From NCBI GenBank assembly GCA_025360605.1, contig JANYBV010000009.1, positions 1 to 64,000 on the forward strand: a DNA stretch of 64,000 nt. Reading direction: 5' to 3'. Positions 1 through 64,000 of the stretch are shown here, piece after piece. This DNA is from Alphaproteobacteria bacterium. GTDB taxonomy: Bacteria; Pseudomonadota; Alphaproteobacteria; Rickettsiales; SXRF01. Numbering within the stretch: position 1 is the first letter of the stretch; each line of letters opens with the position of its first letter. The translations under genes and the position numbers were made by a program. The notes beneath the pieces are model-generated. The model was not told where the DNA came from and searched no databases. It worked only from the letters and a program-made list of their open reading frames with translations.

Positions 1-139
1 AATGATTATGCCAGGTGACAACGTGTCGATCGAAGCGACGCTGATCTCGCCAATCGCTATGGAAGAAGGCCTCCGCTTCGCTATCCGCGAAGGTGGCCGT
101 ACCATCGGCTCCGGCGTTGTTGCGAAAATTTTAGAGTAG
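1..139 (+). CDS. tuf: Elongation factor Tu, C-terminal end (partial)
   Basis: This is the last 45 or so codons of EF-Tu, the GTPase that brings aminoacyl-tRNA to the ribosome; the start lies before the window. The reading frame (codons from base 2) ends with the typical EF-Tu C-terminus: a GDNV segment, [16 protein letters not shown], and a TAG stop at 137-139. The gene sits 20 bases upstream of rpsJ, as expected where a str operon runs into the S10 operon. Confidence 0.95.
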
Positions 140-159
140 TTAGTTAGGAAAAATTAGTT

Positions 160-477
160 ATGCAAAATCAGAAAATCCGCATTTGGCTCAAAGCATTTGA
201 TCATCGCATTCTTGATCAATCGACTGCGGAAATTGTAAATACTGCAAAACGTACTGGTGCACAGGTACACGGTCCGATTCCGTTGCCACGCCGCATTCAG
301 CGTTTCACGGTAAACCGTTCGCCGCACATCGACAAGAAATCGCGGGAACAATTTGAAATCCGCACGCACAAGCGTCTGATCGATATCCTCGATCCAACGC
401 CGCAAACGGTAGATGCGCTGATGAAGCTGGATCTGGCTTCTGGCGTGGATATTAAAATTAAAGCAGAGGCGGCTTAA
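160..477 (+). CDS. rpsJ: 30S ribosomal protein S10
   Basis: S10 is a 30S head protein and also the NusE transcription antitermination factor. The 105-residue product has the normal length. It contains the family core [35 protein letters not shown] and ends in the usual Asp-Ile-Lys-Ile-Lys pattern. It is the first gene of the S10 operon and follows tuf by 20 bases, with an AGGAAAAA-type ribosome binding site before the ATG. Confidence 0.98.
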
Positions 478-542
478 TCCAATAGTGGAAAGCCCTCCTT
501 GAGGCAACTCAAGGCTCTGTGGAAATTAAAAAGGAAAGACTA

Positions 543-1265
543 ATGAGGACAGGATTAATAGCTAAAAAATTAGGCATGACCAGTGTCTACAACGAAACTG
601 GTGAAATGACGCATGTGACGGTACTTCACGTTGAAAATTGTCAGGTTGTTGCTCAGAAAACCCAAGAAAAAGACGGTTATACCGCCCTTCAGCTTGGTGT
701 TGGTAAAGCACGCGTTAAAAACGTTTCTAAAGCGCTGCGCGGTCACTATGCGAAAGCAAAAGTAGAGCCAAAGAGCAAGCTGGCTGAATTCCGCGTAGAA
801 GAAAAAGCATTGCTTGAGCCAGGCACTGAACTTGTGGCAAGCCACTTCGTTCCTGGTCAGTATGTAGATATTTCAGGCAAGACTATCGGTAAAGGTTTTG
901 CCGGTGTTATGAAACGCTGGAACTTCGCAGGTTTGGAAGCATCGCATGGCGTATCGGTTGCTCACCGTTCCCATGGTTCAACCGGCCAACGTCAGGATCC
1001 AGGCCGCGTATTCAAAGGTAAAAAAATGGCGGGCCATATGGGGGCTACCAATATCACCATGCAGAACCTGCAAATTGTCCAGATTGACGAAGAGCAGGGT
1101 TTCATCATGGTAAAGGGTTCCGTTCCCGGTGCTGACAATGGTTACCTGCTGGTAAAAGATGCTGTAAAAAAAGGATCGCATCCTAAAGCACCATTCCCAG
1201 CTGGCGTGCGCAAAGCTGCTGAGGCACCTGCTGCCGAAGCTGCAACAGAAACACCTCAGGCATAA
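543..1265 (+). CDS. rplC: 50S ribosomal protein L3
   Basis: L3 is an early assembly protein of the large subunit that reaches towards the peptidyl transferase centre. I chose the ATG at 543 because the protein then starts [13 protein letters not shown], the usual alphaproteobacterial L3 start, with AAAGGAAAGAC upstream; an in-frame start at 519 would add eight unlikely residues. The loop [20 protein letters not shown], which contacts rRNA, is present. The C-terminus has an extra Ala/Glu/Pro-rich tail of about 25 residues. Confidence 0.96.
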
Positions 1266-1276
1266 GTGAGACAGTT

Positions 1277-1897
1277 ATGAAAATGCAAGTTGTTACATTA
1301 GAAAATAAGGCTGCCGGAGAGATCGATCTTGATCCGTCGGTATTCGGCCTGAAGGTGCGTCAGGACCTGTTACACCGTATGGTGGAATGGCAGCGCGCTA
1401 AAGCTCGTTCCGGTTGCCACAAAACGAAAACCGTTAGCGAAATCAGCGGTACTACCAAAAAGCCATGGAACCAAAAGGGTTCAGGCCGTGCCCGTGCCGG
1501 TTCGCTTCGCGGCGCTCAGTTCCGCGGTGGTTCTACCATTTTCGGACCGGTTGTTCGCAGCCACGAAGTGGGCATGAACAAAAAGGTTCGTAAGCTGGCA
1601 TTGAAGCATGCGCTTTCAAGCAAGCAGGCGGATGGCACATTGTTCATCCTTGATTCCGCTAAGCTTGACAAGCCGCAGACCAAGACGATTGTTGCGGCGT
1701 TCAAGAAAAACGGATGGGATCGCCCATTAATCATCGACGGCGCTGCTGTTGATGAGGCATTTGCAAAAGCAGCACGCAACATCATGTATGTGGATGTTTT
1801 GCCACAGATGGGTGCTAACGTGTATGACATCCTGCGCCACAAGCAGCTGGTATTGACTAAAGATGCAGTGAAGCATCTTGAAGAGAGGCTCAAATGA
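1277..1897 (+). CDS. rplD: 50S ribosomal protein L4
   Basis: L4 binds 23S rRNA and lines the exit tunnel; in some bacteria it also represses its own operon. The 206-residue product has the tunnel-loop segment [20 protein letters not shown] and GGSTIFGP. The stop overlaps the rplW start by four bases (ATGA), so the two genes are probably translationally coupled. Confidence 0.97.
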
Positions 1898-2238
1898 AGA
1901 AATTGTTAGGTCTTAAAAAAGGCAAGAAAGACGCAGTATCTGTTGCGCGTGCGTATCACTATGATGTGATCGTCTCGCCGGTAGTGACTGAAAAATCAAC
2001 CGCTGCTTCCGAACAGAACAAAGTGGTATTCAACGTGCATCTGGATTCCACCAAGGAAGACATCAAGTCCGCTGTTGAAGCACTTTTCAATGTGAAAGTA
2101 GCGAAAGTTAACACGCTGCGCCGCCTTGGTAAAATCAAGCGCTTCCGCAACACGGTTGGCAAATTGTCCGATACTAAAAAAGCGATCATCACCTTGGCCG
2201 AAGGTCAGGCGATCGATCTTAGCGCAGGAGTGAAATAA
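1894..2238 (+). CDS. rplW: 50S ribosomal protein L23
   Basis: L23 sits at the tunnel exit and is the docking site for trigger factor and SRP. The product has 114 residues, a little longer than the usual 95-100 because of a basic N-terminal stretch ([23 protein letters not shown]). The core contains [20 protein letters not shown] and the [17 protein letters not shown] segment. It overlaps rplD by four bases and precedes rplB. Confidence 0.96.
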
Positions 2239-2240
2239 CC

Positions 2241-3068
2241 ATGGCACTCAAAAGTTTTAAACCAACGACCCCAGCCCAGCGCCAACTCGTCATCGTTGAC
2301 CGTTCGGAACTCTGGAAAGGTAAACCGGTTAAGGCCCTGACTGAAGGTAAAAACAAGTCAGGTGGTCGCAACAATAACGGTCGTTTGACATCATTCCGCG
2401 TCGGCGGTGGTCACAAGCAATCGCTCCGTCTGATCGATTTCAAACGTCGTAAGTTCGACGTTCCTGCGGTCGTGGAGCGCATTGAATATGATCCGGGCCG
2501 TACCAGCTTCATCGCGCTGATAAAATATTCTGACGGTGAACTTGCGTACATCATTGCGCCGCAGCGTCTGGCAGTGGGTGATACGGTTATTTCGTCTGAT
2601 AAGGCCGACATCAAACCAGGTAACGCTATGCACCTGAAGAGCATTCCGGTGGGTACCATTATCCACAATGTGGAAATGAAAGAAGGCAAGGGTGGCCAGC
2701 TGGCTCGCTCCGCCGGTACCTATGTTCAGCTCGTTGGTAAAGATGGTGGTTACGCTCAGGTGAAGTTGCGTTCGGGTGAATTGCGCCTGATCCGCGGCGA
2801 ATGCCTTGCAACCATCGGTGCTGTATCCAACCCTGATCACCAGAACATCGTGATCGGCAAGGCAGGCCGCAGCCGTTGGCTTGGTATCCGTCCTTGCGTA
2901 CGCGGTGTGGCGATGAATCCAGTGGATCATCCGCATGGTGGTGGTGAAGGGCGCACCTCCGGTGGTCGTCATCCTGTGACACCATGGGGTAAAGGCACCA
3001 AGGGAACGAAGACACGTTCCAAGAAGAAAAAGAATAAGCTCATTATTAAAAATAGGCATGGGAAGTAG
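2241..3068 (+). CDS. rplB: 50S ribosomal protein L2
   Basis: L2 is needed for subunit association and peptidyl transfer. The 275-residue product has normal length. The conserved loop [20 protein letters not shown], which holds the essential His, lies near the C-terminus, followed by [19 protein letters not shown]. It starts two bases after the rplW stop. Confidence 0.98.
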
Positions 3069-3070
3069 TT

Positions 3071-3367
3071 ATGGCACGTTCAGTATGGAAAGGCCCTTTT
3101 GTTGATGGTTACCTGCTTAAGAAAGCAGACGTAGCTCGCGCATCAGGCCGCAACCAGATCATCAAAACCTGGTCGCGTCGTTCAACTATTTTGCCTCAGT
3201 TTGTTGGCCTCACCTTTGGTGTGTACAACGGCAAGAAGTTCATCCCTGTGTCGGTTAACGAAGACATGATTGGTCACAAGCTCGGTGAATTTTCACCGAC
3301 CCGTACCTTCACCGGTCACACCGCACAAGACAAGAAGGCTGAGAAGCCTGCACAGAAGAAAGGTTGA
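3071..3367 (+). CDS. rpsS: 30S ribosomal protein S19
   Basis: S19 forms a complex with S13 in the 30S head and contacts the A-site tRNA. The 98 residues start [20 protein letters not shown] and include the diagnostic [23 protein letters not shown] and [16 protein letters not shown]. The last ten residues are Lys/Ala-rich. Only two bases separate it from rplB. Confidence 0.98.
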
Positions 3368-3370
3368 TAA

Positions 3371-3859
3371 ATGAGCAAGAAAGCAACAGAGCGCTCTTTA
3401 GAAGCGAACGAGGCAAAGGCGGTGGTAAGGCACATCCGTATTTCTCCTCGCAAACTCAATCTGGTCGCAGGCATGATCCGTGGCATGAGCGTTAACAACG
3501 CCCTGACACAGTTGTCGTTCTCCGGTAAGCGTATTGCTAACGATGTGAAAAAAGCACTTCAGTCGGCGATTGCTAATGCGGAAAACAACCATAACCTCAA
3601 CGTGGATTCACTGATCGTGAAGGAAGCGTATGTCGGTAAGAACATGGTGATGAAGCGTATGCACACCCGCGGTCGTGGCCGTTCGGCTGGGATCATTAAA
3701 CCCTTTTCCAACCTGACTCTCATTGTACGTGAGCAGAATGAAGAAGACGTTAAAGCGGCGAAAGCTAAAAAAGTGAAAAAGGCAGAAGCGAAGAAGCCGG
3801 CCGCTAAGAAAGCGCCAGCCAAAGCTAAAGCGGCGCCAAAAGCTAAGGAGTCAAAATAA
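3371..3859 (+). CDS. rplV: 50S ribosomal protein L22 with Ala/Lys-rich tail
   Basis: L22 lines the exit tunnel next to L4. Residues 1 to about 122 form the normal L22 fold ([38 protein letters not shown]). The remaining 40 or so residues are an almost pure Ala/Lys/Pro tail, so the protein has 162 residues against the usual 110-130. The stop overlaps the rpsC start by one base (TAATG). Confidence 0.96.
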
Positions 3860-4560
3860 TGGGTCAAAAAGTTAACGCCATATCGTTACGCGTAGGCATC
3901 AACAAAACGTGGGATTCACGTTGGTATGCCGGCGCGGAATATGCTGACAAGCTGCACGAAGATTTCAAAATCACCGCGTACCTGAAAAAGACGCTTGATG
4001 CAGCCGGTGTAAGCAAGATCATCATCGAACGTCCGACCAAGAAAGCCCACATCACCATTCACACGGCTCGCCCGGGTGTCGTGATCGGCAAAAAAGGCGC
4101 GGATATCGACAAGATCAAGAAAGATCTCGCGAAATACACCAAGGACGAAGTGCATATCAACATCGTTCCTGTCGCGAAGCCTGAACTGGATGCGACCCTG
4201 ATCGCTGAAAGCATTGCGCAGCAGCTCGAAAAACGCGTGGCGTTCCGCCGTGCGATGAAGCGCTCTGTTCAATCCTGCCTGCGTCTTGGCGCACTGGGTA
4301 TCCGCGTGAACGTTTCGGGTCGCTTAGGCGGCGCGGAAATCGCGCGCATGGAATGGTACCGCGAAGGTCGCGTGCCGTTGCACACACTGCGTGCTGACGT
4401 GGATTACGGTATTGCTCGCGCTGAAACCGCTTATGGCACCATCGGTGTTAAAGTGTGGGTGTTCAAGGGCGAGATCCTCGGCAAAGAAAAGAAGATCATT
4501 CATGAAGATGCGCCTGTTGTAGAAACGGCCTCGATTGAATCACTCAACACTGATAACTAA
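3859..4560 (+). CDS. rpsC: 30S ribosomal protein S3
   Basis: S3 lies at the mRNA entry channel and has RNA-unwinding activity. The 233-residue product has the KH-domain motif [17 protein letters not shown] and the C-terminal domain with [21 protein letters not shown]. It starts on the last base of rplV, which suggests translational coupling. Confidence 0.98.
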
Positions 4561-4578
4561 GAACTGGCAATTATCCCT

Positions 4579-4992
4579 ATGATGAGTCCTAAAAAAACCA
4601 AATACCGCAAGATGCACAAAGGGCGTATTAAAGGCGCTGCTAAAGGCGGTTCGACACTCAATTTCGGTCAGTACGGTCTGAAGGCCTTGGAGCCTGAACG
4701 CGTTACTGCCCGTCAGATCGAAGCGGCACGCCGTGCGATTTCGCGTTATGTTAAGCGTGTGGGCCGTATGTGGATCCGTATTTTCCCTGACGTTCCGGTG
4801 ACCCGCAAACCAGCGGAAGTGCGCATGGGCTCGGGTAAGGGTTCGGTAGAATTCTGGGCTGCTCGTGTGAAGCCTGGCCGTATTATTTTTGAGATCGATG
4901 GTGTTGACGAAAAGACAGCCCGTGAAGCGTTTGACCGCGCTTCGGCGAAGCTGCCGATCAAGACGAAATTCGTCTCGCGTCAAGGAGAATAG
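4579..4992 (+). CDS. rplP: 50S ribosomal protein L16
   Basis: L16 helps position the A-site tRNA. The 137 residues include [39 protein letters not shown] and [19 protein letters not shown], all diagnostic. Two adjacent ATG codons (4579 and 4582) are possible starts; the protein begins M(M)SPKKTKYRK either way. Confidence 0.98.
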
Positions 4993-4994
4993 TT

Positions 4995-5261
4995 ATGATG
5001 AAGATTGCTGAATTGCGTGCAAAAACCAAAGAAGAACTGAAGGATCTGGTTCTGTCTTTGAAAAAAGAACAGTTCAACCTGCGCATGCAGGCGTCGACTG
5101 GCGCTCTGGAGAATAAAGGACGTTTCAAGGAAGTTCGCCGCACGATCGCTCGTGCCAAGACCCTCCTGATCGAAGAACCAAAAGCGGTAAAGGCAAAGGC
5201 TCCTAAGAAAGCTAAGGAAGCTGCTCCTAAGAAAACCGCTGCTAAAGCTAAGAAAGGATAA
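4995..5261 (+). CDS. rpmC: 50S ribosomal protein L29 with Ala/Lys-rich tail
   Basis: L29 lies near the tunnel exit beside L23. Residues 1 to about 60 form the two-helix L29 core (KIAELRAKTKEELKDLVLSLKKEQFNLRMQ). The last 26 or so residues are Lys/Ala/Pro repeats, giving 88 residues instead of about 65. ATG codons at 4995 and 4998 are both possible; AAGGAGAA lies upstream. Confidence 0.95.
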   Translation: MMKIAELRAKTKEELKDLVLSLKKEQFNLRMQASTGALENKGRFKEVRRTIARAKTLLIEEPKAVKAKAPKKAKEAAPKKTAAKAKKG

Positions 5262-5264
5262 CCC

Positions 5265-5516
5265 ATGCCAAGGCGTGTACTCACAGGTGTCGTTGTAAGC
5301 GACAAGAATGAAAAAACGGTTGTTGTTCGCGTCGATCGTCGCGTTCGTCACCCTATTTACAAGAAAACCATCCAGCGCTCCAAGAAGTATGCGGCGCACG
5401 ATGAGAAGAGCCAGTTCAAGATTGGTGATGCGGTGCAGATCATTGAATCGCGTCCCTATTCCAAGACCAAGTGCTGGGAAGTGTTGTACGAAGCGCAAGA
5501 CAAAAAGAAGGCATAA
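5265..5516 (+). CDS. rpsQ: 30S ribosomal protein S17
   Basis: S17 is a primary 16S rRNA binder with an OB fold. The 83 residues include [31 protein letters not shown] and the C-terminal [13 protein letters not shown], both typical. It starts three bases after rpmC. Confidence 0.97.
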
Positions 5517-5528
5517 GGGAACAGGTAT

Positions 5529-5897
5529 ATGATTCAACAACAAAGTAATTTAGAAGTCGCAGACAATTCCGGTGCCCGCCGCGTGATGTGCATTAAGGTT
5601 ATCGGTGGTTCACAGCGTCGTTATGCTTCGGTAGGCGACGTGATTGTGGTCTCCGTGAAAGAAGCGATTCCACGTGGTAAAGTGAAAAAAGGCGAAGTGC
5701 ACCGCGCGGTTATCGTGCGCACCAAGCGCGACATTCACCGTCCCGATGGCAGCACCATCCGTTTTGACAAAAACGCGGCCGTGCTGATCACCAAGCTGAA
5801 TGAACCGATCGGTACCCGTATCTTTGGACCGGTGACCCGCGAATTGCGTGCAAAGCAGTTCATGAAGATCGTGTCTCTGGCACCTGAAGTATTGTAA
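5529..5897 (+). CDS. rplN: 50S ribosomal protein L14
   Basis: L14 forms part of the intersubunit surface. The 122-residue product has the standard length and the motifs [33 protein letters not shown] and [13 protein letters not shown]. It opens the spc part of the cluster (L14-L24-L5-S14-S8). Confidence 0.98.
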
Positions 5898-5913
5898 GAT
5901 TAGGAAAAACAAC

Positions 5914-6231
5914 ATGGCTACGAAATTTAAAGTAAAAAAAGGTGACGAAGTTGTCGTTATTGCCGGTAAAGAAAAAGGCAAAAAAGGCAAGATCACCAAA
6001 GTTATCACCGATACGTCCCGCGTAGTGGTAAAAGGCCTCAACATGGTGAAGAAGCACACCAAGCCGTCGCGCACTGGTGCGGGTGGACTGGTTGAAATGG
6101 AAGCTCCTTTGCATGTGTCCAATGTGGCGTTGATTGATCCCAAGAGCGGCAATGCAACCCGTGTTGGCTACAAAATTAAAGAAGACGGTACCAAGCTGCG
6201 TATCGCCAAGAAGTCAGGAGAAGTGGTATGA
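5914..6231 (+). CDS. rplX: 50S ribosomal protein L24
   Basis: L24 initiates large-subunit assembly. The 105 residues contain the KOW motif near the N-terminus ([23 protein letters not shown]) and [26 protein letters not shown]. Its stop overlaps the rplE start by four bases (ATGA). Confidence 0.97.
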
Positions 6232-6869
6232 GCGGTAAGACTGAACCAAAAGTAAAAAAAGAAAAAGCACCCGCTACAGAAAAAGCAGTCAAAGGTGTTG
6301 CCAAGCAGACCGTGAAAAGTGGCTATACTCCGCGCATGCAGGCTTTGTATGATAAGGAAATCCGTGCGATCATGCAAAAGCAGTTCAACTATACGAACGC
6401 GATGCAGATTCCGAAGCTCGACAAGATCGTGATCAACATGGGTGTGGGCGAAAACGTCAACGATAGCAAGATTATCAACGCTGCCGTATCCGATATGACA
6501 CTTATCTCCGGTCAGAAGCCGCAGGTGACCAAGTCGAAGAAAGCTATCGCGAGCTTCAAGCTGCGTGAAAATCTTCCGATCGGTTGCAAAGTGACCCTGC
6601 GCAAGCAGAAGATGTATGAATTTCTGGACCGCCTGATCAACACCGCTTTACCGCGCGTGCGTGACTTCCGCGGCGTATCCCATAAGAGCTTTGACGGCCG
6701 TGGCAACTATGCCCTCGGTTTGAAAGAGCAGCTGGTATTCCCGGAAATCAATTACGACAAGATTGACCAGATTCGTGGCATGGACATTATTATCGTCACC
6801 ACCGCGAAAACGGATGCAGAAGCGAAGGCACTGTTGACCGCGTTCAACATGCCCTTTATCAAAAACTAA
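6228..6869 (+). CDS. rplE: 50S ribosomal protein L5 with basic N-terminal extension
   Basis: L5 is part of the central protuberance and binds 5S rRNA. The core starts around residue 33 ([17 protein letters not shown]) and contains [11 protein letters not shown] and the [21 protein letters not shown] signature. The first 30 or so residues are Lys/Ala/Glu-rich and unusual, making 213 residues against about 180. The start at 6228 is supported by AGGAG upstream and by the overlap with rplX. Confidence 0.96.
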
Positions 6870-6884
6870 GACAGAGGTAGAGCC

Positions 6885-7190
6885 GTGGCTAAACTGAGTT
6901 CGATTAACAAAAACAATAACCGTGCCAAGCTGATCAAGAGGGACGCGCCAAAACGCGCTGCCCTGAAAGCGATCATCATGAACCGCGACCTGCCATTCGA
7001 CGAGCGCCTGCAAGCGCAGATGAAACTGGCTGCGTTGCCACGCAACGGCTCAAAAACCCGCTACCGCAACCGTTGTGAACTCACCGGCCGCGCTCGTGGT
7101 ACGTATCGTAAATTTAAACTGTCACGCATCAAATTGCGTGAACTTGGTTCGTTCGGGCGTTTGCCTGGTCTGACCAAGGCAAGCTGGTAG
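6885..7190 (+). CDS. rpsN: 30S ribosomal protein S14 (zinc-independent type)
   Basis: S14 completes the 30S head. The 101-residue product is the long form without the paired CxxC zinc motifs: only one Cys ([12 protein letters not shown]) is seen. It ends in the conserved LPGLTKASW. The start codon is GTG at 6885, with AGAGGTAG upstream. Confidence 0.97.
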
Positions 7191-7200
7191 GAGCCGCCCC

Positions 7201-7596
7201 ATGTCGATGAATTATCGTCTCGCTGATATGTTTGCGCAAATCCGTAACGGTCAACAAGCCCGTTTGGATCGCGTAGCCGTACACGCATCAAAACTGCTGG
7301 GCAATGTGCTCGAAGTGCTGAAAAAAGAAGGCTTTATCCGTGACTATCGTCGCGTTGAAAAAGACAAGAAAGCCGTTTACGAAATCGACCTCAAGTATCA
7401 TGAAGGCGAACGCGTTATCAAGGAAGTCGTTTGTATTTCCAAGCCAGGCCGTCGTGTGTATTGCGAAATCTCCAAGCTGCCGAAATATTATAACGGCCTT
7501 GGTATTGCGATTCTCTCCACCTCCAAAGGTGTGATGTCGGATTTCGATGCGCGCGTTGCCAATGTTGGTGGCGAAGTATTGTGCAGTGTATTTTAG
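7201..7596 (+). CDS. rpsH: 30S ribosomal protein S8
   Basis: S8 is a primary binder of the 16S rRNA central domain and, in E. coli, represses the spc operon. The 131 residues begin MSMNYRLADMFAQIRNGQQA and end with the conserved LSTSKGVMSDFDARVANVGGEVLCSVF. GGAGCC precedes the ATG at 7201. Confidence 0.98.
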   Translation: MSMNYRLADMFAQIRNGQQARLDRVAVHASKLLGNVLEVLKKEGFIRDYRRVEKDKKAVYEIDLKYHEGERVIKEVVCISKPGRRVYCEISKLPKYYNGLGIAILSTSKGVMSDFDARVANVGGEVLCSVF

Positions 7597-7615
7597 TTAA
7601 GAAGGAACAGACACC

Positions 7616-8149
7616 ATGTCACGTGTAGGTAAACAGCCCATCGCGATTCCATCGGGAGTGACCGTAACGGTTACCGGTTCCGATCTCGCGGTCAAAGGCG
7701 CAAAGGGCGAAATGAAAATCCGTCTCGCTCCGGAAGTGAAAGTTGAAGTGAAGGACGGCAAAGCTTGGGTTCATCCCATCAGCAAAGCCACCCGCGCGCG
7801 CACCATGTGGGGCACGTACCGCAACCAGCTCAACAATATGGTTAAGGGCGTTTCCGCTGGGTTCACCGTGAAGCTTGAAATTCAGGGTGTAGGTTTCCGT
7901 GCCGCTGCAGATAAGAATTTTCTGACGATGGCTCTCGGGTTCTCGCACGAAATCAAATTTGCTATTCCGGCAGGGATTGAAATCAAATGCGAAAAACCTA
8001 CCTCAATCGCCATCAGCGGCTTTGATAAGAAGCTCGTTGGGCAGGTTGCAGCAGAGCTTCGTTCGCTCCGCAAACCTGAGCCATACAAAGGCAAGGGTGT
8101 TCGCAAAGAAGGCGAATATGTACGCGTTAAAGAAGGTAAGAAGAAATAA
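7616..8149 (+). CDS. rplF: 50S ribosomal protein L6
   Basis: L6 lies near the factor-binding site. The 177 residues show both L6 domains, with GKQPIAIPSGVTVTVTG at the start, GVSAGFTVKLEIQGVGFRA in the middle and the terminal signature RKPEPYKGKGVRKEGEYVRVKEGKKK. Confidence 0.98.
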   Translation: MSRVGKQPIAIPSGVTVTVTGSDLAVKGAKGEMKIRLAPEVKVEVKDGKAWVHPISKATRARTMWGTYRNQLNNMVKGVSAGFTVKLEIQGVGFRAAADKNFLTMALGFSHEIKFAIPAGIEIKCEKPTSIAISGFDKKLVGQVAAELRSLRKPEPYKGKGVRKEGEYVRVKEGKKK

Positions 8150-8204
8150 TAACACAGGCTTTGCGCAAAATCGTAAGGCCGCATGTTGAGTAAGGAATAA
8201 AATT

Positions 8205-8576
8205 ATGAGTCAGGCAGTCAAATCAAAAGCGCTTTTCGCGCGCCGTCAGGAACGTACCCGTATCCAGATTAGAAAGAAGGCCGTTGGCCGCATTCGTCTG
8301 TCGGTATTCCGTTCCGGCCAGCATATATATGCTCAGCTGATCGATGACAGCAAAGGCGTAACGGTGGCTGCGGCTTCCTCGCTTGATAAAGATGTAAAAG
8401 CAACTGTGAAATCAACGTCCACCGTGGAAGCGGCGAAGGCGGTCGGTGCGGCAATTGCAAAAAAAGCAAAGGCTGCAAAGGTTGAACTGGTAGTATTTGA
8501 CCGTGGCGGGTATCTGTTTCATGGACGCGTAAAGGCATTAGCCGATAGCGCTCGCGAGAACGGTCTGGCGTTTTAA
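8205..8576 (+). CDS. rplR: 50S ribosomal protein L18
   Basis: L18 delivers 5S rRNA to the large subunit together with L5. The 123-residue product contains [29 protein letters not shown] and the C-terminal [27 protein letters not shown] 55-base gap separates it from rplF, longer than most gaps in this operon. Confidence 0.97.
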
Positions 8577-8629
8577 TACAAGAACATTGTAAGAATTATA
8601 CGAACAACGAAGTAACTAGGAAAAGAACT

Positions 8630-9202
8630 ATGGCACGCGAAGAAAGATCAGAAAGACACGGCAAAGAAGAAGGCAGCGAGCTGATTGACAAGCTGGTTTC
8701 CATCAACCGTGTTGCGAAAGTAGTAAAGGGCGGTCGCCGCTTCGGTTTTGCTGCATTGGTCGTCGTTGGTGATGGCAAGGGCAAAGTCGGTTACGGTTCC
8801 GGCAAGGCGAAGGAAGTTTCCGACGCTATGCGCAAGGCGCTCGATTCCGCCAAGAAATCCATGGTTCGCATTCCGTTGCGCGAAGGTCGTACCTTGCACC
8901 ATGATTTGTACGGCCGTTTTGGCGCGGGCAAAGTGATCATCCGCACCGCTCCGGTGGGTACCGGTATCATCGCCGGTGGTCCAATGCGCGCAGTATTCGA
9001 AGCACTCGGTGTGCAGGATGTCGTTGCTAAATCCGTTGGCACCTCCAACCCGCACAACATGTTAAAAGCCACGTTCGATGCTCTCGACAGCATGAAATCC
9101 CCACGCGCCATCGCTGCAAAGCGCGGCAAAAAAGTGGGTGATATCGTTGAGCGCCGCGAAGGTGAAAAAGATAAATCCAAAAAGACTGATGTTAAGGAAT
9201 AA
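8630..9202 (+). CDS. rpsE: 30S ribosomal protein S5
   Basis: S5 acts in decoding accuracy and at the mRNA entry site. The 190-residue product has the signature [43 protein letters not shown] and [28 protein letters not shown]. The last 20 residues are charged and more variable. Confidence 0.98.
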
Positions 9203-9207
9203 GCGTC

Positions 9208-9555
9208 ATGACTGAAGCAAAAACAACAACCGCAAAGCCAAAAACCGGTAAGCCACCGGTCGCTAGCGCTGAAAAGGACATGGCTGTGAAAGCGAAGGCC
9301 GCCATGAAACCTGAAGCGAAGGCTCCTAAAGCGAAGGTAGCACCGAAAGGTCCTTCCAAGGCAAAAGATGCTGACGGCCAGATCAAGGTAACCCAGCTGA
9401 TTGGGTCCATTGCCCGCCGTCATGATCAGCAGGCAACCCTGATCGGTCTTGGTTTGAACAAGCGTCACCGCAGCAAGGTGTTGGAAAACACCCCGTCGGT
9501 GCGCGGCATGGTGTATAAGGTACGCCATCTGGTTAAAGTAGAAAAAGTAGGATAG
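9208..9555 (+). CDS. rpmD: 50S ribosomal protein L30 with long N-terminal Ala/Lys extension
   Basis: L30 is normally about 60 residues. Here the core begins near residue 59 (IKVTQLIGSIARRHDQQATLIGLGLNKRH) and ends RGMVYKVRHLVKVEK. The preceding 58 or so residues are rich in Lys, Ala, Pro and Thr, so the protein has 115 residues. ATG at 9208 is five bases after rpsE. I see no well-placed Shine-Dalgarno site before a later Met, so the extension is probably translated. Confidence 0.92.
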   Translation: MTEAKTTTAKPKTGKPPVASAEKDMAVKAKAAMKPEAKAPKAKVAPKGPSKAKDADGQIKVTQLIGSIARRHDQQATLIGLGLNKRHRSKVLENTPSVRGMVYKVRHLVKVEKVG

Positions 9556-9559
9556 TGTT

Positions 9560-10033
9560 ATGAAGCTCAATGAAATTAAAGACAACGAAGGCGCCCGCCA
9601 TCGCAAGATGCGCATCGGCCGTGGTATCGGTTCCGGCAAAGGCAAGACCGGTGGTCGCGGTGGTAAAGGCCAGACGGCCCGTACCGGTGTTCGCATCAAC
9701 GGTTTCGAAGGTGGTCAGACCCCGATTCATCGCCGTTTGCCAAAACGCGGTTTCACCAACTACCATCGTCATGAATATGAAGTACTGAACCTCGGCGCCA
9801 TCCAGAAGGCTGTCGATGCCGGTACGCTCGATGCTAAAAAGCCAGTGGACCTCGCTGCTCTGAAAAAAGCAGGCCTCGTTCGCAAGGCTGCTGTGGAAGT
9901 AAAACTCCTCGCTAAAGGCGCGATCAGCGCGAAAGTAAACTTAAGCGTGGATTTTGCATCCGAAGCAGCGAAAGCCGCTATTGAAAAAGTCGGCGGAACG
10001 CTTACATTACCTGCTGCCCCTGTCGAGGCATGA
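9560..10033 (+). CDS. rplO: 50S ribosomal protein L15
   Basis: L15 is a late-assembly large-subunit protein. The 157 residues begin MKLNEIKDNEGARHRKMRIGRGIGSGKGKTGGRGGKGQ, typical of the family, with GFEGGQTPIHRRLPKRGF following and the C-terminal KVGGTLTLPAA. It is followed by a stem-loop before secY. Confidence 0.98.
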   Translation: MKLNEIKDNEGARHRKMRIGRGIGSGKGKTGGRGGKGQTARTGVRINGFEGGQTPIHRRLPKRGFTNYHRHEYEVLNLGAIQKAVDAGTLDAKKPVDLAALKKAGLVRKAAVEVKLLAKGAISAKVNLSVDFASEAAKAAIEKVGGTLTLPAAPVEA

Positions 10034-10052
10034 TCGCCAGTTTACTACATGA

Positions 10053-10086
10053 CGCTACTTTCTGCCGACGTTGGCAGGAAGTAGCG
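10053..10086 (+). other. Stem-loop between rplO and secY
   Basis: Bases 10053-10066 (CGCTACTTTCTGCC) pair with 10073-10086 (GGCAGGAAGTAGCG) as a 14-base-pair stem with one G-U pair and a six-base loop. No T-run follows, so this does not look like an ordinary intrinsic terminator. It could set the ratio of secY to ribosomal-protein mRNA by processing or attenuation, or protect the 3' end of the upstream message. Confidence 0.7.
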
Positions 10087-10127
10087 ACTTTCCTGCCACC
10101 CACCCTCCATTATCAGTTTTTTGTCCT

Positions 10128-11471
10128 ATGACATCAGCCGCCGAACGTCTCGCCGCCAACATGAATATCGGTACCTTGTCTCGCGCTACCGAGCTCAAGA
10201 AGCGTTTTTTATTCCTCATTTTAGCCCTGATCGTCTATCGCATCGGCACTTATATACCGGTACCCGGTATCGACCCACATATCCTCGCTGAAATCTTCGC
10301 TAAAAATCAGGGCGGCGTACTCGGCATGTTCAACATGCTCTCCGGTGGCGCACTCCAGCGTATGACTATTTTCGCGCTTGCGGTAATGCCTTACATTTCT
10401 TCTTCGATTATTATCCAGATTTTATCCGTTGCGGTTCCACAGCTTGCTAACTTGAAAAAAGAAGGTGAAGCGGGCCGCCGCAGAATCAATCAGTATACAC
10501 GCTATGGTACCGTGCTTTTGGCAGGGTTTCAGGGCTACGGCATTGCCGTTGGATTGGAAAACATGACCGGAGCGCATGGTTCAGCTGTGTTGAATCCGGG
10601 GGCATTTTTCTTATTCACCACCACGGTAACATTGGCCGGTGGTACGATGTTCCTGATGTGGCTTGGCGAACAAATCACCGCGCGCGGTATCGGCAACGGC
10701 ATCTCGATGATTATTTTCACCGGTATTATTGCCGGCCTGCCAAACGCTATCGGCCGCACGTTTGAACTTGGCCGCACGGGTGTGATCTCGACCTTTTTCA
10801 TCTTTTTCATTATCGCTGCGGTGCTTGGCCTGATCTCGCTGATCGTGTTTATGGAACGCGCGCAGCGCCGTGTTATCATTCAGTATCCAAAGCGTCAGCA
10901 GGGGAATAAAATGTTTGGTGGTGAAAACACCCACATGCCGCTAAAACTCAATACTGCCGGTGTTATCCCGCCGATTTTTGCCAGCTCCATTTTGCTCTTT
11001 CCACTGACTATTGCCAGCTTTCACGCAGGGCAGGGGAACGGCATATTGCAGCTGATCAGCACCTATCTGGCGCATGGCCAGCCGCTATATATCGTAGCGT
11101 ATGTCGGGCTGATTCTGTTCTTTAGCTTTTTCTATACCTCGATCGTGTTTAATCCGGCGGAAACTGCCGATAACCTCAAGAAAAACGGTGGCTTTATTGC
11201 TGGTATTCGCCCAGGCCAGCAGACCGCGGAATATCTGGATTACTTGCTCACCCGTCTGACCGCTGTCGGCGCTCTTTATATCGCGCTGGTGTGCGTGATG
11301 CCTGAACTGTTCGTTGCTAAATATTCCGTGCCGTTCCAGCTCGGTGGCACTGGATTGCTCATCGTGGTGAATGTTGCGATTGATTTTTCGACACAGGTGC
11401 AGTCGCATCTGTTTGCCCATCAGTATGAAGGCCTGATCCGTAAAGCCAAGCTGAAAGGAAAGATAAAATGA
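10128..11471 (+). CDS. secY: Sec translocon channel subunit SecY
   Basis: SecY forms the protein-conducting channel in the inner membrane. The product has about 447 residues, normal for the family, with ten hydrophobic segments; typical pieces are YRIGTYIPVPGIDP, FALAVMPYISSSIIIQIL and GIRPGQQTAEYLDYLLTRLT. I chose ATG 10128 because the protein then begins MTSAAERLAANMNIGTL, as alphaproteobacterial SecY does; an upstream TTG at 10071 lies inside the stem-loop. No clear Shine-Dalgarno site precedes the ATG. The gene overlaps adk by four bases. Confidence 0.97.
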   Translation: MTSAAERLAANMNIGTLSRATELKKRFLFLILALIVYRIGTYIPVPGIDPHILAEIFAKNQGGVLGMFNMLSGGALQRMTIFALAVMPYISSSIIIQILSVAVPQLANLKKEGEAGRRRINQYTRYGTVLLAGFQGYGIAVGLENMTGAHGSAVLNPGAFFLFTTTVTLAGGTMFLMWLGEQITARGIGNGISMIIFTGIIAGLPNAIGRTFELGRTGVISTFFIFFIIAAVLGLISLIVFMERAQRRVIIQYPKRQQGNKMFGGENTHMPLKLNTAGVIPPIFASSILLFPLTIASFHAGQGNGILQLISTYLAHGQPLYIVAYVGLILFFSFFYTSIVFNPAETADNLKKNGGFIAGIRPGQQTAEYLDYLLTRLTAVGALYIALVCVMPELFVAKYSVPFQLGGTGLLIVVNVAIDFSTQVQSHLFAHQYEGLIRKAKLKGKIK

Positions 11472-12136
11472 ACCTGATCTTGTTTGGTCCTCCCGGTGCA
11501 GGCAAAGGCACTCAGGCAGATTTTATCAGCAAGAAGTATGGTTTTGCTAAATTGTCCACGGGTGATATGTTGCGCGCTGCCGTTAAGTCCGGTTCGCCAC
11601 TTGGCAAGCAGGCTCAGGATGTCATGGCCAAGGGACAGCTTGTGTCCGATGAAATTATGATCAACCTGATCCGCGAACGTATCCGCGAAGATGACTGCCA
11701 AAAGGGCTTCATCCTTGACGGTTTCCCGCGCACGGTGGCGCAGGCAGAAGCGCTGGACCAGATGTTGATAACAGAAAAGAAGCGTCTTGATTACGTCATT
11801 GAATTACAGGTCGATGATACTGAGCTGACGCAGCGTATTACCGGTCGTTTTTCCTGTGCTAAATGCGGTACCGGTTACCACGACAGCTTCAAGCGCCCTA
11901 TGAAAGAAGAGGTATGCGATTCGTGTGGTTCCACCGAGTTTAGCCGCCGTGAAGACGATAACGTTTCAACCGTGACCAAACGTCTTGAAGCGTATCATCA
12001 GCAGACAGCACCGTTGCTGCCTTACTATGATAAAGAAAATATTTTGGTATCGATCGATGGCATGGCGGACATCGTGGAAGTGACTCGCCAGATTGAAGAA
12101 ATTATCGGAGGAACGGGAAAATTAGCGGCTCAATAA
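11468..12136 (+). CDS. adk: Adenylate kinase, long zinc-LID form
   Basis: This enzyme interconverts ATP plus AMP and two ADP in the cytoplasm. The P-loop FGPPGAGKGTQADF is at the N-terminus, followed by LSTGDMLRAAV and the GFPRTVAQAEALD strand. The LID domain carries four Cys (CAKCGTGYHD and CDSCGS), the zinc-binding form. The length of 222 residues fits. It overlaps the secY stop (ATGA), the common secY-adk arrangement. Confidence 0.97.
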   Translation: MNLILFGPPGAGKGTQADFISKKYGFAKLSTGDMLRAAVKSGSPLGKQAQDVMAKGQLVSDEIMINLIRERIREDDCQKGFILDGFPRTVAQAEALDQMLITEKKRLDYVIELQVDDTELTQRITGRFSCAKCGTGYHDSFKRPMKEEVCDSCGSTEFSRREDDNVSTVTKRLEAYHQQTAPLLPYYDKENILVSIDGMADIVEVTRQIEEIIGGTGKLAAQ

Positions 12137-12179
12137 GAATGATTCCTGTCTAAATCGGGCAGAAAATCTAAAAATCCTA

Positions 12180-12207
12180 TTGACCAAACAATAAATATCC
12201 CTAATAT
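12180..12207 (+). promoter_or_regulatory. Probable sigma70 promoter for rpsM-rpsK-rpoA-rplQ
   Basis: In the 124-base gap between adk and rpsM, TTGACC (12180-12185) and TAATAT (12202-12207) are separated by 16 bases. A start about 12214 would leave a leader of some 45 bases before rpsM. This would let the alpha-operon genes be transcribed apart from secY-adk. Confidence 0.5.
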
Positions 12208-12260
12208 CTTTGCTCCTCTTAACGCAAAATTAAGTTAAACTATTCATTTTAGAGGTTTTT

Positions 12261-12638
12261 GTGGCTCGTATTGCTGGTGTAAATATTCCTTCTGCTAAGC
12301 GTCTTGATATTGCGCTTACCTATATTCATGGTATTGGCCGTATTAAATCGGCTGAAATCTGCGAAAAAGCTGGGTTGCCGCCTGAGAAGCGTGTGCATCA
12401 GCTTGCGGAATCGGAAGTGATCAAAGTTCGTGAAATTATTGACCGTGACTACACGGTGGAAGGCGATCTGCGCCGCGAAGTATCCATGAACATCAAGCGC
12501 CTGGTGGATCTTGGCTGTTACCGTGGCCTGCGTCATCGTAAAAAATTACCGGTGCGCGGTCAGCGTACCCATACCAACGCCCGCACCCGTAAGGGCAAGG
12601 CGAAGGCGATTGCCGGCAAGAAAATGGTGACCAAATAA
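12261..12638 (+). CDS. rpsM: 30S ribosomal protein S13
   Basis: S13 bridges to the large subunit and contacts P-site tRNA. The 125 residues begin [26 protein letters not shown] and contain [24 protein letters not shown], both diagnostic. The start is GTG at 12261 with AGAGG upstream. Confidence 0.98.
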
Positions 12639-12728
12639 GGTTGCCTCTTAAGTGCCTTCGGGTACTTGAGCATTGAGTTTAAAAACAAGTTCCCGCGGCC
12701 AACGCGGGGCGACATGAAGGAAAGACAA

Positions 12729-13127
12729 ATGGCTGGAAAAGAAGCAAACGCTGCCCGCGTCAAAAAACGTGAGCGCAAAAACATCAGCACTGGCGTTGCA
12801 CACGTCAATGCATCGTTCAACAACACCATCATCACCATCACCGATACTCAGGGCAATACCGTGTCATGGTCGTCGGCTGGTCACCACGGCTTCAAGGGTT
12901 CGCGCAAATCGACCCCGTACGCTGCACAGGTTACCGCTGAAGATGCAGGCCGCAAAGCCCAGGAACACGGCATGAAAGTGCTCGCAGTGGAAGTAAAAGG
13001 TCCCGGCGCTGGCCGCGAATCCGCACTGCGCGCGTTGCAGACCGTTGGTTTCACCATCACCTCGATCAAAGACGTGACCCCAGTGCCGCACAACGGTTGC
13101 CGTCCGCCAAAACGTCGCAGGGTATAA
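12729..13127 (+). CDS. rpsK: 30S ribosomal protein S11
   Basis: S11 forms the platform of the small subunit. From ATG 12729 the product has 132 residues and begins [18 protein letters not shown], then [18 protein letters not shown] and the C-terminal [17 protein letters not shown]. In-frame upstream starts (12666, 12714) add residues not seen in the family. GAAGGAAAG precedes the chosen ATG. Confidence 0.96.
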
Positions 13128-13196
13128 TTTTAAAGGCGGCGCAGCCTCTAAACTGCCAGCCGCTTCTGAACGCAAAAATTTTTTATTGGAGCAAGC

Positions 13197-14210
13197 ATGT
13201 TAGCAAAAAATTGGCAAGATCTGATTAAGCCTTCTAAGCTCGATATCGCATTGTCGAAAAACAACCCGCGTCAGGCAACCATCGTTGCTGAACCGCTGGA
13301 ACGTGGTTTTGGTCACACCCTCGGCGTAGCGTTGCGCCGTATTCTGTTGTCGTCGTTGCAGGGTGCTGCCATCACGACGCTGAAAATTGAAGGCGTGTTG
13401 CATGAATTCTCTTCCGTTCCCGGCGTTCGCGAAGATGTCACCGACATCATCCTGAACATCAAAGAACTGCGCCTCAAAATGGGCGGCTCCGAGAAAAAAC
13501 GCATCACTCTCACCGCGACTGGTCCTGGTGAAGTTACCGCTGGCATGATCGAAACCGGTGCCGATGTTGAAGTCATCAACAAAGGCCATGTTATCTGCAC
13601 GCTGGATAAAGGCGCGAAGCTGTACATGGAAATGACCGTAGAATCCGGCAAGGGTTACGTTCGCGCTGTTCGCGCTGCGGACGCTCCAATCGGCCTGATT
13701 CCAGTAGATGCACTCTTCTCACCCGTGGTGAAAGTGTCGTACAAAGTGGACAACGCACGCGTTGGCCAGATCACCGATTATGATCGTCTGGCAATGACCG
13801 TTGAAACCGATGGTTCTGTTACTGCTGAAGATGCTGTTGCGCTCGCTGCCCGCATTCTTCAGGATCAGCTCCAGCTCTTCATCAATTTTGAAGAATCGAA
13901 GATCGAGAAGAAAGAAGAATCCAAACCGGAACTGCCATTCAGCCCATACCTCCTCAAAAAGGTATACGATCTGGACGAACTCTCGGTTCGCGCTACCAAC
14001 TGCCTCAAGAACGACAACATCGTTTATGTCGGCGATCTGGTACAGAAAACCGAAGCGGAAATGCTCAAGACCCCGAACTTCGGCCGCAAGTCGCTGAACG
14101 AAATCAAAGAAAAACTGGCAAAGATTGGTCTGCGCTTCGGTATGGAAGTACCAGGCTGGCCGCCGGAAAATATCGAAGAACTCGCGCGCAAGTACGAGGA
14201 CCCGTATTAA
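13197..14210 (+). CDS. rpoA: RNA polymerase subunit alpha
   Basis: The alpha dimer scaffolds RNA polymerase assembly, and its C-terminal domain binds UP elements and activators. The 337 residues contain the N-terminal domain ([27 protein letters not shown]) and, after a linker near residue 240, the C-terminal domain ([43 protein letters not shown]). Length and order are standard. Confidence 0.98.
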
Positions 14211-14244
14211 TAAGCAGGCATTGGCTTTAAGGTCTTAAGAAGGC

Positions 14245-14270
14245 GGGGGAAGGTTCTCCGGTCTTCCCCC
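14245..14270 (+). other. Stem-loop between rpoA and rplQ
   Basis: GGGGGAAG (14245-14252) pairs perfectly with CTTCCCCC (14263-14270) across a ten-base loop. AGGC at 14241 and GCCT at 14276 can extend it after an internal loop. There is no T-run, so it looks more like an mRNA processing or stability element than a terminator. Confidence 0.55.
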
Positions 14271-14325
14271 TCTAAGCCTCGCCTAAACCCGATAAACTTA
14301 AGAAGTTAGAAACTGGAGAACTACA

Positions 14326-14748
14326 ATGCGTCATGGAATGTCTGGCCGTAAACTCGGTCGTAAAAGCGGTCATCGTAAATCGATGTTCATCAATCTCTCT
14401 GCCGCGCTGATCAAGCACGAACAGATCACAACAACTCTGCCGAAGGCGAAAGACCTTCGTCCTGTGGTTGAAAAACTGGTGACGCTCGGAAAGCGCGGCG
14501 ACCTGCACGCACGCCGTCAGGCCCTGTCCATCCTCAAGGATGCCGACATCGTTACCAAGCTGTTCTCTGTTCTCGCTGAACGTTATAAAACCCGTCAGGG
14601 CGGGTATATCCGCGTCCTGAAAGCCGGCTTCCGCTACGGCGACAACGCACCGCTCGCGATCATCGAATTCGTTGACCGTGATGTAACTGCCAAGGGCAAA
14701 GATTCTGGCCCAGTAGAAGGTGCAGAAGGTGATAAAGTAGCCGCTTAA
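14326..14748 (+). CDS. rplQ: 50S ribosomal protein L17
   Basis: L17 lies near the tunnel exit. The 140 residues start [24 protein letters not shown], with [31 protein letters not shown]-type sequence following and [25 protein letters not shown]. The acidic last 20 residues are variable. It is the last gene of the ribosomal cluster. Confidence 0.98.
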
Positions 14749-14780
14749 TTAGTGACTATATCTTCAAAATGATATAAGAA

Positions 14781-14806
14781 AGCAGCCTCTCGGGGCTGCT
14801 TTTTTT
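14781..14806 (+). terminator. Intrinsic terminator after rplQ
   Basis: AGCAGCC (14781-14787) and GGCTGCT (14794-14800) form a GC-rich stem with a six-base loop, followed at once by a run of seven T. It closes the ribosomal cluster just before the DegP-type gene at 14818. Confidence 0.9.
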
Positions 14807-14817
14807 ATGGAGGCGAT

Positions 14818-16266
14818 ATGAAGTTTTCGGTTCTGTTGGTAAGCTTGGTTTTTGTGGCAGCGCCTGTCTATGCACAGGATATGAAGCAGGTGGAAGGGCA
14901 AAACGAAAAAGTTGTGCCTCGCACCAAAGCAGAAGCTAATTTTTCTTTCGCTCCCGTGGTGCGCAAAACCGCACCGGCGGTGGTGAACATCTATACCAAG
15001 CAACGCGTGCAAGTTACGGAGAATGCGTCTCCCTTTATGAACGACCCGTTTTTTCAGCAGTTCTTTGGCCAGCAAGGCCAAGGCGTTCCCAGTTTTTCTT
15101 TTGGCGGCCGTACCCGTGAAGCGGTCACCAGCTCGCTGGGGTCAGGCGTAATCATCAATCCTAAAGGATTCATTGTCACTGCCCACCACGTCATCAAGGA
15201 CGCACAAACCATTACCGTCGTGCTTTCTAACAAGGAAGAATACGATGCCAAGGTGGTGATGAAAGACCCCAAAGCCGATCTTGCCTTTTTAAAAATAGAT
15301 TCGCCGGAGGCGCTGCCATTCATTGAAATGCGTGATTCTGACACGCTGGAAGTGGGCGATCTGGTGCTGGCCATCGGCAATCCGTTCGGGGTGGGGCAAA
15401 CCGTGACCAATGGGATTGTTTCGGCGTTGGCGCGTAAGGCAGAGGGCGTATCCGACTACCAGTATTTTATCCAGACCGATGCGGCGATTAATCCGGGAAA
15501 TTCCGGCGGCGCACTGGTGACGACCGACGGCAAGCTGATCGGCATTAACACCGCGATTTATTCGCGCTCCGGCGGGTCGCAGGGGATTGGCTTTGCCATT
15601 CCTTCCAACATTGTACGTTCGCTGATGGACAGCAAAGTGGAAGGTGGCCATGTGGTGCATCCGTGGTTTGGCGTGCAGGTGCAAACGGTGACGCGCGAGA
15701 TCGCCGAATCGCTCAGCATGAAATTTCCGCAAGGGGTGATTGTCCGCAGTGTGTATCCGGATTCTCCAGCGCAGAAAAACGGTATGAAAATAGGGGATGT
15801 GATTACCTCGGTTAACGGCGCTAGCATCAATAGCCCCGAGGATTTACAGTACCGGTTGGTGCTGTCTAAGATTGGCGAATCCAGCACGTTTGACGTGCTG
15901 CAGGGCGGTGCCAGCAAAACGCTTACGATTCCGTTGATCGCACCACCGGAAATTCCCAAGGCTGATCCGCGTGATATCAAAGGTCTCAATCCTCTCGACG
16001 GGCTGACCGTCGCAAATCTGTCTCCGGCGCTGGCGCTGGAGGTGGGTATGGATGAAATGGCGACGGGTGTGATGGTTGTGGGTGGCGGAAAAAGTACACA
16101 CGGTATCAATATAGGCTGGGGCAGGGGCGACATCATTGTCGAAATAAACGGAGTCAAAGTCACTTCCAGTGAACAGCTGGTGACGCTGTTGAAAAAAGAC
16201 AGCCATAACTGGCAGATCGTATATAAGCGCAACGGGCAGCTTAACGCCCTCACGGTCAGGATGTAA
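14818..16266 (+). CDS. DegP/DegQ-type periplasmic serine protease with two PDZ domains
   Basis: This is a trypsin-like HtrA protease for envelope protein quality control. A signal peptide ends at VYA (residues 17-19). The catalytic triad is visible as H124 (TAHHVIKDA), D154 (KADLAFLKI) and S229 (NPGNSGGAL). PDZ1 follows from about residue 275 and PDZ2 from about 390. The length of 482 matches the Do family. The first bases overlap the end of the rplQ terminator region, so it needs its own promoter. crcB follows after one base. Which of degP, degQ or mucD is the ortholog cannot be decided here. Confidence 0.92.
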   Translation: MKFSVLLVSLVFVAAPVYAQDMKQVEGQNEKVVPRTKAEANFSFAPVVRKTAPAVVNIYTKQRVQVTENASPFMNDPFFQQFFGQQGQGVPSFSFGGRTREAVTSSLGSGVIINPKGFIVTAHHVIKDAQTITVVLSNKEEYDAKVVMKDPKADLAFLKIDSPEALPFIEMRDSDTLEVGDLVLAIGNPFGVGQTVTNGIVSALARKAEGVSDYQYFIQTDAAINPGNSGGALVTTDGKLIGINTAIYSRSGGSQGIGFAIPSNIVRSLMDSKVEGGHVVHPWFGVQVQTVTREIAESLSMKFPQGVIVRSVYPDSPAQKNGMKIGDVITSVNGASINSPEDLQYRLVLSKIGESSTFDVLQGGASKTLTIPLIAPPEIPKADPRDIKGLNPLDGLTVANLSPALALEVGMDEMATGVMVVGGGKSTHGINIGWGRGDIIVEINGVKVTSSEQLVTLLKKDSHNWQIVYKRNGQLNALTVRM

Positions 16267-16267
16267 C

Positions 16268-16657
16268 ATGGAACTATTACCTGTTATGTGCGTGGCAACG
16301 GGCGGAGCGATAGGATCTTTACTGCGTTACTTTATCAGCTTGTGGATAGGTAAGCTCAATACCAGCGAATTTCCGCTGCCGATTTTTCTGGTGAATATCA
16401 GTGGGTCATTCCTGATGGGGCTATGGATTGGTACGATGGCGGTTTTATTGCCGGAAAAGACCAAGGAACTACATTTGCTGATAGCGGTTGGTATTTTGGG
16501 GGGGTATACTACTTTTTCAACCTTTTCGCTGGAGTCTTACATGTTGATTGAAAAGGGATCCTACGCACTGGCAGCCGCCTATATCGGCGGTTCGGTCGTA
16601 TTATCCGTAGCGGCACTCTTTCTGGGACTTATGCTTGTCCGCGCGGTGGGTGCATGA
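16268..16657 (+). CDS. crcB: Fluoride channel CrcB/FluC
   Basis: FluC exports fluoride across the inner membrane as a dual-topology dimer. The 129 residues have four hydrophobic segments and the motifs GGAIGSLLRYFIS, FLVNISGSFLMG and GGYTTFSTFSLE, all diagnostic. The gene begins one base after the protease stop and overlaps the next gene by four bases, so it is expressed in an operon. I see no fluoride riboswitch. Confidence 0.95.
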   Translation: MELLPVMCVATGGAIGSLLRYFISLWIGKLNTSEFPLPIFLVNISGSFLMGLWIGTMAVLLPEKTKELHLLIAVGILGGYTTFSTFSLESYMLIEKGSYALAAAYIGGSVVLSVAALFLGLMLVRAVGA

Positions 16658-17634
16658 GCCATAAAGAACACGCTATTGCTGCTGATGATGCGGATATCCG
16701 TTTAGACCGCTGGTTCAAGCGCCATTATCCGGGGTTTCCACACTCCATGTTAGAAAAATATTTGCGCAAAGGCCTGATTCGCGTTGATGGTAAAAAAGCG
16801 AAAACGTCTGACCGTGTCTTCATGGGGCAGGTTATCAAATGTCCTGATCTGACATTGGCTGATATGCCGGATATGCCCAAGCCAAAACGCAAGGTGACCG
16901 AAGAGGATTTTCAGGAAATCCGCAAATGGGTGCTTTATAAGGATGATAGCGTCATCGTTATCAACAAGCCGTATGGGTTGGCCGTGCAGGGCGGAACCAA
17001 GATCACGCGCTGCCTTGATGATTTACTCGACGGGCTGATGTTCGATGCGCCGTCGCGCCCGAAGCTCACCCACCGTATCGACAAGGACACCAGCGGTGTA
17101 CTGGTGCTGGCGCGTACCAGCCGTGTGGCGACGCAGCTGATGCGGGCGTTCTCCGGAAAATCCATTGATAAAACCTACTGGGCATTGGTAAACGGTTCGC
17201 CGTTACCACCGGTAGGCTATGTCGATCTGCCGCTGAATAAGATGGCTCAGGAAGATAATGGTTACGAGCAGATGGCCGTGGACGAGGAAGAAGGCAAATA
17301 CGCCCGCACCGAATATCGCGTTATCGAATCGCTGGCGCGTAAATTTGCATTCATGGAATTAAAGCCACTGACGGGGCGCACACACCAGTTGCGCGTACAT
17401 ATGGCGGCGATTGATTGCCCGATTGTCGGTGACCACAAATACGGTGGCGGTATGGGTATCCATGGCAACAGTGATGCCAGCGATATCGGTGTGGAAAATA
17501 TCCTGCATCTGCACGCCCGCCGCATTGTGATTCCGGCCATGGGTTCCAATAAAAAAATTGATGTTACGGCGCCGTTGCCGGAGCATATGAAGAAAAGTTT
17601 CCGTGCGCTCGGGCTGGATGTGCCTAAAAAATAA
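16654..17634 (+). CDS. rluC: 23S rRNA pseudouridine synthase, RluC/RluD family
   Basis: This enzyme converts selected uridines of 23S rRNA to pseudouridine. An S4 RNA-binding domain occupies roughly residues 12-70 (IRLDRWFKRHYPGF, LRKGLIRVDGKKAK). The catalytic segment HRIDKDTSGVLVLAR starts at H140, with D143 the expected catalytic Asp; LTGRTHQLRVHMA follows near residue 240. RluC rather than RluD is my best guess from the order next to crcB and the ATP12 gene. Confidence 0.88.
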   Translation: MSHKEHAIAADDADIRLDRWFKRHYPGFPHSMLEKYLRKGLIRVDGKKAKTSDRVFMGQVIKCPDLTLADMPDMPKPKRKVTEEDFQEIRKWVLYKDDSVIVINKPYGLAVQGGTKITRCLDDLLDGLMFDAPSRPKLTHRIDKDTSGVLVLARTSRVATQLMRAFSGKSIDKTYWALVNGSPLPPVGYVDLPLNKMAQEDNGYEQMAVDEEEGKYARTEYRVIESLARKFAFMELKPLTGRTHQLRVHMAAIDCPIVGDHKYGGGMGIHGNSDASDIGVENILHLHARRIVIPAMGSNKKIDVTAPLPEHMKKSFRALGLDVPKK

Positions 17635-17669
17635 ATGCTTTTATATAAACCCTTTGCAAATTAACACCC

Positions 17670-18356
17670 ATGAGCCTCTTATTTTCCATTAAACCCCATG
17701 AAGCTGGCTTTGTCGTTGTCGCCAAGGACAGCGTTATGCAAACCCCTGCCAAGAAACCACTGGTGGTTCCGACCAAGGCGCTGGCAGATGCTATTGCTAT
17801 GGAATGGCAAACTAACGGCAAATATAATCCCAGCAAGATGCCATTGACATCGGTTGCCTATACCGCCATCGACCGTATCGCCGGACAAAAAGAAACCATT
17901 GTCGAAGTGTTGCTGGTGTATGTTGACACCGATACGCTCGGATATCGTGCATCAGGCTCGGAAGCGCTGGCAAAACAACAGAAAGAACAATGGGATCCGA
18001 TTTTGAGCTGGGTAAACCAGACGCTGGGCGTTGCATGGCAGGTCACGTCCGGCGTTATGCCGGTAGACCAGATGCCGGAGGTTCATAACACCCTTGGCAA
18101 GTATCTGTCTAAACTAACAGAATTCGAGCTTTCAGCGGCTAGCATGCTAGCCTCTTCGTTATCGTCGCTGGTGCTGATGCTGGCGGTGGTGGAGGGGCAT
18201 ATTGATGCGGCGGAAGCCTTCCGGCTTTCGCGCCTTGAAGAAGAGTTTCAGGCCCAGCAATGGGGACATGACATGGAAGCACAAACCCGCGCCCTGCGCC
18301 TGAAAGGCGAGATTTTGGATACCGCACATTTTTTAGGCTTGCTTCGCACGCCATAA
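17670..18356 (+). CDS. ATP12-family F1-ATPase assembly chaperone
   Basis: ATP12 proteins help assemble the F1 alpha subunit and occur in mitochondria and alphaproteobacteria. The 228 residues include KPLVVPTKALADAIAMEWQ, an LVYVDTDTLGYRASGSEALAKQQ segment, and the C-terminal SRLEEEFQAQQWGHD. These match the family in order. It follows rluC by 35 bases, a linkage typical of this class. Confidence 0.88.
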   Translation: MSLLFSIKPHEAGFVVVAKDSVMQTPAKKPLVVPTKALADAIAMEWQTNGKYNPSKMPLTSVAYTAIDRIAGQKETIVEVLLVYVDTDTLGYRASGSEALAKQQKEQWDPILSWVNQTLGVAWQVTSGVMPVDQMPEVHNTLGKYLSKLTEFELSAASMLASSLSSLVLMLAVVEGHIDAAEAFRLSRLEEEFQAQQWGHDMEAQTRALRLKGEILDTAHFLGLLRTP

Positions 18357-18420
18357 ATTGCTTAGTTCAACCTTTGCGTCAACTCGTGGTTGGCCAATCA
18401 TTTAATTCTGGGAAAACCTT

Positions 18421-20028
18421 ATGACACTTGCTAAGAAAAAACCTGAAACCAATGATGCTACCGATGCGGCATCTGCAACGGCGAACCCTATGCGAAGTCA
18501 CAATGTCATTTCCGAGCTGGAACATAAACGCGACCGCGCACGTGATGGTGGCGGCTCCGCCCGTGTAGAAGCACAACATGCCAAAGGCAAGCTCACCGCG
18601 CGCGAACGCCTAGAGGTATTACTCGATCCCGATTCGTTTGAAGAATATGATATGTTCGTTGAACATCGTTGCACCAACTTCGGTATGGAGAAAAATAAAG
18701 TTCCGGGTGACGGTTGCGTCACCGGCCACGGCACGATCAACGGTCGCATGGTGTTTGTCTATTCACAGGATTTCACCGTACTAGGCGGCAGCTTGTCTGA
18801 AACCAACGCCCAGAAGATTTGTAAAATTCTCGATATGGCGATGAAGGTCGGCGCTCCGGTGATAGGTCTGCTGGATTCGGGTGGTGCGCGTATTCAGGAA
18901 GGCGTGGATTCGCTCGGCGGCTTCGCTGAAATTTTCCAGCGCAACGTGCTGGCCTCGGGTGTTGTTCCGCAATTATCCGTCATCATGGGGCCTTGTGCCG
19001 GTGGTGCGGTGTATTCTCCGGCGTTGACCGATTTTATCATCATGGTGCGCGGCTCGTCTTATATGTTTGTGACGGGACCGGAGGTCGTAAAAACCGTGAC
19101 CCACGAAATCGTGACGCAGGAAGATTTAGGTGGAGCGGATACCCACACCCACAAAACCGGTGTGGCCGATCTGGCTTACAACAACGATATCGAAACGCTG
19201 CTGCAAACGCGCCGCATGTACAACTTCCTGCCGCTGAACAACCGTGACGGTGTTCCGGTGCGTCCTACGACCGACCCTGCGGACCGTATCGAAATGTCGC
19301 TGAATACGCTGGTGCCGGAAAATCCAAACCGCGCCTACAACATGAAAGAATTGCTTGAGCGTATTGTTGACGAGGGCGATTTCTTTGAAATCCAGCCGGA
19401 CTACGCCAAGAACATCATCATCGGCTTTGGCCGCATGGAAGGCCACACGGTGGGTTTTGTTGCCAACCAGCCAACGCATATGGCGGGCTGCCTTGATATC
19501 GATGCGTCACGCAAAGCTGCACGTTTCATCCGCTTCTGCGATGCCTTCTCTATTCCGCTCGTTACCTTCGTGGACGTTCCGGGCTTCATGCCAGGGACTT
19601 ATCAGGAGCATAACGGCGTTATTAAGCACGGTGCAAAACTGCTCTATGCGTATGCTGAAGCGACGGTGCCAAAAATTACGGTCATTACCCGCAAGGCTTA
19701 TGGCGGCGCGTATGACGTAATGAGTTCCAAGCATTTACGTGGCGACGTGAATTACGCATGGCCATCCGCAGAAATCGCGGTGATGGGACCTAAAGGTGCC
19801 GTAGAAATCGTCTTCCGTGGCAAATATGCCAACGAAGAAGAACAGCAGAAACTCATCGATGATTACCGTGAAAAATTTGCATCACCGTTTGTAGCGGCAT
19901 CACGCGGGTTTATCGATGATGTCATCCGCCCGCAGAATACGCGCTGGCGCATCTGCCGCTCACTGGCGGTATTGCGTAAAAAAAATCTGCAGAATCCGTG
20001 GAAAAAGCATGATAACTTGCCGTTGTAA
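18421..20028 (+). CDS. pccB: Propionyl-CoA carboxylase beta subunit (carboxyltransferase)
   Basis: The beta subunit transfers carboxyl from biotin to propionyl-CoA, giving methylmalonyl-CoA. The 535 residues show both crotonase-like halves: [81 protein letters not shown], and [14 protein letters not shown] with [13 protein letters not shown]. The first 28 residues are a poorly conserved Ala/Asp/Thr-rich stretch. The alpha subunit gene is at 21531, separated by one membrane-protein gene. Confidence 0.93.
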
Positions 20029-20086
20029 GTGCTTTCATCACATTGTGATTGCATCAACTGATAGTGCTTATACGCAAAGATAGGGT

Positions 20087-21526
20087 ATGAGGCGGCTCTC
20101 TGCTTTATACCAAAGTGTAATATATCGGATTCAATCCTTTCCTCTGTGGCTCAGTTTCCTGATTGTTGCAACCGTGTTGCAGACATTCAGCCTGATGGAA
20201 TACCGGTCTGCATTAATGTACCGGCACGGCGCACAGCGTTTTTTCCATGTCGCCCATTTAGCCAACAGCGTGCTGGGGCATCCGGACACACTGCCGATCA
20301 GCTTCCTCACGTTGGCTGGCGGTTCTTCCATGCGGCACGATCTGGACTACATTAATGCGGCGTGCCCTACATTTTCTGAGGCTGATTTTCAGCGCTTGTG
20401 TAAGCGGGATACGGCGGCTAGTCCTAAAACATTCGGCGAATTACTGGCGATAAAGTTGGAGCCAGAAAAGACTTTTCCCTTTGTTTCACGTCCCGAGGCG
20501 GCACATTATTCACCCGTTGGCTATCTGCCCTTCGTAGTGCCGCTTGTTGTTGGATTGTGGTTACAATTGCCGCCTGAAATATTGCTGCATGGGTGTATTA
20601 TTGTGAACGCAATGCTATCCATTGCTCTGGGGGCGCTGGTGCTTCGTATTTTACCTTTCATGCACGCCCCCATATATTTTTTGCTGCTGCTGCCATCTTC
20701 TTTCAATATCCGCAAACTTGTGATGCCGGATGCCCTGATGATGAATCTGGCTTTTTTACTATTGGCGTTGACATTACGTTATAGGGCGCACCCCATAGTG
20801 CTTTCCCTCGGGCGCAAGCTATTTTTGGTGGCACTGGCGATTGTGGCAAGTGTGACGAAAGTGGCTTTTTTTCTGACCCCGTTAGTATATGCGCTGATTC
20901 CTTCGCGTTGCTTTGGTTCTGGCCGTAATAAAATAATGTGGGTAACGGGCAGTGTAATCGGAGGTATCATCGTAGCAATGGCATGGAATATCTATGCAGC
21001 GCAGCAGTTTTATGCGGATTTTGCTTCGGCTGATGTAGGTTTTGTACTGACGCACCCACTGGAAAGTATCCGGTTGATTTACAGCCCGTTCTGGTCGGCT
21101 GACGTATTTTTTGATCGCATCTGCAATGACATGCTTTCGTGGAACTGGAACTGGATGCATGATCCATGGCTGGCGGGAGTATTTATTCTGCCATTGCCGC
21201 TTCTGGCTCTGGTACGGCCGGCCGGTCAGGCGTCTGTTTTATTTACAGGGTGGGAGCGGTTGTTCCTGCTGGGGGTTTTTATGCTTACATGGGCGGTCAT
21301 TATGATTACCATGCTGGGGCATCTGGGGGCAGGTGTAAACGAGGGGGCTCTGCGACTTAATGGTGTTATTCAGGGACGTTATATGGTGCCGGTACTGCCT
21401 TACCTGCTGGCGGCAATGTATTCAGTCATAACACCGCATAAAATGGTTCTAGCCCATTTAAATAATCTATTATATATCTATGCTTTTATTAGTTTAATCA
21501 TCCTCAATTATTACAATTTGAATTAA
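20087..21526 (+). CDS. Polytopic membrane protein, DUF2142/GT-C-like, unknown function
   Basis: The 479-residue product has about ten or more hydrophobic segments, the first at residues 18-38. A large periplasmic-type loop follows (residues 45-150), with HYSPVGYLPFVVP near residue 143, and a late QGRYMVPVLPYLLAAM stretch. That layout and the late QGRY-P motif recall DUF2142 and GT-C glycosyltransferases, but I do not recognise a catalytic motif with confidence. It lies between pccB and pccA, four bases before pccA, with which it may be co-transcribed. Confidence 0.6.
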   Translation: MRRLSALYQSVIYRIQSFPLWLSFLIVATVLQTFSLMEYRSALMYRHGAQRFFHVAHLANSVLGHPDTLPISFLTLAGGSSMRHDLDYINAACPTFSEADFQRLCKRDTAASPKTFGELLAIKLEPEKTFPFVSRPEAAHYSPVGYLPFVVPLVVGLWLQLPPEILLHGCIIVNAMLSIALGALVLRILPFMHAPIYFLLLLPSSFNIRKLVMPDALMMNLAFLLLALTLRYRAHPIVLSLGRKLFLVALAIVASVTKVAFFLTPLVYALIPSRCFGSGRNKIMWVTGSVIGGIIVAMAWNIYAAQQFYADFASADVGFVLTHPLESIRLIYSPFWSADVFFDRICNDMLSWNWNWMHDPWLAGVFILPLPLLALVRPAGQASVLFTGWERLFLLGVFMLTWAVIMITMLGHLGAGVNEGALRLNGVIQGRYMVPVLPYLLAAMYSVITPHKMVLAHLNNLLYIYAFISLIILNYYNLN

Positions 21527-21530
21527 GGTT

Positions 21531-23528
21531 ATGTTTGAAAAAATCCTGATTGCGAACCGTGGTGAAATTGCCGTACGCATTATGCGCACCTGCAAAAAAA
21601 TGGGCATTAAGACGGTGGCCATTTATTCTGAAGCTGATACCAACTCGCTGCATGTGCGCGAAGCGGATGAAGCAATTTATATAGGGCCGTCGCCGTCCAT
21701 CAAAAGTTACCTCAATATTGACAACATCATGATGGCAATTGCCAGCACTGGTGCACAGGCAGTGCATCCGGGCTACGGCTTTCTCTCCGAAAATGCCGAG
21801 TTCGCCCGCCGCTTGGAAGCGGCCGGTGTCACACTGATCGGCCCGTCACCCACCGCGATCAAATTGATGGGCGATAAAATCGAATCGAAAAAAATCGCCG
21901 AAGCAGCCGGTGTCAACAAAGTGCCCGGCACACTCGATGTCATTAAATCCGAAGACGAAGCCCGCAAAGTCGTCGAACAAATCGGCTATCCTGTGATGAT
22001 TAAGGCTGCTGCTGGTGGCGGCGGCAAAGGCATGCGCGTGGCGCGCAACGATAAAGAGCTGGTCGATGGTCTGAAGTCCTCTTCCAATGAAGCGGCATCC
22101 AGCTTTAAAGATGGCCGCGTATTCATTGAGCGTTTCTTTGAAAACCCGCGCCATATCGAAATTCAGGTGCTGGCTGATAAACACGGTAATACGCTATGGC
22201 TGGGCGAGCGCGAATGCTCCATTCAGCGCCGTCACCAGAAGGTGATTGAAGAAGCGCCAAGTTCGTTCCTTGACGAAACCACCCGCCGCGCCATGGGCGA
22301 GCAGGCGGTATCCCTCGCCAAGGCCGTGGGGTATTACTCCGCAGGCACGGTGGAATTCATCATGGATGCCGACAAGAAATTCTACTTCCTTGAAATGAAT
22401 ACCCGCCTGCAGGTGGAGCATCGCGTTACCGAACTGGTGACGGGTATCGACCTCGTGGAACAGATGATCCGCATCGCGTACGGCGAAGCATTATCCTTCA
22501 CTCAGAAGGATGTGAAGCTACATGGCTGGGCGATGGAAGCGCGCATGTATGCGGAAGATCCGAAGCGTGGCTTTTTGCCATCGACGGGCCGCATCACTCG
22601 TTATTCTGAACCGCAATTCCTTGAAAACGTCCTCATCGACACCGGCATCTATGAAGGTGGCGAGGTCAGCATGTTCTATGATCCGATGGTGGCGAAGGTA
22701 TGTTCATCCGGTGAAACGCGTGACGAGGCAATCGCTACGATGAAAGAAGCGCTGGCGGCCTATATCATTGAAGGTATCTCGCATAACGGCAGCTTCTTGG
22801 AAGCGATTTTGAGCCATCCGCGTTTTGCCTCCGGCGATATTTCCACCAACTTCATTGAACAGGAATATCCGGGTGGATTCATCGGTGCCGAACTGACATC
22901 CGAAACGACCAAGATTTTCTTGGGCGTTGGTTTGTCAGTGTTTCTGCGTGATGCGGAACGTGCGGCGAAAGTCAGCGACCAGCTTCCGGGCCGCGAACGT
23001 GCCATTGGCGCACGCTGGGTGGTGAATGTGGACGGCGAGGATTTCCCCGTCTATGTCCGCCACGATCAGGACGAGGGCTACTTCATAACCCATAACCGCA
23101 AGCTCATCGCTGTGAAAACGTCATGGCAGTTGGGACGGCGTCTGTTTCAGGGCACTATCAACGGCGGCAAGCCGGTTTCGGTGCAGCTCAAACCGCTGGA
23201 GGAGGGCTATCTGCTCACCTACGGTGGTTCTGACATTATCGTTAAAGTCCGTACGCCGCGCGTGGCCGAGCTGGCGCAGTTCATGCCGAAACCGCAGGAC
23301 CGCAGCAAAAAAGATTCACTGAAAGCGCCGATTGCCGGTCTGATTGTGGCGATGAAGGTGAAGGAAGGCCAGCAGGTGAAAGCCGGTCAGGAACTGGTAG
23401 TAATCGAGGCGATGAAAATGGAAAACGTCATTTACGCCGATGTCGATACTATCATCAAAAAAGTCTGCGTCGCTGACAAGGAAAGTGTATCGGTTGATCA
23501 GGTGCTGATCCAGTTTGCCGCCGCATAA
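21531..23528 (+). CDS. pccA: Propionyl-CoA carboxylase alpha subunit (biotin carboxylase plus BCCP)
   Basis: This subunit carboxylates its own biotin using ATP and bicarbonate. Residues 1-450 are the biotin carboxylase (KILIANRGEIAVRIMRTCKKMGI; AAAGGGGKGMRVARND for ATP; ERECSIQRRHQKVIEEAPS; EMNTRLQVEH). The C-terminal biotinyl domain has the acceptor Lys in EAMKMEN at about residue 629. The 665-residue length suits PccA. It starts four bases after the membrane-protein gene, and the dCTP deaminase gene follows by 25 bases. Confidence 0.93.
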   Translation: MFEKILIANRGEIAVRIMRTCKKMGIKTVAIYSEADTNSLHVREADEAIYIGPSPSIKSYLNIDNIMMAIASTGAQAVHPGYGFLSENAEFARRLEAAGVTLIGPSPTAIKLMGDKIESKKIAEAAGVNKVPGTLDVIKSEDEARKVVEQIGYPVMIKAAAGGGGKGMRVARNDKELVDGLKSSSNEAASSFKDGRVFIERFFENPRHIEIQVLADKHGNTLWLGERECSIQRRHQKVIEEAPSSFLDETTRRAMGEQAVSLAKAVGYYSAGTVEFIMDADKKFYFLEMNTRLQVEHRVTELVTGIDLVEQMIRIAYGEALSFTQKDVKLHGWAMEARMYAEDPKRGFLPSTGRITRYSEPQFLENVLIDTGIYEGGEVSMFYDPMVAKVCSSGETRDEAIATMKEALAAYIIEGISHNGSFLEAILSHPRFASGDISTNFIEQEYPGGFIGAELTSETTKIFLGVGLSVFLRDAERAAKVSDQLPGRERAIGARWVVNVDGEDFPVYVRHDQDEGYFITHNRKLIAVKTSWQLGRRLFQGTINGGKPVSVQLKPLEEGYLLTYGGSDIIVKVRTPRVAELAQFMPKPQDRSKKDSLKAPIAGLIVAMKVKEGQQVKAGQELVVIEAMKMENVIYADVDTIIKKVCVADKESVSVDQVLIQFAAA

Positions 23529-23553
23529 CCAGCCTGATTAAGGGAGTGGGCCG

Positions 23554-24759
23554 ATGAGTAGCGTTGCCAGTATTGCCGTATCCGAAACACCTGCGCGCGC
23601 ACGCGATATGGGCACAGGTATTCTGCCAAGCCAGCGCATCAAGGAAATGTTATTGGGCGGTGACATCAAGCCTTCCGAGACCACACACTCCATCCTCGAA
23701 GATCAGATTCAGCCAGCCAGTCTTGATTTACGGTTGGGTTACTATGCCTATCCGGTGGATACTAGTTTTCTCCCCGGGCGTGGCGTCAAGGTGCTGGACA
23801 AAATGCGCCAGCTTGATGACCATTTCGATAATTTTAAAATTGATTTGCGCTCTGGTGCCGTGCTTGAAAAAGGTAGGGTGTATGTGATTCCACTCTTGGA
23901 GACGATCAATCTGAAAAGCGAAGTCGCGGCGTTTGCCAATCCCAAAAGTTCAACAGGCCGCCTTGATATTTTAACGCGCCTGATCGCGGATGAAGCGACC
24001 CATTTCGATCAGGTGGAAGAGGGTTATAAAGGCCAGCTCTATGTCGAAGTGGCACCGCGCAGTTTCAGCGTCGTGGTAAAAACAGGCACCCGCCTCAATC
24101 AGTTGCGTTTTTCACGCGCACGCGGCAAAGCACCCACGCCGATTAATGCGTCGGACTGGGACCTGCTGTTGAACGAAGGCCAGATTATCGACTCTAACGA
24201 CCAGACCAAAAAAACGCGCACCAGCCACAAAACGGGCATGCTGCCTTTCACCGTGGACCTCATTGGCGACGGGGGAGAAAACGCCCTGATTGGCTGGCGC
24301 GCGAAGAAACACACACGCCGTGTTGATCTCGATCGCCGCGACTATGACCCAATGGATTTCTGGGAGCCGCTCTATTTCCGCAAAACATCGTCACTCATTC
24401 TCGATCCCGATGAATTTTATATCCTGATGACCAAAGAGGCAATTGCCGTGCCGCCCGCCTATGCAGCCGAGATGTTGCCGTATGACACGCGGGCAGGGGA
24501 ATTCCGCGTGCATTACGCCGGATTTTTTGACCCGGGGTTTGGCTGGAACGCAACCACCAAAAAAGCAGGCAGCAGCCGTGGCGTACTCGAAGTGCGTTCG
24601 CATGAAGTGCCGTTCCTGCTGGAGCATGGCCAGACGGTGGGCTGGTTGCGCTATGAGCGTATGTCGGAAGCGCCCGACAGCTTATATGGTCAGGAGATTG
24701 CCTCCAATTATCAGGGACAGAGCCTAAAACTTGCCAAACAGTTTCGCCCGATCGCATAA
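23554..24759 (+). CDS. 2'-deoxycytidine 5'-triphosphate deaminase, two-domain form
   Basis: The enzyme deaminates dCTP to dUTP for thymidylate synthesis. The 401-residue product matches the long alphaproteobacterial type with a DCD N-terminal domain (GILPSQRIKEMLL, DQIQPASLDLRLG, FANPKSSTGRLDILTRLIAD) and a second dUTPase-like half near PYDTRAGEFRVHYAGFFDPGFGW. The first 20 residues are variable. GGGAGTGG lies before the ATG. Confidence 0.85.
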   Translation: MSSVASIAVSETPARARDMGTGILPSQRIKEMLLGGDIKPSETTHSILEDQIQPASLDLRLGYYAYPVDTSFLPGRGVKVLDKMRQLDDHFDNFKIDLRSGAVLEKGRVYVIPLLETINLKSEVAAFANPKSSTGRLDILTRLIADEATHFDQVEEGYKGQLYVEVAPRSFSVVVKTGTRLNQLRFSRARGKAPTPINASDWDLLLNEGQIIDSNDQTKKTRTSHKTGMLPFTVDLIGDGGENALIGWRAKKHTRRVDLDRRDYDPMDFWEPLYFRKTSSLILDPDEFYILMTKEAIAVPPAYAAEMLPYDTRAGEFRVHYAGFFDPGFGWNATTKKAGSSRGVLEVRSHEVPFLLEHGQTVGWLRYERMSEAPDSLYGQEIASNYQGQSLKLAKQFRPIA

Positions 24760-24905
24760 GGTTTTTACGCCTCACAACTCATTGATTTATATTTTCTATA
24801 TGGCTGTCAAAAAACTGTCATGTGTTGCAATCTGCGTGTCATGCAATGTTCATTACCCCTTGGCATGTTTGGGGCGTATGATGATAGAAAGTGATGGAGG
24901 ATACG

Positions 24906-25163
24906 ATGAGTGAACCAGACGCGAAAACAAACGAAGCGGCCAAGCCGGTAGAATTCAAACCGATGGAAGTGTCGTTGTCGTACAAAGGGCCGGATTTCAA
25001 AACGCTTGCCATTGGCGGTGGTATGCTGGCGGGGGTAGCACATGCTATTTCCGGCGCGGCACATGCGGCTCCGGCGGCACTGGGAACGATGGTTCCGGCA
25101 GCAGCTCCCGTGATTGTCCCCGAGGTTGTTGCCGCAACGGCTATGTCAACGATGATGGTGTAA
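24906..25163 (+). CDS. Small Ala-rich hypothetical protein
   Basis: From ATG 24906, with GGAGG eight bases upstream, the product has 85 residues. The first half is polar ([25 protein letters not shown]). The second half is hydrophobic and Ala/Gly/Pro-rich (residues 36-85) and could be membrane-associated. I do not recognise a family. Its last 23 bases overlap the 3' end of the convergent lipB. Confidence 0.6.
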
Positions 25164-25791
25164 ACACGCGGTTGAAATGCTCTTTCAATACCGCATCAAC
25201 TTCCTGCATGCTGGCGTTGATGCCCAATGCTGCTAGTGATGTAACGCCGAAATTATCAATCCCGCACGGCACGATTCCCGTATAATGCGATAAGTCAGGA
25301 TGCACATTCAGTGAAATGCCGTGAAACGTCACCCACTTGCGGATACGGATGCCGACTGCGGCAATTTTGGATTCAGCACCACTAGCATCCATCACCCACA
25401 CACCGACGCGCCCCTCACGCACAAAACCATGCACGCCGAAATGTGCTAAACTGTCGATAATCCATTGCTCTAGATGCTGTACATAGGCGCGGACATCCAT
25501 GGCATTGCGGTGTTTAAGGTCAAGCATGACGTACGCTACGCGCTGGTTGGGCCCATGATAGGTAAACTGGCCGCCGCGTCCGGCGCTGTAGACAGGAAAG
25601 CGTGTGCTGTCGATTAGATCACCTGCCTTGGCGCTGGTTCCCGAGGTGTAAAGGGGGGGGTGCTCAAGCAGCCACACCCATTCGGGTGCTGTTTGCGCTA
25701 ATATTCCGCTGACGCGGGCCTCCATCTGCTCCATTGCCAGTGGATATTCAGTAAGTCCCTGAGAAATAGTCCATTCTATCAGTTTTGGCAT
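25141..25791 (-). CDS. lipB: Octanoyl-[ACP]:protein N-octanoyltransferase
   Basis: LipB moves octanoyl groups from acyl carrier protein to lipoyl domains, the first step of lipoate synthesis. The 216 residues show [36 protein letters not shown], the catalytic-Lys region [22 protein letters not shown] and the Cys region [14 protein letters not shown]. The partner lipA is at 52915. The gene converges on the small gene at 24906. Confidence 0.95.
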
Positions 25792-25947
25792 CGCGGATAA
25801 GCAGGTGGCAAGGGTTAAAAACAGGTGATAACGAGGAAATATACCGTAATGCTTGCCAAAACAATAATATTTGCTACACCTCTACTCCCCGTAAGGGGAA
25901 ACAATGTTCGAAGATTGCAAAATCCCGCTTGCGGATTTTGCGTGTGT

Positions 25948-26032
25948 GCGGTCGTGGCGGAATTGGTAGACGCACTACCTTGAGGTGGTAGCTCCGCGAG
26001 GAATGGAAGTTCGAGTCTTCTCGACCGCACCA
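25948..26032 (+). tRNA. tRNA-Leu(GAG)
   Basis: A class II tRNA of 85 bases including an encoded CCA. The acceptor stem GCGGTCG/CGACCGC is perfect. The anticodon stem CTACC/GGTAG holds the loop TTGAGGT with anticodon GAG at 26.0 kb (25982-25984). A long variable arm and the T-loop GTTCGAGTC are present. It lies just left of the recombinase cassette, so it could be linked to element integration. Confidence 0.96.
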
Positions 26033-26078
26033 TAACTTATTATTGTAAGACAGTAATATGGCTATTACCCTGTGAGCC

Positions 26079-26102
26079 GCGCTATTCCGGCGGTCTTTTT
26101 TG
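26079..26102 (+). terminator. Possible terminator after tRNA-Leu
   Basis: An imperfect stem of GAGCCGC with GGCGGTC surrounds a short loop and is followed by six T. It would end the tRNA-Leu transcript. Pairing includes a bulge or G-U pairs, so confidence is moderate. Confidence 0.45.
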
Positions 26103-26195
26103 AACATGGGACGGGAGATAATAAAAAGAGGGTAAGAACAGTGGGATTCCGGCTGGTTCTCTCTGTTTGGTATTTGGGCAGTCCCGTTTGCGGAG

Positions 26196-27839
26196 TTAGT
26201 TGAAGCCGAGAAGGCGTTTCTGCTCAGGCCATGCCAACGGCAGGTCAATGCGCGCCACCAGCTTTTCAAGGTTGAGATCGATGGGCTGCTGACCTGAGGC
26301 GATGGATTTCATAATGCCGGGGTCAAGGAAGGCAAGTAATAATCGTTTGTTGATATAGCTCTTGTCGACACCCTCGCGCGCTGCGATTTCAGTAATACGC
26401 TTTACCTTTCCAGATAGCAGCTCCTGGAACCAGACATGTGCGCGGCGGGTGGTTTTGATTAATGTCTGATCCATTCTGGCCGGGCCGCTAGCATCAATCA
26501 CCAGCCGCATCTCAATGCCCCGCCGCTTCATCTGTATGGGGATGTCACGGATGATGGTAACGGCAAGTGCATTGTGATCTGCAGGCACAAGCGATGCCAA
26601 CGACAGTGTCAGGCGGATGCTATCTTCTTGTAACTCCACCCGCTGGACAAAACGGTCAATCAACCCTGTGTCATCGGCCTGAACATTTCCGGCAGCCTGA
26701 ATGACGGCAGGCGTGTGATTGGATTTGATCCCAGCATCCTGCAGGGCAGTGGTAAGAGCAGAGCGATTATCAAGAATCGTTTTCGTAGCCTTCATAACCG
26801 TCTGTTCAACCTCCTGTGCCGGGAGACGCCAGCTATTAGGTGACTGAGCTTTCGTTCCGGTCATCAGGCTGTTAGAGATGTAATAGCGGTACCGCCGTCC
26901 TTGTTTGACCGCATGGCTGGGTGTAAGCCGGTTACCAGATGCATCAAACAATTTGCCAATGAGCAGGCTGGGACAGGTCTTTCGTGGATGACCATCTTTC
27001 CCCGGCCCCTGGGCGGTCAGTTGCTGCTGCACCTGTTCCCATAGAGTCTGATCGATAATGGCTTCGTGCTGGCCGGGGTAGCATGTACCCTGATGCCGGA
27101 TCTGCCCGATATAGATCGGATTTGAAAGCAGTTTATAAATGGCACCGCGCGTCATGAACTGCCCTCCGGGACGCGAGGAGTGCTTTCTGGATTTGGACCG
27201 TATGTTTTCCCGGACCATCTCCTCCTGCAGCAAACGCACATTGCCCAGTTCCAGATAACGCTGGAATATAATACGGACGGTTTTGGCTTCTTCGTCATTA
27301 ATCACCAGCTTGCGGTCAACCACATCATAGCCAAGCGATAATACGCCGCCCATCCACATGCCCTTCTTCTTTGATGCAGCGATCTTGTCCCGGATGCGCT
27401 CGCCGGTGACCTCGCGCTCGAACTGGGCAAAGGATAATAGCACGTTCAACGTAAGCCTGCCCATGGAGGTGGTGGTATTAAATTGCTGCGTGATAGAGAC
27501 AAAGGACACATTATGCTTGTCAAACACATCGACCATCCGGGCGAAGTCATGCAGGGAACGTGATAGGCGGTCCACCTTATAGACGACAATGACATCTATC
27601 TTTCCGGCTTCAATATCCTCCATCAATTGTTTAAGTGCCGGGCGGTTGACATTGCCACCACTGAATCCGCCATCGTCATAGTGCGTCTTGATCATCTGCC
27701 AGCCTTCATGCTTCTGGCTGGTTATGTACGCTGCGCAGGCTTCCCGCTGCGCATGCAGGGAGTTAAATTCTTGCTCCAGTCCCTCTTCGGTGGATTTACG
27801 GGTATAAATGGCGCAGCGCAGTACCTGCTTCGTGCTCAT
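26196..27839 (-). CDS. Large serine recombinase (resolvase/invertase family)
   Basis: This is a 547-residue site-specific recombinase. The resolvase domain is at the N-terminus: nucleophile S16 in IYTRKSTEEG, then SLHAQREACAAYI, DGGFSGG-type sequence, VVYKVDRLSRSLHDF and FAQFEREVTGERIRDKI. A Recombinase domain with AIYKLLSNPIYIGQIRHQG follows around residue 230. The start overlaps the upstream DUF2924 gene by four bases. The three-gene cassette (DUF3489-DUF2924-recombinase) is known from alphaproteobacterial mobile regions. Its far side abuts a broken cas1, so it probably caused or accompanied loss of the left part of the CRISPR-Cas locus. Confidence 0.93.
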   Translation of the reverse strand: MSTKQVLRCAIYTRKSTEEGLEQEFNSLHAQREACAAYITSQKHEGWQMIKTHYDDGGFSGGNVNRPALKQLMEDIEAGKIDVIVVYKVDRLSRSLHDFARMVDVFDKHNVSFVSITQQFNTTTSMGRLTLNVLLSFAQFEREVTGERIRDKIAASKKKGMWMGGVLSLGYDVVDRKLVINDEEAKTVRIIFQRYLELGNVRLLQEEMVRENIRSKSRKHSSRPGGQFMTRGAIYKLLSNPIYIGQIRHQGTCYPGQHEAIIDQTLWEQVQQQLTAQGPGKDGHPRKTCPSLLIGKLFDASGNRLTPSHAVKQGRRYRYYISNSLMTGTKAQSPNSWRLPAQEVEQTVMKATKTILDNRSALTTALQDAGIKSNHTPAVIQAAGNVQADDTGLIDRFVQRVELQEDSIRLTLSLASLVPADHNALAVTIIRDIPIQMKRRGIEMRLVIDASGPARMDQTLIKTTRRAHVWFQELLSGKVKRITEIAAREGVDKSYINKRLLLAFLDPGIMKSIASGQQPIDLNLEKLVARIDLPLAWPEQKRLLGFN

Positions 27840-28285
27840 GCTGCCCCCTTCCTCAATCCGAAGAATAAGGGGCCAGACCAGCGCGTGCCGGTGATGGCGC
27901 GTGCTACTTTCGAGAGTGAGCGGTAGTGCTTGCCATTACACTGCACGCCTTTTTCCAGTACAATGACCTCATAGGTCACACCATGCCATTCGCGTAGCAG
28001 CCGCGTGCCAGGTTTTATGGTAAGCGCAGGAACCGCCCCCTGCCGTCCCGCCGATGCATCGTCAGGCGCCTTTTCCAGCCAACGCCGCGTGGCTGAATCC
28101 AATCCGCCAGATACATTTTCCTGCATGCGGTAGGCAATGGCCCGGATCATGAGCTGACGGCTGATGCCAGCCGGTGGGGCGTTGCCATACAGCTTCCGCC
28201 ATTGTTCCACTAGCGCGGGACGGTCAAGGTCAGGAAGGCCTGCCAGTTCACCGGCAAGCCTCCCTGCATCGATAGTGCGTTTCAC
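27836..28285 (-). CDS. DUF2924 domain protein
   Basis: A 149-residue protein with the DUF2924 pattern: LPDLDRPALVEQWRKLYGNAPPAGISRQLMIRAIAYRMQE near the start and GTRLLREWHGVTYEVIVLEKG followed by YRSLSKVARAITGTRWSGPLFFGL at the end. The function is not known; it regularly accompanies this type of serine recombinase. It overlaps both neighbours by four bases, so the three genes form one translation-coupled unit. Confidence 0.85.
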   Translation of the reverse strand: MKRTIDAGRLAGELAGLPDLDRPALVEQWRKLYGNAPPAGISRQLMIRAIAYRMQENVSGGLDSATRRWLEKAPDDASAGRQGAVPALTIKPGTRLLREWHGVTYEVIVLEKGVQCNGKHYRSLSKVARAITGTRWSGPLFFGLRKGAA

Positions 28286-28539
28286 AGGCGGCTCACGCTG
28301 CCCGTAATACGATAGACCCGTCCGCGTTCTTCTTTTTCGGAGGTGACGGTAAGGCCAAGTTTCTTTTTGATAACGCCGGACATCATGCCGTGGATGCTAT
28401 GTCGCTGCCAGCCCGTCGCCTTGGCCATTTCATCGATGATAGCACCGGTGGGACGCTGAAGCAGTGCTAGTATTTTTGCCTTCTTTGAATCGCCTGTAAT
28501 ATTCTTCGGCTCTACAGCCCTTGCGGAGGATGAGCGCAC
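28282..28539 (-). CDS. DUF3489 domain protein (small winged-helix-like)
   Basis: The 85-residue product contains KKAKILALLQRPTGAIIDEMAKATGWQRHSIHGMMSGVIKKKLGLTVTSEKEERGRVYRI, the DUF3489 pattern, which looks like a small DNA-binding winged helix. The only starts in frame are non-ATG (GTG at 28539), and I see no good ribosome binding site upstream, so its 5' end may have been cut at the junction with cas1. Confidence 0.8.
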   Translation of the reverse strand: MRSSSARAVEPKNITGDSKKAKILALLQRPTGAIIDEMAKATGWQRHSIHGMMSGVIKKKLGLTVTSEKEERGRVYRITGSVSRL

Positions 28540-28575
28540 ACGTTTGTCGCGCGCCTGCCCATAACTGCGGGTTTA
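28540..28575. other. Junction between recombinase cassette and cas1 remnant
   Basis: Homology to the DUF3489 gene ends near 28540 on the minus strand, and recognisable Cas1 sequence begins on the plus strand near 28570 (the codons for GLHHCNRQN). In-frame cas1 reading upstream of this hits a TGA at 28531-28533. The breakpoint therefore lies within about 30 bases. I could not identify an inverted or direct repeat marking it. Confidence 0.65.
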
Positions 28576-28878
28576 CACCACTGCAATCGTCAGAACTCCA
28601 TGCCGCTGGCGGATGACTTGATCGAGCCATTCCGCCCACTGGTAGATCACATGGTGCATGAGTTAGCGAAGGAAGAAATTAAGGAACTTGGGCGCGAACA
28701 GAAACAAACCCTTGCGGGGATTCCTCTGGTTGATTGCACTGTAGAGGGTGAAACCTCGCCGCTGGGGGTTGCTATACTCAGGACTGCCACGAGCCTTGCC
28801 AATTCCTACAGAGAGCGCCGCAATCTATTGGTGCTGCCCGACAGCCTGTTTCCACCGAAACAAGCATGTCTAATGTAA
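28570..28878 (+). pseudogene. cas1: Truncated cas1 (type II), C-terminal third only
   Basis: Cas1 is the integrase that adds spacers. The remaining roughly 100 codons read GLHHCNRQNSMPLADDLIEPFRP and continue to LVVLP-like sequence; this is the C-terminal part of type II Cas1, with the metal-binding His and Asp regions. The N-terminal domain and the conserved Glu of the active site are missing, so it cannot be a working integrase. An internal ATG at 28600 would allow a 92-residue fragment. It overlaps cas2 by 13 bases. Confidence 0.88.
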
Positions 28879-29210
28879 TGCAACAACTAAGCGCGTACCG
28901 TATTATGTGGCTCATTTGCATGTTCGACCTGCCTGTGACGGAGGGCGATGAGCGTAAAAAAGCCACACAGTTCAGAAATGATCTGCTCGACGAAGGGTTC
29001 GAGATGGCGCAATTTTCGGTCTATATGCGCCACCTTCCGAGCCGCGAAAAGGCAGATGCACTCACCAAACGGTTGATTGCCAGAGTACCGCCGGATGGCA
29101 AGGTGAGTATCATTATAATTACGGATAAGCAGTTTGGGGAAATCACTTCGTATCGTAATTTAAAGCCCCAATCGCCCGCAAAAAAACACGATCAACTAGT
29201 GCTATTATGA
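28866..29210 (+). CDS. cas2: CRISPR-associated Cas2 (type II)
   Basis: Cas2 is the dimeric scaffold of the Cas1-Cas2 spacer-integration complex. The 114 residues include YRIMWLICMFDLPVTEGDERKKA with the conserved Asp at position 21, then FRNDLLDEGFEMAQFSVYMRH and a VSIIIITDKQFGEI strand. It is intact and lies 73 bases before the CRISPR array. Without a full Cas1 it has no obvious local partner. Confidence 0.93.
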   Translation: MSNVMQQLSAYRIMWLICMFDLPVTEGDERKKATQFRNDLLDEGFEMAQFSVYMRHLPSREKADALTKRLIARVPPDGKVSIIIITDKQFGEITSYRNLKPQSPAKKHDQLVLL

Positions 29211-29283
29211 GTAATACAATGCAGTTTAATGAAAGGAGAAATGGCCCAAATCACTTATTTCTAAATAACTTAGGCCAATACCT

Positions 29284-29715
29284 ATTCTAGACGATTGGGA
29301 GATGGTGTCTAGCCGTAACTACCTGCCGCTGTTACTACTCAGATTGTAGATTCTAGACGATTGGGAGATGGTGTCTAGCCGTAACTTATTCTCCGATACG
29401 ACACAGATGCTTTCAATTCTAGACGATTGGGAGATGGTGTCTAGCCGTAACGTGGTGATGGTGGCAGTTGCTGCTGCTTGAATTCTAGACGATTGGGAGA
29501 TGGTGTCTAGCCGTAACTTGTCGATGCAGATACGCAGAATTTTCAAAATTCTAGACGATTGGGAGATGGTGTCTAGCCGTAACGGACTGCCGCTACTACT
29601 AAAGGCACAGTTGATTCTAGACGATTGGGAGATGGTGTCTAGCCGTAACTATTAGAAGTCCGAAGCGGTTACGTGGATAATTCTAGACGATTGGGAGATG
29701 GTGTCTAGCCGTAAC
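29284..29715. CRISPR. CRISPR array, seven 36-bp repeats, six 30-bp spacers (type II)
   Basis: The repeats are at 29284-29319, 29350-29385, 29416-29451, 29482-29517, 29548-29583, 29614-29649 and 29680-29715, all identical as read. Each begins ATTCTAGACGATTGGGAGAT on the plus strand and ends GTCTAGCCGTAAC. Every spacer is exactly 30 bases. A 36/30 pattern next to cas2 fits type II-C. On the minus strand the repeat starts GTTACGGC and ends CTAGAAT, the usual type II orientation, so crRNAs are probably read leftwards. CTAGAC and GTCTAG inside the repeat form an inverted pair. I see no cas9 or anti-repeat (tracrRNA) in the window. ORFs across the array are repeat artefacts. Confidence 0.97.
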
Positions 29716-29868
29716 GCTATGCATCTGGCAGATACGCCAACAGTACAATTGCAGGCGCCTGATAAGCCGATAGAGATTAACCTCAATGTCAATATCGAGC
29801 AGCATGTAAGGGTTTCAATCGAGAAAGACGTCAAGCAGGCAATTGCAAAAAACAAGGAAATATTTTAG
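29716..29868 (+). pseudogene. ynbE: 5'-truncated ynbE-like lipoprotein gene
   Basis: Directly after the last CRISPR repeat the plus frame reads TPTVQLQAPDKPIEINLNVNIEQHVRV and ends EIF-stop. This matches the mature part of YnbE, a small outer-membrane-linked lipoprotein encoded with ydbH and ydbL. The signal peptide and lipobox Cys are missing: the frame enters the repeat and meets TAG in the last spacer. ATG at 29698 (in the repeat) or 29719 could start a non-secreted fragment. ydbH is not present upstream. Confidence 0.75.
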
Positions 29869-29877
29869 GGAAACCAT

Positions 29878-30204
29878 ATGAAACCACGCTTTTTGACACT
29901 ATTGGCCGCTTTAGGTGTGCTGATTGCGTATCCTGTATTTGCCCTCGATCTGCATCAGGCTCGTAGCTCAGGCATGGTGGGTGAGAAACTGGATGGCTAT
30001 GCATCCGCTCTAAAAGATACTCCCGAAGTCGATGCCTTAGTGGCAGACGTTAATGCTAAGCGTAAGCAGGAATATGCCCGTATCTCTAAGCAAAATGGCC
30101 AGCCTGTCGATGTGGCAGCTAAATTGGCGGCGGCACAAATCATCAATGGCCTGGAGCCAGGCAGTCCTTATCAGGACGAGAATGGCAACTGGAAAACCCG
30201 CTGA
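29878..30204 (+). CDS. ydbL: YdbL-family (DUF1318) periplasmic protein
   Basis: A 108-residue protein with a signal peptide (LAALGVLIAYPVFA, cleavage near residue 23) and the DUF1318 pattern: LHQARSSGMVGEKLDGY, LVADVNAKRKQEYARISKQNG and AAAQIINGLEPGSPYQDENGNWK. In E. coli the ydbH-ynbE-ydbL proteins form an envelope complex with the AsmA-like YdbH. It starts nine bases after the ynbE remnant, so the native operon was cut from its 5' side. Confidence 0.88.
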   Translation: MKPRFLTLLAALGVLIAYPVFALDLHQARSSGMVGEKLDGYASALKDTPEVDALVADVNAKRKQEYARISKQNGQPVDVAAKLAAAQIINGLEPGSPYQDENGNWKTR

Positions 30205-30233
30205 TTTATCAGCAGTGGTTTAGTCTAATCTGC

Positions 30234-30623
30234 TTAATGCTGGCAGGTAACATTCCTGGTCGGAATATATTGATTACCCACCAGGGCGCCACCCACGACG
30301 CCACCAATTATAGCTGCCGTATTGCCGCTACCTTTGCCAATCTGACTGCCTACAAGTCCTCCCGCGGCACCGCCTGCTACGGTGCCAACAATATTTTTAT
30401 CGTCACAGGCTGGCTGCTGAGGCTGTGCCGCCGCCATTTGCTGAGAGTGTCTTTTGGGTTGCAATTGGGCGGTCGTATTAGAAACAGCGTTTACTGGCGT
30501 ATTAGAAACGGTATTTGCTGGTGTGGCTTGTAATGATTCTCGCGTAGTATAGGAAGCTATTGCAGCTGCACCCCCCATCAACAAAATGACCGCTGCAGTT
30601 GCACCGATGAGTTTTTTATCCAT
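30234..30623 (-). CDS. Glycine-zipper membrane/envelope protein
   Basis: The 129-residue product starts with a hydrophobic segment (residues 6-24), then a Thr/Asn/Gln-rich linker. Its C-terminal half has a double glycine zipper (VGTVAGGAAGGLVGSQIGKGSGN and IIGGVVGGALVGN) as in the Rickettsia 17-kDa antigen and SlyB families. It is probably an envelope protein; the exact role is unknown. It ends 29 bases from ydbL on the opposite strand. Confidence 0.75.
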   Translation of the reverse strand: MDKKLIGATAAVILLMGGAAAIASYTTRESLQATPANTVSNTPVNAVSNTTAQLQPKRHSQQMAAAQPQQPACDDKNIVGTVAGGAAGGLVGSQIGKGSGNTAAIIGGVVGGALVGNQYIPTRNVTCQH

Positions 30624-30867
30624 AAAAGTAACTCCCTGATTTATAGGTTTCTAACATTTCATAATAGCCGAGCGTATATAAGGAACCTATGTGTATATTA
30701 AAACCCGCTATATCACTAAGAGTTTCTTTGTTATAAGAAATCAATAAGAAAACGGTTTTATTCATCTAACAAATTATTAATCCAGCGGCCACGCGAAGGT
30801 AGGCATCATTGCGCTATGTTTGTGACACTACCGCAAAGTAGAGATAAACAAATTAGAAAGGTTTTTT

Positions 30868-31257
30868 ATGAACAAGGCATATATTTTACTCGCATCAGTA
30901 GCAGCTTTCGCTTTGAACGCTCCTGCTTTCGCAGCTGATGAATCCATGAAAACAGAAACCAAGATCGAAAAGGATTCAAAAGGCAATTACGATGAAAAAG
31001 ACAAAACCGTAACCAAAGACGCATCAGGTAAAACCGTCGATGAAAAGAAAGTCGATGTTGACGTAAATGCTAAGGGCGAAACTGATAAAACGGTAAAAAC
31101 CAAGCATGTGCACAGCAAGGGTCTCTTGCATAAGGATGATAAGGTAACCACCAAGGATACCGAAAAGACCAAGGATGGTCAGGTGACCGCCACCCACGAA
31201 AAGAAGGTCGATGGCAAGACTGTGGAAAGCACCACTGAAACTGCGCCTAAGCAGTAA
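30868..31257 (+). CDS. Secreted Lys/Asp/Thr-rich repeat protein
   Basis: The 129 residues begin with a clear Sec signal (ILLASVAAFALNAPAFAAD). The mature part is highly charged and low in complexity, with imperfect repeats of the type KTVDEKKVD, KGETDKTVKT, KDGQVTATHEKKVDGKTVES and a central HVHSKGLLHKDDK. It lacks Cys and aromatic residues apart from one Tyr, and is probably disordered in the periplasm. I recognise no family. AGAAAGG precedes the ATG, and a strong inverted repeat follows the stop. Confidence 0.75.
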   Translation: MNKAYILLASVAAFALNAPAFAADESMKTETKIEKDSKGNYDEKDKTVTKDASGKTVDEKKVDVDVNAKGETDKTVKTKHVHSKGLLHKDDKVTTKDTEKTKDGQVTATHEKKVDGKTVESTTETAPKQ

Positions 31258-31265
31258 TCGCCAGA

Positions 31266-31312
31266 TCAGGGATAGGGCATTGCAGTTAAAAGCTGATGTG
31301 TTCTATCCCTGA
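31266..31312. other. Inverted repeat downstream of the charged secreted protein
   Basis: TCAGGGATAG (31266-31275) and CTATCCCTGA (31303-31312) are perfect inverted copies with 27 bases between them. Inner CAT/ATG and CAG/CTG pairs can continue the stem. No T-run follows on the plus strand, so this may be an mRNA-stabilising structure or an operator rather than a terminator. Confidence 0.6.
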
Positions 31313-31326
31313 CAATGGAGGATCAT

Positions 31327-31478
31327 ATGAAAACATTGTTTTACTAAGTGCCGCTATGCTGATGCTTACCAGCTATTCGGCTTATGCTCGGAGCAACATA
31401 GTCATTGAAGGTAATTTCTTTGAACCGGCACCTGCATATGTGGTGGAACCGCCGCCCCCGCCCGCTTACCCAACATGA
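31327..31478 (+). pseudogene. Frameshifted small secreted protein
   Basis: ATG AAA at 31327, with GGAGG upstream, runs into a stop after six codons. Shifting frame after AC gives a signal-peptide-like sequence (IVLLSAAMLMLTSYSAYARSN) followed by EGNFFEPAPAYVVEPPPPPAYPT. One base appears to be missing after codon 2. The 3' end appears joined to the DUF2127 remnant described next. Confidence 0.55.
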
Positions 31479-31641
31479 ATTGATCGAAGATCCGGGGGAT
31501 TTAATTGCGAACTTGATACAACACACCACTGACCATATTTCAGTAAGCGGAAAGTTATTTGGCAGTGTCTATTTATTGGCTCACGGATTTTGCAAGGTTT
31601 TCCTGGTAGTATGCTTATTGCGCAATAAATTGTGGGCATAA
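31468..31641 (+). pseudogene. Fragment of a DUF2127 membrane protein gene
   Basis: The plus-strand frame ending at 31641 reads LTQHELIEDPGDLIANLIQHTT and then SVYLLAHGFCKVFLVVCLLRNKLWA before a stop. This matches the interior of DUF2127 proteins (the LTQHEL-EDP-DLIA and LLSHG-K--LV--LLRNKLWA blocks). Both the N-terminal and C-terminal parts are absent. It is a remnant fused to the proline-rich end of the previous broken gene. Confidence 0.65.
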
Positions 31642-31688
31642 AGGCGAGTTGGAATAGTGAAAAGACCTTTCGTATCCCGGTTGTGGCA

Positions 31689-32768
31689 TTAGTGCTTGCC
31701 GGACGATGATATGGGTATATGCCCGTGCCGATGATGAATATCTGGATAATGGGTATGGCTATGCGTCATCGGCTCATGCGCATGCGGATGGCTGTGTGGC
31801 TCAGTACCGTCCCACTCAAAATCATGCTTATGCTGATGGTGAGCATCGTGAAAATGTTTATGGTCATGCTCCATCGCTTCATGCCTATGGAGATGTTCGT
31901 GTCGTTCGGTCAGATGCAGCCATATACCGCCAGCCATTAGCGTTCCTGCCAGCCAAAAAGTTATCGCTGGGCTTTCCTGCATTAGTAAGAGTGAGATAGC
32001 AGCGCCGACGAAAGGAGCCAACGAAAAATAAGCACCGGTGCGCGCAGTTCCTAAATGACGCAGTGCCAGCACAAACATCACCAGGCTTAGGCCATAGCCA
32101 AGAAAACCAAGCAAGCCCGCCTGAGCCAGCAATGATACGGCAGGAAACCTATTGCCGAGCGCCAAGCCTATTGAAAGATTCACAATACCTGCAACAAGTC
32201 CTTTAATTCCTGCAATCTGTACCGGATCGCTGGCGGAAACTTTACGCGTAAGGTTATTATCGATGCCCCAACAGAAACATGCACCTGCCACCAACAAAGA
32301 ACCAATAGGCAGGCGCAAGCCATTAGCCTCTTGCCATGATAATGCTACACCACCCGCAATAATCAGCAGCATGCCAATAAAAATACGTCGGTCGAAATTC
32401 TCTTTGAACACGAACCATGCCAGCATCGAAGTAGCCACACCTTCCAAATTAAGCAATAGTGATGCACTGGATGCTGGCGTATATGTTAGACCGAACATTA
32501 AAAGTATCGGTGCTATGATACCGCCTGACAGAATAGCACCACTTAGCCAGGGCCAATCTTTGCGCGTAAGCATAGCTTCGGCTTTTGGTGCTTGCGCAGG
32601 TGCCAATCGGCGAAAAATCATCCAAAGCGAAAGGCCAAGACCCGATCCGGCATAAAGCAATCCTGCCAGCATTACAGGCGGCATATCTCCAACCAACAAT
32701 TTCGCGAAGGGAGTGCTTGCGCCAAAAAGGGCAGCAGCCGCTATGGCGTACAATATTCCCTTGTTCAT
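31689..32768 (-). CDS. EamA/DMT-family transporter with His-rich C-terminal tail
   Basis: Residues 1 to about 290 form a ten-helix drug/metabolite transporter (AAAALFGASTPFAKLL at the start, two EamA repeats). The last 70 residues are a polar tail with dozens of His in HxH and HDHKH patterns (residues about 291-359), which looks like a metal-binding cytoplasmic or periplasmic extension. Being the last gene of a metal-resistance block, it may export a divalent metal or a metal complex; this is inference. It follows the COG4280-like gene by two bases. Confidence 0.8.
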   Translation of the reverse strand: MNKGILYAIAAAALFGASTPFAKLLVGDMPPVMLAGLLYAGSGLGLSLWMIFRRLAPAQAPKAEAMLTRKDWPWLSGAILSGGIIAPILLMFGLTYTPASSASLLLNLEGVATSMLAWFVFKENFDRRIFIGMLLIIAGGVALSWQEANGLRLPIGSLLVAGACFCWGIDNNLTRKVSASDPVQIAGIKGLVAGIVNLSIGLALGNRFPAVSLLAQAGLLGFLGYGLSLVMFVLALRHLGTARTGAYFSLAPFVGAAISLLLMQESPAITFWLAGTLMAGGIWLHLTERHEHLHRHEAMEHDHKHFHDAHHQHKHDFEWDGTEPHSHPHAHEPMTHSHTHYPDIHHRHGHIPISSSGKH

Positions 32769-32770
32769 AC

Positions 32771-33523
32771 CTAATTCCTAATACTGTTGCCTTGAATCCA
32801 TTTGACCGATAGCAATGCGGCCATCAGCAGTCCAACCATAAGGCCGAGAATAGCCAGATCATCACCCGGCCATTCAAAACCGCTACCTTTGCCCATCCAA
32901 AAGATTCCGAAAGCTGATAAAATTACACCAACACCAAATTTAAGGCTGTTCTCAGGAATGCGCATCAATGGTCTATGGAGCAGCAGGCCAAGCCCTACTA
33001 CTACCAACATAGCTAAAGCAGCGCCTAAAGCAGCTGGAAGCAATGATGCTTCCGCAGCCCCTACCGCAACCACAATAAATACGACTTCCACTCCTTCAAG
33101 CACGACGGCCTTAAAGCCTGTGACCAGTGCAATCCAATCCCACCCCTGTACTTTACCGGTTCGCTTCATTTCGGACATTTCTTCTTGGTAGATGAGTGCC
33201 TGGTCATGCAGTGGCTTTCTACCCGCCGCCCTTAGCACGGCCTTGCGAAGCCAACTCATACCAAAAACAAACAAAAGCCCACCAAGGCTGATTTGTAGCC
33301 ATGCAATCGGAATAGGAAGATGACGCAGTAGCGGATTAAAAACAAGGACAAGTACAATAAGCAGCAATAATCCCGTTGCCGTTCCTAGCAGAACTGACCG
33401 CCAGCCGCGCGTCGCACCTACCGCCAGCACAATCGTAAGCGCTTCGACACATTCAACCAACGAAGCGAGAAAGGCAGCAAGCGACGACGTACTCCAATGC
33501 AACCATGCAATCATTTCTGGCAT
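32771..33523 (-). CDS. COG4280-like integral membrane protein
   Basis: The 250-residue protein has about six or seven membrane segments in two related halves. Each half has an acidic helix motif: LVECVEALTIVLAVGATRGW near residue 22 and KAVVLEGVEVVFIVVAVGAA near residue 138. This duplicated glutamate pattern resembles predicted membrane proteins of COG4280 and, more distantly, cation exchangers. The substrate is unknown; the neighbours suggest a metal. It sits between the Cu-ATPase and the EamA transporter. Confidence 0.6.
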   Translation of the reverse strand: MPEMIAWLHWSTSSLAAFLASLVECVEALTIVLAVGATRGWRSVLLGTATGLLLLIVLVLVFNPLLRHLPIPIAWLQISLGGLLFVFGMSWLRKAVLRAAGRKPLHDQALIYQEEMSEMKRTGKVQGWDWIALVTGFKAVVLEGVEVVFIVVAVGAAEASLLPAALGAALAMLVVVGLGLLLHRPLMRIPENSLKFGVGVILSAFGIFWMGKGSGFEWPGDDLAILGLMVGLLMAALLSVKWIQGNSIRN

Positions 33524-33618
33524 AACCGTATATCTCTCACTTAAGTATAAATATCATCGGTCCAAAGAAAACGGAAGCAACCGCGTGCCGTCACGACCAT
33601 CGTCATTACATATAGATA

Positions 33619-35997
33619 TTAAAGCTTAACTGACCGAAGCCGCAAGGAATTGATAATGACCGATACCGAGCTTAAGGCCATAGCTGCGCTTGCAATGATG
33701 GGGCTAAGCAATATGCCAAAGAACGGATACATCACTCCCGCTGCCAATGGCACGCCAAGCGCGTTATAAATAAAGGCGAAGAATAAATTCTGGCGGATAT
33801 TCTTCATCGTGGCACGGCTTAAATGCCTTGCACGCACGATCCCCATTAAATCGCCGTGCAATAATGTAATGCCTGCGCTTTCCATCGCCACATCGGCACC
33901 GGTACCCATAGCAATACCAACATCAGCCTGGGCAAGCGCAGGCGCATCGTTAATGCCATCCCCTGCCATCGCTACCTTGCGGCCTTGTTCTTGCAGTTTC
34001 CTGATCGCTGCGTTCTTTTGATCGGGCAACACATCGGCTTCTACTTCTTCGATTCCCACCTTTTTAGCTACTGCCATGGCCGTGGTTTTATTATCACCGG
34101 TTATCATAACGATGCGCAGTCCTTCGGCTTTCAATTGCTTGATGGCTTCGACAGTATTTTCCTTAATGGGATCGGCTACGGTTATAATACCTGCCGCTTT
34201 GCCGTCTATTGCTACAAACATGGCCGTATGGCCTTGCCCACGATAGCTATCTGCCTTGGTTTTGACGCCCGTTACCGCGATGTTTAACGACTCTAGTAAA
34301 GCAAGATTACCCAGCGCTACGCTTCGGCCATTAATTTTGCCGGTGACGCCTTTGCCAGTGACTGCCTGAAAATCCGTGGCGTTTATAAGCTGTGCACCTT
34401 TTGCTTCTGCACCCTTTACAATGGCTTCGGCCAGCGGATGCTCACTGCCGCGCTCTAGGCTTGCGGCAAGTGACAGGATAGTTACTTCATCAAAACCTTC
34501 GGCAGGTATCACATTCATGAGCTTCGGCTTGCCTTCGGTTAACGTGCCGGTTTTATCGACAATAAGCGTATCGACTTTTTCAAAGGTTTCCAATGCTTCG
34601 GCGTTTTTGATAAGAACCCCGGCTTTTGCACCTCTGCCAGTTCCCGCCATAATCGCCATGGGTGTAGCCAGTCCTAATGCGCAAGGGCACGCGATGATAA
34701 GAACGGCAACAGCATTCAATACGGCATAGCCGGGGCGTGGTTCCGGCCCGTAAATACCCCAGACTATACCTGCAATAATGGCTATCAATATCACCACCGG
34801 CACGAAATATCCTGATACCTTATCAGCCAGGCGCTGAATCGGCGCTCGCGAGCGCTGGGCTTGGCTCACCATATTCACGATCTGCGCCAGCAGTGTGTCG
34901 CCGCCAATCTTCTCCGCACGCATCGTGAAGCTGCCATAGCCATTAATTGTAGCACCGGTCACTTTGTCGCCTGGATGCTTTTCTACCGGTATTGGTTCGC
35001 CAGTAATCATGGATTGGTCAACGGAGCTTCCTCCCTCCAATACAACGCCATCGACCGGGATTTTCTCGCCGGGACGAACGCGTAAGGCATCACCGACCTG
35101 CACTTGTGAAAGTGGAATATCCTGCTCACTGCCATCGGCATTGACTTTTCGTGCCGTATCCGGTGCCAGCTTCAACAGTGCACGGATGGCATTGCCGGTT
35201 TGTGCGCGAGCTTTTAATTCCATTACCTGGCCAAGCAGCACCAATACCGTAATGACAGCCGCAGGCTCGAAATAAATCTGTGGCATGGCATCGCTGCCTG
35301 TCAACCCGGCCAGCAATTGCGGTGCAAGCGTGACAATCAAGCTGTAGATATAGGCCACACCGATCCCCATACCGACCAATGTGAACATATTCGAGCTTTT
35401 ATTTTTGAGTGATTGCCAGAAACGTTCAAAGAACGGCCAGCCACACCATAAGACTACCGGCGTGGCCAGCGCCAATTGCAGCCAGGCGGAGGAAGGAGTC
35501 ATTAGGAAACCATGCAACCCTTCCCATACGTGCGCACCCATGTTGATAAAGAGCAGCGGCAGGGAAAGAACACCAGATATCCATAAACGGCGCGTCATAT
35601 CGATTAGTTCATGATTAGGTGCCGTATCCAACGAGACTTTCTCTGGCTCTAGCGCCATTCCGCAAATTGGGCAGTTACCGGGCTTTGGCTGCCGCACCTG
35701 TGGGTGCATCGGACAGGTGTACATCATATCCATGCTATCAGTAGCCACTGACAGCGGCGTTGGCTTTTCATGTGCGTGATCATGTTGGCAGCAGCTGGCA
35801 TGCACTTTAGTTGGCCGGGTATAATCGCCGGGGCTGGCCTTAAACTTATCGAGGCAGCGCTTGCCACAGAAATAGTAATCGTTATCGCCTAAATGATGCT
35901 TAAATTTAGACGTAGCCGGATCGACATTCATCCCGCACACCGGGTCTTTTACCGTGTTGGTGTCGGCGATGATGGGCATAGCATGTTGATGTTGCAT
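33619..35997 (-). CDS. copA: Copper-translocating P1B-type ATPase with YHS and heavy-metal-binding N-terminus
   Basis: This pump exports Cu(I) (or silver) from the cytoplasm using ATP. Of 792 residues, about 15-60 form a YHS-type domain ([20 protein letters not shown]), and about 93-120 a metal-binding [20 protein letters not shown] motif. The transmembrane CPC is at about 437-439 ([11 protein letters not shown]), the phosphorylated Asp is D481 ([10 protein letters not shown]), and the hinge [16 protein letters not shown] is near residue 690. There is no classical CxxC HMA domain at the N-terminus; the separate MerP-like protein at 36422 could supply metal. Confidence 0.93.
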
Positions 35998-36038
35998 AAA
36001 TTACATTAGGCGAAGGGTTATAAAGATGTTGCATGAGC

Positions 36039-36422
36039 TTATAGTAATCTCGGGGCGACAAAGGCGAAAAAGAAGCCAGTGGCATACATGACGACTGAAA
36101 AACAAAACACACCGAAGCTAATGCGCCTCAACCTTGCGCATGCTTTGGCTTTGGCGGGATCGGCGGGACATGGCGCGTTGCGATTCAGATAGCGCATGAT
36201 ACTAGAAAGCGTCAGCATCGTACCGGCGAAGACAAACAATCCTACTTTATGTTCCGATAGCCAGATTAATTGCGGCACATTGGAAACAATGCCTCCCAGT
36301 GCCGCGCCTGCACCGAGTGCTACGAATAAGGCAGGCAGGGCGCAACAAAAGAGCGTGCTGAATGACCCGAATAGCGCCAGTGTGGATACCAGGCCGGAAG
36401 CCGTGCGTTTTTCTGCGTGCAT
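36039..36422 (-). CDS. MerT-like metal transport membrane protein
   Basis: The 127 residues have three hydrophobic segments. The first contains a vicinal Cys pair (FSTLFCCALPALFVALGAG, residues about 26-27), and a loop carries a second pair (APCPADPAKAKAC). Both features are as in the mercuric transporter MerT, which passes Hg(II) from MerP across the inner membrane. No merA reductase is present in the window, so the metal is uncertain. It starts on the last base of the MerP-like gene (TAATG). Confidence 0.72.
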   Translation of the reverse strand: MHAEKRTASGLVSTLALFGSFSTLFCCALPALFVALGAGAALGGIVSNVPQLIWLSEHKVGLFVFAGTMLTLSSIMRYLNRNAPCPADPAKAKACARLRRISFGVFCFSVVMYATGFFFAFVAPRLL

Positions 36423-36706
36423 TACTTTCCTCTGGTTATGTTGGTAACCGTATATCCGGCATCGGTGAGCAGTTTAGTAATAGTCGCATCATCAAGCTTC
36501 TCTAAAGACTTAGTATCTATTGTAACAAGCTTGTTTTCCAAATCGACTTTGACGTTATCGACGGCGGGTTGCGCCTTAAAGGTTTTCTCAATGCCGGTAG
36601 CGCAGAAGGCGCAAACAAGGCCATTAACAGTAGCTTTAATGGTTTCGCCGTAAGCCGTGCCGGAAATGAGAGTCAATGTGATTAAAGCTAATAAAAGTTT
36701 GCGCAT
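36422..36706 (-). CDS. MerP-like periplasmic heavy-metal-binding protein
   Basis: A 94-residue secreted HMA-fold protein. The signal peptide (LLLALITLTLISGTAYG) ends near residue 20. The metal motif is VNGLVCAFCATGIEKTF with one CxxC, followed by VKVDLENKLVTI and DAGYTVTNI, as in MerP and CopZ-like domains. It overlaps the MerT-like gene by one base and lies upstream of the Cu-ATPase, so it may hand metal to either. Confidence 0.85.
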   Translation of the reverse strand: MRKLLLALITLTLISGTAYGETIKATVNGLVCAFCATGIEKTFKAQPAVDNVKVDLENKLVTIDTKSLEKLDDATITKLLTDAGYTVTNITRGK

Positions 36707-36715
36707 AATTCCTCC

Positions 36716-37345
36716 TTAGAATTGTAATTGCCAGTTAAACATGACCTGGTGATTACTGCTGTAACCAGCCTCCACCAAGGTTGTTTTGTAAAAGAATCGC
36801 ACCAGCGGTGTGATGACGCGAGTTTGATCTTTAGCCGGGTGGTTATCAAACTGCAGCATGAACCAGGTATTCAAATCATCGTAATTAGCCAGATATGGCG
36901 CAAATCCGACACGCGCGCGTTGCCACACCGATGTTTCAACATGATCGGCATACATGCCACGAATTTCGTAGGATGTAAAAATGCGCCTACTTTCATAATC
37001 TAGTAAAATGCTCGACCATGCGGAAAATCCGTCCGTGCCGTGATAGTGGGAATCTCCCGCACCGGTCATGTTAAATATATTTGCCTGTCCATCGGGCATG
37101 TTCCAGCGCTTGACCAGGTAATTGAACTGCGGCCCAAGGATTTTAAACTCTTTGCCGCCTTCTTCCTGCTTAGCATATAGGCCAACGGCATAATCTTTGG
37201 TAATCGTATAATCCAATGAAAGCGTATGTCCGGTTTCATCATTTTCCTGCATCACCATAATCCCACCTGGATAAGAAATAGGCTTTGCCTCTACAGCAAA
37301 AGGTAAGGCAATAATGGATAGCGTTGCGCACAATAATTGTTTCAT
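36716..37345 (-). CDS. Secreted hypothetical protein, probable outer-membrane barrel
   Basis: The ATG at 37345 has GAGGAA upstream and overlaps the merR stop by four bases; an in-frame start at 37387 would lie inside merR. The 209-residue product has a signal peptide (LLCATLSIIALPFAVEA). The mature part has alternating polar and hydrophobic strands with many aromatic residues and a C-terminal Phe (FNWQLQF), typical of outer-membrane beta-barrels. I do not recognise a named family. Its place between the regulator and MerP suggests a role in metal handling. Confidence 0.65.
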   Translation of the reverse strand: MKQLLCATLSIIALPFAVEAKPISYPGGIMVMQENDETGHTLSLDYTITKDYAVGLYAKQEEGGKEFKILGPQFNYLVKRWNMPDGQANIFNMTGAGDSHYHGTDGFSAWSSILLDYESRRIFTSYEIRGMYADHVETSVWQRARVGFAPYLANYDDLNTWFMLQFDNHPAKDQTRVITPLVRFFYKTTLVEAGYSSNHQVMFNWQLQF

Positions 37346-37755
37346 GGATTCCTCTTTTTGCTGATATGCTCGAGAATCGGACAGCAATTGGCAGATGTGT
37401 CATCTGCCGGGCATTCCTTAGCAAGCTGCTTCAAAACCTTTTTGATTTCCTTAAGCTCCAATATGCGGCGTTCTGCTTCACTTATTTTGGATTCTGTGTG
37501 CTTTAGAATTTGAGCACACGTTGCTTTATCGGAAGTCTTTAATGTCAGCAGTTGGCGAATCTCGTCCAGGGTAAAGCTAAGTTCTTTCGCGCCACGTATA
37601 AAGCGCACCACGCGCACGGCATCAGGATTATAGAGCCGATAGCCAGCAGATGAGCGTGTTTCCGCTGCAATCAAGCCCATTTTCTCATAATAACGCAGCG
37701 TGTCAGTGCTAACGCCCGTCATTTCGCCTAACTTGCCTATGGTAAGTGGTTTCAT
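37342..37755 (-). CDS. MerR-family metal-responsive regulator
   Basis: The 137-residue protein has the MerR winged helix (LTIGKLGEMTGVSTDTLRYYEKMGLI, AGYRLYNPDAV) and a long dimer helix. The Cys trio C80, C115 and C124 has the same 35- and 9-residue spacings as the Hg/Pb/Cd-binding Cys of MerR, PbrR and CadR, with an extra C125 and H130. This suggests sensing of a thiophilic divalent metal rather than Cu(I), whose CueR sensors use two Cys. A dyad promoter lies directly upstream. Confidence 0.9.
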   Translation of the reverse strand: MKPLTIGKLGEMTGVSTDTLRYYEKMGLIAAETRSSAGYRLYNPDAVRVVRFIRGAKELSFTLDEIRQLLTLKTSDKATCAQILKHTESKISEAERRILELKEIKKVLKQLAKECPADDTSANCCPILEHISKKRNP

Positions 37756-37775
37756 ATTTTGTCCCTTTAATAGCC

Positions 37776-37807
37776 ATCCTACACCTTGGAGTATACTCCA
37801 AGGTCAA
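37776..37807 (-). promoter_or_regulatory. MerR-type promoter/operator
   Basis: On the minus strand, TTGACC (37802-37807) and TAGGAT (37776-37781) are 20 bases apart. A perfect dyad CCTTGGAGTATACTCCAAGG (37784-37803) occupies the spacer. The over-long spacer with a central dyad is the hallmark of MerR-activated promoters. It would drive the regulator and the downstream minus-strand genes. Confidence 0.88.
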
Positions 37808-37851
37808 GGCATTATTCCCGGCTCCCAGAAGCTGAGAGCCGGGAAGTAGGA

Positions 37852-38523
37852 TTATTGGGCTTTCTTCAAAGCGGTTAGGGTGTAATCGTCTTTGCCGACC
37901 GGCTTGAGGGTGAAAGCAATCGAATCGCCCGCTTGAACGCTAGAAAGGTCAACGCTGCTATCTGCTGTAAACGTCATGGTCATAACCGGCCAGCCGAGCG
38001 ATTTAATCGGGTCATGCTTTAGTTTAACGGTGTGTTTATCGGCATCCACGCTGATAATTTTTCCAGTACCTTGCGGCATGGCAGCAGCGGCCGCATCGTG
38101 GTGATCGCCAGCGGCTTTTATGCCCATGTCGTGATGGCTTACCTTTTTGGTTTCACCCGGCTTGGACGGAGCGCCTACGATCAACGTTCCGGTCATGCCC
38201 AAAGCCTCGTGCGGGTGGCAGTGGAATTTGTAGGTGCCGGGAACGGTGAAGGTGTATGAAAATTTTTCACCTTTCTTTTCCATCGTTGGGCTCATTATCA
38301 TTTCATCCACGGCCTTCGGCACCACGTTGAACATCACATCGTGCGGCCCATCCTGTGCATCCTCAAAAGTAACGGTGTCGCCGGGCTGAATAGTCAAATT
38401 ATCCGGTGAGAAGAAGTTTTGCTTTTTCGCATTGTCATCCGTCACTTCTTTAATGGTGAAGTCTTTAGCAAGTGCAGGCGTTGCAGCCAGTATTAGCGCG
38501 GTCGTGAGTAGTAGTTTTTTCAT
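37852..38523 (-). CDS. Periplasmic cupredoxin-CusF fusion protein
   Basis: The 223 residues have a signal peptide (LLTTALILAATPALA), then a cupredoxin domain with blue-copper ligands in GPHDVMF and YKFHCHPHEALGMTG. A His-rich linker of about 25 residues (SHHDMGIKAAGDHHDAAAAAM) follows. The last 75 residues are a CusF-like domain with the Trp/Met copper site in LKHDPIKSLGWPVMTMTF. Both halves bind copper in the periplasm. The fusion would join electron-transfer type and chaperone type sites. It precedes merR and follows copB on the same strand. Confidence 0.85.
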   Translation of the reverse strand: MKKLLLTTALILAATPALAKDFTIKEVTDDNAKKQNFFSPDNLTIQPGDTVTFEDAQDGPHDVMFNVVPKAVDEMIMSPTMEKKGEKFSYTFTVPGTYKFHCHPHEALGMTGTLIVGAPSKPGETKKVSHHDMGIKAAGDHHDAAAAAMPQGTGKIISVDADKHTVKLKHDPIKSLGWPVMTMTFTADSSVDLSSVQAGDSIAFTLKPVGKDDYTLTALKKAQ

Positions 38524-38544
38524 AGTGGTTTCCTTTTAGGTTGA

Positions 38545-39288
38545 TTAAAACATAAGCCGCAGGCCAACAGCGCCGACTAGCTCATCTTTATCCTCGCCGT
38601 TACTCTTGGCGCTGGATGCAGTTTCACCAAATTTCCGGCCATAGTGGACATCCACATAAGGTGCGAATTTTCGTGTGAATTCGTAGCGGGTTTGCAAACC
38701 GATTTTGCCATCCGAAATACCCGCGCCAACGCCCTGATCGCGCACATCTTGTGCGTAGGCATTGAACTCAAAGTAAGGCTGCAAAATCAGCTTCTGCGTC
38801 ACGAGGAAGTCGTTTTCCTCACGCAGCCGCGCACTGACATCGCCTTTATCGCTGATAAATAAATGCGCCTCGGTGTCGAAATAATACGGCGCAAGGCCAT
38901 TGAACCCGAGTGTCAGGTAAGTGGTGGATTTGGGCTTGTCATCGTAGCGGATACCGGCCTGCGCATCCCAAAAGGTGGCGATGTTGCGGCTGTAGAGCGC
39001 CCAGAATTCGGCGCTTTCTAGCTTGCTTTCCTTGCGTTCACCTTCAGTTTTAAGCCACACCTTATTTTCGTCGGTGCCGATATAGCCTTTTACATCCCAG
39101 CTTTCGATGGCCTTACCATCGGTGCTGGAACCGATATCGGTTTCCGAACGGAACATATGGAAGATGCCCCCGCCATGCTCCTGCATCATTTCTTTGGGTG
39201 ACATGCCATGCATATCATCCGCTGCCAAAGTAGGATGCATCAATGGAAGCGTCAGGCCAGCCGCAATCAGTAAAGTTCTAATGCACAT
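38545..39288 (-). CDS. copB: Copper resistance outer-membrane protein CopB
   Basis: CopB/PcoB is an outer-membrane barrel that goes with the multicopper oxidase CopA. From ATG 39288, which has AAGGAGG upstream, the product has 247 residues and a signal peptide ending near LAA. MHGMSPKEMMQEHGG gives a Met/His N-terminus. The barrel part has KVWLKTEGERKESKLESAEFWALYSR, AGIRYD and YFEFNAYAQDVRDQGVGAGISDGKIGLQTRYEF and ends in Phe. It overlaps the end of copA by 11 bases. Confidence 0.92.
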   Translation of the reverse strand: MCIRTLLIAAGLTLPLMHPTLAADDMHGMSPKEMMQEHGGGIFHMFRSETDIGSSTDGKAIESWDVKGYIGTDENKVWLKTEGERKESKLESAEFWALYSRNIATFWDAQAGIRYDDKPKSTTYLTLGFNGLAPYYFDTEAHLFISDKGDVSARLREENDFLVTQKLILQPYFEFNAYAQDVRDQGVGAGISDGKIGLQTRYEFTRKFAPYVDVHYGRKFGETASSAKSNGEDKDELVGAVGLRLMF

Positions 39289-40900
39289 GGTGGCCTCCTT
39301 CGGCTGGGGTGGTGGCGTCCGGAACATCGGCAGGATCAAGTTTAGCGACCACCACCTTGCGCATCATGCCCGACATCATGTGGTAGAGCAGATGGCAGTG
39401 GAACGCCCATTCACCGGCAGCATCGGCGGTAAGCAGCACCGAGTAGGACCCGCCGGGCGGCACGATCACCGTGTGCTTATTTGGCAGCTTCGCGGTAGGC
39501 TGACCGTTTTCCAGTTGCACGAACATGCCATGCAGGTGCATTGGATGCGCCATCATGGTGTGATTCGTGAATTTTAGCCGCACACGTTCGCCGTATTTAA
39601 GGCGTATCGGCTCGGCATCCGAGAATTTCTGGTCGTTAATCGTCCAGATATACCGCTCCATATTGCCGTCGAGATTCACCTCAATGGTGCGCTCCGGCGG
39701 ACGCTGGTCTTTCTGCACACCGGCATAGCGCAGGTCGGCATAAGAGAGTGCCTTTTGGCCCTCCGGCGTTCCCGTTTTAGCCCAGCCGCTAATCATATCG
39801 GCGGGTGTCATTTCCATATCCGGGTCGTCTTTCATCATTTGCTCCATGTCCATATCGGCCATTGAAAGCAAAGCGCGCGGGCGCTGTTGCGGCATGTCAC
39901 CCTTCATGCCTTCTTTTGTGGCAAGCGTGCCGATGGCAAAACCAGTGCGGTCGATCGGCTCGGCGGCGATGGTGTAGGCTTTATCGTCCTTTGGCGTAAC
40001 AATCACATCGTAGGTTTCGGCGGGCGCGAAGCGGAATTCATCCACCTTTACCGGCTCAACCGCTTGCCCATCTGATTGTACCACGCTCATTTTCAGGCCG
40101 GGAATTCGCACATCGAAGAACGACATGGCCGAGGCATTGATGAAGCGCAGGCGCACACGCTCACCGGGCTTGAACAGACCCGTCCAGTTAGCTTGCGGCG
40201 ATTTGCCATTTACAAGGAAGGTGTAGCCGGTAACATCGGCCAAATCGGTTTGAGCCATACGCATGTCGCCCCATTCCTTGGCGGTTTTCCATGCTTTGCT
40301 GAGGCCATCCGTTTTTGCATCATGGAAAAAATCGCCCAAGGTGCGGCGCGCAGTGCTGTAGTAATCCGACGACATTTTCAGGTGCGCCATAATGTCATCC
40401 GAATTTTCATCGGTGAAATCCGATAGCACCACCACATAATCGCGGTCGGCTTGGATCATATCCTTGCCTTCGGGCGAAAAAATGAGCGAGCCGAAAAGCC
40501 CATCCTGTTCCTGACCCATCGAATGCGCGTGATACCAGTAAGTGCCGGTTTGCTTAATTTTGAAGCGATAGGTGAAGGTTTCGCCGGGCATGATGCCGGG
40601 GAAGTTGTTAAACGTTGGCACACCATCCATTTCGCCCGGGATGATTAACCCATGCCAATGAATCGATGTCATTTCATCCATTTTATTGGTGACATGGATG
40701 ACCGCTTCATCGCCTTCGGTGAAACGCAAAGTAGGCGCAGGAATGCCACCATTGACGTTAACTTTTGTAACTTCGTGCCCGGTGATATTCACCGACGTGC
40801 GGTCGATAGTAAGATTGTATTCGGTGGTTTTGGCGAATGCAGGTGAGGAGAAGAAGCCCGACACTAGCAGCGCCACCATCCATAGATGATGCGTGCGCAT
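39278..40900 (-). CDS. copA: Periplasmic multicopper oxidase of the CopA/PcoA type
   Basis: This enzyme oxidises Cu(I) in the periplasm. The 540 residues carry all four copper-ligand motifs: HWHGLI, WYHAHS, HPMHLHGMF and HCHLLYHMMSGMM. The Met-rich segment (MADMDMEQMMKDDPDMEM) near residue 345 is typical. The signal peptide (LWMVALLVSGFFSSPAFA) looks Sec-type without a twin Arg, whereas most PcoA/CopA use Tat. It is shorter than the usual 600 or so residues because of fewer Met repeats. copB follows. Confidence 0.93.
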   Translation of the reverse strand: MRTHHLWMVALLVSGFFSSPAFAKTTEYNLTIDRTSVNITGHEVTKVNVNGGIPAPTLRFTEGDEAVIHVTNKMDEMTSIHWHGLIIPGEMDGVPTFNNFPGIMPGETFTYRFKIKQTGTYWYHAHSMGQEQDGLFGSLIFSPEGKDMIQADRDYVVVLSDFTDENSDDIMAHLKMSSDYYSTARRTLGDFFHDAKTDGLSKAWKTAKEWGDMRMAQTDLADVTGYTFLVNGKSPQANWTGLFKPGERVRLRFINASAMSFFDVRIPGLKMSVVQSDGQAVEPVKVDEFRFAPAETYDVIVTPKDDKAYTIAAEPIDRTGFAIGTLATKEGMKGDMPQQRPRALLSMADMDMEQMMKDDPDMEMTPADMISGWAKTGTPEGQKALSYADLRYAGVQKDQRPPERTIEVNLDGNMERYIWTINDQKFSDAEPIRLKYGERVRLKFTNHTMMAHPMHLHGMFVQLENGQPTAKLPNKHTVIVPPGGSYSVLLTADAAGEWAFHCHLLYHMMSGMMRKVVVAKLDPADVPDATTPAEGGHHVH

Positions 40901-40971
40901 AGATAATCCTTTGGTTGCGTTGAAGTAGCCGCATGCACTAGAAGCGCAAGCGGTTCAAATCGACAAAAGGA

Positions 40972-41355
40972 TTAGGCTTTGGGAGGGCGTTTTAAACGTT
41001 CGGGCAGCGCCGAATCAGTAAATTCATTAGTAAAGGCAATCTGACTCTGGCTGGCGCTAAAGGCAAGTAGCAAAGTTTCACCATTGCCAATTTTGGCAAT
41101 ACCGCCATGGCAGGAGCCGCCAATGCACTTGCACATGCCTTTATCGCAGCATTTATGAGATGTATCTTTATCATTCTGCGCAGTTTTGCTATGAGCTGTT
41201 TTTGCTTCGCCATGATGGTGGCAATCATGTCCCTTGGAAGCCTGCACTTGATCGGCACTCCTATCATTATGAAACATCGCATGTGAAACGGAGGGAGCCA
41301 TCGTCGTGGTAATAACGATTGCTAGTATCATAAATATGCTAATCAATTTTCTCAT
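40972..41355 (-). CDS. CopL-like Cys/His-rich secreted protein
   Basis: The 127 residues have a signal peptide (ILAIVITTTMAPSVSHA), a His/Cys cluster (KGHDCHHHGEA), and a Cys-rich KCCDKGMCKCIGGSCHGG segment. The protein ends in PERLKRPPKA, as in small proteins that head copper operons (CopL, DUF2946 relatives). It is probably a periplasmic copper buffer or sensor. It lies at the head of the minus-strand copper genes, 71 bases upstream of the oxidase gene. Confidence 0.7.
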   Translation of the reverse strand: MRKLISIFMILAIVITTTMAPSVSHAMFHNDRSADQVQASKGHDCHHHGEAKTAHSKTAQNDKDTSHKCCDKGMCKCIGGSCHGGIAKIGNGETLLLAFSASQSQIAFTNEFTDSALPERLKRPPKA

Positions 41356-41662
41356 GCGTTAATTTTACATAGTTTGATTTAATAGGCAAGTTCTGACAAT
41401 TGCATGTTTCTCAGGGCATTATTGTACCTTTAATAAATACGGTATGTTGGCGCTTGCGCCTAGCCTGATTCTATAGATTAGTTTCCTACATCGTAATGCA
41501 GAATCCCTGCCAGTCTAAAAAATATTCCCTGCTCCGTAAAAATTGAGATTTATCTATAACTGACTGTAATTACGTATTTAACAACCAATTTTCTGAATTT
41601 TTTGTATCAAAAACGATAAAATTCCCTGTAGATTCCCTGCAGATCTGGTATTTGGGTAGTTT

Positions 41663-41711
41663 TTTGGGTGGCGTACAGAGACTGGTTCACAGGTGACTCC
41701 ACCCAGCACCA
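41663..41711 (+). other. tRNA-3'-end-like sequence, possible attachment-site remnant
   Basis: TTGGGTGG (41664-41671) can pair with CCACCCA (41699-41705) around a GGTTCAC stretch, and is followed by GCACCATAA. The end resembles that of tRNA-Leu at 26027 (GCACCATAA). No full tRNA can be folded. It may be an att remnant or chance. Confidence 0.35.
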
Positions 41712-41719
41712 TAATTTAA

Positions 41720-41762
41720 ATAAAAAAATAACGAGGCGTTTCAGCGGTTTCGCTGGCCCTCG
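41720..41762 (-). terminator. Intrinsic terminator for the barrel-protein gene
   Basis: On the minus strand CGAGG...CCTCG (41758-41762 with 41732-41736) encloses CAGCG/CGCTG and is followed by a T-rich run (complement of 41722-41728). It lies 59 bases past the stop of the 41821-42768 gene. Confidence 0.75.
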
Positions 41763-41820
41763 AACTTTATTTTAATTTGATCCAGAATAGAGAACCTCCA
41801 TTCGCTCAGCAAAGTGCAAA

Positions 41821-42768
41821 TTAAAAACTCCTGCTGATGTTCAGTTTAAAAAACACATTCGATGTCAGCTGGTTTCCCCGTACATGCTGTAAGACAGGAA
41901 CCCCTACATCTCCATATAGTTTATAAAGTCCGGTATCAATTTCCAGTCCGGGCGAAAGCAAGAGGCGTTCATAGCCGCTGTTCGCACGATTGGCTTGTAA
42001 GCCGCTATCATGTAGCCGGTAAGAACCAGTGATCTGTGCAACGGGAGAAATCCTTACATCGCCAATGCTCACGCCTTGGTAATACACCCCTGTTACGGCA
42101 TTGATTTCACTGCCTGGGCGGTAACCGTTCTTGATAAGCACCGGCTGGTCGAGTTCTCCGTTGGCAAACCAGTTCCAGCTTCCGGCAAGTTTTCCGATAT
42201 GGTACGCACCCAGCAAAAGATCGGTGCTGCCTGTACCAATTGACGTGTCACGGTCAAATCCGGTCTGGGTATAGTTTCCGGTCGGCAGCTTGGTGCCAAA
42301 GGTAATGCCGCTGCTCATATCGGCAGAAAATCCGGAATAGATAGCTTTCAGGCGTACGTCGCCGAGCGAACCATGATCAAAGCTAACCACATCGCCGGTG
42401 TTTTCATCTGTGGTGGTGAAATGGCGCTGCCAGTAGGGCACACTGGCTTGTACCCCCCAGCTTCGGTTGAATAAATACTGCGCTCCGACAGTAAAGAAAT
42501 GGGTTTTGATATCCTTATCATCGTTGTTGGCCGATGGGCTGCCGGAAAAATGCTGCCAGTTATGATCCTGATTCATGAAGTCATACTCGACAAAGACCAT
42601 GCCGCCTTCATGGGTGGGTAGCATGCTGCTGGTACTAACATCGAAAATGCCGCAGCCACAGGCGCAGGCAAGGCTTTGATCGGGTGTTGCAATCACCATT
42701 ACGATAGCGGTGAGCGAGCGGGTAATGAGGGTACGCAGGCGGATGCCTGCAGCGTCTGTATAAGACAT
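41821..42768 (-). CDS. Outer-membrane beta-barrel protein with N-terminal CACGCG motif
   Basis: The 315-residue product has a signal-like stretch (SLTAIVMVIATPDQSLA) followed at once by CACGCGIFDV. The rest is a predicted barrel (GMVFVEYDFMNQDHNW, THFFTVGAQYLFNRSWGVQASVPYWQRHF, FGTKLPTGNY) ending in Phe. It resembles transporter-like barrels found near metal and DUF2946 genes. The function is not known; the Cys cluster suggests metal binding. AAGGAA precedes the ATG. Confidence 0.7.
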   Translation of the reverse strand: MSYTDAAGIRLRTLITRSLTAIVMVIATPDQSLACACGCGIFDVSTSSMLPTHEGGMVFVEYDFMNQDHNWQHFSGSPSANNDDKDIKTHFFTVGAQYLFNRSWGVQASVPYWQRHFTTTDENTGDVVSFDHGSLGDVRLKAIYSGFSADMSSGITFGTKLPTGNYTQTGFDRDTSIGTGSTDLLLGAYHIGKLAGSWNWFANGELDQPVLIKNGYRPGSEINAVTGVYYQGVSIGDVRISPVAQITGSYRLHDSGLQANRANSGYERLLLSPGLEIDTGLYKLYGDVGVPVLQHVRGNQLTSNVFFKLNISRSF

Positions 42769-42813
42769 AAAAATTCCTTCTGTATGAAAATAGAGATAAC
42801 TAAAAAACGATTA

Positions 42814-43254
42814 TCAGCAGAAGGAATAGGGCGGGGCGCGTGGACGGGAGGTGGTGTGGAGGAGGGATTTCAGCGTAATAGCGTATGGGGGCAGGAATGG
42901 ACGTGTTGTTGATGTGTTACGCGTGAAAAAGAAAAACGCCAGTGCCAGCAGCACCATTTTACCGATGGGATTGGCGGCCACATAGCATAGCGGGCAGAAA
43001 TAGGATTTATGGGGTTTAATAGGAACTTTGCCTGCCTGAAGGTCTTTGATATTTACCAGTGCGAATCCATCGCCGGTACAGATCAGGATTTTTTCACCAA
43101 AGACTGATGCCAACTTCATAGACGCGGCAACAGGGGAACTGGTAAACGCATGATTGCCGGAGGGATTGTAAAAGGCAAAAAATGGCGCAAGCGTATTGAA
43201 TGCCACGGCAAGCGCCAGCGCCAAACCTAACCATGTATATTGACGTGACTTCAT
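42814..43254 (-). CDS. DUF2946-like membrane protein
   Basis: A 146-residue protein with an N-terminal hydrophobic segment (LGLALALAVAFNTLAPFFAF), a central ILICTGDGFALVNI strand and an HKSYFCPLCYVAA CxxC segment followed by a second membrane segment. These match DUF2946 proteins, which go with copper and TonB-dependent metal genes. It lies upstream of the barrel gene on the same strand, 45 bases apart, and they probably form an operon. Confidence 0.72.
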   Translation of the reverse strand: MKSRQYTWLGLALALAVAFNTLAPFFAFYNPSGNHAFTSSPVAASMKLASVFGEKILICTGDGFALVNIKDLQAGKVPIKPHKSYFCPLCYVAANPIGKMVLLALAFFFFTRNTSTTRPFLPPYAITLKSLLHTTSRPRAPPYSFC

Positions 43255-43302
43255 ATCCGTCGTTTAATACCGAGCTTTGGTTCTGTCAAGGTTACCATAA
43301 GG

Positions 43303-43836
43303 TCACGATGCGTTACGCTGCAGGATAAGCGTTACCCACGGCGAACGGTCAATACGGTGCATAATTTTCATGCCAATGCGTTGATAGAGTGATGCCACAT
43401 CTTCAGCAAACCATGCCAAAATGCCCGATATAATGCACACACCATGTGGTGCGAGGTGAGCTTGCATCTCCGGTGCCCACGCGATGATCGGTTCGGCCAG
43501 CAGGTTACAGATGATGAGATCATAAGGGGATTGATCGCGGATGCGTGCATCCTTAAAGCCGTCGCTGCGTATTGCGGTGATGCAGTGGTTCATGCCATTT
43601 TCACGACTGAGCTGTTCGGTATTAGCCACTGCTTCAGGGGAAATATCACTGGCCAGCACCTGAACAGGGCGATCCGTTGTGTTCCACAATCCGGCGGCAA
43701 CCAATGATAGTATGCCGCTTCCACAGCCGATATCGAGAATGCGCCTACAGTCATAATGGGCATGCACCCACTGAAGTGCTTCAAGGCAACACTCGGTGGT
43801 GGGGTGTAATTGTGCAGTCTCAACGGATGGTGTCAT
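43303..43836 (-). CDS. PrmA-like SAM-dependent methyltransferase, short form
   Basis: The 177 residues contain HPTTECCLEALQWV, the SAM site ILDIGCGSGILSLVAAG, SDISPEAVANT, the NLLAEPI motif and a late SGIL, which all match the catalytic domain of the L11 methyltransferase PrmA. The N-terminal L11-binding domain of about 100 residues is absent. The substrate is therefore uncertain: it could be a free-standing methyltransferase for another protein or small molecule. It is transcribed away from the kdp genes. Confidence 0.75.
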   Translation of the reverse strand: MTPSVETAQLHPTTECCLEALQWVHAHYDCRRILDIGCGSGILSLVAAGLWNTTDRPVQVLASDISPEAVANTEQLSRENGMNHCITAIRSDGFKDARIRDQSPYDLIICNLLAEPIIAWAPEMQAHLAPHGVCIISGILAWFAEDVASLYQRIGMKIMHRIDRSPWVTLILQRNAS

Positions 43837-43887
43837 CGTATGAGTTTATAGCAAGACTGCCATCACATATCTAGAGGGCTGTATGGA

Positions 43888-43915
43888 TTGACTTGCTATG
43901 GGTTCGTTCTATAGT
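43888..43915 (+). promoter_or_regulatory. Probable promoter of the kdp operon
   Basis: TTGACT (43888-43893) and TATAGT (43910-43915) are separated by 16 bases. A start near 43922 leaves a short leader before the first small ORF at 43943. I do not see an obvious KdpE-type operator, but cannot exclude one. Confidence 0.6.
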
Positions 43916-43942
43916 GGGGCCAATTTTGTAGTTGGGGTTCCC

Positions 43943-44032
43943 ATGATTGTAATAAGTCTGCTGCTTGGATGTGGGTTGTTTTTCGTAACAGGTGCTTTGG
44001 CAATATTCTGTAACAAGCTGAAAGAACACTGA
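43943..44032 (+). CDS. Small single-helix membrane protein before kdpF
   Basis: The ORF codes for 29 residues: a hydrophobic helix (IVISLLLGCGLFFVTGALAIFC) and a short basic end (NKLKEH). The stop is one base before the kdpF start, a spacing that suggests coupled translation. Such short membrane ORFs are seen upstream of kdpF in other genomes, but I cannot name a family. It lies between the putative promoter and kdpF, so it should be expressed with the pump. Confidence 0.65.
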   Translation: MIVISLLLGCGLFFVTGALAIFCNKLKEH

Positions 44033-44033
44033 C

Positions 44034-44126
44034 ATGTTTTCCCTCTACGTTTTGATGGGTATTATTGCTACCTGTCTCTTTATCTACCTCATGATTGCCC
44101 TTCTTAAACCGGAACTCTTTCCTTAA
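44034..44126 (+). CDS. kdpF: Potassium-transporting ATPase small subunit KdpF
   Basis: KdpF is a one-helix lipid-like stabiliser of the KdpABC complex. The 30-residue product MFSLYVLMGIIATCLFIYLM ends in the typical ALLKPELFP. It lies seven bases before kdpA. It is below the size cutoff of most gene callers. Confidence 0.85.
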   Translation: MFSLYVLMGIIATCLFIYLMIALLKPELFP

Positions 44127-44133
44127 TATTTCT

Positions 44134-45843
44134 ATGTATTCAATATTATATATTGTCTTGTGTCTGGCATTGGTTGCGGCTGCGATCAGGCCACTCGGTA
44201 ACTACATGGCTGCTGTCTATGATGATAAGGCGGGCTGGTTGGAAAAAACATTCGGCGGCTTTGAGCATGTGATCTATCGCGTATGCGGTGTGAATCCCTC
44301 TCAGGAAGTCGGCTGGCGTGGATATACCCTCGCGGTACTCGCGTTTGGATTGTTCGGATTCATACTGTTATTCACTATTTTTTCTGCACAGAGCCTGTTG
44401 CCTTTAAACCCGCAGGGATTTGAAGGGCTTTCACCGGATCTTGCTTTCAATGCGGCGATCAGTTTCATCACCAACACCAACTGGCAGAGTTATAGCGGCG
44501 AAAGTACGCTCAGCTATTTTTCACAAAGTGTTGGATGTGCTGTACAGAATTTTCTTTCGGCCGCAACGGGTATGGTTGTGGCGGTGGCACTGTTCCGCAG
44601 CCTGATCCGCAAGCAGGTGAAAACGCTTGGCAACCCGTATGTCGACCTGACGCGTAGCGTGTTATATATACTGTTACCTCTATCTCTGATATTCTCCATT
44701 ATTCTGGTGTCGCAGGGTGTCATTCAGAATTATTCGTCCTATGTCAGCTACATCCCCCTCGAAGGCAAAGATGCCATGCTGATCCCGCAGGGGCCTGTCG
44801 CCTCGCAGGTGGCGATTAAAATGCTTGGCAGTAACGGTGGTGGATTTTTTAATGCGAATGGCGCGTACCCGTTCGAAAATCCAACTCCATTTTCCAATAT
44901 GCTGCAAATCATCTCCATCTTGCTGATACCGGCAGCGTTTGCCTATACGTTCGGAGTAATGGTTGGTGACCGCCGCCAAGGGTGGATGCTGATTGCGGCA
45001 ATGACAATTATATTCATTCCGCTGATGGCGGTGTCGGTGATGAGTGAACAGTCTGCCAATCCTAAATTTGACTCGCATATTATCGACAGTTCTGCCGGTA
45101 ATATGGAAGGTAAGGAAATGCGTTTTGGCACCGTCAGTTCAGCATTGTGGGCGGCAGCGACCACGGCAACGTCTAACGGGTCGGTCAACGCGATGCATGA
45201 TTCCTTCACGCCGCTGGGCGGTCTGGTGCCTTTGCTGCTTATCCAGTTTGGTGAAGTAGTCTTCGGCGGTGTCGGCAGCGGTGCGTATGGTATGCTGATT
45301 TTTGTCTTCCTCACCGTATTCATTGGTGGGTTGATGGTGGGCCGCACACCTGAATTTATGGGTAAAAAACTCGGTGCGTTTGAAATCAAGATGGCTTCGC
45401 TGGTGATTCTTCTTCCGGCGGCATTAGTACTTTTTGGGACTTCTGCGGCGGTAATGACGGAAGCGGGCAGGGCAGGCATCCAAAATCCGGGCGCGCAGGG
45501 TTTTAGTGAAATTTTATACGCGTTTGCGTCAGCTGCGAACAACAATGGTAGCGCCTTTGCCGGACTGAGTGCCAACTCGTTTTTTTACAATATGCTCTTG
45601 GGTGTGGTCATGTTCATCGGCCGCTACTGGCTTATCATTCCCGTGCTGGCGATTGCCGGTTCGCTGGTGGGTAAAAATACGGTGCCGGTCAGCGCAGGAA
45701 CCATGCCCACCCATACGCCTATGTTCACCTCGATGCTGGTAGGCGTGATTGTGCTTATCGGCGTGCTTACCTATGTGCCCGCGCTGGCGCTGGGGCCGAT
45801 GGTGGAGCATTTACATCTGATGCATGCAGCAGGTAACCCATGA
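44134..45843 (+). CDS. kdpA: Potassium-transporting ATPase subunit KdpA
   Basis: KdpA selects and channels potassium ions in the inner membrane. I chose ATG 44134 because the product (569 residues) then begins [29 protein letters not shown], typical of KdpA; an in-frame TTG at 44095 would overlap kdpF. Selectivity-filter segments such as [16 protein letters not shown] and [19 protein letters not shown] are present. It overlaps kdpB by four bases. Confidence 0.96.
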
Positions 45844-47933
45844 ACGCGACCCCCGCTAAAAAACCGGCAGGCAATCCCAATATGGCGAAAGCCGTCATTG
45901 GGGCATTTGCCAAACTTAATCCCAAGAATCAGCTGCGCAATCCGGTGATGTTCCTCGTGTATGTCAGCGCAATTGCCACCACGGGTATGTTTTTGTACGA
46001 ACAAACGAGTCATAAGTTGTTAGGCAGTGAGCCATCATGGTTTACGCTGTGGGTAACGCTGTGGCTGTGGTTCACCGTGTTGTTTGCCAATTTTGCGGAA
46101 AGTATTGCAGAAGGCCGTGGCAAGGCGCAGGCCGAGTCATTGAAGGCGCTCCGCAAGGAAGTTAACGCCAAGAAGTTACATCAGGCCTCTAACCATAATG
46201 ATTTTCAGATTGTATCTGCGTCCTCGCTAAAAAAAGACGATCTGGTCTTTGTGGAAGCAGGAGAGTTTATTCCGGGTGACGGTCAGGTGCTGGACGGTAT
46301 TGCCTCGGTGGATGAAAGTGCAATCACTGGTGAAAGCGCTCCTGTGATTCGTGAAAACGGCGGCGATTCCGATGCGGTAACGGGCGGCACGCGTTTGCTG
46401 TCGGACTGGCTGGTCGTCCGCATTACGGCCAATGCCGGCGAAAGCTTTATCGACCGCATGGTCAGCATGGTGGAAGGAGCTAAACGCCAGAAAACTCCGA
46501 ATGAAATTGCGCTGTCTATTTTGCTTGCTGCACTAACGATCATATTCCTGATGGCGGTGGCAACATTGCTGCCATTTTCCATTTTCAGCGTAGATATCAC
46601 CCATGCCGGTAAACCGGTGAGCGTTACGGTGCTGATTGCGCTGCTGGTATGTCTTGCACCCACCACCATCGGTGGTTTGCTCTCAGCGATTGGCATTGCC
46701 GGAATGAACCGTTTGCTCAAAGCCAACGTCATCGCATCTTCGGGCAGGGCGGTGGAAGCGGCCGGCGATGTGAACGTGCTGCTATTAGACAAAACGGGAA
46801 CAATCACCCATGGTAACCGGCAGGCGGAAGAGTTTTTCCCTGCCGATGGCGTAGCGATTCAGTTGCTCGCCGAAGCGGCGCAGCTGTCATCGCTGGCGGA
46901 TCAAACTCCAGAGGGAAAAAGCATTGTCACGCTTGCCCGCCGTAAATATTCCATGCCGGAAATGACCTCGGCTCCTGAGGGTAGCGAGTTCATCGAATTT
47001 TCTGCCGAAACACGTTTTTCCGGTATCAAAATTGGTGATCGAAAAATTCTGAAGGGTGCAGTAGATGCAATTGAAAATTGTATCAAGGCTTCCGGTGCAG
47101 TCCTGCCCGATCTGGTTCGCCGCAAGGTGGAAGAGGTGGGAAGGCAAGGTGGAACACCATTAGTAGTTGCTCAGATGGATAAGAAAAATGGTACGCGTGT
47201 ACTGGGCGTGGTGCATCTGAAAGACGTAGTGAAATCTGGCATTAAGGAACGTCTGGCAGATTTGCGCCGCATGGGCATCAAAAGTATCATGATTACCGGT
47301 GACAACCCGCTCACCGCAGCGGCGATTGCCACCGAAGCGGGTGTGGATGACTACCTTGCACAGGCGACCCCCGAAACCAAACTGAAGTTAATTCGCAAAA
47401 TGCAAAATGGCGGCGAGCTGGTGGCGATGGTCGGCGATGGTACGAACGACGCTCCCGCATTGGCGCAATCCGATGTTGCGGTGGTGATGAATTCGGGCAC
47501 GCAGGCGGCCAAGGAAGCAGGCAACATGATCGATCTGGATTCCGACCCGACCAAACTGATCGAGATCGTTGAAATCGGAAAGCAGCTGCTGATGACGCGC
47601 GGATCGCTGACGACCTTTTCGATCGCTAACGATATTGCCAAATATTTTGCGATTATTCCGGCGGCTTTTGCCAGCACCTATCCTGAATTATCCGGCCTTA
47701 ACATCATGCATCTTGCCTCTCCGGTGTCGGCGATGCTCTCGGCGGTTATTTTTAATGCACTGATTATCATTGCCCTGATTCCACTGGCGCTTAAAGGGGT
47801 GGCGTACCGTCCGGTCGGGGCGGCTGCCATGTTGCGCCATAATGTGATGGTGTATGGTGGTGGCGGTGTGTTGGTGCCGTTTGTAGGCATCAAGGCGATT
47901 GATCTGTTGCTGACGTTACTGGGGGCTGTATGA
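45840..47933 (+). CDS. kdpB: Potassium-transporting ATPase ATP-binding subunit KdpB
   Basis: KdpB is the P-type ATPase that powers Kdp. The 697 residues have the actuator TGES motif (ITGESAPVI), the phosphorylated Asp D317 ([10 protein letters not shown]), the KGA nucleotide site and the hinge [34 protein letters not shown]. The start overlaps kdpA and the end overlaps kdpC, each by four bases. Confidence 0.97.
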
Positions 47934-48511
47934 ACCGATTACTGATATCGTTACGAAGCTCTGTGTGCCTGCTGTTCATCATGACAATCCTGCTGGGTGG
48001 TGTCTATCCGTTGGTGGTGACGGGTTTTTCACAAACTATTTTTGCATACCGTGCTAATGGCAGCCTGATTGAGCGTGCTGATAAATTTGTCGGTTCATCA
48101 TTGCTTGGGCAACAGTTCGACAATCCGAAGTATTTCTGGGGGCGCTTGTCGGCGACTACACCGGCTTACAATCCATCCGCATCATCGGGCTCTAATTTTA
48201 ATCCGGCCAATCCCAAATTACTCGAAACTGCTAATGCCCGTATTGCGGCATTACAAAAAGCCGATCCCCACAACAAGGCGCGCATTCCTGTTGATCTGGT
48301 AACGGCATCGGCCAGTGGCCTTGACCCGAATATTAGCGTTGAAGCCATGCACTATCAGTTGGCGCGCGTTGCCAAAGCTCGCGGTATGAAAGAAGAAGCT
48401 GTCGAAGCGCTGGCGGCAAAAGCCACCGTTGCGTCCTTTCTCGGCATCTTTGGCGGTGCTTACATTAACGTGCTGAAACTCAACCTTGCACTGGACGAAA
48501 GCAGTAAATGA
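47930..48511 (+). CDS. kdpC: Potassium-transporting ATPase subunit KdpC
   Basis: KdpC is the chaperone-like subunit with one membrane helix (residues about 14-34, [22 protein letters not shown]) and a periplasmic domain. [22 protein letters not shown] and the [29 protein letters not shown] signature identify it. The length of 193 is normal. kdpD follows after 82 bases. Confidence 0.96.
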
Positions 48512-48593
48512 TAACTGTCAGGTGACAAGTGGTGATATTTGATGCAAAATCATACGCATCTGAAACCATTACACCGTTTTTACCAACTGCATC

Positions 48594-51308
48594 ATGACCG
48601 ATAAATCCCGTCCCGATCCCGATGAGCTGCTGAGCCGGATCTCCGCTGAGGAAACCGATGCGTCACAGTCTGGCAATCGTGGTAAACTCAAGATTTTCTT
48701 TGGCGCCTGTGCGGGTGTAGGTAAAACCTATGCCATGTTGTCGGCGGGCAAACAGGCGCTCACCGAAGAGCTGGATGTGGTGATAGGTTTGGTGGAAACC
48801 CATGGCCGCGAAGATACCAAAAAATTACTGGATGGTTTGCCCATCCTCCCGTACCGCGAGGTGCAGTACCGTGGTACGCTGATCAAGGAATTCGATCTTG
48901 ATGCTGCGCTTTTACGTAAACCCCAACTGATCCTGCTGGATGAGCTGGCACATAGCAATGCCCCTGGTTCACGGCACCCCAAACGCTGGCAGGATGTGAA
49001 TGAACTGCTGGATGCGGGTATCAATGTCTACACCACCATCAACGTACAGCATCTCGAAAGCCTCAATGACATAGTTGCCCGCATCACGGGCGTGTGGGTT
49101 AAGGAAACCATTCCCGACGCGCTGTTTGACAAGGCAGATGAAATCTCGTTGGTGGATATTCCCTCGGAAGAATTGCTCAAACGCCTGAAGGAAGGCAAAG
49201 TCTATATTGCGGCAGAGGCCAAGAAGCGCGCTGCCCAGAATTTCTTCAAAAAAAGCAACCTGATTGCACTGCGTGAATTAGCGCTGCGCCGCACCGCCGA
49301 GCGCGTTGACGCGTTGATGGATGTGTACAAAACCAAGGATGGCGGCGCGCAGGGCTGGAGTGGGGCGGACCGCATTCTGGTGTGCGTGGGGCCAGATAAC
49401 CTGTCGGGCAAGCTGGTACGTGTCGGTAAGCGCATGGCGGGTGGTTTAAAGGCCCAATGGTCGGCGGTGTATGTTGAAAACGAACGGCACTTCCGTCTGA
49501 GCAAGGAAGGGCAGGATGCAGTGCAACGCACGCTTCGCCTTGCCGAGCGCATGGGTGGTAAAACTGAAATTGTGCAGGGCCAGAAGGCCTCGGACGATAT
49601 TCTGGTGTATGCACGTGCCAACGGCATGACCAAGATCATCGTTGGCAAAACACAAAAATCCCGCTGGAGGGAAGTGTTGTCTGGTACGTTAGCCGATCAG
49701 CTGATTCGTGGTTCCGGCGATATCGACGTGTATGTAGTAACGGGTGATGTGGAAGACCGCAAAAGCCTGACGACGGCTTTCTGGAAATCCAACACACCTA
49801 TCCAATCGTATTTTCCAGCCATACTAATGACTGCGTTTTGCAACGGCGTGATGCTCATGGCACGTCCTTATGTGCAGTCGGTCGATCTGGTAATGGCGTA
49901 TCTTATTGGCGTTGTGTGGGTGGCGCTGAATTATGGCCGTGGCCCATCGCTCTTCATGACATTGCTGTCTGCGATCAGCATGAATTTCTTTTTCCTGCCG
50001 CCGTATTACACTTTCAAGGTGACGCAGGAGCAAGATGTCATCACGTTCGTCGCACTCGTACTTACGGGATTGATTATCGGTACGCAGAATGCGCGCTTGC
50101 GGATGCAGGCGATTTCGGCACGCCGCCGTGAAAAAAACACCTCCACTTTGTTTGCTATGAGCCGCGAGCTGACGGCCAACCGTGGTAAAATTACCCTTGC
50201 GCAGATTGCGTCCCAACACATGGCCGAGGTACTGGATAGCGATATCTTTATCTGGTTGCCCGATGCTAAGGGCCAATTGCATACGGTGGTGGCGGAAACC
50301 GAAACCGAGACACGCAGCATCGACCCTGTACGTGAAGAAAGTGTTGCCAACTGGGCGTTTACGCACCGGCAAAATGCCGGACTCGGTACAGATACGCTGC
50401 CTTCGGCGCGGGCGCTGTATGTACCGCTTATGGCATCGGGAAGCGTGGTCGGTGTGATTGGCGCTATGCCCCATGATTCTGATATACAGGCCTATCCCAG
50501 TGAAACGGTGGAGCTGCTGGAAGCATTGGCAACGATCAATGCATCCGCACTCGAGCGTGCCAATGCGGCCGAACTGGTGGAAAAAACGATTGTCGAATCG
50601 GAAAGCGAAAAATTACGCAACATTTTGCTGTCGTCCGTGTCGCATGATTTGCGCACACCACTGGCGGCGATTACCGGCGCTGCCAGCACCTTGCTGCTGG
50701 AAGGCGCTAAAATTACCGAAGAATATAAAACCGAACTGCTGCGCTCCATTCACGAAGAGGGCGCACGCCTCGCACGCATGGTGACGAATCTGCTCGACGT
50801 ATCCAGCCTTGAATCGGGATCGGTGAAGCTGAATAAAGAGCTTTATTTCATCGAGGAACTGATTGGTTCTGCCCTGATGCGCGTAGAGCCAAAACTGGGT
50901 AAACACAAAGTAGTTACCAGTATCGAACATGGCCTGCCGTTGCTGCGCATGGACGGCTTGCTGATTGAACAGGTGCTGATTAATTTACTTGAAAATGCGG
51001 CGGAATATACTCCTTCCGGAACCACGGTTACGATTTCTGCGTTGACCATCAAACCCGATATTCATGTGATCGTATCCGACAATGGTCCGGGGGTAGTGAA
51101 GGGTGAGGAAGAGCGTATCTTTGATAAGTTCTATACTGGTGGGGCCCATGAACCAAAATCGCAACAGCTCAAAGGCGGCGGTCTGGGGCTTGCGATCTGC
51201 CGCGGTATTATTTATGCCCATGGCGGCAAAATCTGGGCGCAGAATTCTCCGGAAGGCGGGGCTGTATTTACGTTTACCCTGCCAATTAAAACGCAGGAGG
51301 TGGAGTGA
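48594..51308 (+). CDS. kdpD: Osmosensitive potassium channel histidine kinase KdpD
   Basis: KdpD senses low potassium or high osmolarity and controls KdpE. The 904 residues have the KdpD N-terminal domain with a P-loop (GACAGVGKTYAML), a universal-stress-like domain around residues 255-380, four membrane segments (about 405-500), a GAF region, the phospho-acceptor H684 (SSVSHDLRTPLAAITGAASTLL) and the HATPase segment with GLGLAICRGI. The expected kdpE response regulator is not next to it: the following gene is a PAP2 phosphatase whose start overlaps the kdpD end. Confidence 0.94.
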   Translation: MTDKSRPDPDELLSRISAEETDASQSGNRGKLKIFFGACAGVGKTYAMLSAGKQALTEELDVVIGLVETHGREDTKKLLDGLPILPYREVQYRGTLIKEFDLDAALLRKPQLILLDELAHSNAPGSRHPKRWQDVNELLDAGINVYTTINVQHLESLNDIVARITGVWVKETIPDALFDKADEISLVDIPSEELLKRLKEGKVYIAAEAKKRAAQNFFKKSNLIALRELALRRTAERVDALMDVYKTKDGGAQGWSGADRILVCVGPDNLSGKLVRVGKRMAGGLKAQWSAVYVENERHFRLSKEGQDAVQRTLRLAERMGGKTEIVQGQKASDDILVYARANGMTKIIVGKTQKSRWREVLSGTLADQLIRGSGDIDVYVVTGDVEDRKSLTTAFWKSNTPIQSYFPAILMTAFCNGVMLMARPYVQSVDLVMAYLIGVVWVALNYGRGPSLFMTLLSAISMNFFFLPPYYTFKVTQEQDVITFVALVLTGLIIGTQNARLRMQAISARRREKNTSTLFAMSRELTANRGKITLAQIASQHMAEVLDSDIFIWLPDAKGQLHTVVAETETETRSIDPVREESVANWAFTHRQNAGLGTDTLPSARALYVPLMASGSVVGVIGAMPHDSDIQAYPSETVELLEALATINASALERANAAELVEKTIVESESEKLRNILLSSVSHDLRTPLAAITGAASTLLLEGAKITEEYKTELLRSIHEEGARLARMVTNLLDVSSLESGSVKLNKELYFIEELIGSALMRVEPKLGKHKVVTSIEHGLPLLRMDGLLIEQVLINLLENAAEYTPSGTTVTISALTIKPDIHVIVSDNGPGVVKGEEERIFDKFYTGGAHEPKSQQLKGGGLGLAICRGIIYAHGGKIWAQNSPEGGAVFTFTLPIKTQEVE

Positions 51309-52270
51309 GAATCCGCAGGTGGGTGCAGGCTTCACTGCGCAATACCACCGTTACGCTTCCGCCGAGACAATTCCTGATTAGCCGCTATCTCTGGTATGTT
51401 ATTTTCGCCATCGGCATTGTCGATGCCGTGTGGATAGGAGCTGCAGGGATGAGTGTGCATCCCAAGGTGTGGTTTTTTACCCTGCCTGTCACACTGGGTG
51501 GTTTAGCTATTGGTGCATTTTACCGGTATGTGCGCAAGGACGATATGATTTTCCTTTTTTCACAGTTGGGCTGCCAGCTGGTCATCGGTACTTTGGTGCT
51601 GGCCATGTTCAGCTATATCACAGCGCGGATGAACCTGCCGTTGCTGGACGAACAGTTCATCGCTGCCGATCATTGGCTCTTGTTTGACTGGCACGCATGG
51701 GTGGTCTGGCTGGACCAGTGGCCGGTTGCGATCAGGCTCCTGACGTTATGCTACAGCTCCTGCGAAGTACAGATGGTGATTCTGTTGCCGCTGCTTTTTT
51801 ACGTTCGCCAGACTGAACATATTCAGCGCTTCCTCATTGCTTTTTTATACAGTGGTATTGTCGTGATTATCCTGTCTACCCTTTTTCCGGCGGCGGGCGG
51901 GTATGACTATTATCATATAACACCGCAGCAATTAGCGCATGTGGATGTTGCCAGCGGAGCGCAGCATCTCAAGGATTTCATGGGAGTGCGCAATCACACC
52001 ATCACACAGATGCCATTCGAGATGAAGGGGCTGGTCACGTTTCCTTCGTTTCATGCGGCTTTGGCTTTGCTTCTGGTTTATGCCAGCCTGCCGCTTCGTG
52101 GTGTAGTGGTGGTAAGCTACGTCATTAACATGCTGATGCTGGTGTCTACCCCTGCAAACGGGGGACACTATCTGGTTGATGTGTTGTCAGGGCTAGTGAT
52201 CGCATGGCACAGCATTGCTGTTGCCAAACGAATATTGCCAGAATCAGGTGTTAAAAAACCGGATGTCTAG
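51305..52270 (+). CDS. PAP2-superfamily phosphatase, inositolphosphotransferase-like
   Basis: The 321-residue protein has about six membrane helices. PAP2 motifs are visible late: a [13 protein letters not shown] segment around residue 245 and [16 protein letters not shown] near the end, whose His residues form the catalytic pair. This matches the PAP2_3 (Aur1-like) group that acts on lipid phosphates. The start is GTG at 51305, overlapping kdpD by four bases. It converges with rpoZ, the two stops overlapping. Confidence 0.75.
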
Positions 52271-52656
52271 TCTTCGGTTTCGATGTTCTCTTCGGAGAAT
52301 GACATGCTGTCTTCATTATCAACCGCTTCTTTTACGGTGATATGGGACGCGGCATCTTTAAATGCTTCTTCCACTTCAGCAGGAATTTCTTCACCCTTGG
52401 TGAGAAGTTTCTTATCTGCGATATCCGAGATAGGGCGTTTGAAAAAGCTCTGGATCAGGCCTTCTTCCAGCGCTTCGAGGCTGATGGTCTGGTCCGCGAT
52501 TTCGCGCAATGACACAACACCGTCTTTATCGTTGTCACGCTCAATGGTCAGGGGATTTCCCGAGGTGATCTGTTTGGCGCGGGTGGAAGCCAGCAACACC
52601 AGTTCAAAGCGGTTTGGGATGTGTAGAATGCAATCTTCGACGGTAACGCGAGCCAT
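52267..52656 (-). CDS. rpoZ: RNA polymerase subunit omega
   Basis: Omega helps fold and hold the beta' subunit and takes part in ppGpp binding in some bacteria. The 129 residues begin [30 protein letters not shown], followed by [17 protein letters not shown]. The C-terminal half is acidic and longer than in E. coli, which is common in alphaproteobacteria. Its stop overlaps the PAP2 gene by four bases. Confidence 0.94.
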
Positions 52657-52914
52657 CAGAAACTCCTAACTATATGCAGTATATTGAAATTTTTTGATTT
52701 AAGATTCAAAAAAGAGAGGCATACTATGCACTCTTCACCCTAAAATCAAGCGTTTTGATGGGATAATAGCACAGCTATAAGGCATAAATACGGTAAGTAT
52801 CAGAGTATTTTCCTTAAATTGCTGCTTGTGCGGAGTATCTAGGCACGATAAATAAGCATAGGTCGGGTGCCTGCGGGCATGCTGACCATGTAAAATGCTA
52901 CCTGAGTGTAGGGT

Positions 52915-53841
52915 ATGGAATCCACCAATAAACAAGAAACACAAACAAAATTACCTAAGCCTGACTGGATTAGAGTCAAGGCTCCTGTATCAAGGGAATT
53001 TCAGGCGACCCGTGACGTGATTCATGCGCTCAAACTGAACACCGTATGCGAAGAGGCGGCTTGTCCGAATATCGGCGAATGCTGGAGCCAGAAGCATGCC
53101 ACCGTCATGATCATGGGCGACACCTGCACACGCGCATGTGCTTTTTGCAATGTGAAAACCGGCGTGCCTGGCGCGCTCAATCCGCATGAGCCGGAAAATC
53201 TGGCGCAGGCGGTGGCTCAGCTGAAACTGAAACATGTGGTCATAACTTCAGTGGATCGTGATGATCTTGAGGATGGGGGGGCGAAGCATTTTGCCGAGTG
53301 TATCCTTGCCATCCGCGCGCGCGCGCCGGAAACAACCATCGAGGTGTTAACGCCGGATTTTCTCCGTAAAGAAAAGAGCATCGAGATTGTAGTCAAAGCG
53401 CGTCCGGACGTGTATAACCATAACATCGAAACAGTGCCGAGGCTCTACAAGGCCATTCGGCCAGGTGCGCGTTATTTTAATTCGTTGCACCTGCTGAAGA
53501 CAGTGAAGGAAATTGACCCGTCCATTTTTACTAAATCGGGTGTGATGGTAGGTCTGGGTGAGGAAAAAGAGGAAGTGCTACAGGTGATGGATGATTTGCG
53601 CTCTGCCGACGTTGATTTCATGACCATTGGTCAGTACCTGCAGCCGACACCTGCCCATGCGTTTGTTGAGGCATTTATTACTCCTGCTGAGTTTGAGGCT
53701 TATGGCCGTCAGGCACGTGCCAAAGGATTTCTGATGGTGTCGTCATCACCGCTGACGCGTTCATCATATCATGCGGGTGATGATTTTGCGATTATGAAAC
53801 AGGCGCGTGATAATCTTCTCAAAGCGTCATCCGCGTCATGA
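52915..53841 (+). CDS. lipA: Lipoyl synthase LipA
   Basis: LipA is a radical SAM enzyme that inserts two sulfurs into octanoyl groups on lipoyl domains. Both Fe-S motifs are clear: [13 protein letters not shown] (auxiliary cluster) and CTRACAFC (radical SAM cluster). [23 protein letters not shown] and [11 protein letters not shown] follow, and the C-terminal [11 protein letters not shown] supplies the serine ligand. The length of 308 fits. The stop overlaps the next gene by four bases. Confidence 0.97.
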
Positions 53842-54305
53842 CGCGCCGTGGTTTTTATACCATGGGGTTGTGGCTTCCGGTGTCGTGGCCAGTGATAATT
53901 AGTCTGGGGGAAGCGTTTCTTCATGCCTTCACGTGGCACCAGATGTCACGCGTTTCAGGCCTTATTCTGATTTCTGGTTTGTTCGGTGGCATCCAGTACG
54001 TGTTGTTTGCTGCGCTGGTTAGTTTTAGGTTTGCCCATAAGGAAATGGATGCGATTGATCGTAGCAAATGGCTTATGCCAATGATTTTCGCTCCAATATG
54101 CAGTGGCGGGTTGTGGCTTTTTATTAAAGCCATCAGTATCAAAGCCAGCCAGCTTCAGGTTCGCACAGCGGAGATCGCTCCTATTGATCCCATGTCGGTG
54201 GTGTGGAACATCTTTATTTTTGTACTGGCGATTGGATACTGCTATCTCATCGTGTTGCATGCCCTGCTTTTTATTTTGGACAAGATTGGTTTTCTTGAGG
54301 ATTAA
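53838..54305 (+). CDS. Unknown four-helix membrane protein
   Basis: The 155-residue product has about four hydrophobic segments (residues 9-33, 39-64, 79-98 and 124-150). The loop between segments two and three is charged ([12 protein letters not shown]). I recognise no family. It overlaps lipA by four bases and is followed by the VIT1 gene after nine bases, so it is co-expressed with them. Confidence 0.55.
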
Positions 54306-54314
54306 GATCAGACT

Positions 54315-55004
54315 ATGAGTCTTCACCACGAGCATCATGTTAGTTCTTCTGCTGCCCTGCGCGATTTTGTGATCGGCATGTCGGACGGCCTGACGGTTCC
54401 GTTTGCTTTAGCGGCGGGGCTTTCCGGTGCTATTGATGCGTCCTCGCTGGTAGTGACGGCGGGCATCGCTGAAATTGCTGCAGGCTCCATTGCCATGGGG
54501 CTAGGTGGCTATCTGGCAGCAAAGACAGAAAAAGAACATTATGAAACCGAGCATAAACGCGAACTTCAGGAAGTAGAATTATTACCTAAAGTGGAAGCGA
54601 AAGAAGTGGCAGACATCCTTACCAATTTTGGGGTTCCGGACGCGGAGCTGCCGGTGGTGGTGTCGGCGATATGTGCGCATCCGGAAAAATGGGTGGATTT
54701 TATGATGCGCTTTGAACTAGGGCTTGAACGCCCTGATCCGCGCCGCCTGTTTCAAAGCCCGCTCATCATTGGAAGCGCCTATGCTGTCGGTGGTCTGGTG
54801 CCTTTGCTGCCCTACATGATTAATGCAAGTGCGGCCAAGGCATTACCGCTTTCGATCATCGTCAGCCTGATTGCGTTGGTTGCGTTCGGCGCGTTCAAGG
54901 GGTATTTTACCGGCCAGCGTGTGATCCGCTCGGCATTGCAAACCGCGCTGATCGGAAGTCTTGCTGCGGCGGCGGCATTTGTGATTGCCAAATGCGTGTC
55001 GTGA
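54315..55004 (+). CDS. VIT1/CCC1-family iron or manganese transporter
   Basis: The 229 residues match the VIT1/CCC1 family: RDFVIGMSDGLTVPFALAAGLSGA in helix 1, EIAAGSIAMGLGGYLAAKTEKEHYE in helix 2 and its metal-binding domain, and a C-terminal GYFTGQRVIRSALQTALIGSLAAAAAF. Such proteins move Fe(II) or Mn(II) out of the cytoplasm. It starts nine bases after the preceding membrane gene. Confidence 0.88.
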   Translation: MSLHHEHHVSSSAALRDFVIGMSDGLTVPFALAAGLSGAIDASSLVVTAGIAEIAAGSIAMGLGGYLAAKTEKEHYETEHKRELQEVELLPKVEAKEVADILTNFGVPDAELPVVVSAICAHPEKWVDFMMRFELGLERPDPRRLFQSPLIIGSAYAVGGLVPLLPYMINASAAKALPLSIIVSLIALVAFGAFKGYFTGQRVIRSALQTALIGSLAAAAAFVIAKCVS

Positions 55005-55051
55005 TGTGAGCGGTACGTTTTTTTAACAGAGTATAATGAAGCTACAAGCGT

Positions 55052-55483
55052 ATGAGTAAGAACTGGGTCTATCTGCTTGCGGTGATTGCGCTGCCTGTAC
55101 TGAGTGCCATCGTCAACTACACGCATTGTGACCAATGGCTGCTTTCGGTCAATCATGCGCGCGCTGCTTCGATGATTAATGCCATGCGTGCCAATGAACA
55201 ATTTCAGGCTTTCATCGGTGGGTGGGTGTTTCCTGTGTTTATTGCTTTGCTGCTGGTTTACTGGCTCGTTCAGGAAGACCGCTCCAATATCCCCATGCAT
55301 TTTGTCCTTTTACCATTGGCATACATTCCGTTCAGCATCGTGGGTTTTACATTGGTGAACGCAGAATTTCAGGTAAGTTACCTCTATTCCAATCCCCTGA
55401 TCATACTGACATTTGGCTATGCGTATGTGTTGTTTTGGTGGGGGTTTGTCTCGCTGTTCGAAAAACTTAAGCTGCTTGAGTAG
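55052..55483 (+). CDS. Unknown four-helix membrane protein
   Basis: A 143-residue protein with four predicted membrane segments (residues 5-22, 55-70, 82-104 and 113-135) and few charged residues. I see no known motif. It lies five bases before the COQ10/RatA gene. Confidence 0.55.
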   Translation: MSKNWVYLLAVIALPVLSAIVNYTHCDQWLLSVNHARAASMINAMRANEQFQAFIGGWVFPVFIALLLVYWLVQEDRSNIPMHFVLLPLAYIPFSIVGFTLVNAEFQVSYLYSNPLIILTFGYAYVLFWWGFVSLFEKLKLLE

Positions 55484-55487
55484 TGCT

Positions 55488-55961
55488 ATGCCCGCGCATG
55501 CCGAACAACAAATCATGCCCTATACCACCCAGCAGTTATTCGATCTGGTGGCAGATATCGAGCGTTATCCGGATTTTTTGCCGTGGTGTCGCGCCGCACG
55601 GATTATTGAACGCGGGGAAGATGAGTTGCTGGGAGAGCTGGTGATAGCGTTTCATCACCTGAGTGAAAACTACACCTCACGCGTCACGATGAAGCGGCCC
55701 GCCACCAGTGATGAAGCAGGTGCTATTGATGTGGTGATGGTGAAAGGACCTTTTGAATATCTGGTAAACCGCTGGCGGTTTACGCCTACCGTGACCAAAG
55801 ACGGGAAGGAGGGAAGCGAAATTGATTTTTTCCTCGATTTCAAATTCCGTTCGCACATTCTTGAAAAAATTATGGGTGGATTGTTTGGTAAAGCAACCGC
55901 CAAAATGGTATCGGCGTTCAAGACGCGTGCAGATGCGATGTATGCGGGGACGGTGGTATGA
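55488..55961 (+). CDS. Coenzyme Q-binding START-domain protein (COQ10/RatA family)
   Basis: This family binds ubiquinone and is needed for efficient respiration; E. coli RatA was also linked to ribosome assembly. From ATG 55488 the product has 157 residues. It contains YTTQQLFDLVADIERYPDFLPWCRAARI, the family signature, and the KGPFEYLVNRWRFTP and DFKFRSHILEKIMGGLF blocks. A longer in-frame start at 55413 would overlap the previous gene. Its place after lipA is typical of alphaproteobacteria. Confidence 0.88.
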   Translation: MPAHAEQQIMPYTTQQLFDLVADIERYPDFLPWCRAARIIERGEDELLGELVIAFHHLSENYTSRVTMKRPATSDEAGAIDVVMVKGPFEYLVNRWRFTPTVTKDGKEGSEIDFFLDFKFRSHILEKIMGGLFGKATAKMVSAFKTRADAMYAGTVV

Positions 55962-56395
55962 TGGAATTTTTACTGCTGTCCATTTTTTGTTCCGCATCCT
56001 TGTCGCTGCTTTCGTATGTCTATTGCTGGCACGATATACGCGGTGGCCGCCCGCATATTCTCTCGCTGCGCCAGATCACGACAATTATGGATCGCAACCG
56101 CCTGAATCACATGTTCGGCAAGCCCGAGACAGGGTATTATTATGTACTGAAACAGGCCCAGCGCGAGGCGGTGATTCGTAAATGGCGGTGGTTTTATATA
56201 CGTGAATGTACCGCGGATATTACCTGTATCGTTGGGGTATGGCTTTATATGACGGGGACGCTGCAAGATGAAAATATCGTTCTATTTTCAGTGCTTGCCT
56301 CCGTTTGTCAGATGATTAACCTCGTTTATTCCTTCTGCCTGATTAATAAATGGCAGTTTCAGTTACGTGAAGAAATAGATAGTTCAGACGATTAG
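55958..56395 (+). CDS. Unknown membrane protein
   Basis: The 145-residue product has hydrophobic segments at its N-terminus and in the second half. A basic region in the middle (MDRNRLNHMFGKPETGYYYVLKQAQREAVIRKWRW) separates them. I recognise no family. It overlaps the COQ10/RatA gene by four bases and is the last gene before tRNA-Ser. Confidence 0.55.
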   Translation: MMEFLLLSIFCSASLSLLSYVYCWHDIRGGRPHILSLRQITTIMDRNRLNHMFGKPETGYYYVLKQAQREAVIRKWRWFYIRECTADITCIVGVWLYMTGTLQDENIVLFSVLASVCQMINLVYSFCLINKWQFQLREEIDSSDD

Positions 56396-56494
56396 TCAAA
56401 GTCGTGGGGTTTGCATTGACAAGGCCCCTGCGCTCTGGCATCTGTGCGTCCCTAGCTATGATGCCATTAAGTATGAGCGGCTGGTTTTGAGTAC

Positions 56495-56584
56495 GGACAG
56501 GTGGCCGAGTGGTCTAAGGCGCACGCCTGGAAAGTGTGTATAGGGGAGACTCTATCGCGGGTTCGAATCCCGCCCTGTCCGCCA
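56495..56584 (+). tRNA. tRNA-Ser(GGA)
   Basis: A 90-base class II tRNA with encoded CCA. The acceptor GGACAGG/CCTGTCC is perfect. The anticodon stem CACGC/GTGTG (one G-U) holds the loop CTGGAAA with anticodon GGA. A long variable arm and T-loop GGTTCGAATCC are present. An integrase lies 157 bases downstream, so its 3' end is probably the attachment site of the genomic island. Confidence 0.97.
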
Positions 56585-56700
56585 TTTATACGGTTTACTA
56601 CCGTCCGACAAAATCCAAAATATCAAAAAATATCCATATAAAACAACAAAAACAGGTCTTTTGTCGTCCAAAGGCATGTATTGCAAGCCAGAGTGAATAC

Positions 56701-56728
56701 GGGTAGATTTATGGGTAGATTTACCCAT
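56701..56728 (+). promoter_or_regulatory. Direct and inverted repeats before the integrase start
   Basis: GGGTAGATTTA occurs twice (56701-56711 and 56713-56723). ATGGGTA (56711-56717) and TACCCAT (56722-56728) are perfect inverted repeats with a four-base loop, just before AGGAG (56729-56733) and the ATG at 56742. Candidates are integrase arm-binding sites, an operator or an RNA hairpin near the ribosome binding site. Confidence 0.55.
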
Positions 56729-56741
56729 AGGAGTCGAACTC

Positions 56742-57959
56742 ATGGCACTTACAGAACTTGCAATCAAAAATCTAAAACCCAGAGATAAAGTCTATCGTGT
56801 TGCCGATAGCGGCGGGCTGGCATTGGAAGTTTCTACAACTGGTGGCAGGCTATGGCGTTGGCGTTATTACTATCAGGGGAAAGAGCAAATGCTGGCACTG
56901 GGAAAATATCCGGCATTGTCTCTGGCAGAAGCCAGAAAAAAGCGCGATGAAGCGCGGGAATTGGTGGACGCTGGTAAACACCCCACGCGAGAGAAGAAAA
57001 TCCAGAAATTACGCCAAGCCCATGATGGTGAAAACAGCTTTGAGAAAATTGCCCGCCGCTGGTTGGAAATGAAGGGGGATGGGCTAAACGCAAAGTATGC
57101 CAAACAATGCCTTGCGCGTATGGAGCAGCATATTTTCCCGCGTATTGGCGCATTGCCGTTAACTGACATTACCATCCCTGACGTGGTTGAAGTGGTGGAA
57201 GCCATTGGCAAGCGCGGCACTATAGTTACAGCCAAACGGATGAAACAGCTTATCAGCCAGATATTCCGTTATTCAGCCCAGCGTGGCCTGTGCCAGCATA
57301 ACCCCGCTGCCGATCTGCGGGATGTCTTGCCTAGTTCTGGGGAAAAACACCATGCCTGTATCCATCCCAGTGAGTTACCGGCACTCATTACCAAAATTGA
57401 AGCGCGTGAGGGTGACTTTACCCAATATGCTATGAAACTGCTTATGCTTACCTTTGTCCGCACAGGCGAGCTTATCGGGGCAAAATGGGAGGAAATCAAT
57501 TGGGATAAAGAGGAGTGGCACATCCCGAAAGAGCGCATGAAAATGAAACGCCCACATGTGGTGCCATTGTCCAGCCAAGCCCTTGCCGTATTCAGGGAAT
57601 TACATGCCATGACTGGCGATAAAGTACATATCTTTCATAGCCCTGCCAGTAAATCTATGCACATGAGCAACGGCGCAGTGCTAATGGGACTGAGGCGCAT
57701 GGGCTATCAGGGTAAAATGACAGGGCATGGCTTTCGCACCCTTGCCAGTACCATTCTAAATGAAAAAGGCTATCCGCCTGATGTTATAGAACGCCAGCTT
57801 GCCCATGAAGATGAAGACAAAATCCGCAGTGCCTATAATCGGGCAGAATATCTGCTTGAACGCAAAAAGATGATGCAGGATTATGCGGATTACTTGGAAG
57901 GTACAAACAAGGGGTTATTGGAGTTACCCAATAAGAACAAAATAAAGCACTTCGCTTAA
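56742..57959 (+). CDS. Tyrosine site-specific integrase (P4-like) of a tRNA-Ser island
   Basis: A 405-residue integrase. The N-terminal arm-binding domain (DUF4102-like: KPRDKVYRVADSGGLALEVSTTGGRLWRWRY, LGKYPALSLAEARKKRDEAR) is followed by a core-binding domain and a catalytic domain with R240 (FVRTGELIGAKW), H329 and R332 (GHGFRTLAST), H355 and the nucleophile Y365 (SAYNRAEYL). It lies 157 bases after tRNA-Ser and in the same direction. Confidence 0.95.
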   Translation: MALTELAIKNLKPRDKVYRVADSGGLALEVSTTGGRLWRWRYYYQGKEQMLALGKYPALSLAEARKKRDEARELVDAGKHPTREKKIQKLRQAHDGENSFEKIARRWLEMKGDGLNAKYAKQCLARMEQHIFPRIGALPLTDITIPDVVEVVEAIGKRGTIVTAKRMKQLISQIFRYSAQRGLCQHNPAADLRDVLPSSGEKHHACIHPSELPALITKIEAREGDFTQYAMKLLMLTFVRTGELIGAKWEEINWDKEEWHIPKERMKMKRPHVVPLSSQALAVFRELHAMTGDKVHIFHSPASKSMHMSNGAVLMGLRRMGYQGKMTGHGFRTLASTILNEKGYPPDVIERQLAHEDEDKIRSAYNRAEYLLERKKMMQDYADYLEGTNKGLLELPNKNKIKHFA

Positions 57960-57964
57960 TCAAT

Positions 57965-58888
57965 ATGTACAGCTGCCTCTTAGAAGAAAATATAAATAAA
58001 ATTTATGATGTATGTGGGTTTCAATCTGACAACCTCCCTGCAGCTGTAGCTGATGCATATAGTAATAAAATTATTGACGCAGCAGTATCTAATACGGCGA
58101 TGAAAGCGCACAAACTCAGTTTGTACGATAAGTTAGGGGTTGGCTTAGATAAAATAGCTATTATGCAAGAGCTTGAGGAAAAGACAAAAAATAGCGATAA
58201 ACATATTGAATTAATCTATGAAACACATAGTGGCGTGGTTTTAGCAATAGCTGAAAATGTCATCACAGACGAAACAAAAATAAGTGCAGTAACAATAAGT
58301 AATCTAAGAAAACTCTTTAAAACATCACAGAATAAAGACTGTGTAGAAGTATGGAAGAACTTAAAATTAGAAAAAGATAAAGCCCAAAAAGCCGTTGATG
58401 TAATTTATGATTCCTTAGTCATGTTAGACCATGATCAGATGTACAAAGACCAATATGAAAATCGTAAGGCACATTTTGAAAATGTTGGTAAAACGCTATC
58501 CAGACTGAGAAACCAATTCGATAAATACCTAATCAGAACAAAAGAAGACAAGAGGTATCACAATAATTTTTATGCCCACATGGATTATCTGTCACAGCTT
58601 ACATCAGAGCAGCTAGAGCTTGCTAAAGGTGGGGTTGATTTCACCTCAAAACTTTACCCATCTCCAGTGGCAACATCACGAAAATTAAACTCACCTCAAG
58701 GAAAAGCTATTCATTGCATGAGGCTTTTATCAGCTGACTGGGAGAGAGTATTTGGCAAACCTCAACACAACACCGTGGCAACACTCATTAATGCCATGTT
58801 TGGAACAAATTTTACCTATAATGACGTAATAAAAAATACCTCACATTACCGGAAACGGAAAAGTGAAGATTCGCTACAAAAAAAATAG
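57965..58888 (+). CDS. AT-rich island gene of unknown function
   Basis: The 307-residue product starts five bases after the integrase stop. It is AT-rich compared with its neighbours and rich in Lys, Asn, Asp and Leu, which points to recent acquisition. It has long helical stretches (KDCVEVWKNLKLEKDKAQKAVDVIYDSL), then DKRYHNNFYAHMDYLSQLT, which faintly recalls the R-x-K-Y-F-A-H region of AbiU2-type HEPN domains, though the catalytic Arg position is not conserved. I make no functional call. Confidence 0.55.
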   Translation: MYSCLLEENINKIYDVCGFQSDNLPAAVADAYSNKIIDAAVSNTAMKAHKLSLYDKLGVGLDKIAIMQELEEKTKNSDKHIELIYETHSGVVLAIAENVITDETKISAVTISNLRKLFKTSQNKDCVEVWKNLKLEKDKAQKAVDVIYDSLVMLDHDQMYKDQYENRKAHFENVGKTLSRLRNQFDKYLIRTKEDKRYHNNFYAHMDYLSQLTSEQLELAKGGVDFTSKLYPSPVATSRKLNSPQGKAIHCMRLLSADWERVFGKPQHNTVATLINAMFGTNFTYNDVIKNTSHYRKRKSEDSLQKK

Positions 58889-58962
58889 GGCGAACGCGGA
58901 TATACCAAGACGGCAATTTGTAGGTAATTGGCATCACTAACATCTAACTAAGGATTATAGTG

Positions 58963-59181
58963 ATGACCAATGAAAACAAACGCATCCTCCGCTTACCAGA
59001 CGTAAAAACCCGCACAGGTTTAAGCCGCTCCAGCATTTATGCCAAAGTCAATGAAGGTAGCTTTCCCAAGTATATTAAGCTTGGAATCCGCAGTGTCGGT
59101 TGGCTGGAAAGCGAAATTGACAGCTGGATAACCCAGCGCGTGCAGCAAAGCCGCTCTGCCATAGAAAACCAGCGATCATAG
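58963..59181 (+). CDS. AlpA-family excisionase/regulator
   Basis: The 72-residue product is an AlpA/MerR-type DNA-binding protein (ILRLPDVKTRTGLSRSSIYAKVNEGSFPKYIKLGIRSVGWLESEIDSWI). In islands and prophages these proteins activate integrase or excision functions. A GTG directly before the ATG at 58963 is a possible alternative start; AAGGA is upstream. Confidence 0.9.
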   Translation: MTNENKRILRLPDVKTRTGLSRSSIYAKVNEGSFPKYIKLGIRSVGWLESEIDSWITQRVQQSRSAIENQRS

Positions 59182-59218
59182 CCGGATAATATCCAGCTAT
59201 GAAGCAGGGGGTTACCTA

Positions 59219-59617
59219 ATGGATAGAGAAACGCGACACTATCTTAAAAAGAAGGGCAGGAGCATGGGGCGATTTGTCGCTCTGCCCTATAATCTACTGG
59301 AAAGTGATGCATGGAAGGCATTAAGCCCTGAGGCAGTAGCGATCTACATAGAAATCAAACGCCGCTACAACGGCAAAAATAATGGGGACATACCCCTTGG
59401 GTATCGTGAGGCGGCAACCATTGCCCATTGCGGAAAGGGGACATCAGGAAAAAAACTATCGGAGCTTATAGACAATGGTTTCATTAAGGCAGCCCATAAA
59501 GGACGCTTCCAAAATCGCCATGCCTCCACTTGGATTTTAACCTGTCAGGTCTATGAAGGGAAATCTCCCAGCAACGAATGGAAAGACTATTCAAAATCTA
59601 AAACGCCGTACCTGTAG
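59219..59617 (+). CDS. Island winged-helix-like protein
   Basis: The 132 residues contain GRFVALPYNLLESDAWKALSPEAVAIYIEIKRRYNGKNNGDIPLGYREAATIAHCGKGTSGKKLSELIDNGFI, which reads as a helix-turn-helix with a following wing. Such small proteins often follow alpA in alphaproteobacterial islands, perhaps for replication or regulation. The exact role is unknown. Two 22-base spaced direct repeats cover its stop codon. Confidence 0.7.
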   Translation: MDRETRHYLKKKGRSMGRFVALPYNLLESDAWKALSPEAVAIYIEIKRRYNGKNNGDIPLGYREAATIAHCGKGTSGKKLSELIDNGFIKAAHKGRFQNRHASTWILTCQVYEGKSPSNEWKDYSKSKTPYL

Positions 59618-59647
59618 CTGAACTGTATAGTACCTGTGGCTGAACTG
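59608..59647. repeat. Pair of 18-base direct repeats with 22-base spacing
   Basis: GTACCTGTAGCTGAACTG (59608-59625) and GTACCTGTGGCTGAACTG (59630-59647) differ at one position. The first contains the stop of the preceding gene. They lie between two convergent genes and may be a small duplication. Confidence 0.7.
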
Positions 59648-59711
59648 AACCCCATTATTATCCCCCGTCAGTATTGCCAGAGGTACTGTAGGGGCACTTT
59701 TCAACACCCCT

Positions 59712-62700
59712 TCAGTTCCATGGCAGGTACACTCTTATATACCATATACGGGAGATTAAACCCAAGTTGGGTTGTTTCTTAAACTGTACAACTGCAAACA
59801 TGCTCATCAAAGCAAATATAAACATAGGCAAAGTTCTCGGAAGCGGAACACTTGAAACAGAAGCTGTCTGATATGTGCCCGTTACCGTCCCGCTTTGTGC
59901 GAGTGCAAGTTGATAACTAACATTATGGCCATTATCGAAACCAGACAACATTTCCATAAAAGACACGTCAACCAAAGTCTTGCCATTAACTAAACCGAGG
60001 TCTGTTGGACTATTAGTAAAAGATAGAAAAACTGCAAATGATGAAAATATATTGTTCATGATAATTTTGCCATTCTCTGTGACTCTCAAGGTCGCACTAT
60101 CAAAGCCTGTTCCTAACTTAGTTGTGTTAAAAAGATTAAGGAAAATGTCATTGTTGCTACCAGTCAGTGAGAAGTCATAGGTAGCCCCAGTGGTGTACTG
60201 GAATTGTCCTGCACCGCCATTGGAAACAGCACCTAAATTGCCCGATCCAACAACAGTAAAGTTGCCATTAGCAGTACCAAGGGATGATGTCGTTGATGTT
60301 CCCAAATATCCTGTAGCAACTGCTTGGGCGTATACTGGTATAATACCAATGGAAGACCCTGCTTTAGTTATTGCTAAAGCACCACCATTGTTCATTGGTG
60401 CATATGCGTGAGCAGTAACTGAGTTCCCTGCACCGTCATTGGTAGCGCTGGTAGAGTGCGCTGATCCGGTTAATCCAAAAGCATTCGCATTGGAAGTTAT
60501 AAGGGTATTAATTCCAACTCCTGTGGCTGATGCATTTGCAACTGCATTGCCACCAAGGAATGCTTTACCAGCTGTAGCATTTGCAGACACAGGTGTGCCA
60601 GATATAGTCGAGTGTAGTGCAATGAAAGCATCACTATCGCCTATTGAGCCACCATTTACGAAGCTAGTAGATCCACCATAGGCATAAATATTTCCAGTCA
60701 ATGAGCTAGCAGTACTATCGGTCAGTATTAAATTAGAACTAGCGTTACCCCCAAACCCCTGTTCACCATTACCAGCCCTTCCAGCCTGTGCTAACTGGAT
60801 CAAGGTTAAACTACCGGTAGTAGCGCCAAATACAGCATTGTTCATAATGGAAGCCGCACCATTACCGGCATTACCCCCCTGACCTCCATCGTTCCAGTTC
60901 CCGCCATTCCCACCAATCTGTGTTGCAGACACAATTATATTTGCACCATTGGCTGCAATGCCATGTGCACTGGCAATCGCTATTCCACCATCACCCGCTT
61001 TGTCAGGAAGACCATCTCCAGTGCCACCGGTGCCGCCGGTCGCAGTAGCAGTAACTTGAAGTAAACTGCCTGAGCTTGCTGTCGTTGTACCCTTGGCTAT
61101 AGCGCTTGCACTAGCGCCATCAATACCATTGTTGATAAAGCTTCCTCCTGCATTCCCCCCAGTTGAATAAGCAATGACCTCACCGCTACCGGCCATTGAT
61201 GTAGAAAGATAGCTATTTGCGCTACCGCCCGCACCGGATGTACCAACGGAACCAAAACCACCATTTCCCCCTGCAGCGCCTATATATGTAGTGAGATATT
61301 TTGCGGTAGTATCAGTATAAGTCAGTACAGAACTTGCGTTGCCACCATTCCCAGCAATACCTTCATTCGTATTTCCCCCGCTTCCAGCATGTGCTTCTTG
61401 GTCCAGCCACAAGGTTCCAGTAGTCGAACCTGAGACGGCATTTTTTATAATCGAATCTGCGCCATTACCGCCATTGCCGCTAACCGCGCCCCGACCACCA
61501 TTTCCTCCGAACTGAGCAACTGATACGGTTACATCCGAGCCATTGGTTGCAACACCACGCGCGCTAGCAGTTGCAGTTCCACCGTCTCCTTTTTGGCCGC
61601 GACTCAATCCACCATCGCCGCCAGTTGCACTAGAAATTATTAATAGGTTATTACCTGCATTGGCAGAAGTGATGCCATTCGCAGTAGCACTAGCATTTCC
61701 ACCGGTAGAGCCGATTCCATAAGATTGATTTTGACCGCCATTACCGCCTACGGCAGTAGCGTTAACTATACCACCGCCCACCATAGATGTATTTGCTATG
61801 GCATTGCCGCTACCGCCGTTACCAGACGTGCCCCCAGCATTATTCATATCACCGCCTGTGCCGCCATCTCCTGTAACAGATATATGGAGAGAAGTGGCCG
61901 TGATGTCTGTTACATTCAGGAACGAATTACCATTACCGCCTGAGCCACTGAATTGGCCGCCATCACTTGAACCGCCATCGCCACCTATTGCATGTTGCGT
62001 CAGGGATAAATTACCAGTAGTTGAGCCGGAGACGGCATTGTTCATAATGGAATTTGTACCATTCGCGCCGTTGGCTAAAACATGACCATTGCCGCCATTG
62101 CCACCCACTTGATACCCCGATACGGTTACATTCGCGCCATTGGTTGCAATACCACTGGCTTGGGCAGTCCCTGTTCCACCGGCTCCGCTTGAGTTGGTAC
62201 CGTCACCCCCATTACCGCCTCTCCCATCCGCATACACTGTAAGAGTATGACCAGCGGTGGCAGAAGTTGTACCATCCGCAATACCACTACCATTGCCACC
62301 GAAAGAGCCATTTTCTCCGCTGCTATTAGTATTTGTTGAACCACCAACCCCACCATAGCCACCAGCAGTAACATTCCCATCACCAACCATTGAAATAGTC
62401 GCCTGCGCATTACCGTTACCAGCTACGCCATTATTTGCGGTATCCGCATTACCACTGTTTCCGCCAACTCCAACGATAACAGCGTTTATAGTCGCAGCGG
62501 TGGTATCTGAATAATTAAGAAAGGAACTGCCAAAACCACCATTGCCGCCTGCAGTTGAACCATTGCCGCCGTTTCCGCCATTAGCAATTTGGCGCGAGTA
62601 AAGAGTACCACCCAGCGCGGTGTTCGCATCCGAAGCAATCGTGTTGGGCAGTACTATATTCTGACCATTGCCACCTGCACCGGCATTATTGTCGGTGCCA

Positions 62701-62864
62701 TTGTTGCCAGTAATCTCTATTGTCGTTGCGTATGCTGCAGAGGTTGCTGACAAAGCAGCCATAGCAATCATAAATGTTGTGGTGTTTGACACCAAAAAAG
62801 CGTTAAACGATTGTGCGTATTTTTTTCTGGCGGTTACATTGCTTTTTGTAGTTGCTGCTTTCAT
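59712..62864 (-). CDS. Large Gly/Asn/Ala-rich secreted protein with PEP-CTERM-like tail
   Basis: The 1050-residue protein has an extended N-terminus and signal peptide (FMIAMAALSATSAAYA, cleavage near residue 47). Residues 50-800 are made of GGNGG-type repeats. At least four related blocks of roughly 200 residues can be seen, each starting with a (S/N)FLN-(T/S)D-TTA-like strand and containing ATNGANVTVS and NNAVSGSTTGxL. A non-repetitive beta-rich domain covers about 830-1000. The C-terminus has VPLPRTLPMFIFALMSMFAVVQFKK, like VPLPA/PEP-CTERM sorting signals, plus 17 further residues. It is probably surface-exposed or secreted. No exosortase is present in the window. Confidence 0.85.
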   Translation of the reverse strand: MKAATTKSNVTARKKYAQSFNAFLVSNTTTFMIAMAALSATSAAYATTIEITGNNGTDNNAGAGGNGQNIVLPNTIASDANTALGGTLYSRQIANGGNGGNGSTAGGNGGFGSSFLNYSDTTAATINAVIVGVGGNSGNADTANNGVAGNGNAQATISMVGDGNVTAGGYGGVGGSTNTNSSGENGSFGGNGSGIADGTTSATAGHTLTVYADGRGGNGGDGTNSSGAGGTGTAQASGIATNGANVTVSGYQVGGNGGNGHVLANGANGTNSIMNNAVSGSTTGNLSLTQHAIGGDGGSSDGGQFSGSGGNGNSFLNVTDITATSLHISVTGDGGTGGDMNNAGGTSGNGGSGNAIANTSMVGGGIVNATAVGGNGGQNQSYGIGSTGGNASATANGITSANAGNNLLIISSATGGDGGLSRGQKGDGGTATASARGVATNGSDVTVSVAQFGGNGGRGAVSGNGGNGADSIIKNAVSGSTTGTLWLDQEAHAGSGGNTNEGIAGNGGNASSVLTYTDTTAKYLTTYIGAAGGNGGFGSVGTSGAGGSANSYLSTSMAGSGEVIAYSTGGNAGGSFINNGIDGASASAIAKGTTTASSGSLLQVTATATGGTGGTGDGLPDKAGDGGIAIASAHGIAANGANIIVSATQIGGNGGNWNDGGQGGNAGNGAASIMNNAVFGATTGSLTLIQLAQAGRAGNGEQGFGGNASSNLILTDSTASSLTGNIYAYGGSTSFVNGGSIGDSDAFIALHSTISGTPVSANATAGKAFLGGNAVANASATGVGINTLITSNANAFGLTGSAHSTSATNDGAGNSVTAHAYAPMNNGGALAITKAGSSIGIIPVYAQAVATGYLGTSTTSSLGTANGNFTVVGSGNLGAVSNGGAGQFQYTTGATYDFSLTGSNNDIFLNLFNTTKLGTGFDSATLRVTENGKIIMNNIFSSFAVFLSFTNSPTDLGLVNGKTLVDVSFMEMLSGFDNGHNVSYQLALAQSGTVTGTYQTASVSSVPLPRTLPMFIFALMSMFAVVQFKKQPNLGLISRIWYIRVYLPWN

Positions 62865-62908
62865 GAGAACTCCGCATGAATAAAATTAATATTTATTAAT
62901 AAATAAAC

Positions 62909-62940
62909 ATTATAAGCATGTACCTTGACCTTAAAGTCAA
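62909..62940 (-). promoter_or_regulatory. Promoter with dyad upstream of the Gly-rich protein gene
   Basis: On the minus strand, TTGACT (62935-62940) and TATAAT (62909-62914) are 20 bases apart. The near-perfect dyad TTGACTTTAAGGTCAA (62925-62940) covers the -35 box and half the spacer. A consensus -10 with a long spacer and a dyad suggests regulation, by activation or repression. Confidence 0.55.
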
Positions 62941-63092
62941 AGGAATACTCCCCACAACTTCATAATCAAAAAATCAGGTTATTTAACAATGTCTTGTATA
63001 ATAAATATGGGATAGGCCGAATGAACATGCCCCTTATTGACATGCAGGGCGCTGGCCTCACCATCTGAATAAATAGCCACATCGCATTATCT

Positions 63093-63344
63093 TCATGGCT
63101 TCTGGCATCCTCGATAAAAGATGATGGTTACACCTGCAATTAAAATTCCCATGATTATCGTTCCGTTAATTAGCGTCCATGCTGCGCCTAAAGACGGCCA
63201 TATAACCCAGCCATAATTCAGCACACCTAATATCAGCAGTACGATAATCAGGAATGCCTGAGAATCTACAAAGCGGCTCAGTGCAGATGTTTCTGTTGTT
63301 CTCGCATTGTCAGGTCGTTTATTGCATTCATTATGGACAGCCAT
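63093..63344 (-). CDS. Small membrane protein
   Basis: The 83-residue product has two membrane segments (residues about 31-49 and 60-77) after a polar N-terminus. I recognise no family. It overlaps the upstream DUF6961-like gene by 67 bases in another frame, so its true start may be later; it may be co-expressed with that gene. Confidence 0.5.
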   Translation of the reverse strand: MAVHNECNKRPDNARTTETSALSRFVDSQAFLIIVLLILGVLNYGWVIWPSLGAAWTLINGTIIMGILIAGVTIIFYRGCQKP

Positions 63345-63475
63345 ACGGACGCACCTTTCACATCATCACGCTGTGTATAGAGAAGCATTTTTTCCATCGC
63401 AACATCCTCAGCATTACTACCATGCTGCTTTATAAGCAACTTCGCTGAAGCGTATATGTCTCTATCATTTACCAT
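63278..63475 (-). CDS. DUF6961-like small island protein
   Basis: The 65 residues (NDRDIYASAKLLIKQHGSNAEDVA, then GASVWLSIMNAINDL) match the short DUF6961-type proteins common in alphaproteobacterial islands and prophages. The function is not known. Confidence 0.65.
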   Translation of the reverse strand: MVNDRDIYASAKLLIKQHGSNAEDVAMEKMLLYTQRDDVKGASVWLSIMNAINDLTMREQQKHLH

Positions 63476-63715
63476 TTGTGCAGAATAGTAGGGATTATAT
63501 TTTTCTGGAAGTGGTAAGTATCATTGTTTTGGCCAATAATCCCACAACTACGCGCGCGCGAAGCCTTTGGCAATTACCCTGATGGATGATATCCTTACAA
63601 AGGATAACATTGCGAGGTAATGGTATGGCTACGCAGGCAAAAACAAAGCCCATGGAAATAACCCCAAGGTATGGTATAGTTGCCTAATGATTTCGGTAAA
63701 AAGCTGGGAGCAAAA

Positions 63716-64000
63716 ATGGGCGGTTGTGGTTCAGGGCAGTATTGCAGGTATAGCAGCAAATCCACGAATGAGAACTTTCACCGCTTCAGCATATCGCGTT
63801 TAAAGGAGTTTGGCCTTATCGGGAAACCGTTGATAACGTCCGGCAGTTGGCAATGGACATGTAACGATAGAGTGATTAGCAGCATAAGCTACGATATACG
63901 CACTCTGTATGATGAAGTGCCACATTTGCGCGTATACTATACCAACAAAAACAGCGGCAAGGATTACGATTACAAGATATACCTGACGACAACAACGCCT
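63716..64000 (+). CDS. Island hypothetical protein (MGG-x-GSG start), partial
   Basis: The open frame from ATG 63716 runs off the window end after 95 codons. It begins MGGCGSGQYCRYSSKSTNENFHRFSISRLKEFGL, then a SGSWQWTC strand, SISYDIRTL and RVYYTNKN, followed by LTTTTP. This matches a widespread alphaproteobacterial island family that begins MGGWGSGR and has similar later blocks. The role is unknown. GGGAG lies upstream of the start. Confidence 0.75.
   Translation, partial: MGGCGSGQYCRYSSKSTNENFHRFSISRLKEFGLIGKPLITSGSWQWTCNDRVISSISYDIRTLYDEVPHLRVYYTNKNSGKDYDYKIYLTTTTP

Follow-up and report, generated by a model that had tools for sequence, protein, structure and literature searches.

The closest described system is CnrT of Cupriavidus metallidurans CH34, which is encoded on pMOL28 as the last gene of the Ni/Co RND operon cnrYXHCBA (together cnrYXHCBAT) and is placed within the drug/metabolite transporter (DMT) superfamily (TC 2.A.7) in the available text of PMC7019866. 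Excerpts of the CH34 literature refer to Ni(II) export 'by DmeF, CnrT, and CnrCBA' (PMC11647595) and to 'the CnrT inner membrane exporter' (PMC9045368). A second group of nickel exporters belongs to the MFS and comprises NreB, a Ni/H antiporter, with its homologues NirA and NcrA (available part of PMC9195940); in CH34 the RND pump and MFS gene are named nccCBA nreB in the section available of PMC7060636. The RcnA/NicO nickel-cobalt exporters also carry a His-rich cytoplasmic segment (PMC11247825, from an excerpt), although there it is an internal loop and the family is a different one from that of the protein studied here.

We analysed a 64,000-nucleotide stretch of an alphaproteobacterial genome (contig JANYBV010000009.1; hereafter the window) containing an ORF whose product belongs, by sequence comparison, to the CnrT family (Table 1). 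It shares with CH34 CnrT both the EamA family and the same two-unit tail, the CH34 protein scoring 63.1 bits against a profile of that tail. However, CH34 cnrT closes an operon for a Ni/Co RND pump, whereas the gene studied here is the last in a MerR-headed run beside copper genes and, unlike the CH34 gene, has a COG4280-like gene directly upstream. We favour, with a probability of roughly 0.7, a CnrT-type exporter, that is a ten-helix inner-membrane DMT carrier that would move Ni(II), and probably Co(II), outward, with a cytosolic tail forming a ladder of histidines, encoded by what is probably the last gene of a MerR-controlled metal-resistance operon. The two predicted beta-hairpins of the tail would collect Ni(II)/Co(II) from the cytosol at the inner mouth of the carrier, or alternatively the tail may act as a buffer or gate, and the DMT pore would expel the ion, presumably against protons, as reported for NreB in the available part of PMC9195940. 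Counting against Ni/Co export are the copper neighbours in the window together with the failure to recognise a cnr/ncc RND system there, the lack of recognised metal genes at most other loci, a tailed gene linked to thiamine genes and one tail-less homologue among 11, and co-location with a cobalt importer in some genomes is odd for a pure exporter. The earlier note on this DNA had proposed metal binding and metal export, and both are supported by CnrT homology, by conservation of the His pattern and by metal genes beside a minority of relatives; a transporter that would have been filed as 'unknown' thus becomes a candidate nickel/cobalt exporter of the CnrT type.

Table 1 Features of the CnrT locus in window coordinates
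Feature	Position	Strand	Basis
CnrT-type DMT (EamA) transporter with His-rich tail, 359 aa	31689..32768	-	PF00892; 56.6% identity to CH34 CnrT; AlphaFold2 (AF2) DMT fold
Ten-helix DMT core, residues 1-286	31911..32768	-	AF2 model helices; match to LicB (7b0k)
Tail unit 1, residues 290-315	31824..31901	-	Predicted beta-hairpin, alternating His, then DxHHxHxH; pLDDT about 70-77
Tail unit 2, residues 325-350	31719..31796	-	Predicted beta-hairpin, alternating His, then PDxHHxHxH
COG4280-like/OFeT_1-type membrane protein, 2 nt upstream of CnrT	32771..33523	-	PF16955, 33.7 bits (cut-off 26.9)
First ExxE motif of COG4280-like protein, residues 23-26	33446..33457	-	8/9 aligned rows, all that reach it
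Second ExxE motif of COG4280-like protein, residues 143-146	33086..33097	-	9/9 aligned rows
Copper-type P1B ATPase with YHS and HMBD domains	33619..35997	-	TIGR01511, 615.8 bits (cut-off 397)
127-aa protein without family match	36039..36422	-	Pfam, NCBIfam
MerP/CopZ-like HMA-domain protein	36422..36706	-	PF00403; NCBIfam models below cut-off
Protein without family match, exported by eye, has paralogues	36716..37387	-	No Pfam/NCBIfam match
MerR-family regulator, first gene of putative operon	37342..37755	-	Pfam, NCBIfam
Perfect 22-bp palindrome between TTGACC and TAGGAT	37783..37804		MerR-type operator/promoter layout

Family membership and tail of the transporter

Assignment of the protein to the CnrT family rests on its kinship with plasmid genes, its identity to CH34 CnrT and its position in a tree. 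When 72,556 plasmid records were searched in translation, 69 of them had a relative, 59 covering at least 80% of the query, and among the 40 matches listed those carrying gene names are cnrT, 'nickel diffusion facilitator', mostly from Cupriavidus; the CH34 protein bears this annotation too. The alignment with CH34 CnrT extends over residues 18-350, tail included, and in a tree of 53 cores the proteobacterial rows include CH34 CnrT, the window protein and a paralogue of the latter from contig C7 of the same genome. By analogy with the literature for CH34 CnrT, the window protein would export Ni(II). In Pfam, at E 0.001, it matches EamA only (PF00892 in two stretches, E 2.8e-31), with no Zip or Cation_efflux domain and no MFS domain; its common ground with NreB/NirA is the tail alone. 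Pfam likewise gave no match to NicO/RcnA, and the PRK10019 model reached 22.1 bits (cut-off 195) with an alignment lying across the tail.

An AF2 model built with 18 sequences has a mean pLDDT of 86.9 and a pTM of 0.81. The best structural match to its core is LicB (Z 27.7, rmsd 2.4 over 249 residues); the structural alignment rows (VIA-align) cover mainly residues 1-291 and therefore say little about the tail. With membrane borders taken from the model, an N-in, C-in orientation places 14 Lys/Arg residues inside and 2 outside, a bias that favours a cytosolic tail.

The earlier note had placed an EamA transporter with a His-rich C-terminal tail at this ORF, correctly in both position and observation: residues 285-359 (75 residues) hold 25 His compared with 1 His in residues 1-284. 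The densest 62-aa stretch contains 23 His; of the 164 stop-to-stop frames that reach 100 aa or more across all six frames of the window, the runner-up has 12. The tail consists of two tandem units, each roughly HxHxHxHx4HxHxHx(x)DxHHxHxH, for which AF2 predicts strands at residues 290-296/299-305 and 325-331/334-340 with block pLDDT values of about 70-78. Within unit 2 the hairpin scores 76-78 and residues 341-350 only 48, and over residues 341-359 the range is 33-48. The spacing suggests that the alternating His of each hairpin would lie on one face.

Alignment of the window protein, its paralogue and the proteins from 17 of 20 further loci showed the tail to have 22 His and 2 Asp that are invariant in 19/19 rows, which come from Pseudomonadota, Bacillota, Caldisericota, Actinomycetota, Cyanobacteriota and archaea, with most of the residues between the His varying. 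Three broken genes were left out, one frame-broken with its tail in the second piece (L009), one whose tail is shortened by a stop (L021) and one split gene in which no tail was found (L028). Shortened tails occur in archaeal/acidimicrobial relatives (L203, L206, L208) and some clostridial tails also vary, so the invariance is true of the 19 rows, not of every relative. A chance low-complexity run of His is ruled out by the fixed His positions among variable residues. No Pfam or NCBIfam model matches the tail above its cut-off and the tail profile gave no match among PDB sequences at E 10. The tail forms a distinct and strongly conserved module that probably binds metal.

That DMT transporters normally lack such tails, as the earlier note held, is wrong for the CnrT branch. 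Since searches with a DNA pattern select for the tail, the rate of its absence was measured with the core, and a core-only search of 299 genomes of the phylum at a strict limit (E 1e-40 or better) gave 11 matches in 10 genomes, with both tail units in 10 of the 11 proteins (two being the source genome's own). The tail-less exception (G223) is nested among tailed proteins in the tree, making tail loss the simpler reading. Tail-less homologues with a defined non-metal substrate had been named as evidence that would speak against a role in metal export; the G223 gene, however, lies directly behind a metal-sensitive repressor gene (PF02583) and near a chrA-like gene, and gives no pointer to such a substrate, yet one tailed clostridial gene does stand behind thiamine genes (see below), a position for which a metal reading has no explanation.

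The same tail on MFS proteins

A search of the 299 genomes with the tail profile (E 1e-5 or better) gave 17 matches in 16 genomes, of which 13 are CnrT-like DMT proteins, two of them the source genome's own, and four are NreB/NirA-like MFS proteins (G113, G169, G173 and G141). One of the 13 (G212), a fragment cut by a contig end, has no Pfam match and counts as CnrT-like by 58% identity over 108 residues. We identified two more tailed MFS proteins, one in G006 (L104) and one, annotated as MFS, on a Halomonas plasmid (L160), where the genes beside it encode a metal-sensitive repressor and a HupE/UreJ protein. The tailed MFS protein of L102 matches nirA/ncrA nickel-resistance genes on plasmids, one of which (44.3% identity) adjoins the nickel repressor gene ncrB, and is 50.4% identical to the CH34 MFS gene product, whose gene adjoins the RND pump. 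With TIGR00900, which has a cut-off of 319.6, the tailed MFS proteins reach only 237-281 bits, compared with 343.9 bits for the CH34 protein. Some relatives of NreB/NirA/NcrA thus carry the same His tail (L101-L104, L177 and the Halomonas plasmid), but on an MFS and not a DMT fold and with the ending FVIDxHH in place of the PDxHHRHxH of the CnrT type; the tail is missing from the CH34 MFS protein, and of it Enterobacter NcrA has a short piece at most.

When 10,135 six-frame ORFs of the loci were scored with the profile, no CnrT or MFS tail fell below 19.7 bits (the MFS protein of L104) and no other frame exceeded 10.4 bits. Thirty control loci picked by a DNA match to HxHxxDxHHxHxH (L031, L034-L036, L038-L063) scored at most 7.9 bits, a gap to which the HMMER composition correction adds; these scores also rule out a chance His run or a generic His-rich loop. 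A shuffle test of CnrT against MFS tails, which is weak on its own because shuffling destroys the HxH spacing, gave no clear separation for NcrA or the MFS protein of S. meliloti (their scores were reached by 7/500 and 6/500 shuffles, respectively), and the CH34 MFS protein was no better than its shuffles (479/500). Among the matches listed in searches of the open-licence PMC literature we found no description of a tail common to CnrT and NreB-type proteins. The profile provides a usable signature, as at E 1e-5 it picks only two carrier families from the 299 genomes, both of them kin of nickel exporters. With a His pattern nearly fixed from archaea to proteobacteria and on two folds, the old question becomes testable of whether the His-rich ends of metal pumps passively soak up ions or have a structure of their own and select among ions.

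Gene order, promoter and neighbours in the window

The window gene is the last of seven same-strand genes, which begin with MerR (37755) and end with CnrT (31689), no gap between them exceeding 95 nt. If transcribed together, they would form an operon of MerR regulator, exported protein, MerP-like chaperone, small protein, which we take by eye to be MerT-like, Cu-type P1B ATPase, COG4280-like permease and CnrT. Just upstream of the MerR gene, TTGACC and TAGGAT are separated by 20 bp (37776-37807), and a 22-bp palindrome in such a promoter layout arose in 0 of 100 shuffles of the window. A long-spacer promoter holding a palindrome is the classic MerR-type arrangement. Two more such sites in the genome, with one mismatch each, precede a paralogous MerR and exported-protein gene. 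Parts of the island have further paralogues, namely a cupredoxin-DUF4396-COG4280-CnrT run on contig C7 (L072), COG4280, MerR/exported-protein and MerP genes on C31 and a MerR-exported-protein pair on C37 (L180, L181); on C31 the MerR and exported-protein frames read through as a single 348-aa ORF. In the ORF lists of the window between 26 and 52 kb, inspected by eye, we recognised no cnr/ncc RND system, neither CnrYXH regulators nor a CnrCBA pump.

The genes next upstream leave copper as a rival substrate, such that the protein would export Cu or a broad range of divalent metals instead of Ni/Co and the tail would bind Cu. Copper genes in the window include a multicopper oxidase and a cupredoxin-CusF gene besides the copper-type ATPase, the paralogous pair on C7 also stands behind a cupredoxin-CusF gene, and His-rich peptides are known to bind Cu(II). 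We consider copper export unlikely however, as the metal neighbours recognised at other loci are more often of Ni/Co type (cbi, HupE/UreJ, hypF and some cnr-like RND genes), though three loci have P1B-like ATPases, and the tail is common to relatives of nickel exporters. ZntR models moreover fit the MerR protein slightly better (121.5 and 115.3 bits) than CueR (112.1) or MerR (108.5) models do, all of these scores being below cut-off, and the protein has a Cys at what we take to be the divalent-sensor position.

The duplicated acidic motifs that the earlier note saw in the COG4280-like neighbour are confirmed, ExxE occurring twice in the aligned sequences. The protein resembles OFeT_1 and TMEM165-GDT1 permeases in this duplication and in its PF16955 match; however, both the GDT1 model (PF01169, 23.5 bits, cut-off 27) and the EfeU model (19.4 bits, cut-off 255) remain below their cut-offs. 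Plasmid annotations use the GDT1/TMEM165 name and a Rhizobium protein with 50.5% identity is annotated 'COG4280 domain-containing'; the word COG4280 was not found in the literature searched. A single-sequence AF2 model of the neighbour was poor (pLDDT 54.8). The source genome contains two adjacent COG4280-CnrT pairs, a third COG4280 copy being cut by a contig end. Where contigs reach, no COG4280 gene lies within 7 kb of CnrT at any of 57 other loci, nor does a CnrT gene lie within about 1.5 kb of any of five COG4280 genes that come from four further genomes of the same class. The metal export pair suggested earlier therefore appears to be a local arrangement, seen in both complete copies of the source genome and rejected as a conserved pair outside it. 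Linkage to COG4280 and to P1B ATPases, which the earlier note had proposed to survey, occurs at 0/57 and 3/57 loci, respectively, and the description of the pair as poorly described was half right, given that CnrT is a named nickel exporter.

Convergent with the end of the CnrT gene is a small Lys/Asp-rich protein (30868-31257, plus strand), exported by eye and without a family match. Farther along, the window contains cas2 (28866-29210, TIGR01573) and a six-copy array repeating every 66 nt (29284-29716), behind a 92-aa ORF that has no Pfam match and by eye resembles a terminal part of cas1. A resolvase/recombinase gene (26196-27839; PF00239, PF07508) and a tRNA (25948-26029) lie nearby, and the region (25948-29716) is perhaps a decayed type II CRISPR locus.

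CnrT genes in other genomes

We examined 59 other loci, of which 57 have a recognisable CnrT core (L096 and L100 were dropped), and compared genes within 7 kb by BLAST with a small reference set; as several of the loci are on short contigs, absence within 7 kb is limited by contig ends. A CnrA-like RND gene is near nine of the 57, one being CH34 itself and four only 25-32% identical, HupE/UreJ-like genes are near five (two Pfam-checked), and ChrA-like genes are also near five, one of which is the reference itself and two under 31% identity. P1B-like ATPases occur near three loci and cbiM/N/Q near eight, hypF lies beside one, and CsoR/RcnR-type repressor genes are directly upstream of two. More than half of the 57 have none of the metal genes sought in the reference set. 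In one acidimicrobial genome a CDF cation-efflux gene (L204:6534-7448) lies directly 3' of the tailed CnrT gene.

In a sample of 149 genomes centred on Methanobrevibacter filiformis, six have the tail pattern and in all six the CnrT gene lies between cbiQ and cbiO, although at one of these loci the contig stops before cbiM and the CnrT gene is in two pieces. One methanogen genome has a methyltransferase gene (L144:4660-5250) between cbiQ and the CnrT gene. Clostridium drakei and C. carboxidivorans carry the CnrT gene 3' of cobK-cbiQ-cbiO-cbiM-cbiN, and both runs are headed by a cobalamin riboswitch (RF00174; 103.1 and 104.4 bits). The linkage is otherwise absent from 15 other clostridial loci (cbiM/N/Q) and, by ORF comparison, from 22 further archaeal and acidimicrobial loci. 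The two archaeal samples may come from one phylum, the tree labelling both centres Methanobacteriota. In the tree the two cbi-linked groups fall in different parts, separated by unlinked rows, though with long branches among these a single origin of the linkage is possible. We found no mention of CnrT-cbi linkage among the matches listed in the literature search or in the available text of PMC2667541.

Such gene orders would suit an importer or an accessory of CbiMNQO, with CnrT not always an exporter and the tail serving as a Co/Ni store, and some DMT proteins do import, among them LicB, the best structural match. This we regard as distinctly improbable, since the linkage is of limited extent and the available part of PMC11647595 presents the CnrT encoded behind cnrYXHCBA as an exporter. 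The cobalt-operon linkage hints that a single operon may balance import against export.

A different context was observed at one clostridial locus (L133, genome G712, 2149-6427), where a TPP riboswitch, thiE, a HAD hydrolase gene, thiD and a tailed CnrT gene follow one another in one direction, the last 43 nt behind thiD. Such an order would fit a substrate related to thiamine, or the genes may be neighbours by chance; although this is one locus, it stands against a metal-only CnrT family. The DMT superfamily carries mostly organic solutes, and EamA exporters of the CntI type export metallophores. That the window protein is an EamA carrier of an amino acid, thiamine-related compound or metallophore, its tail only sensing or buffering metal, would agree with this locus, with its closest PDB folds (choline, triose phosphate and nucleotide(-sugar) carriers) and with its nearest NCBIfam model (an organic-solute exporter, 37 bits, cut-off 230.2), but is very improbable given that CnrT is assigned to nickel export, that no metallophore synthesis gene was recognised by eye among the ORFs listed, that N107, E109, D170 and N171 of the core are invariant in 19/19 aligned proteins, though the substrate is not fixed thereby, and that thiamine genes were seen at one locus, the others not being exhaustively annotated.

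Returning to the preferred reading of a Ni/Co exporter, the two-fold distribution of the tail and its cobalt-operon linkage can be joined in a broader proposal, possible but doubtful, in which the tail would be an undescribed portable Ni/Co-handling domain exchanged between the unrelated DMT and MFS folds, and the tailed DMT protein would have been recruited into cbiMNQO operons of methanogens and some clostridia as a selectivity valve that expels the Ni admitted by the importer and spares Co for cobalamin synthesis.

No NiCo riboswitch was detected at the gathering threshold upstream of CnrT genes in 32 loci scanned (clostridial, archaeal and a few others) or in the window. The RNA matches in these 32 loci were two cobalamin and two c-di-GMP-I riboswitches (one of each in L020 and L023), a chrB-b RNA (L013), a T-box (L134) and the TPP riboswitch of L133. 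Both c-di-GMP-I aptamers (L020:6261-6349 and L023:6220-6308, minus strand) lie just behind a gene that is GGDEF-like by eye, on the strand opposite the tailed CnrT gene and directed towards its 3' end. As the aptamer of L020 has no long ORF behind it on its own strand, an antisense transcript over the tail is conceivable there.
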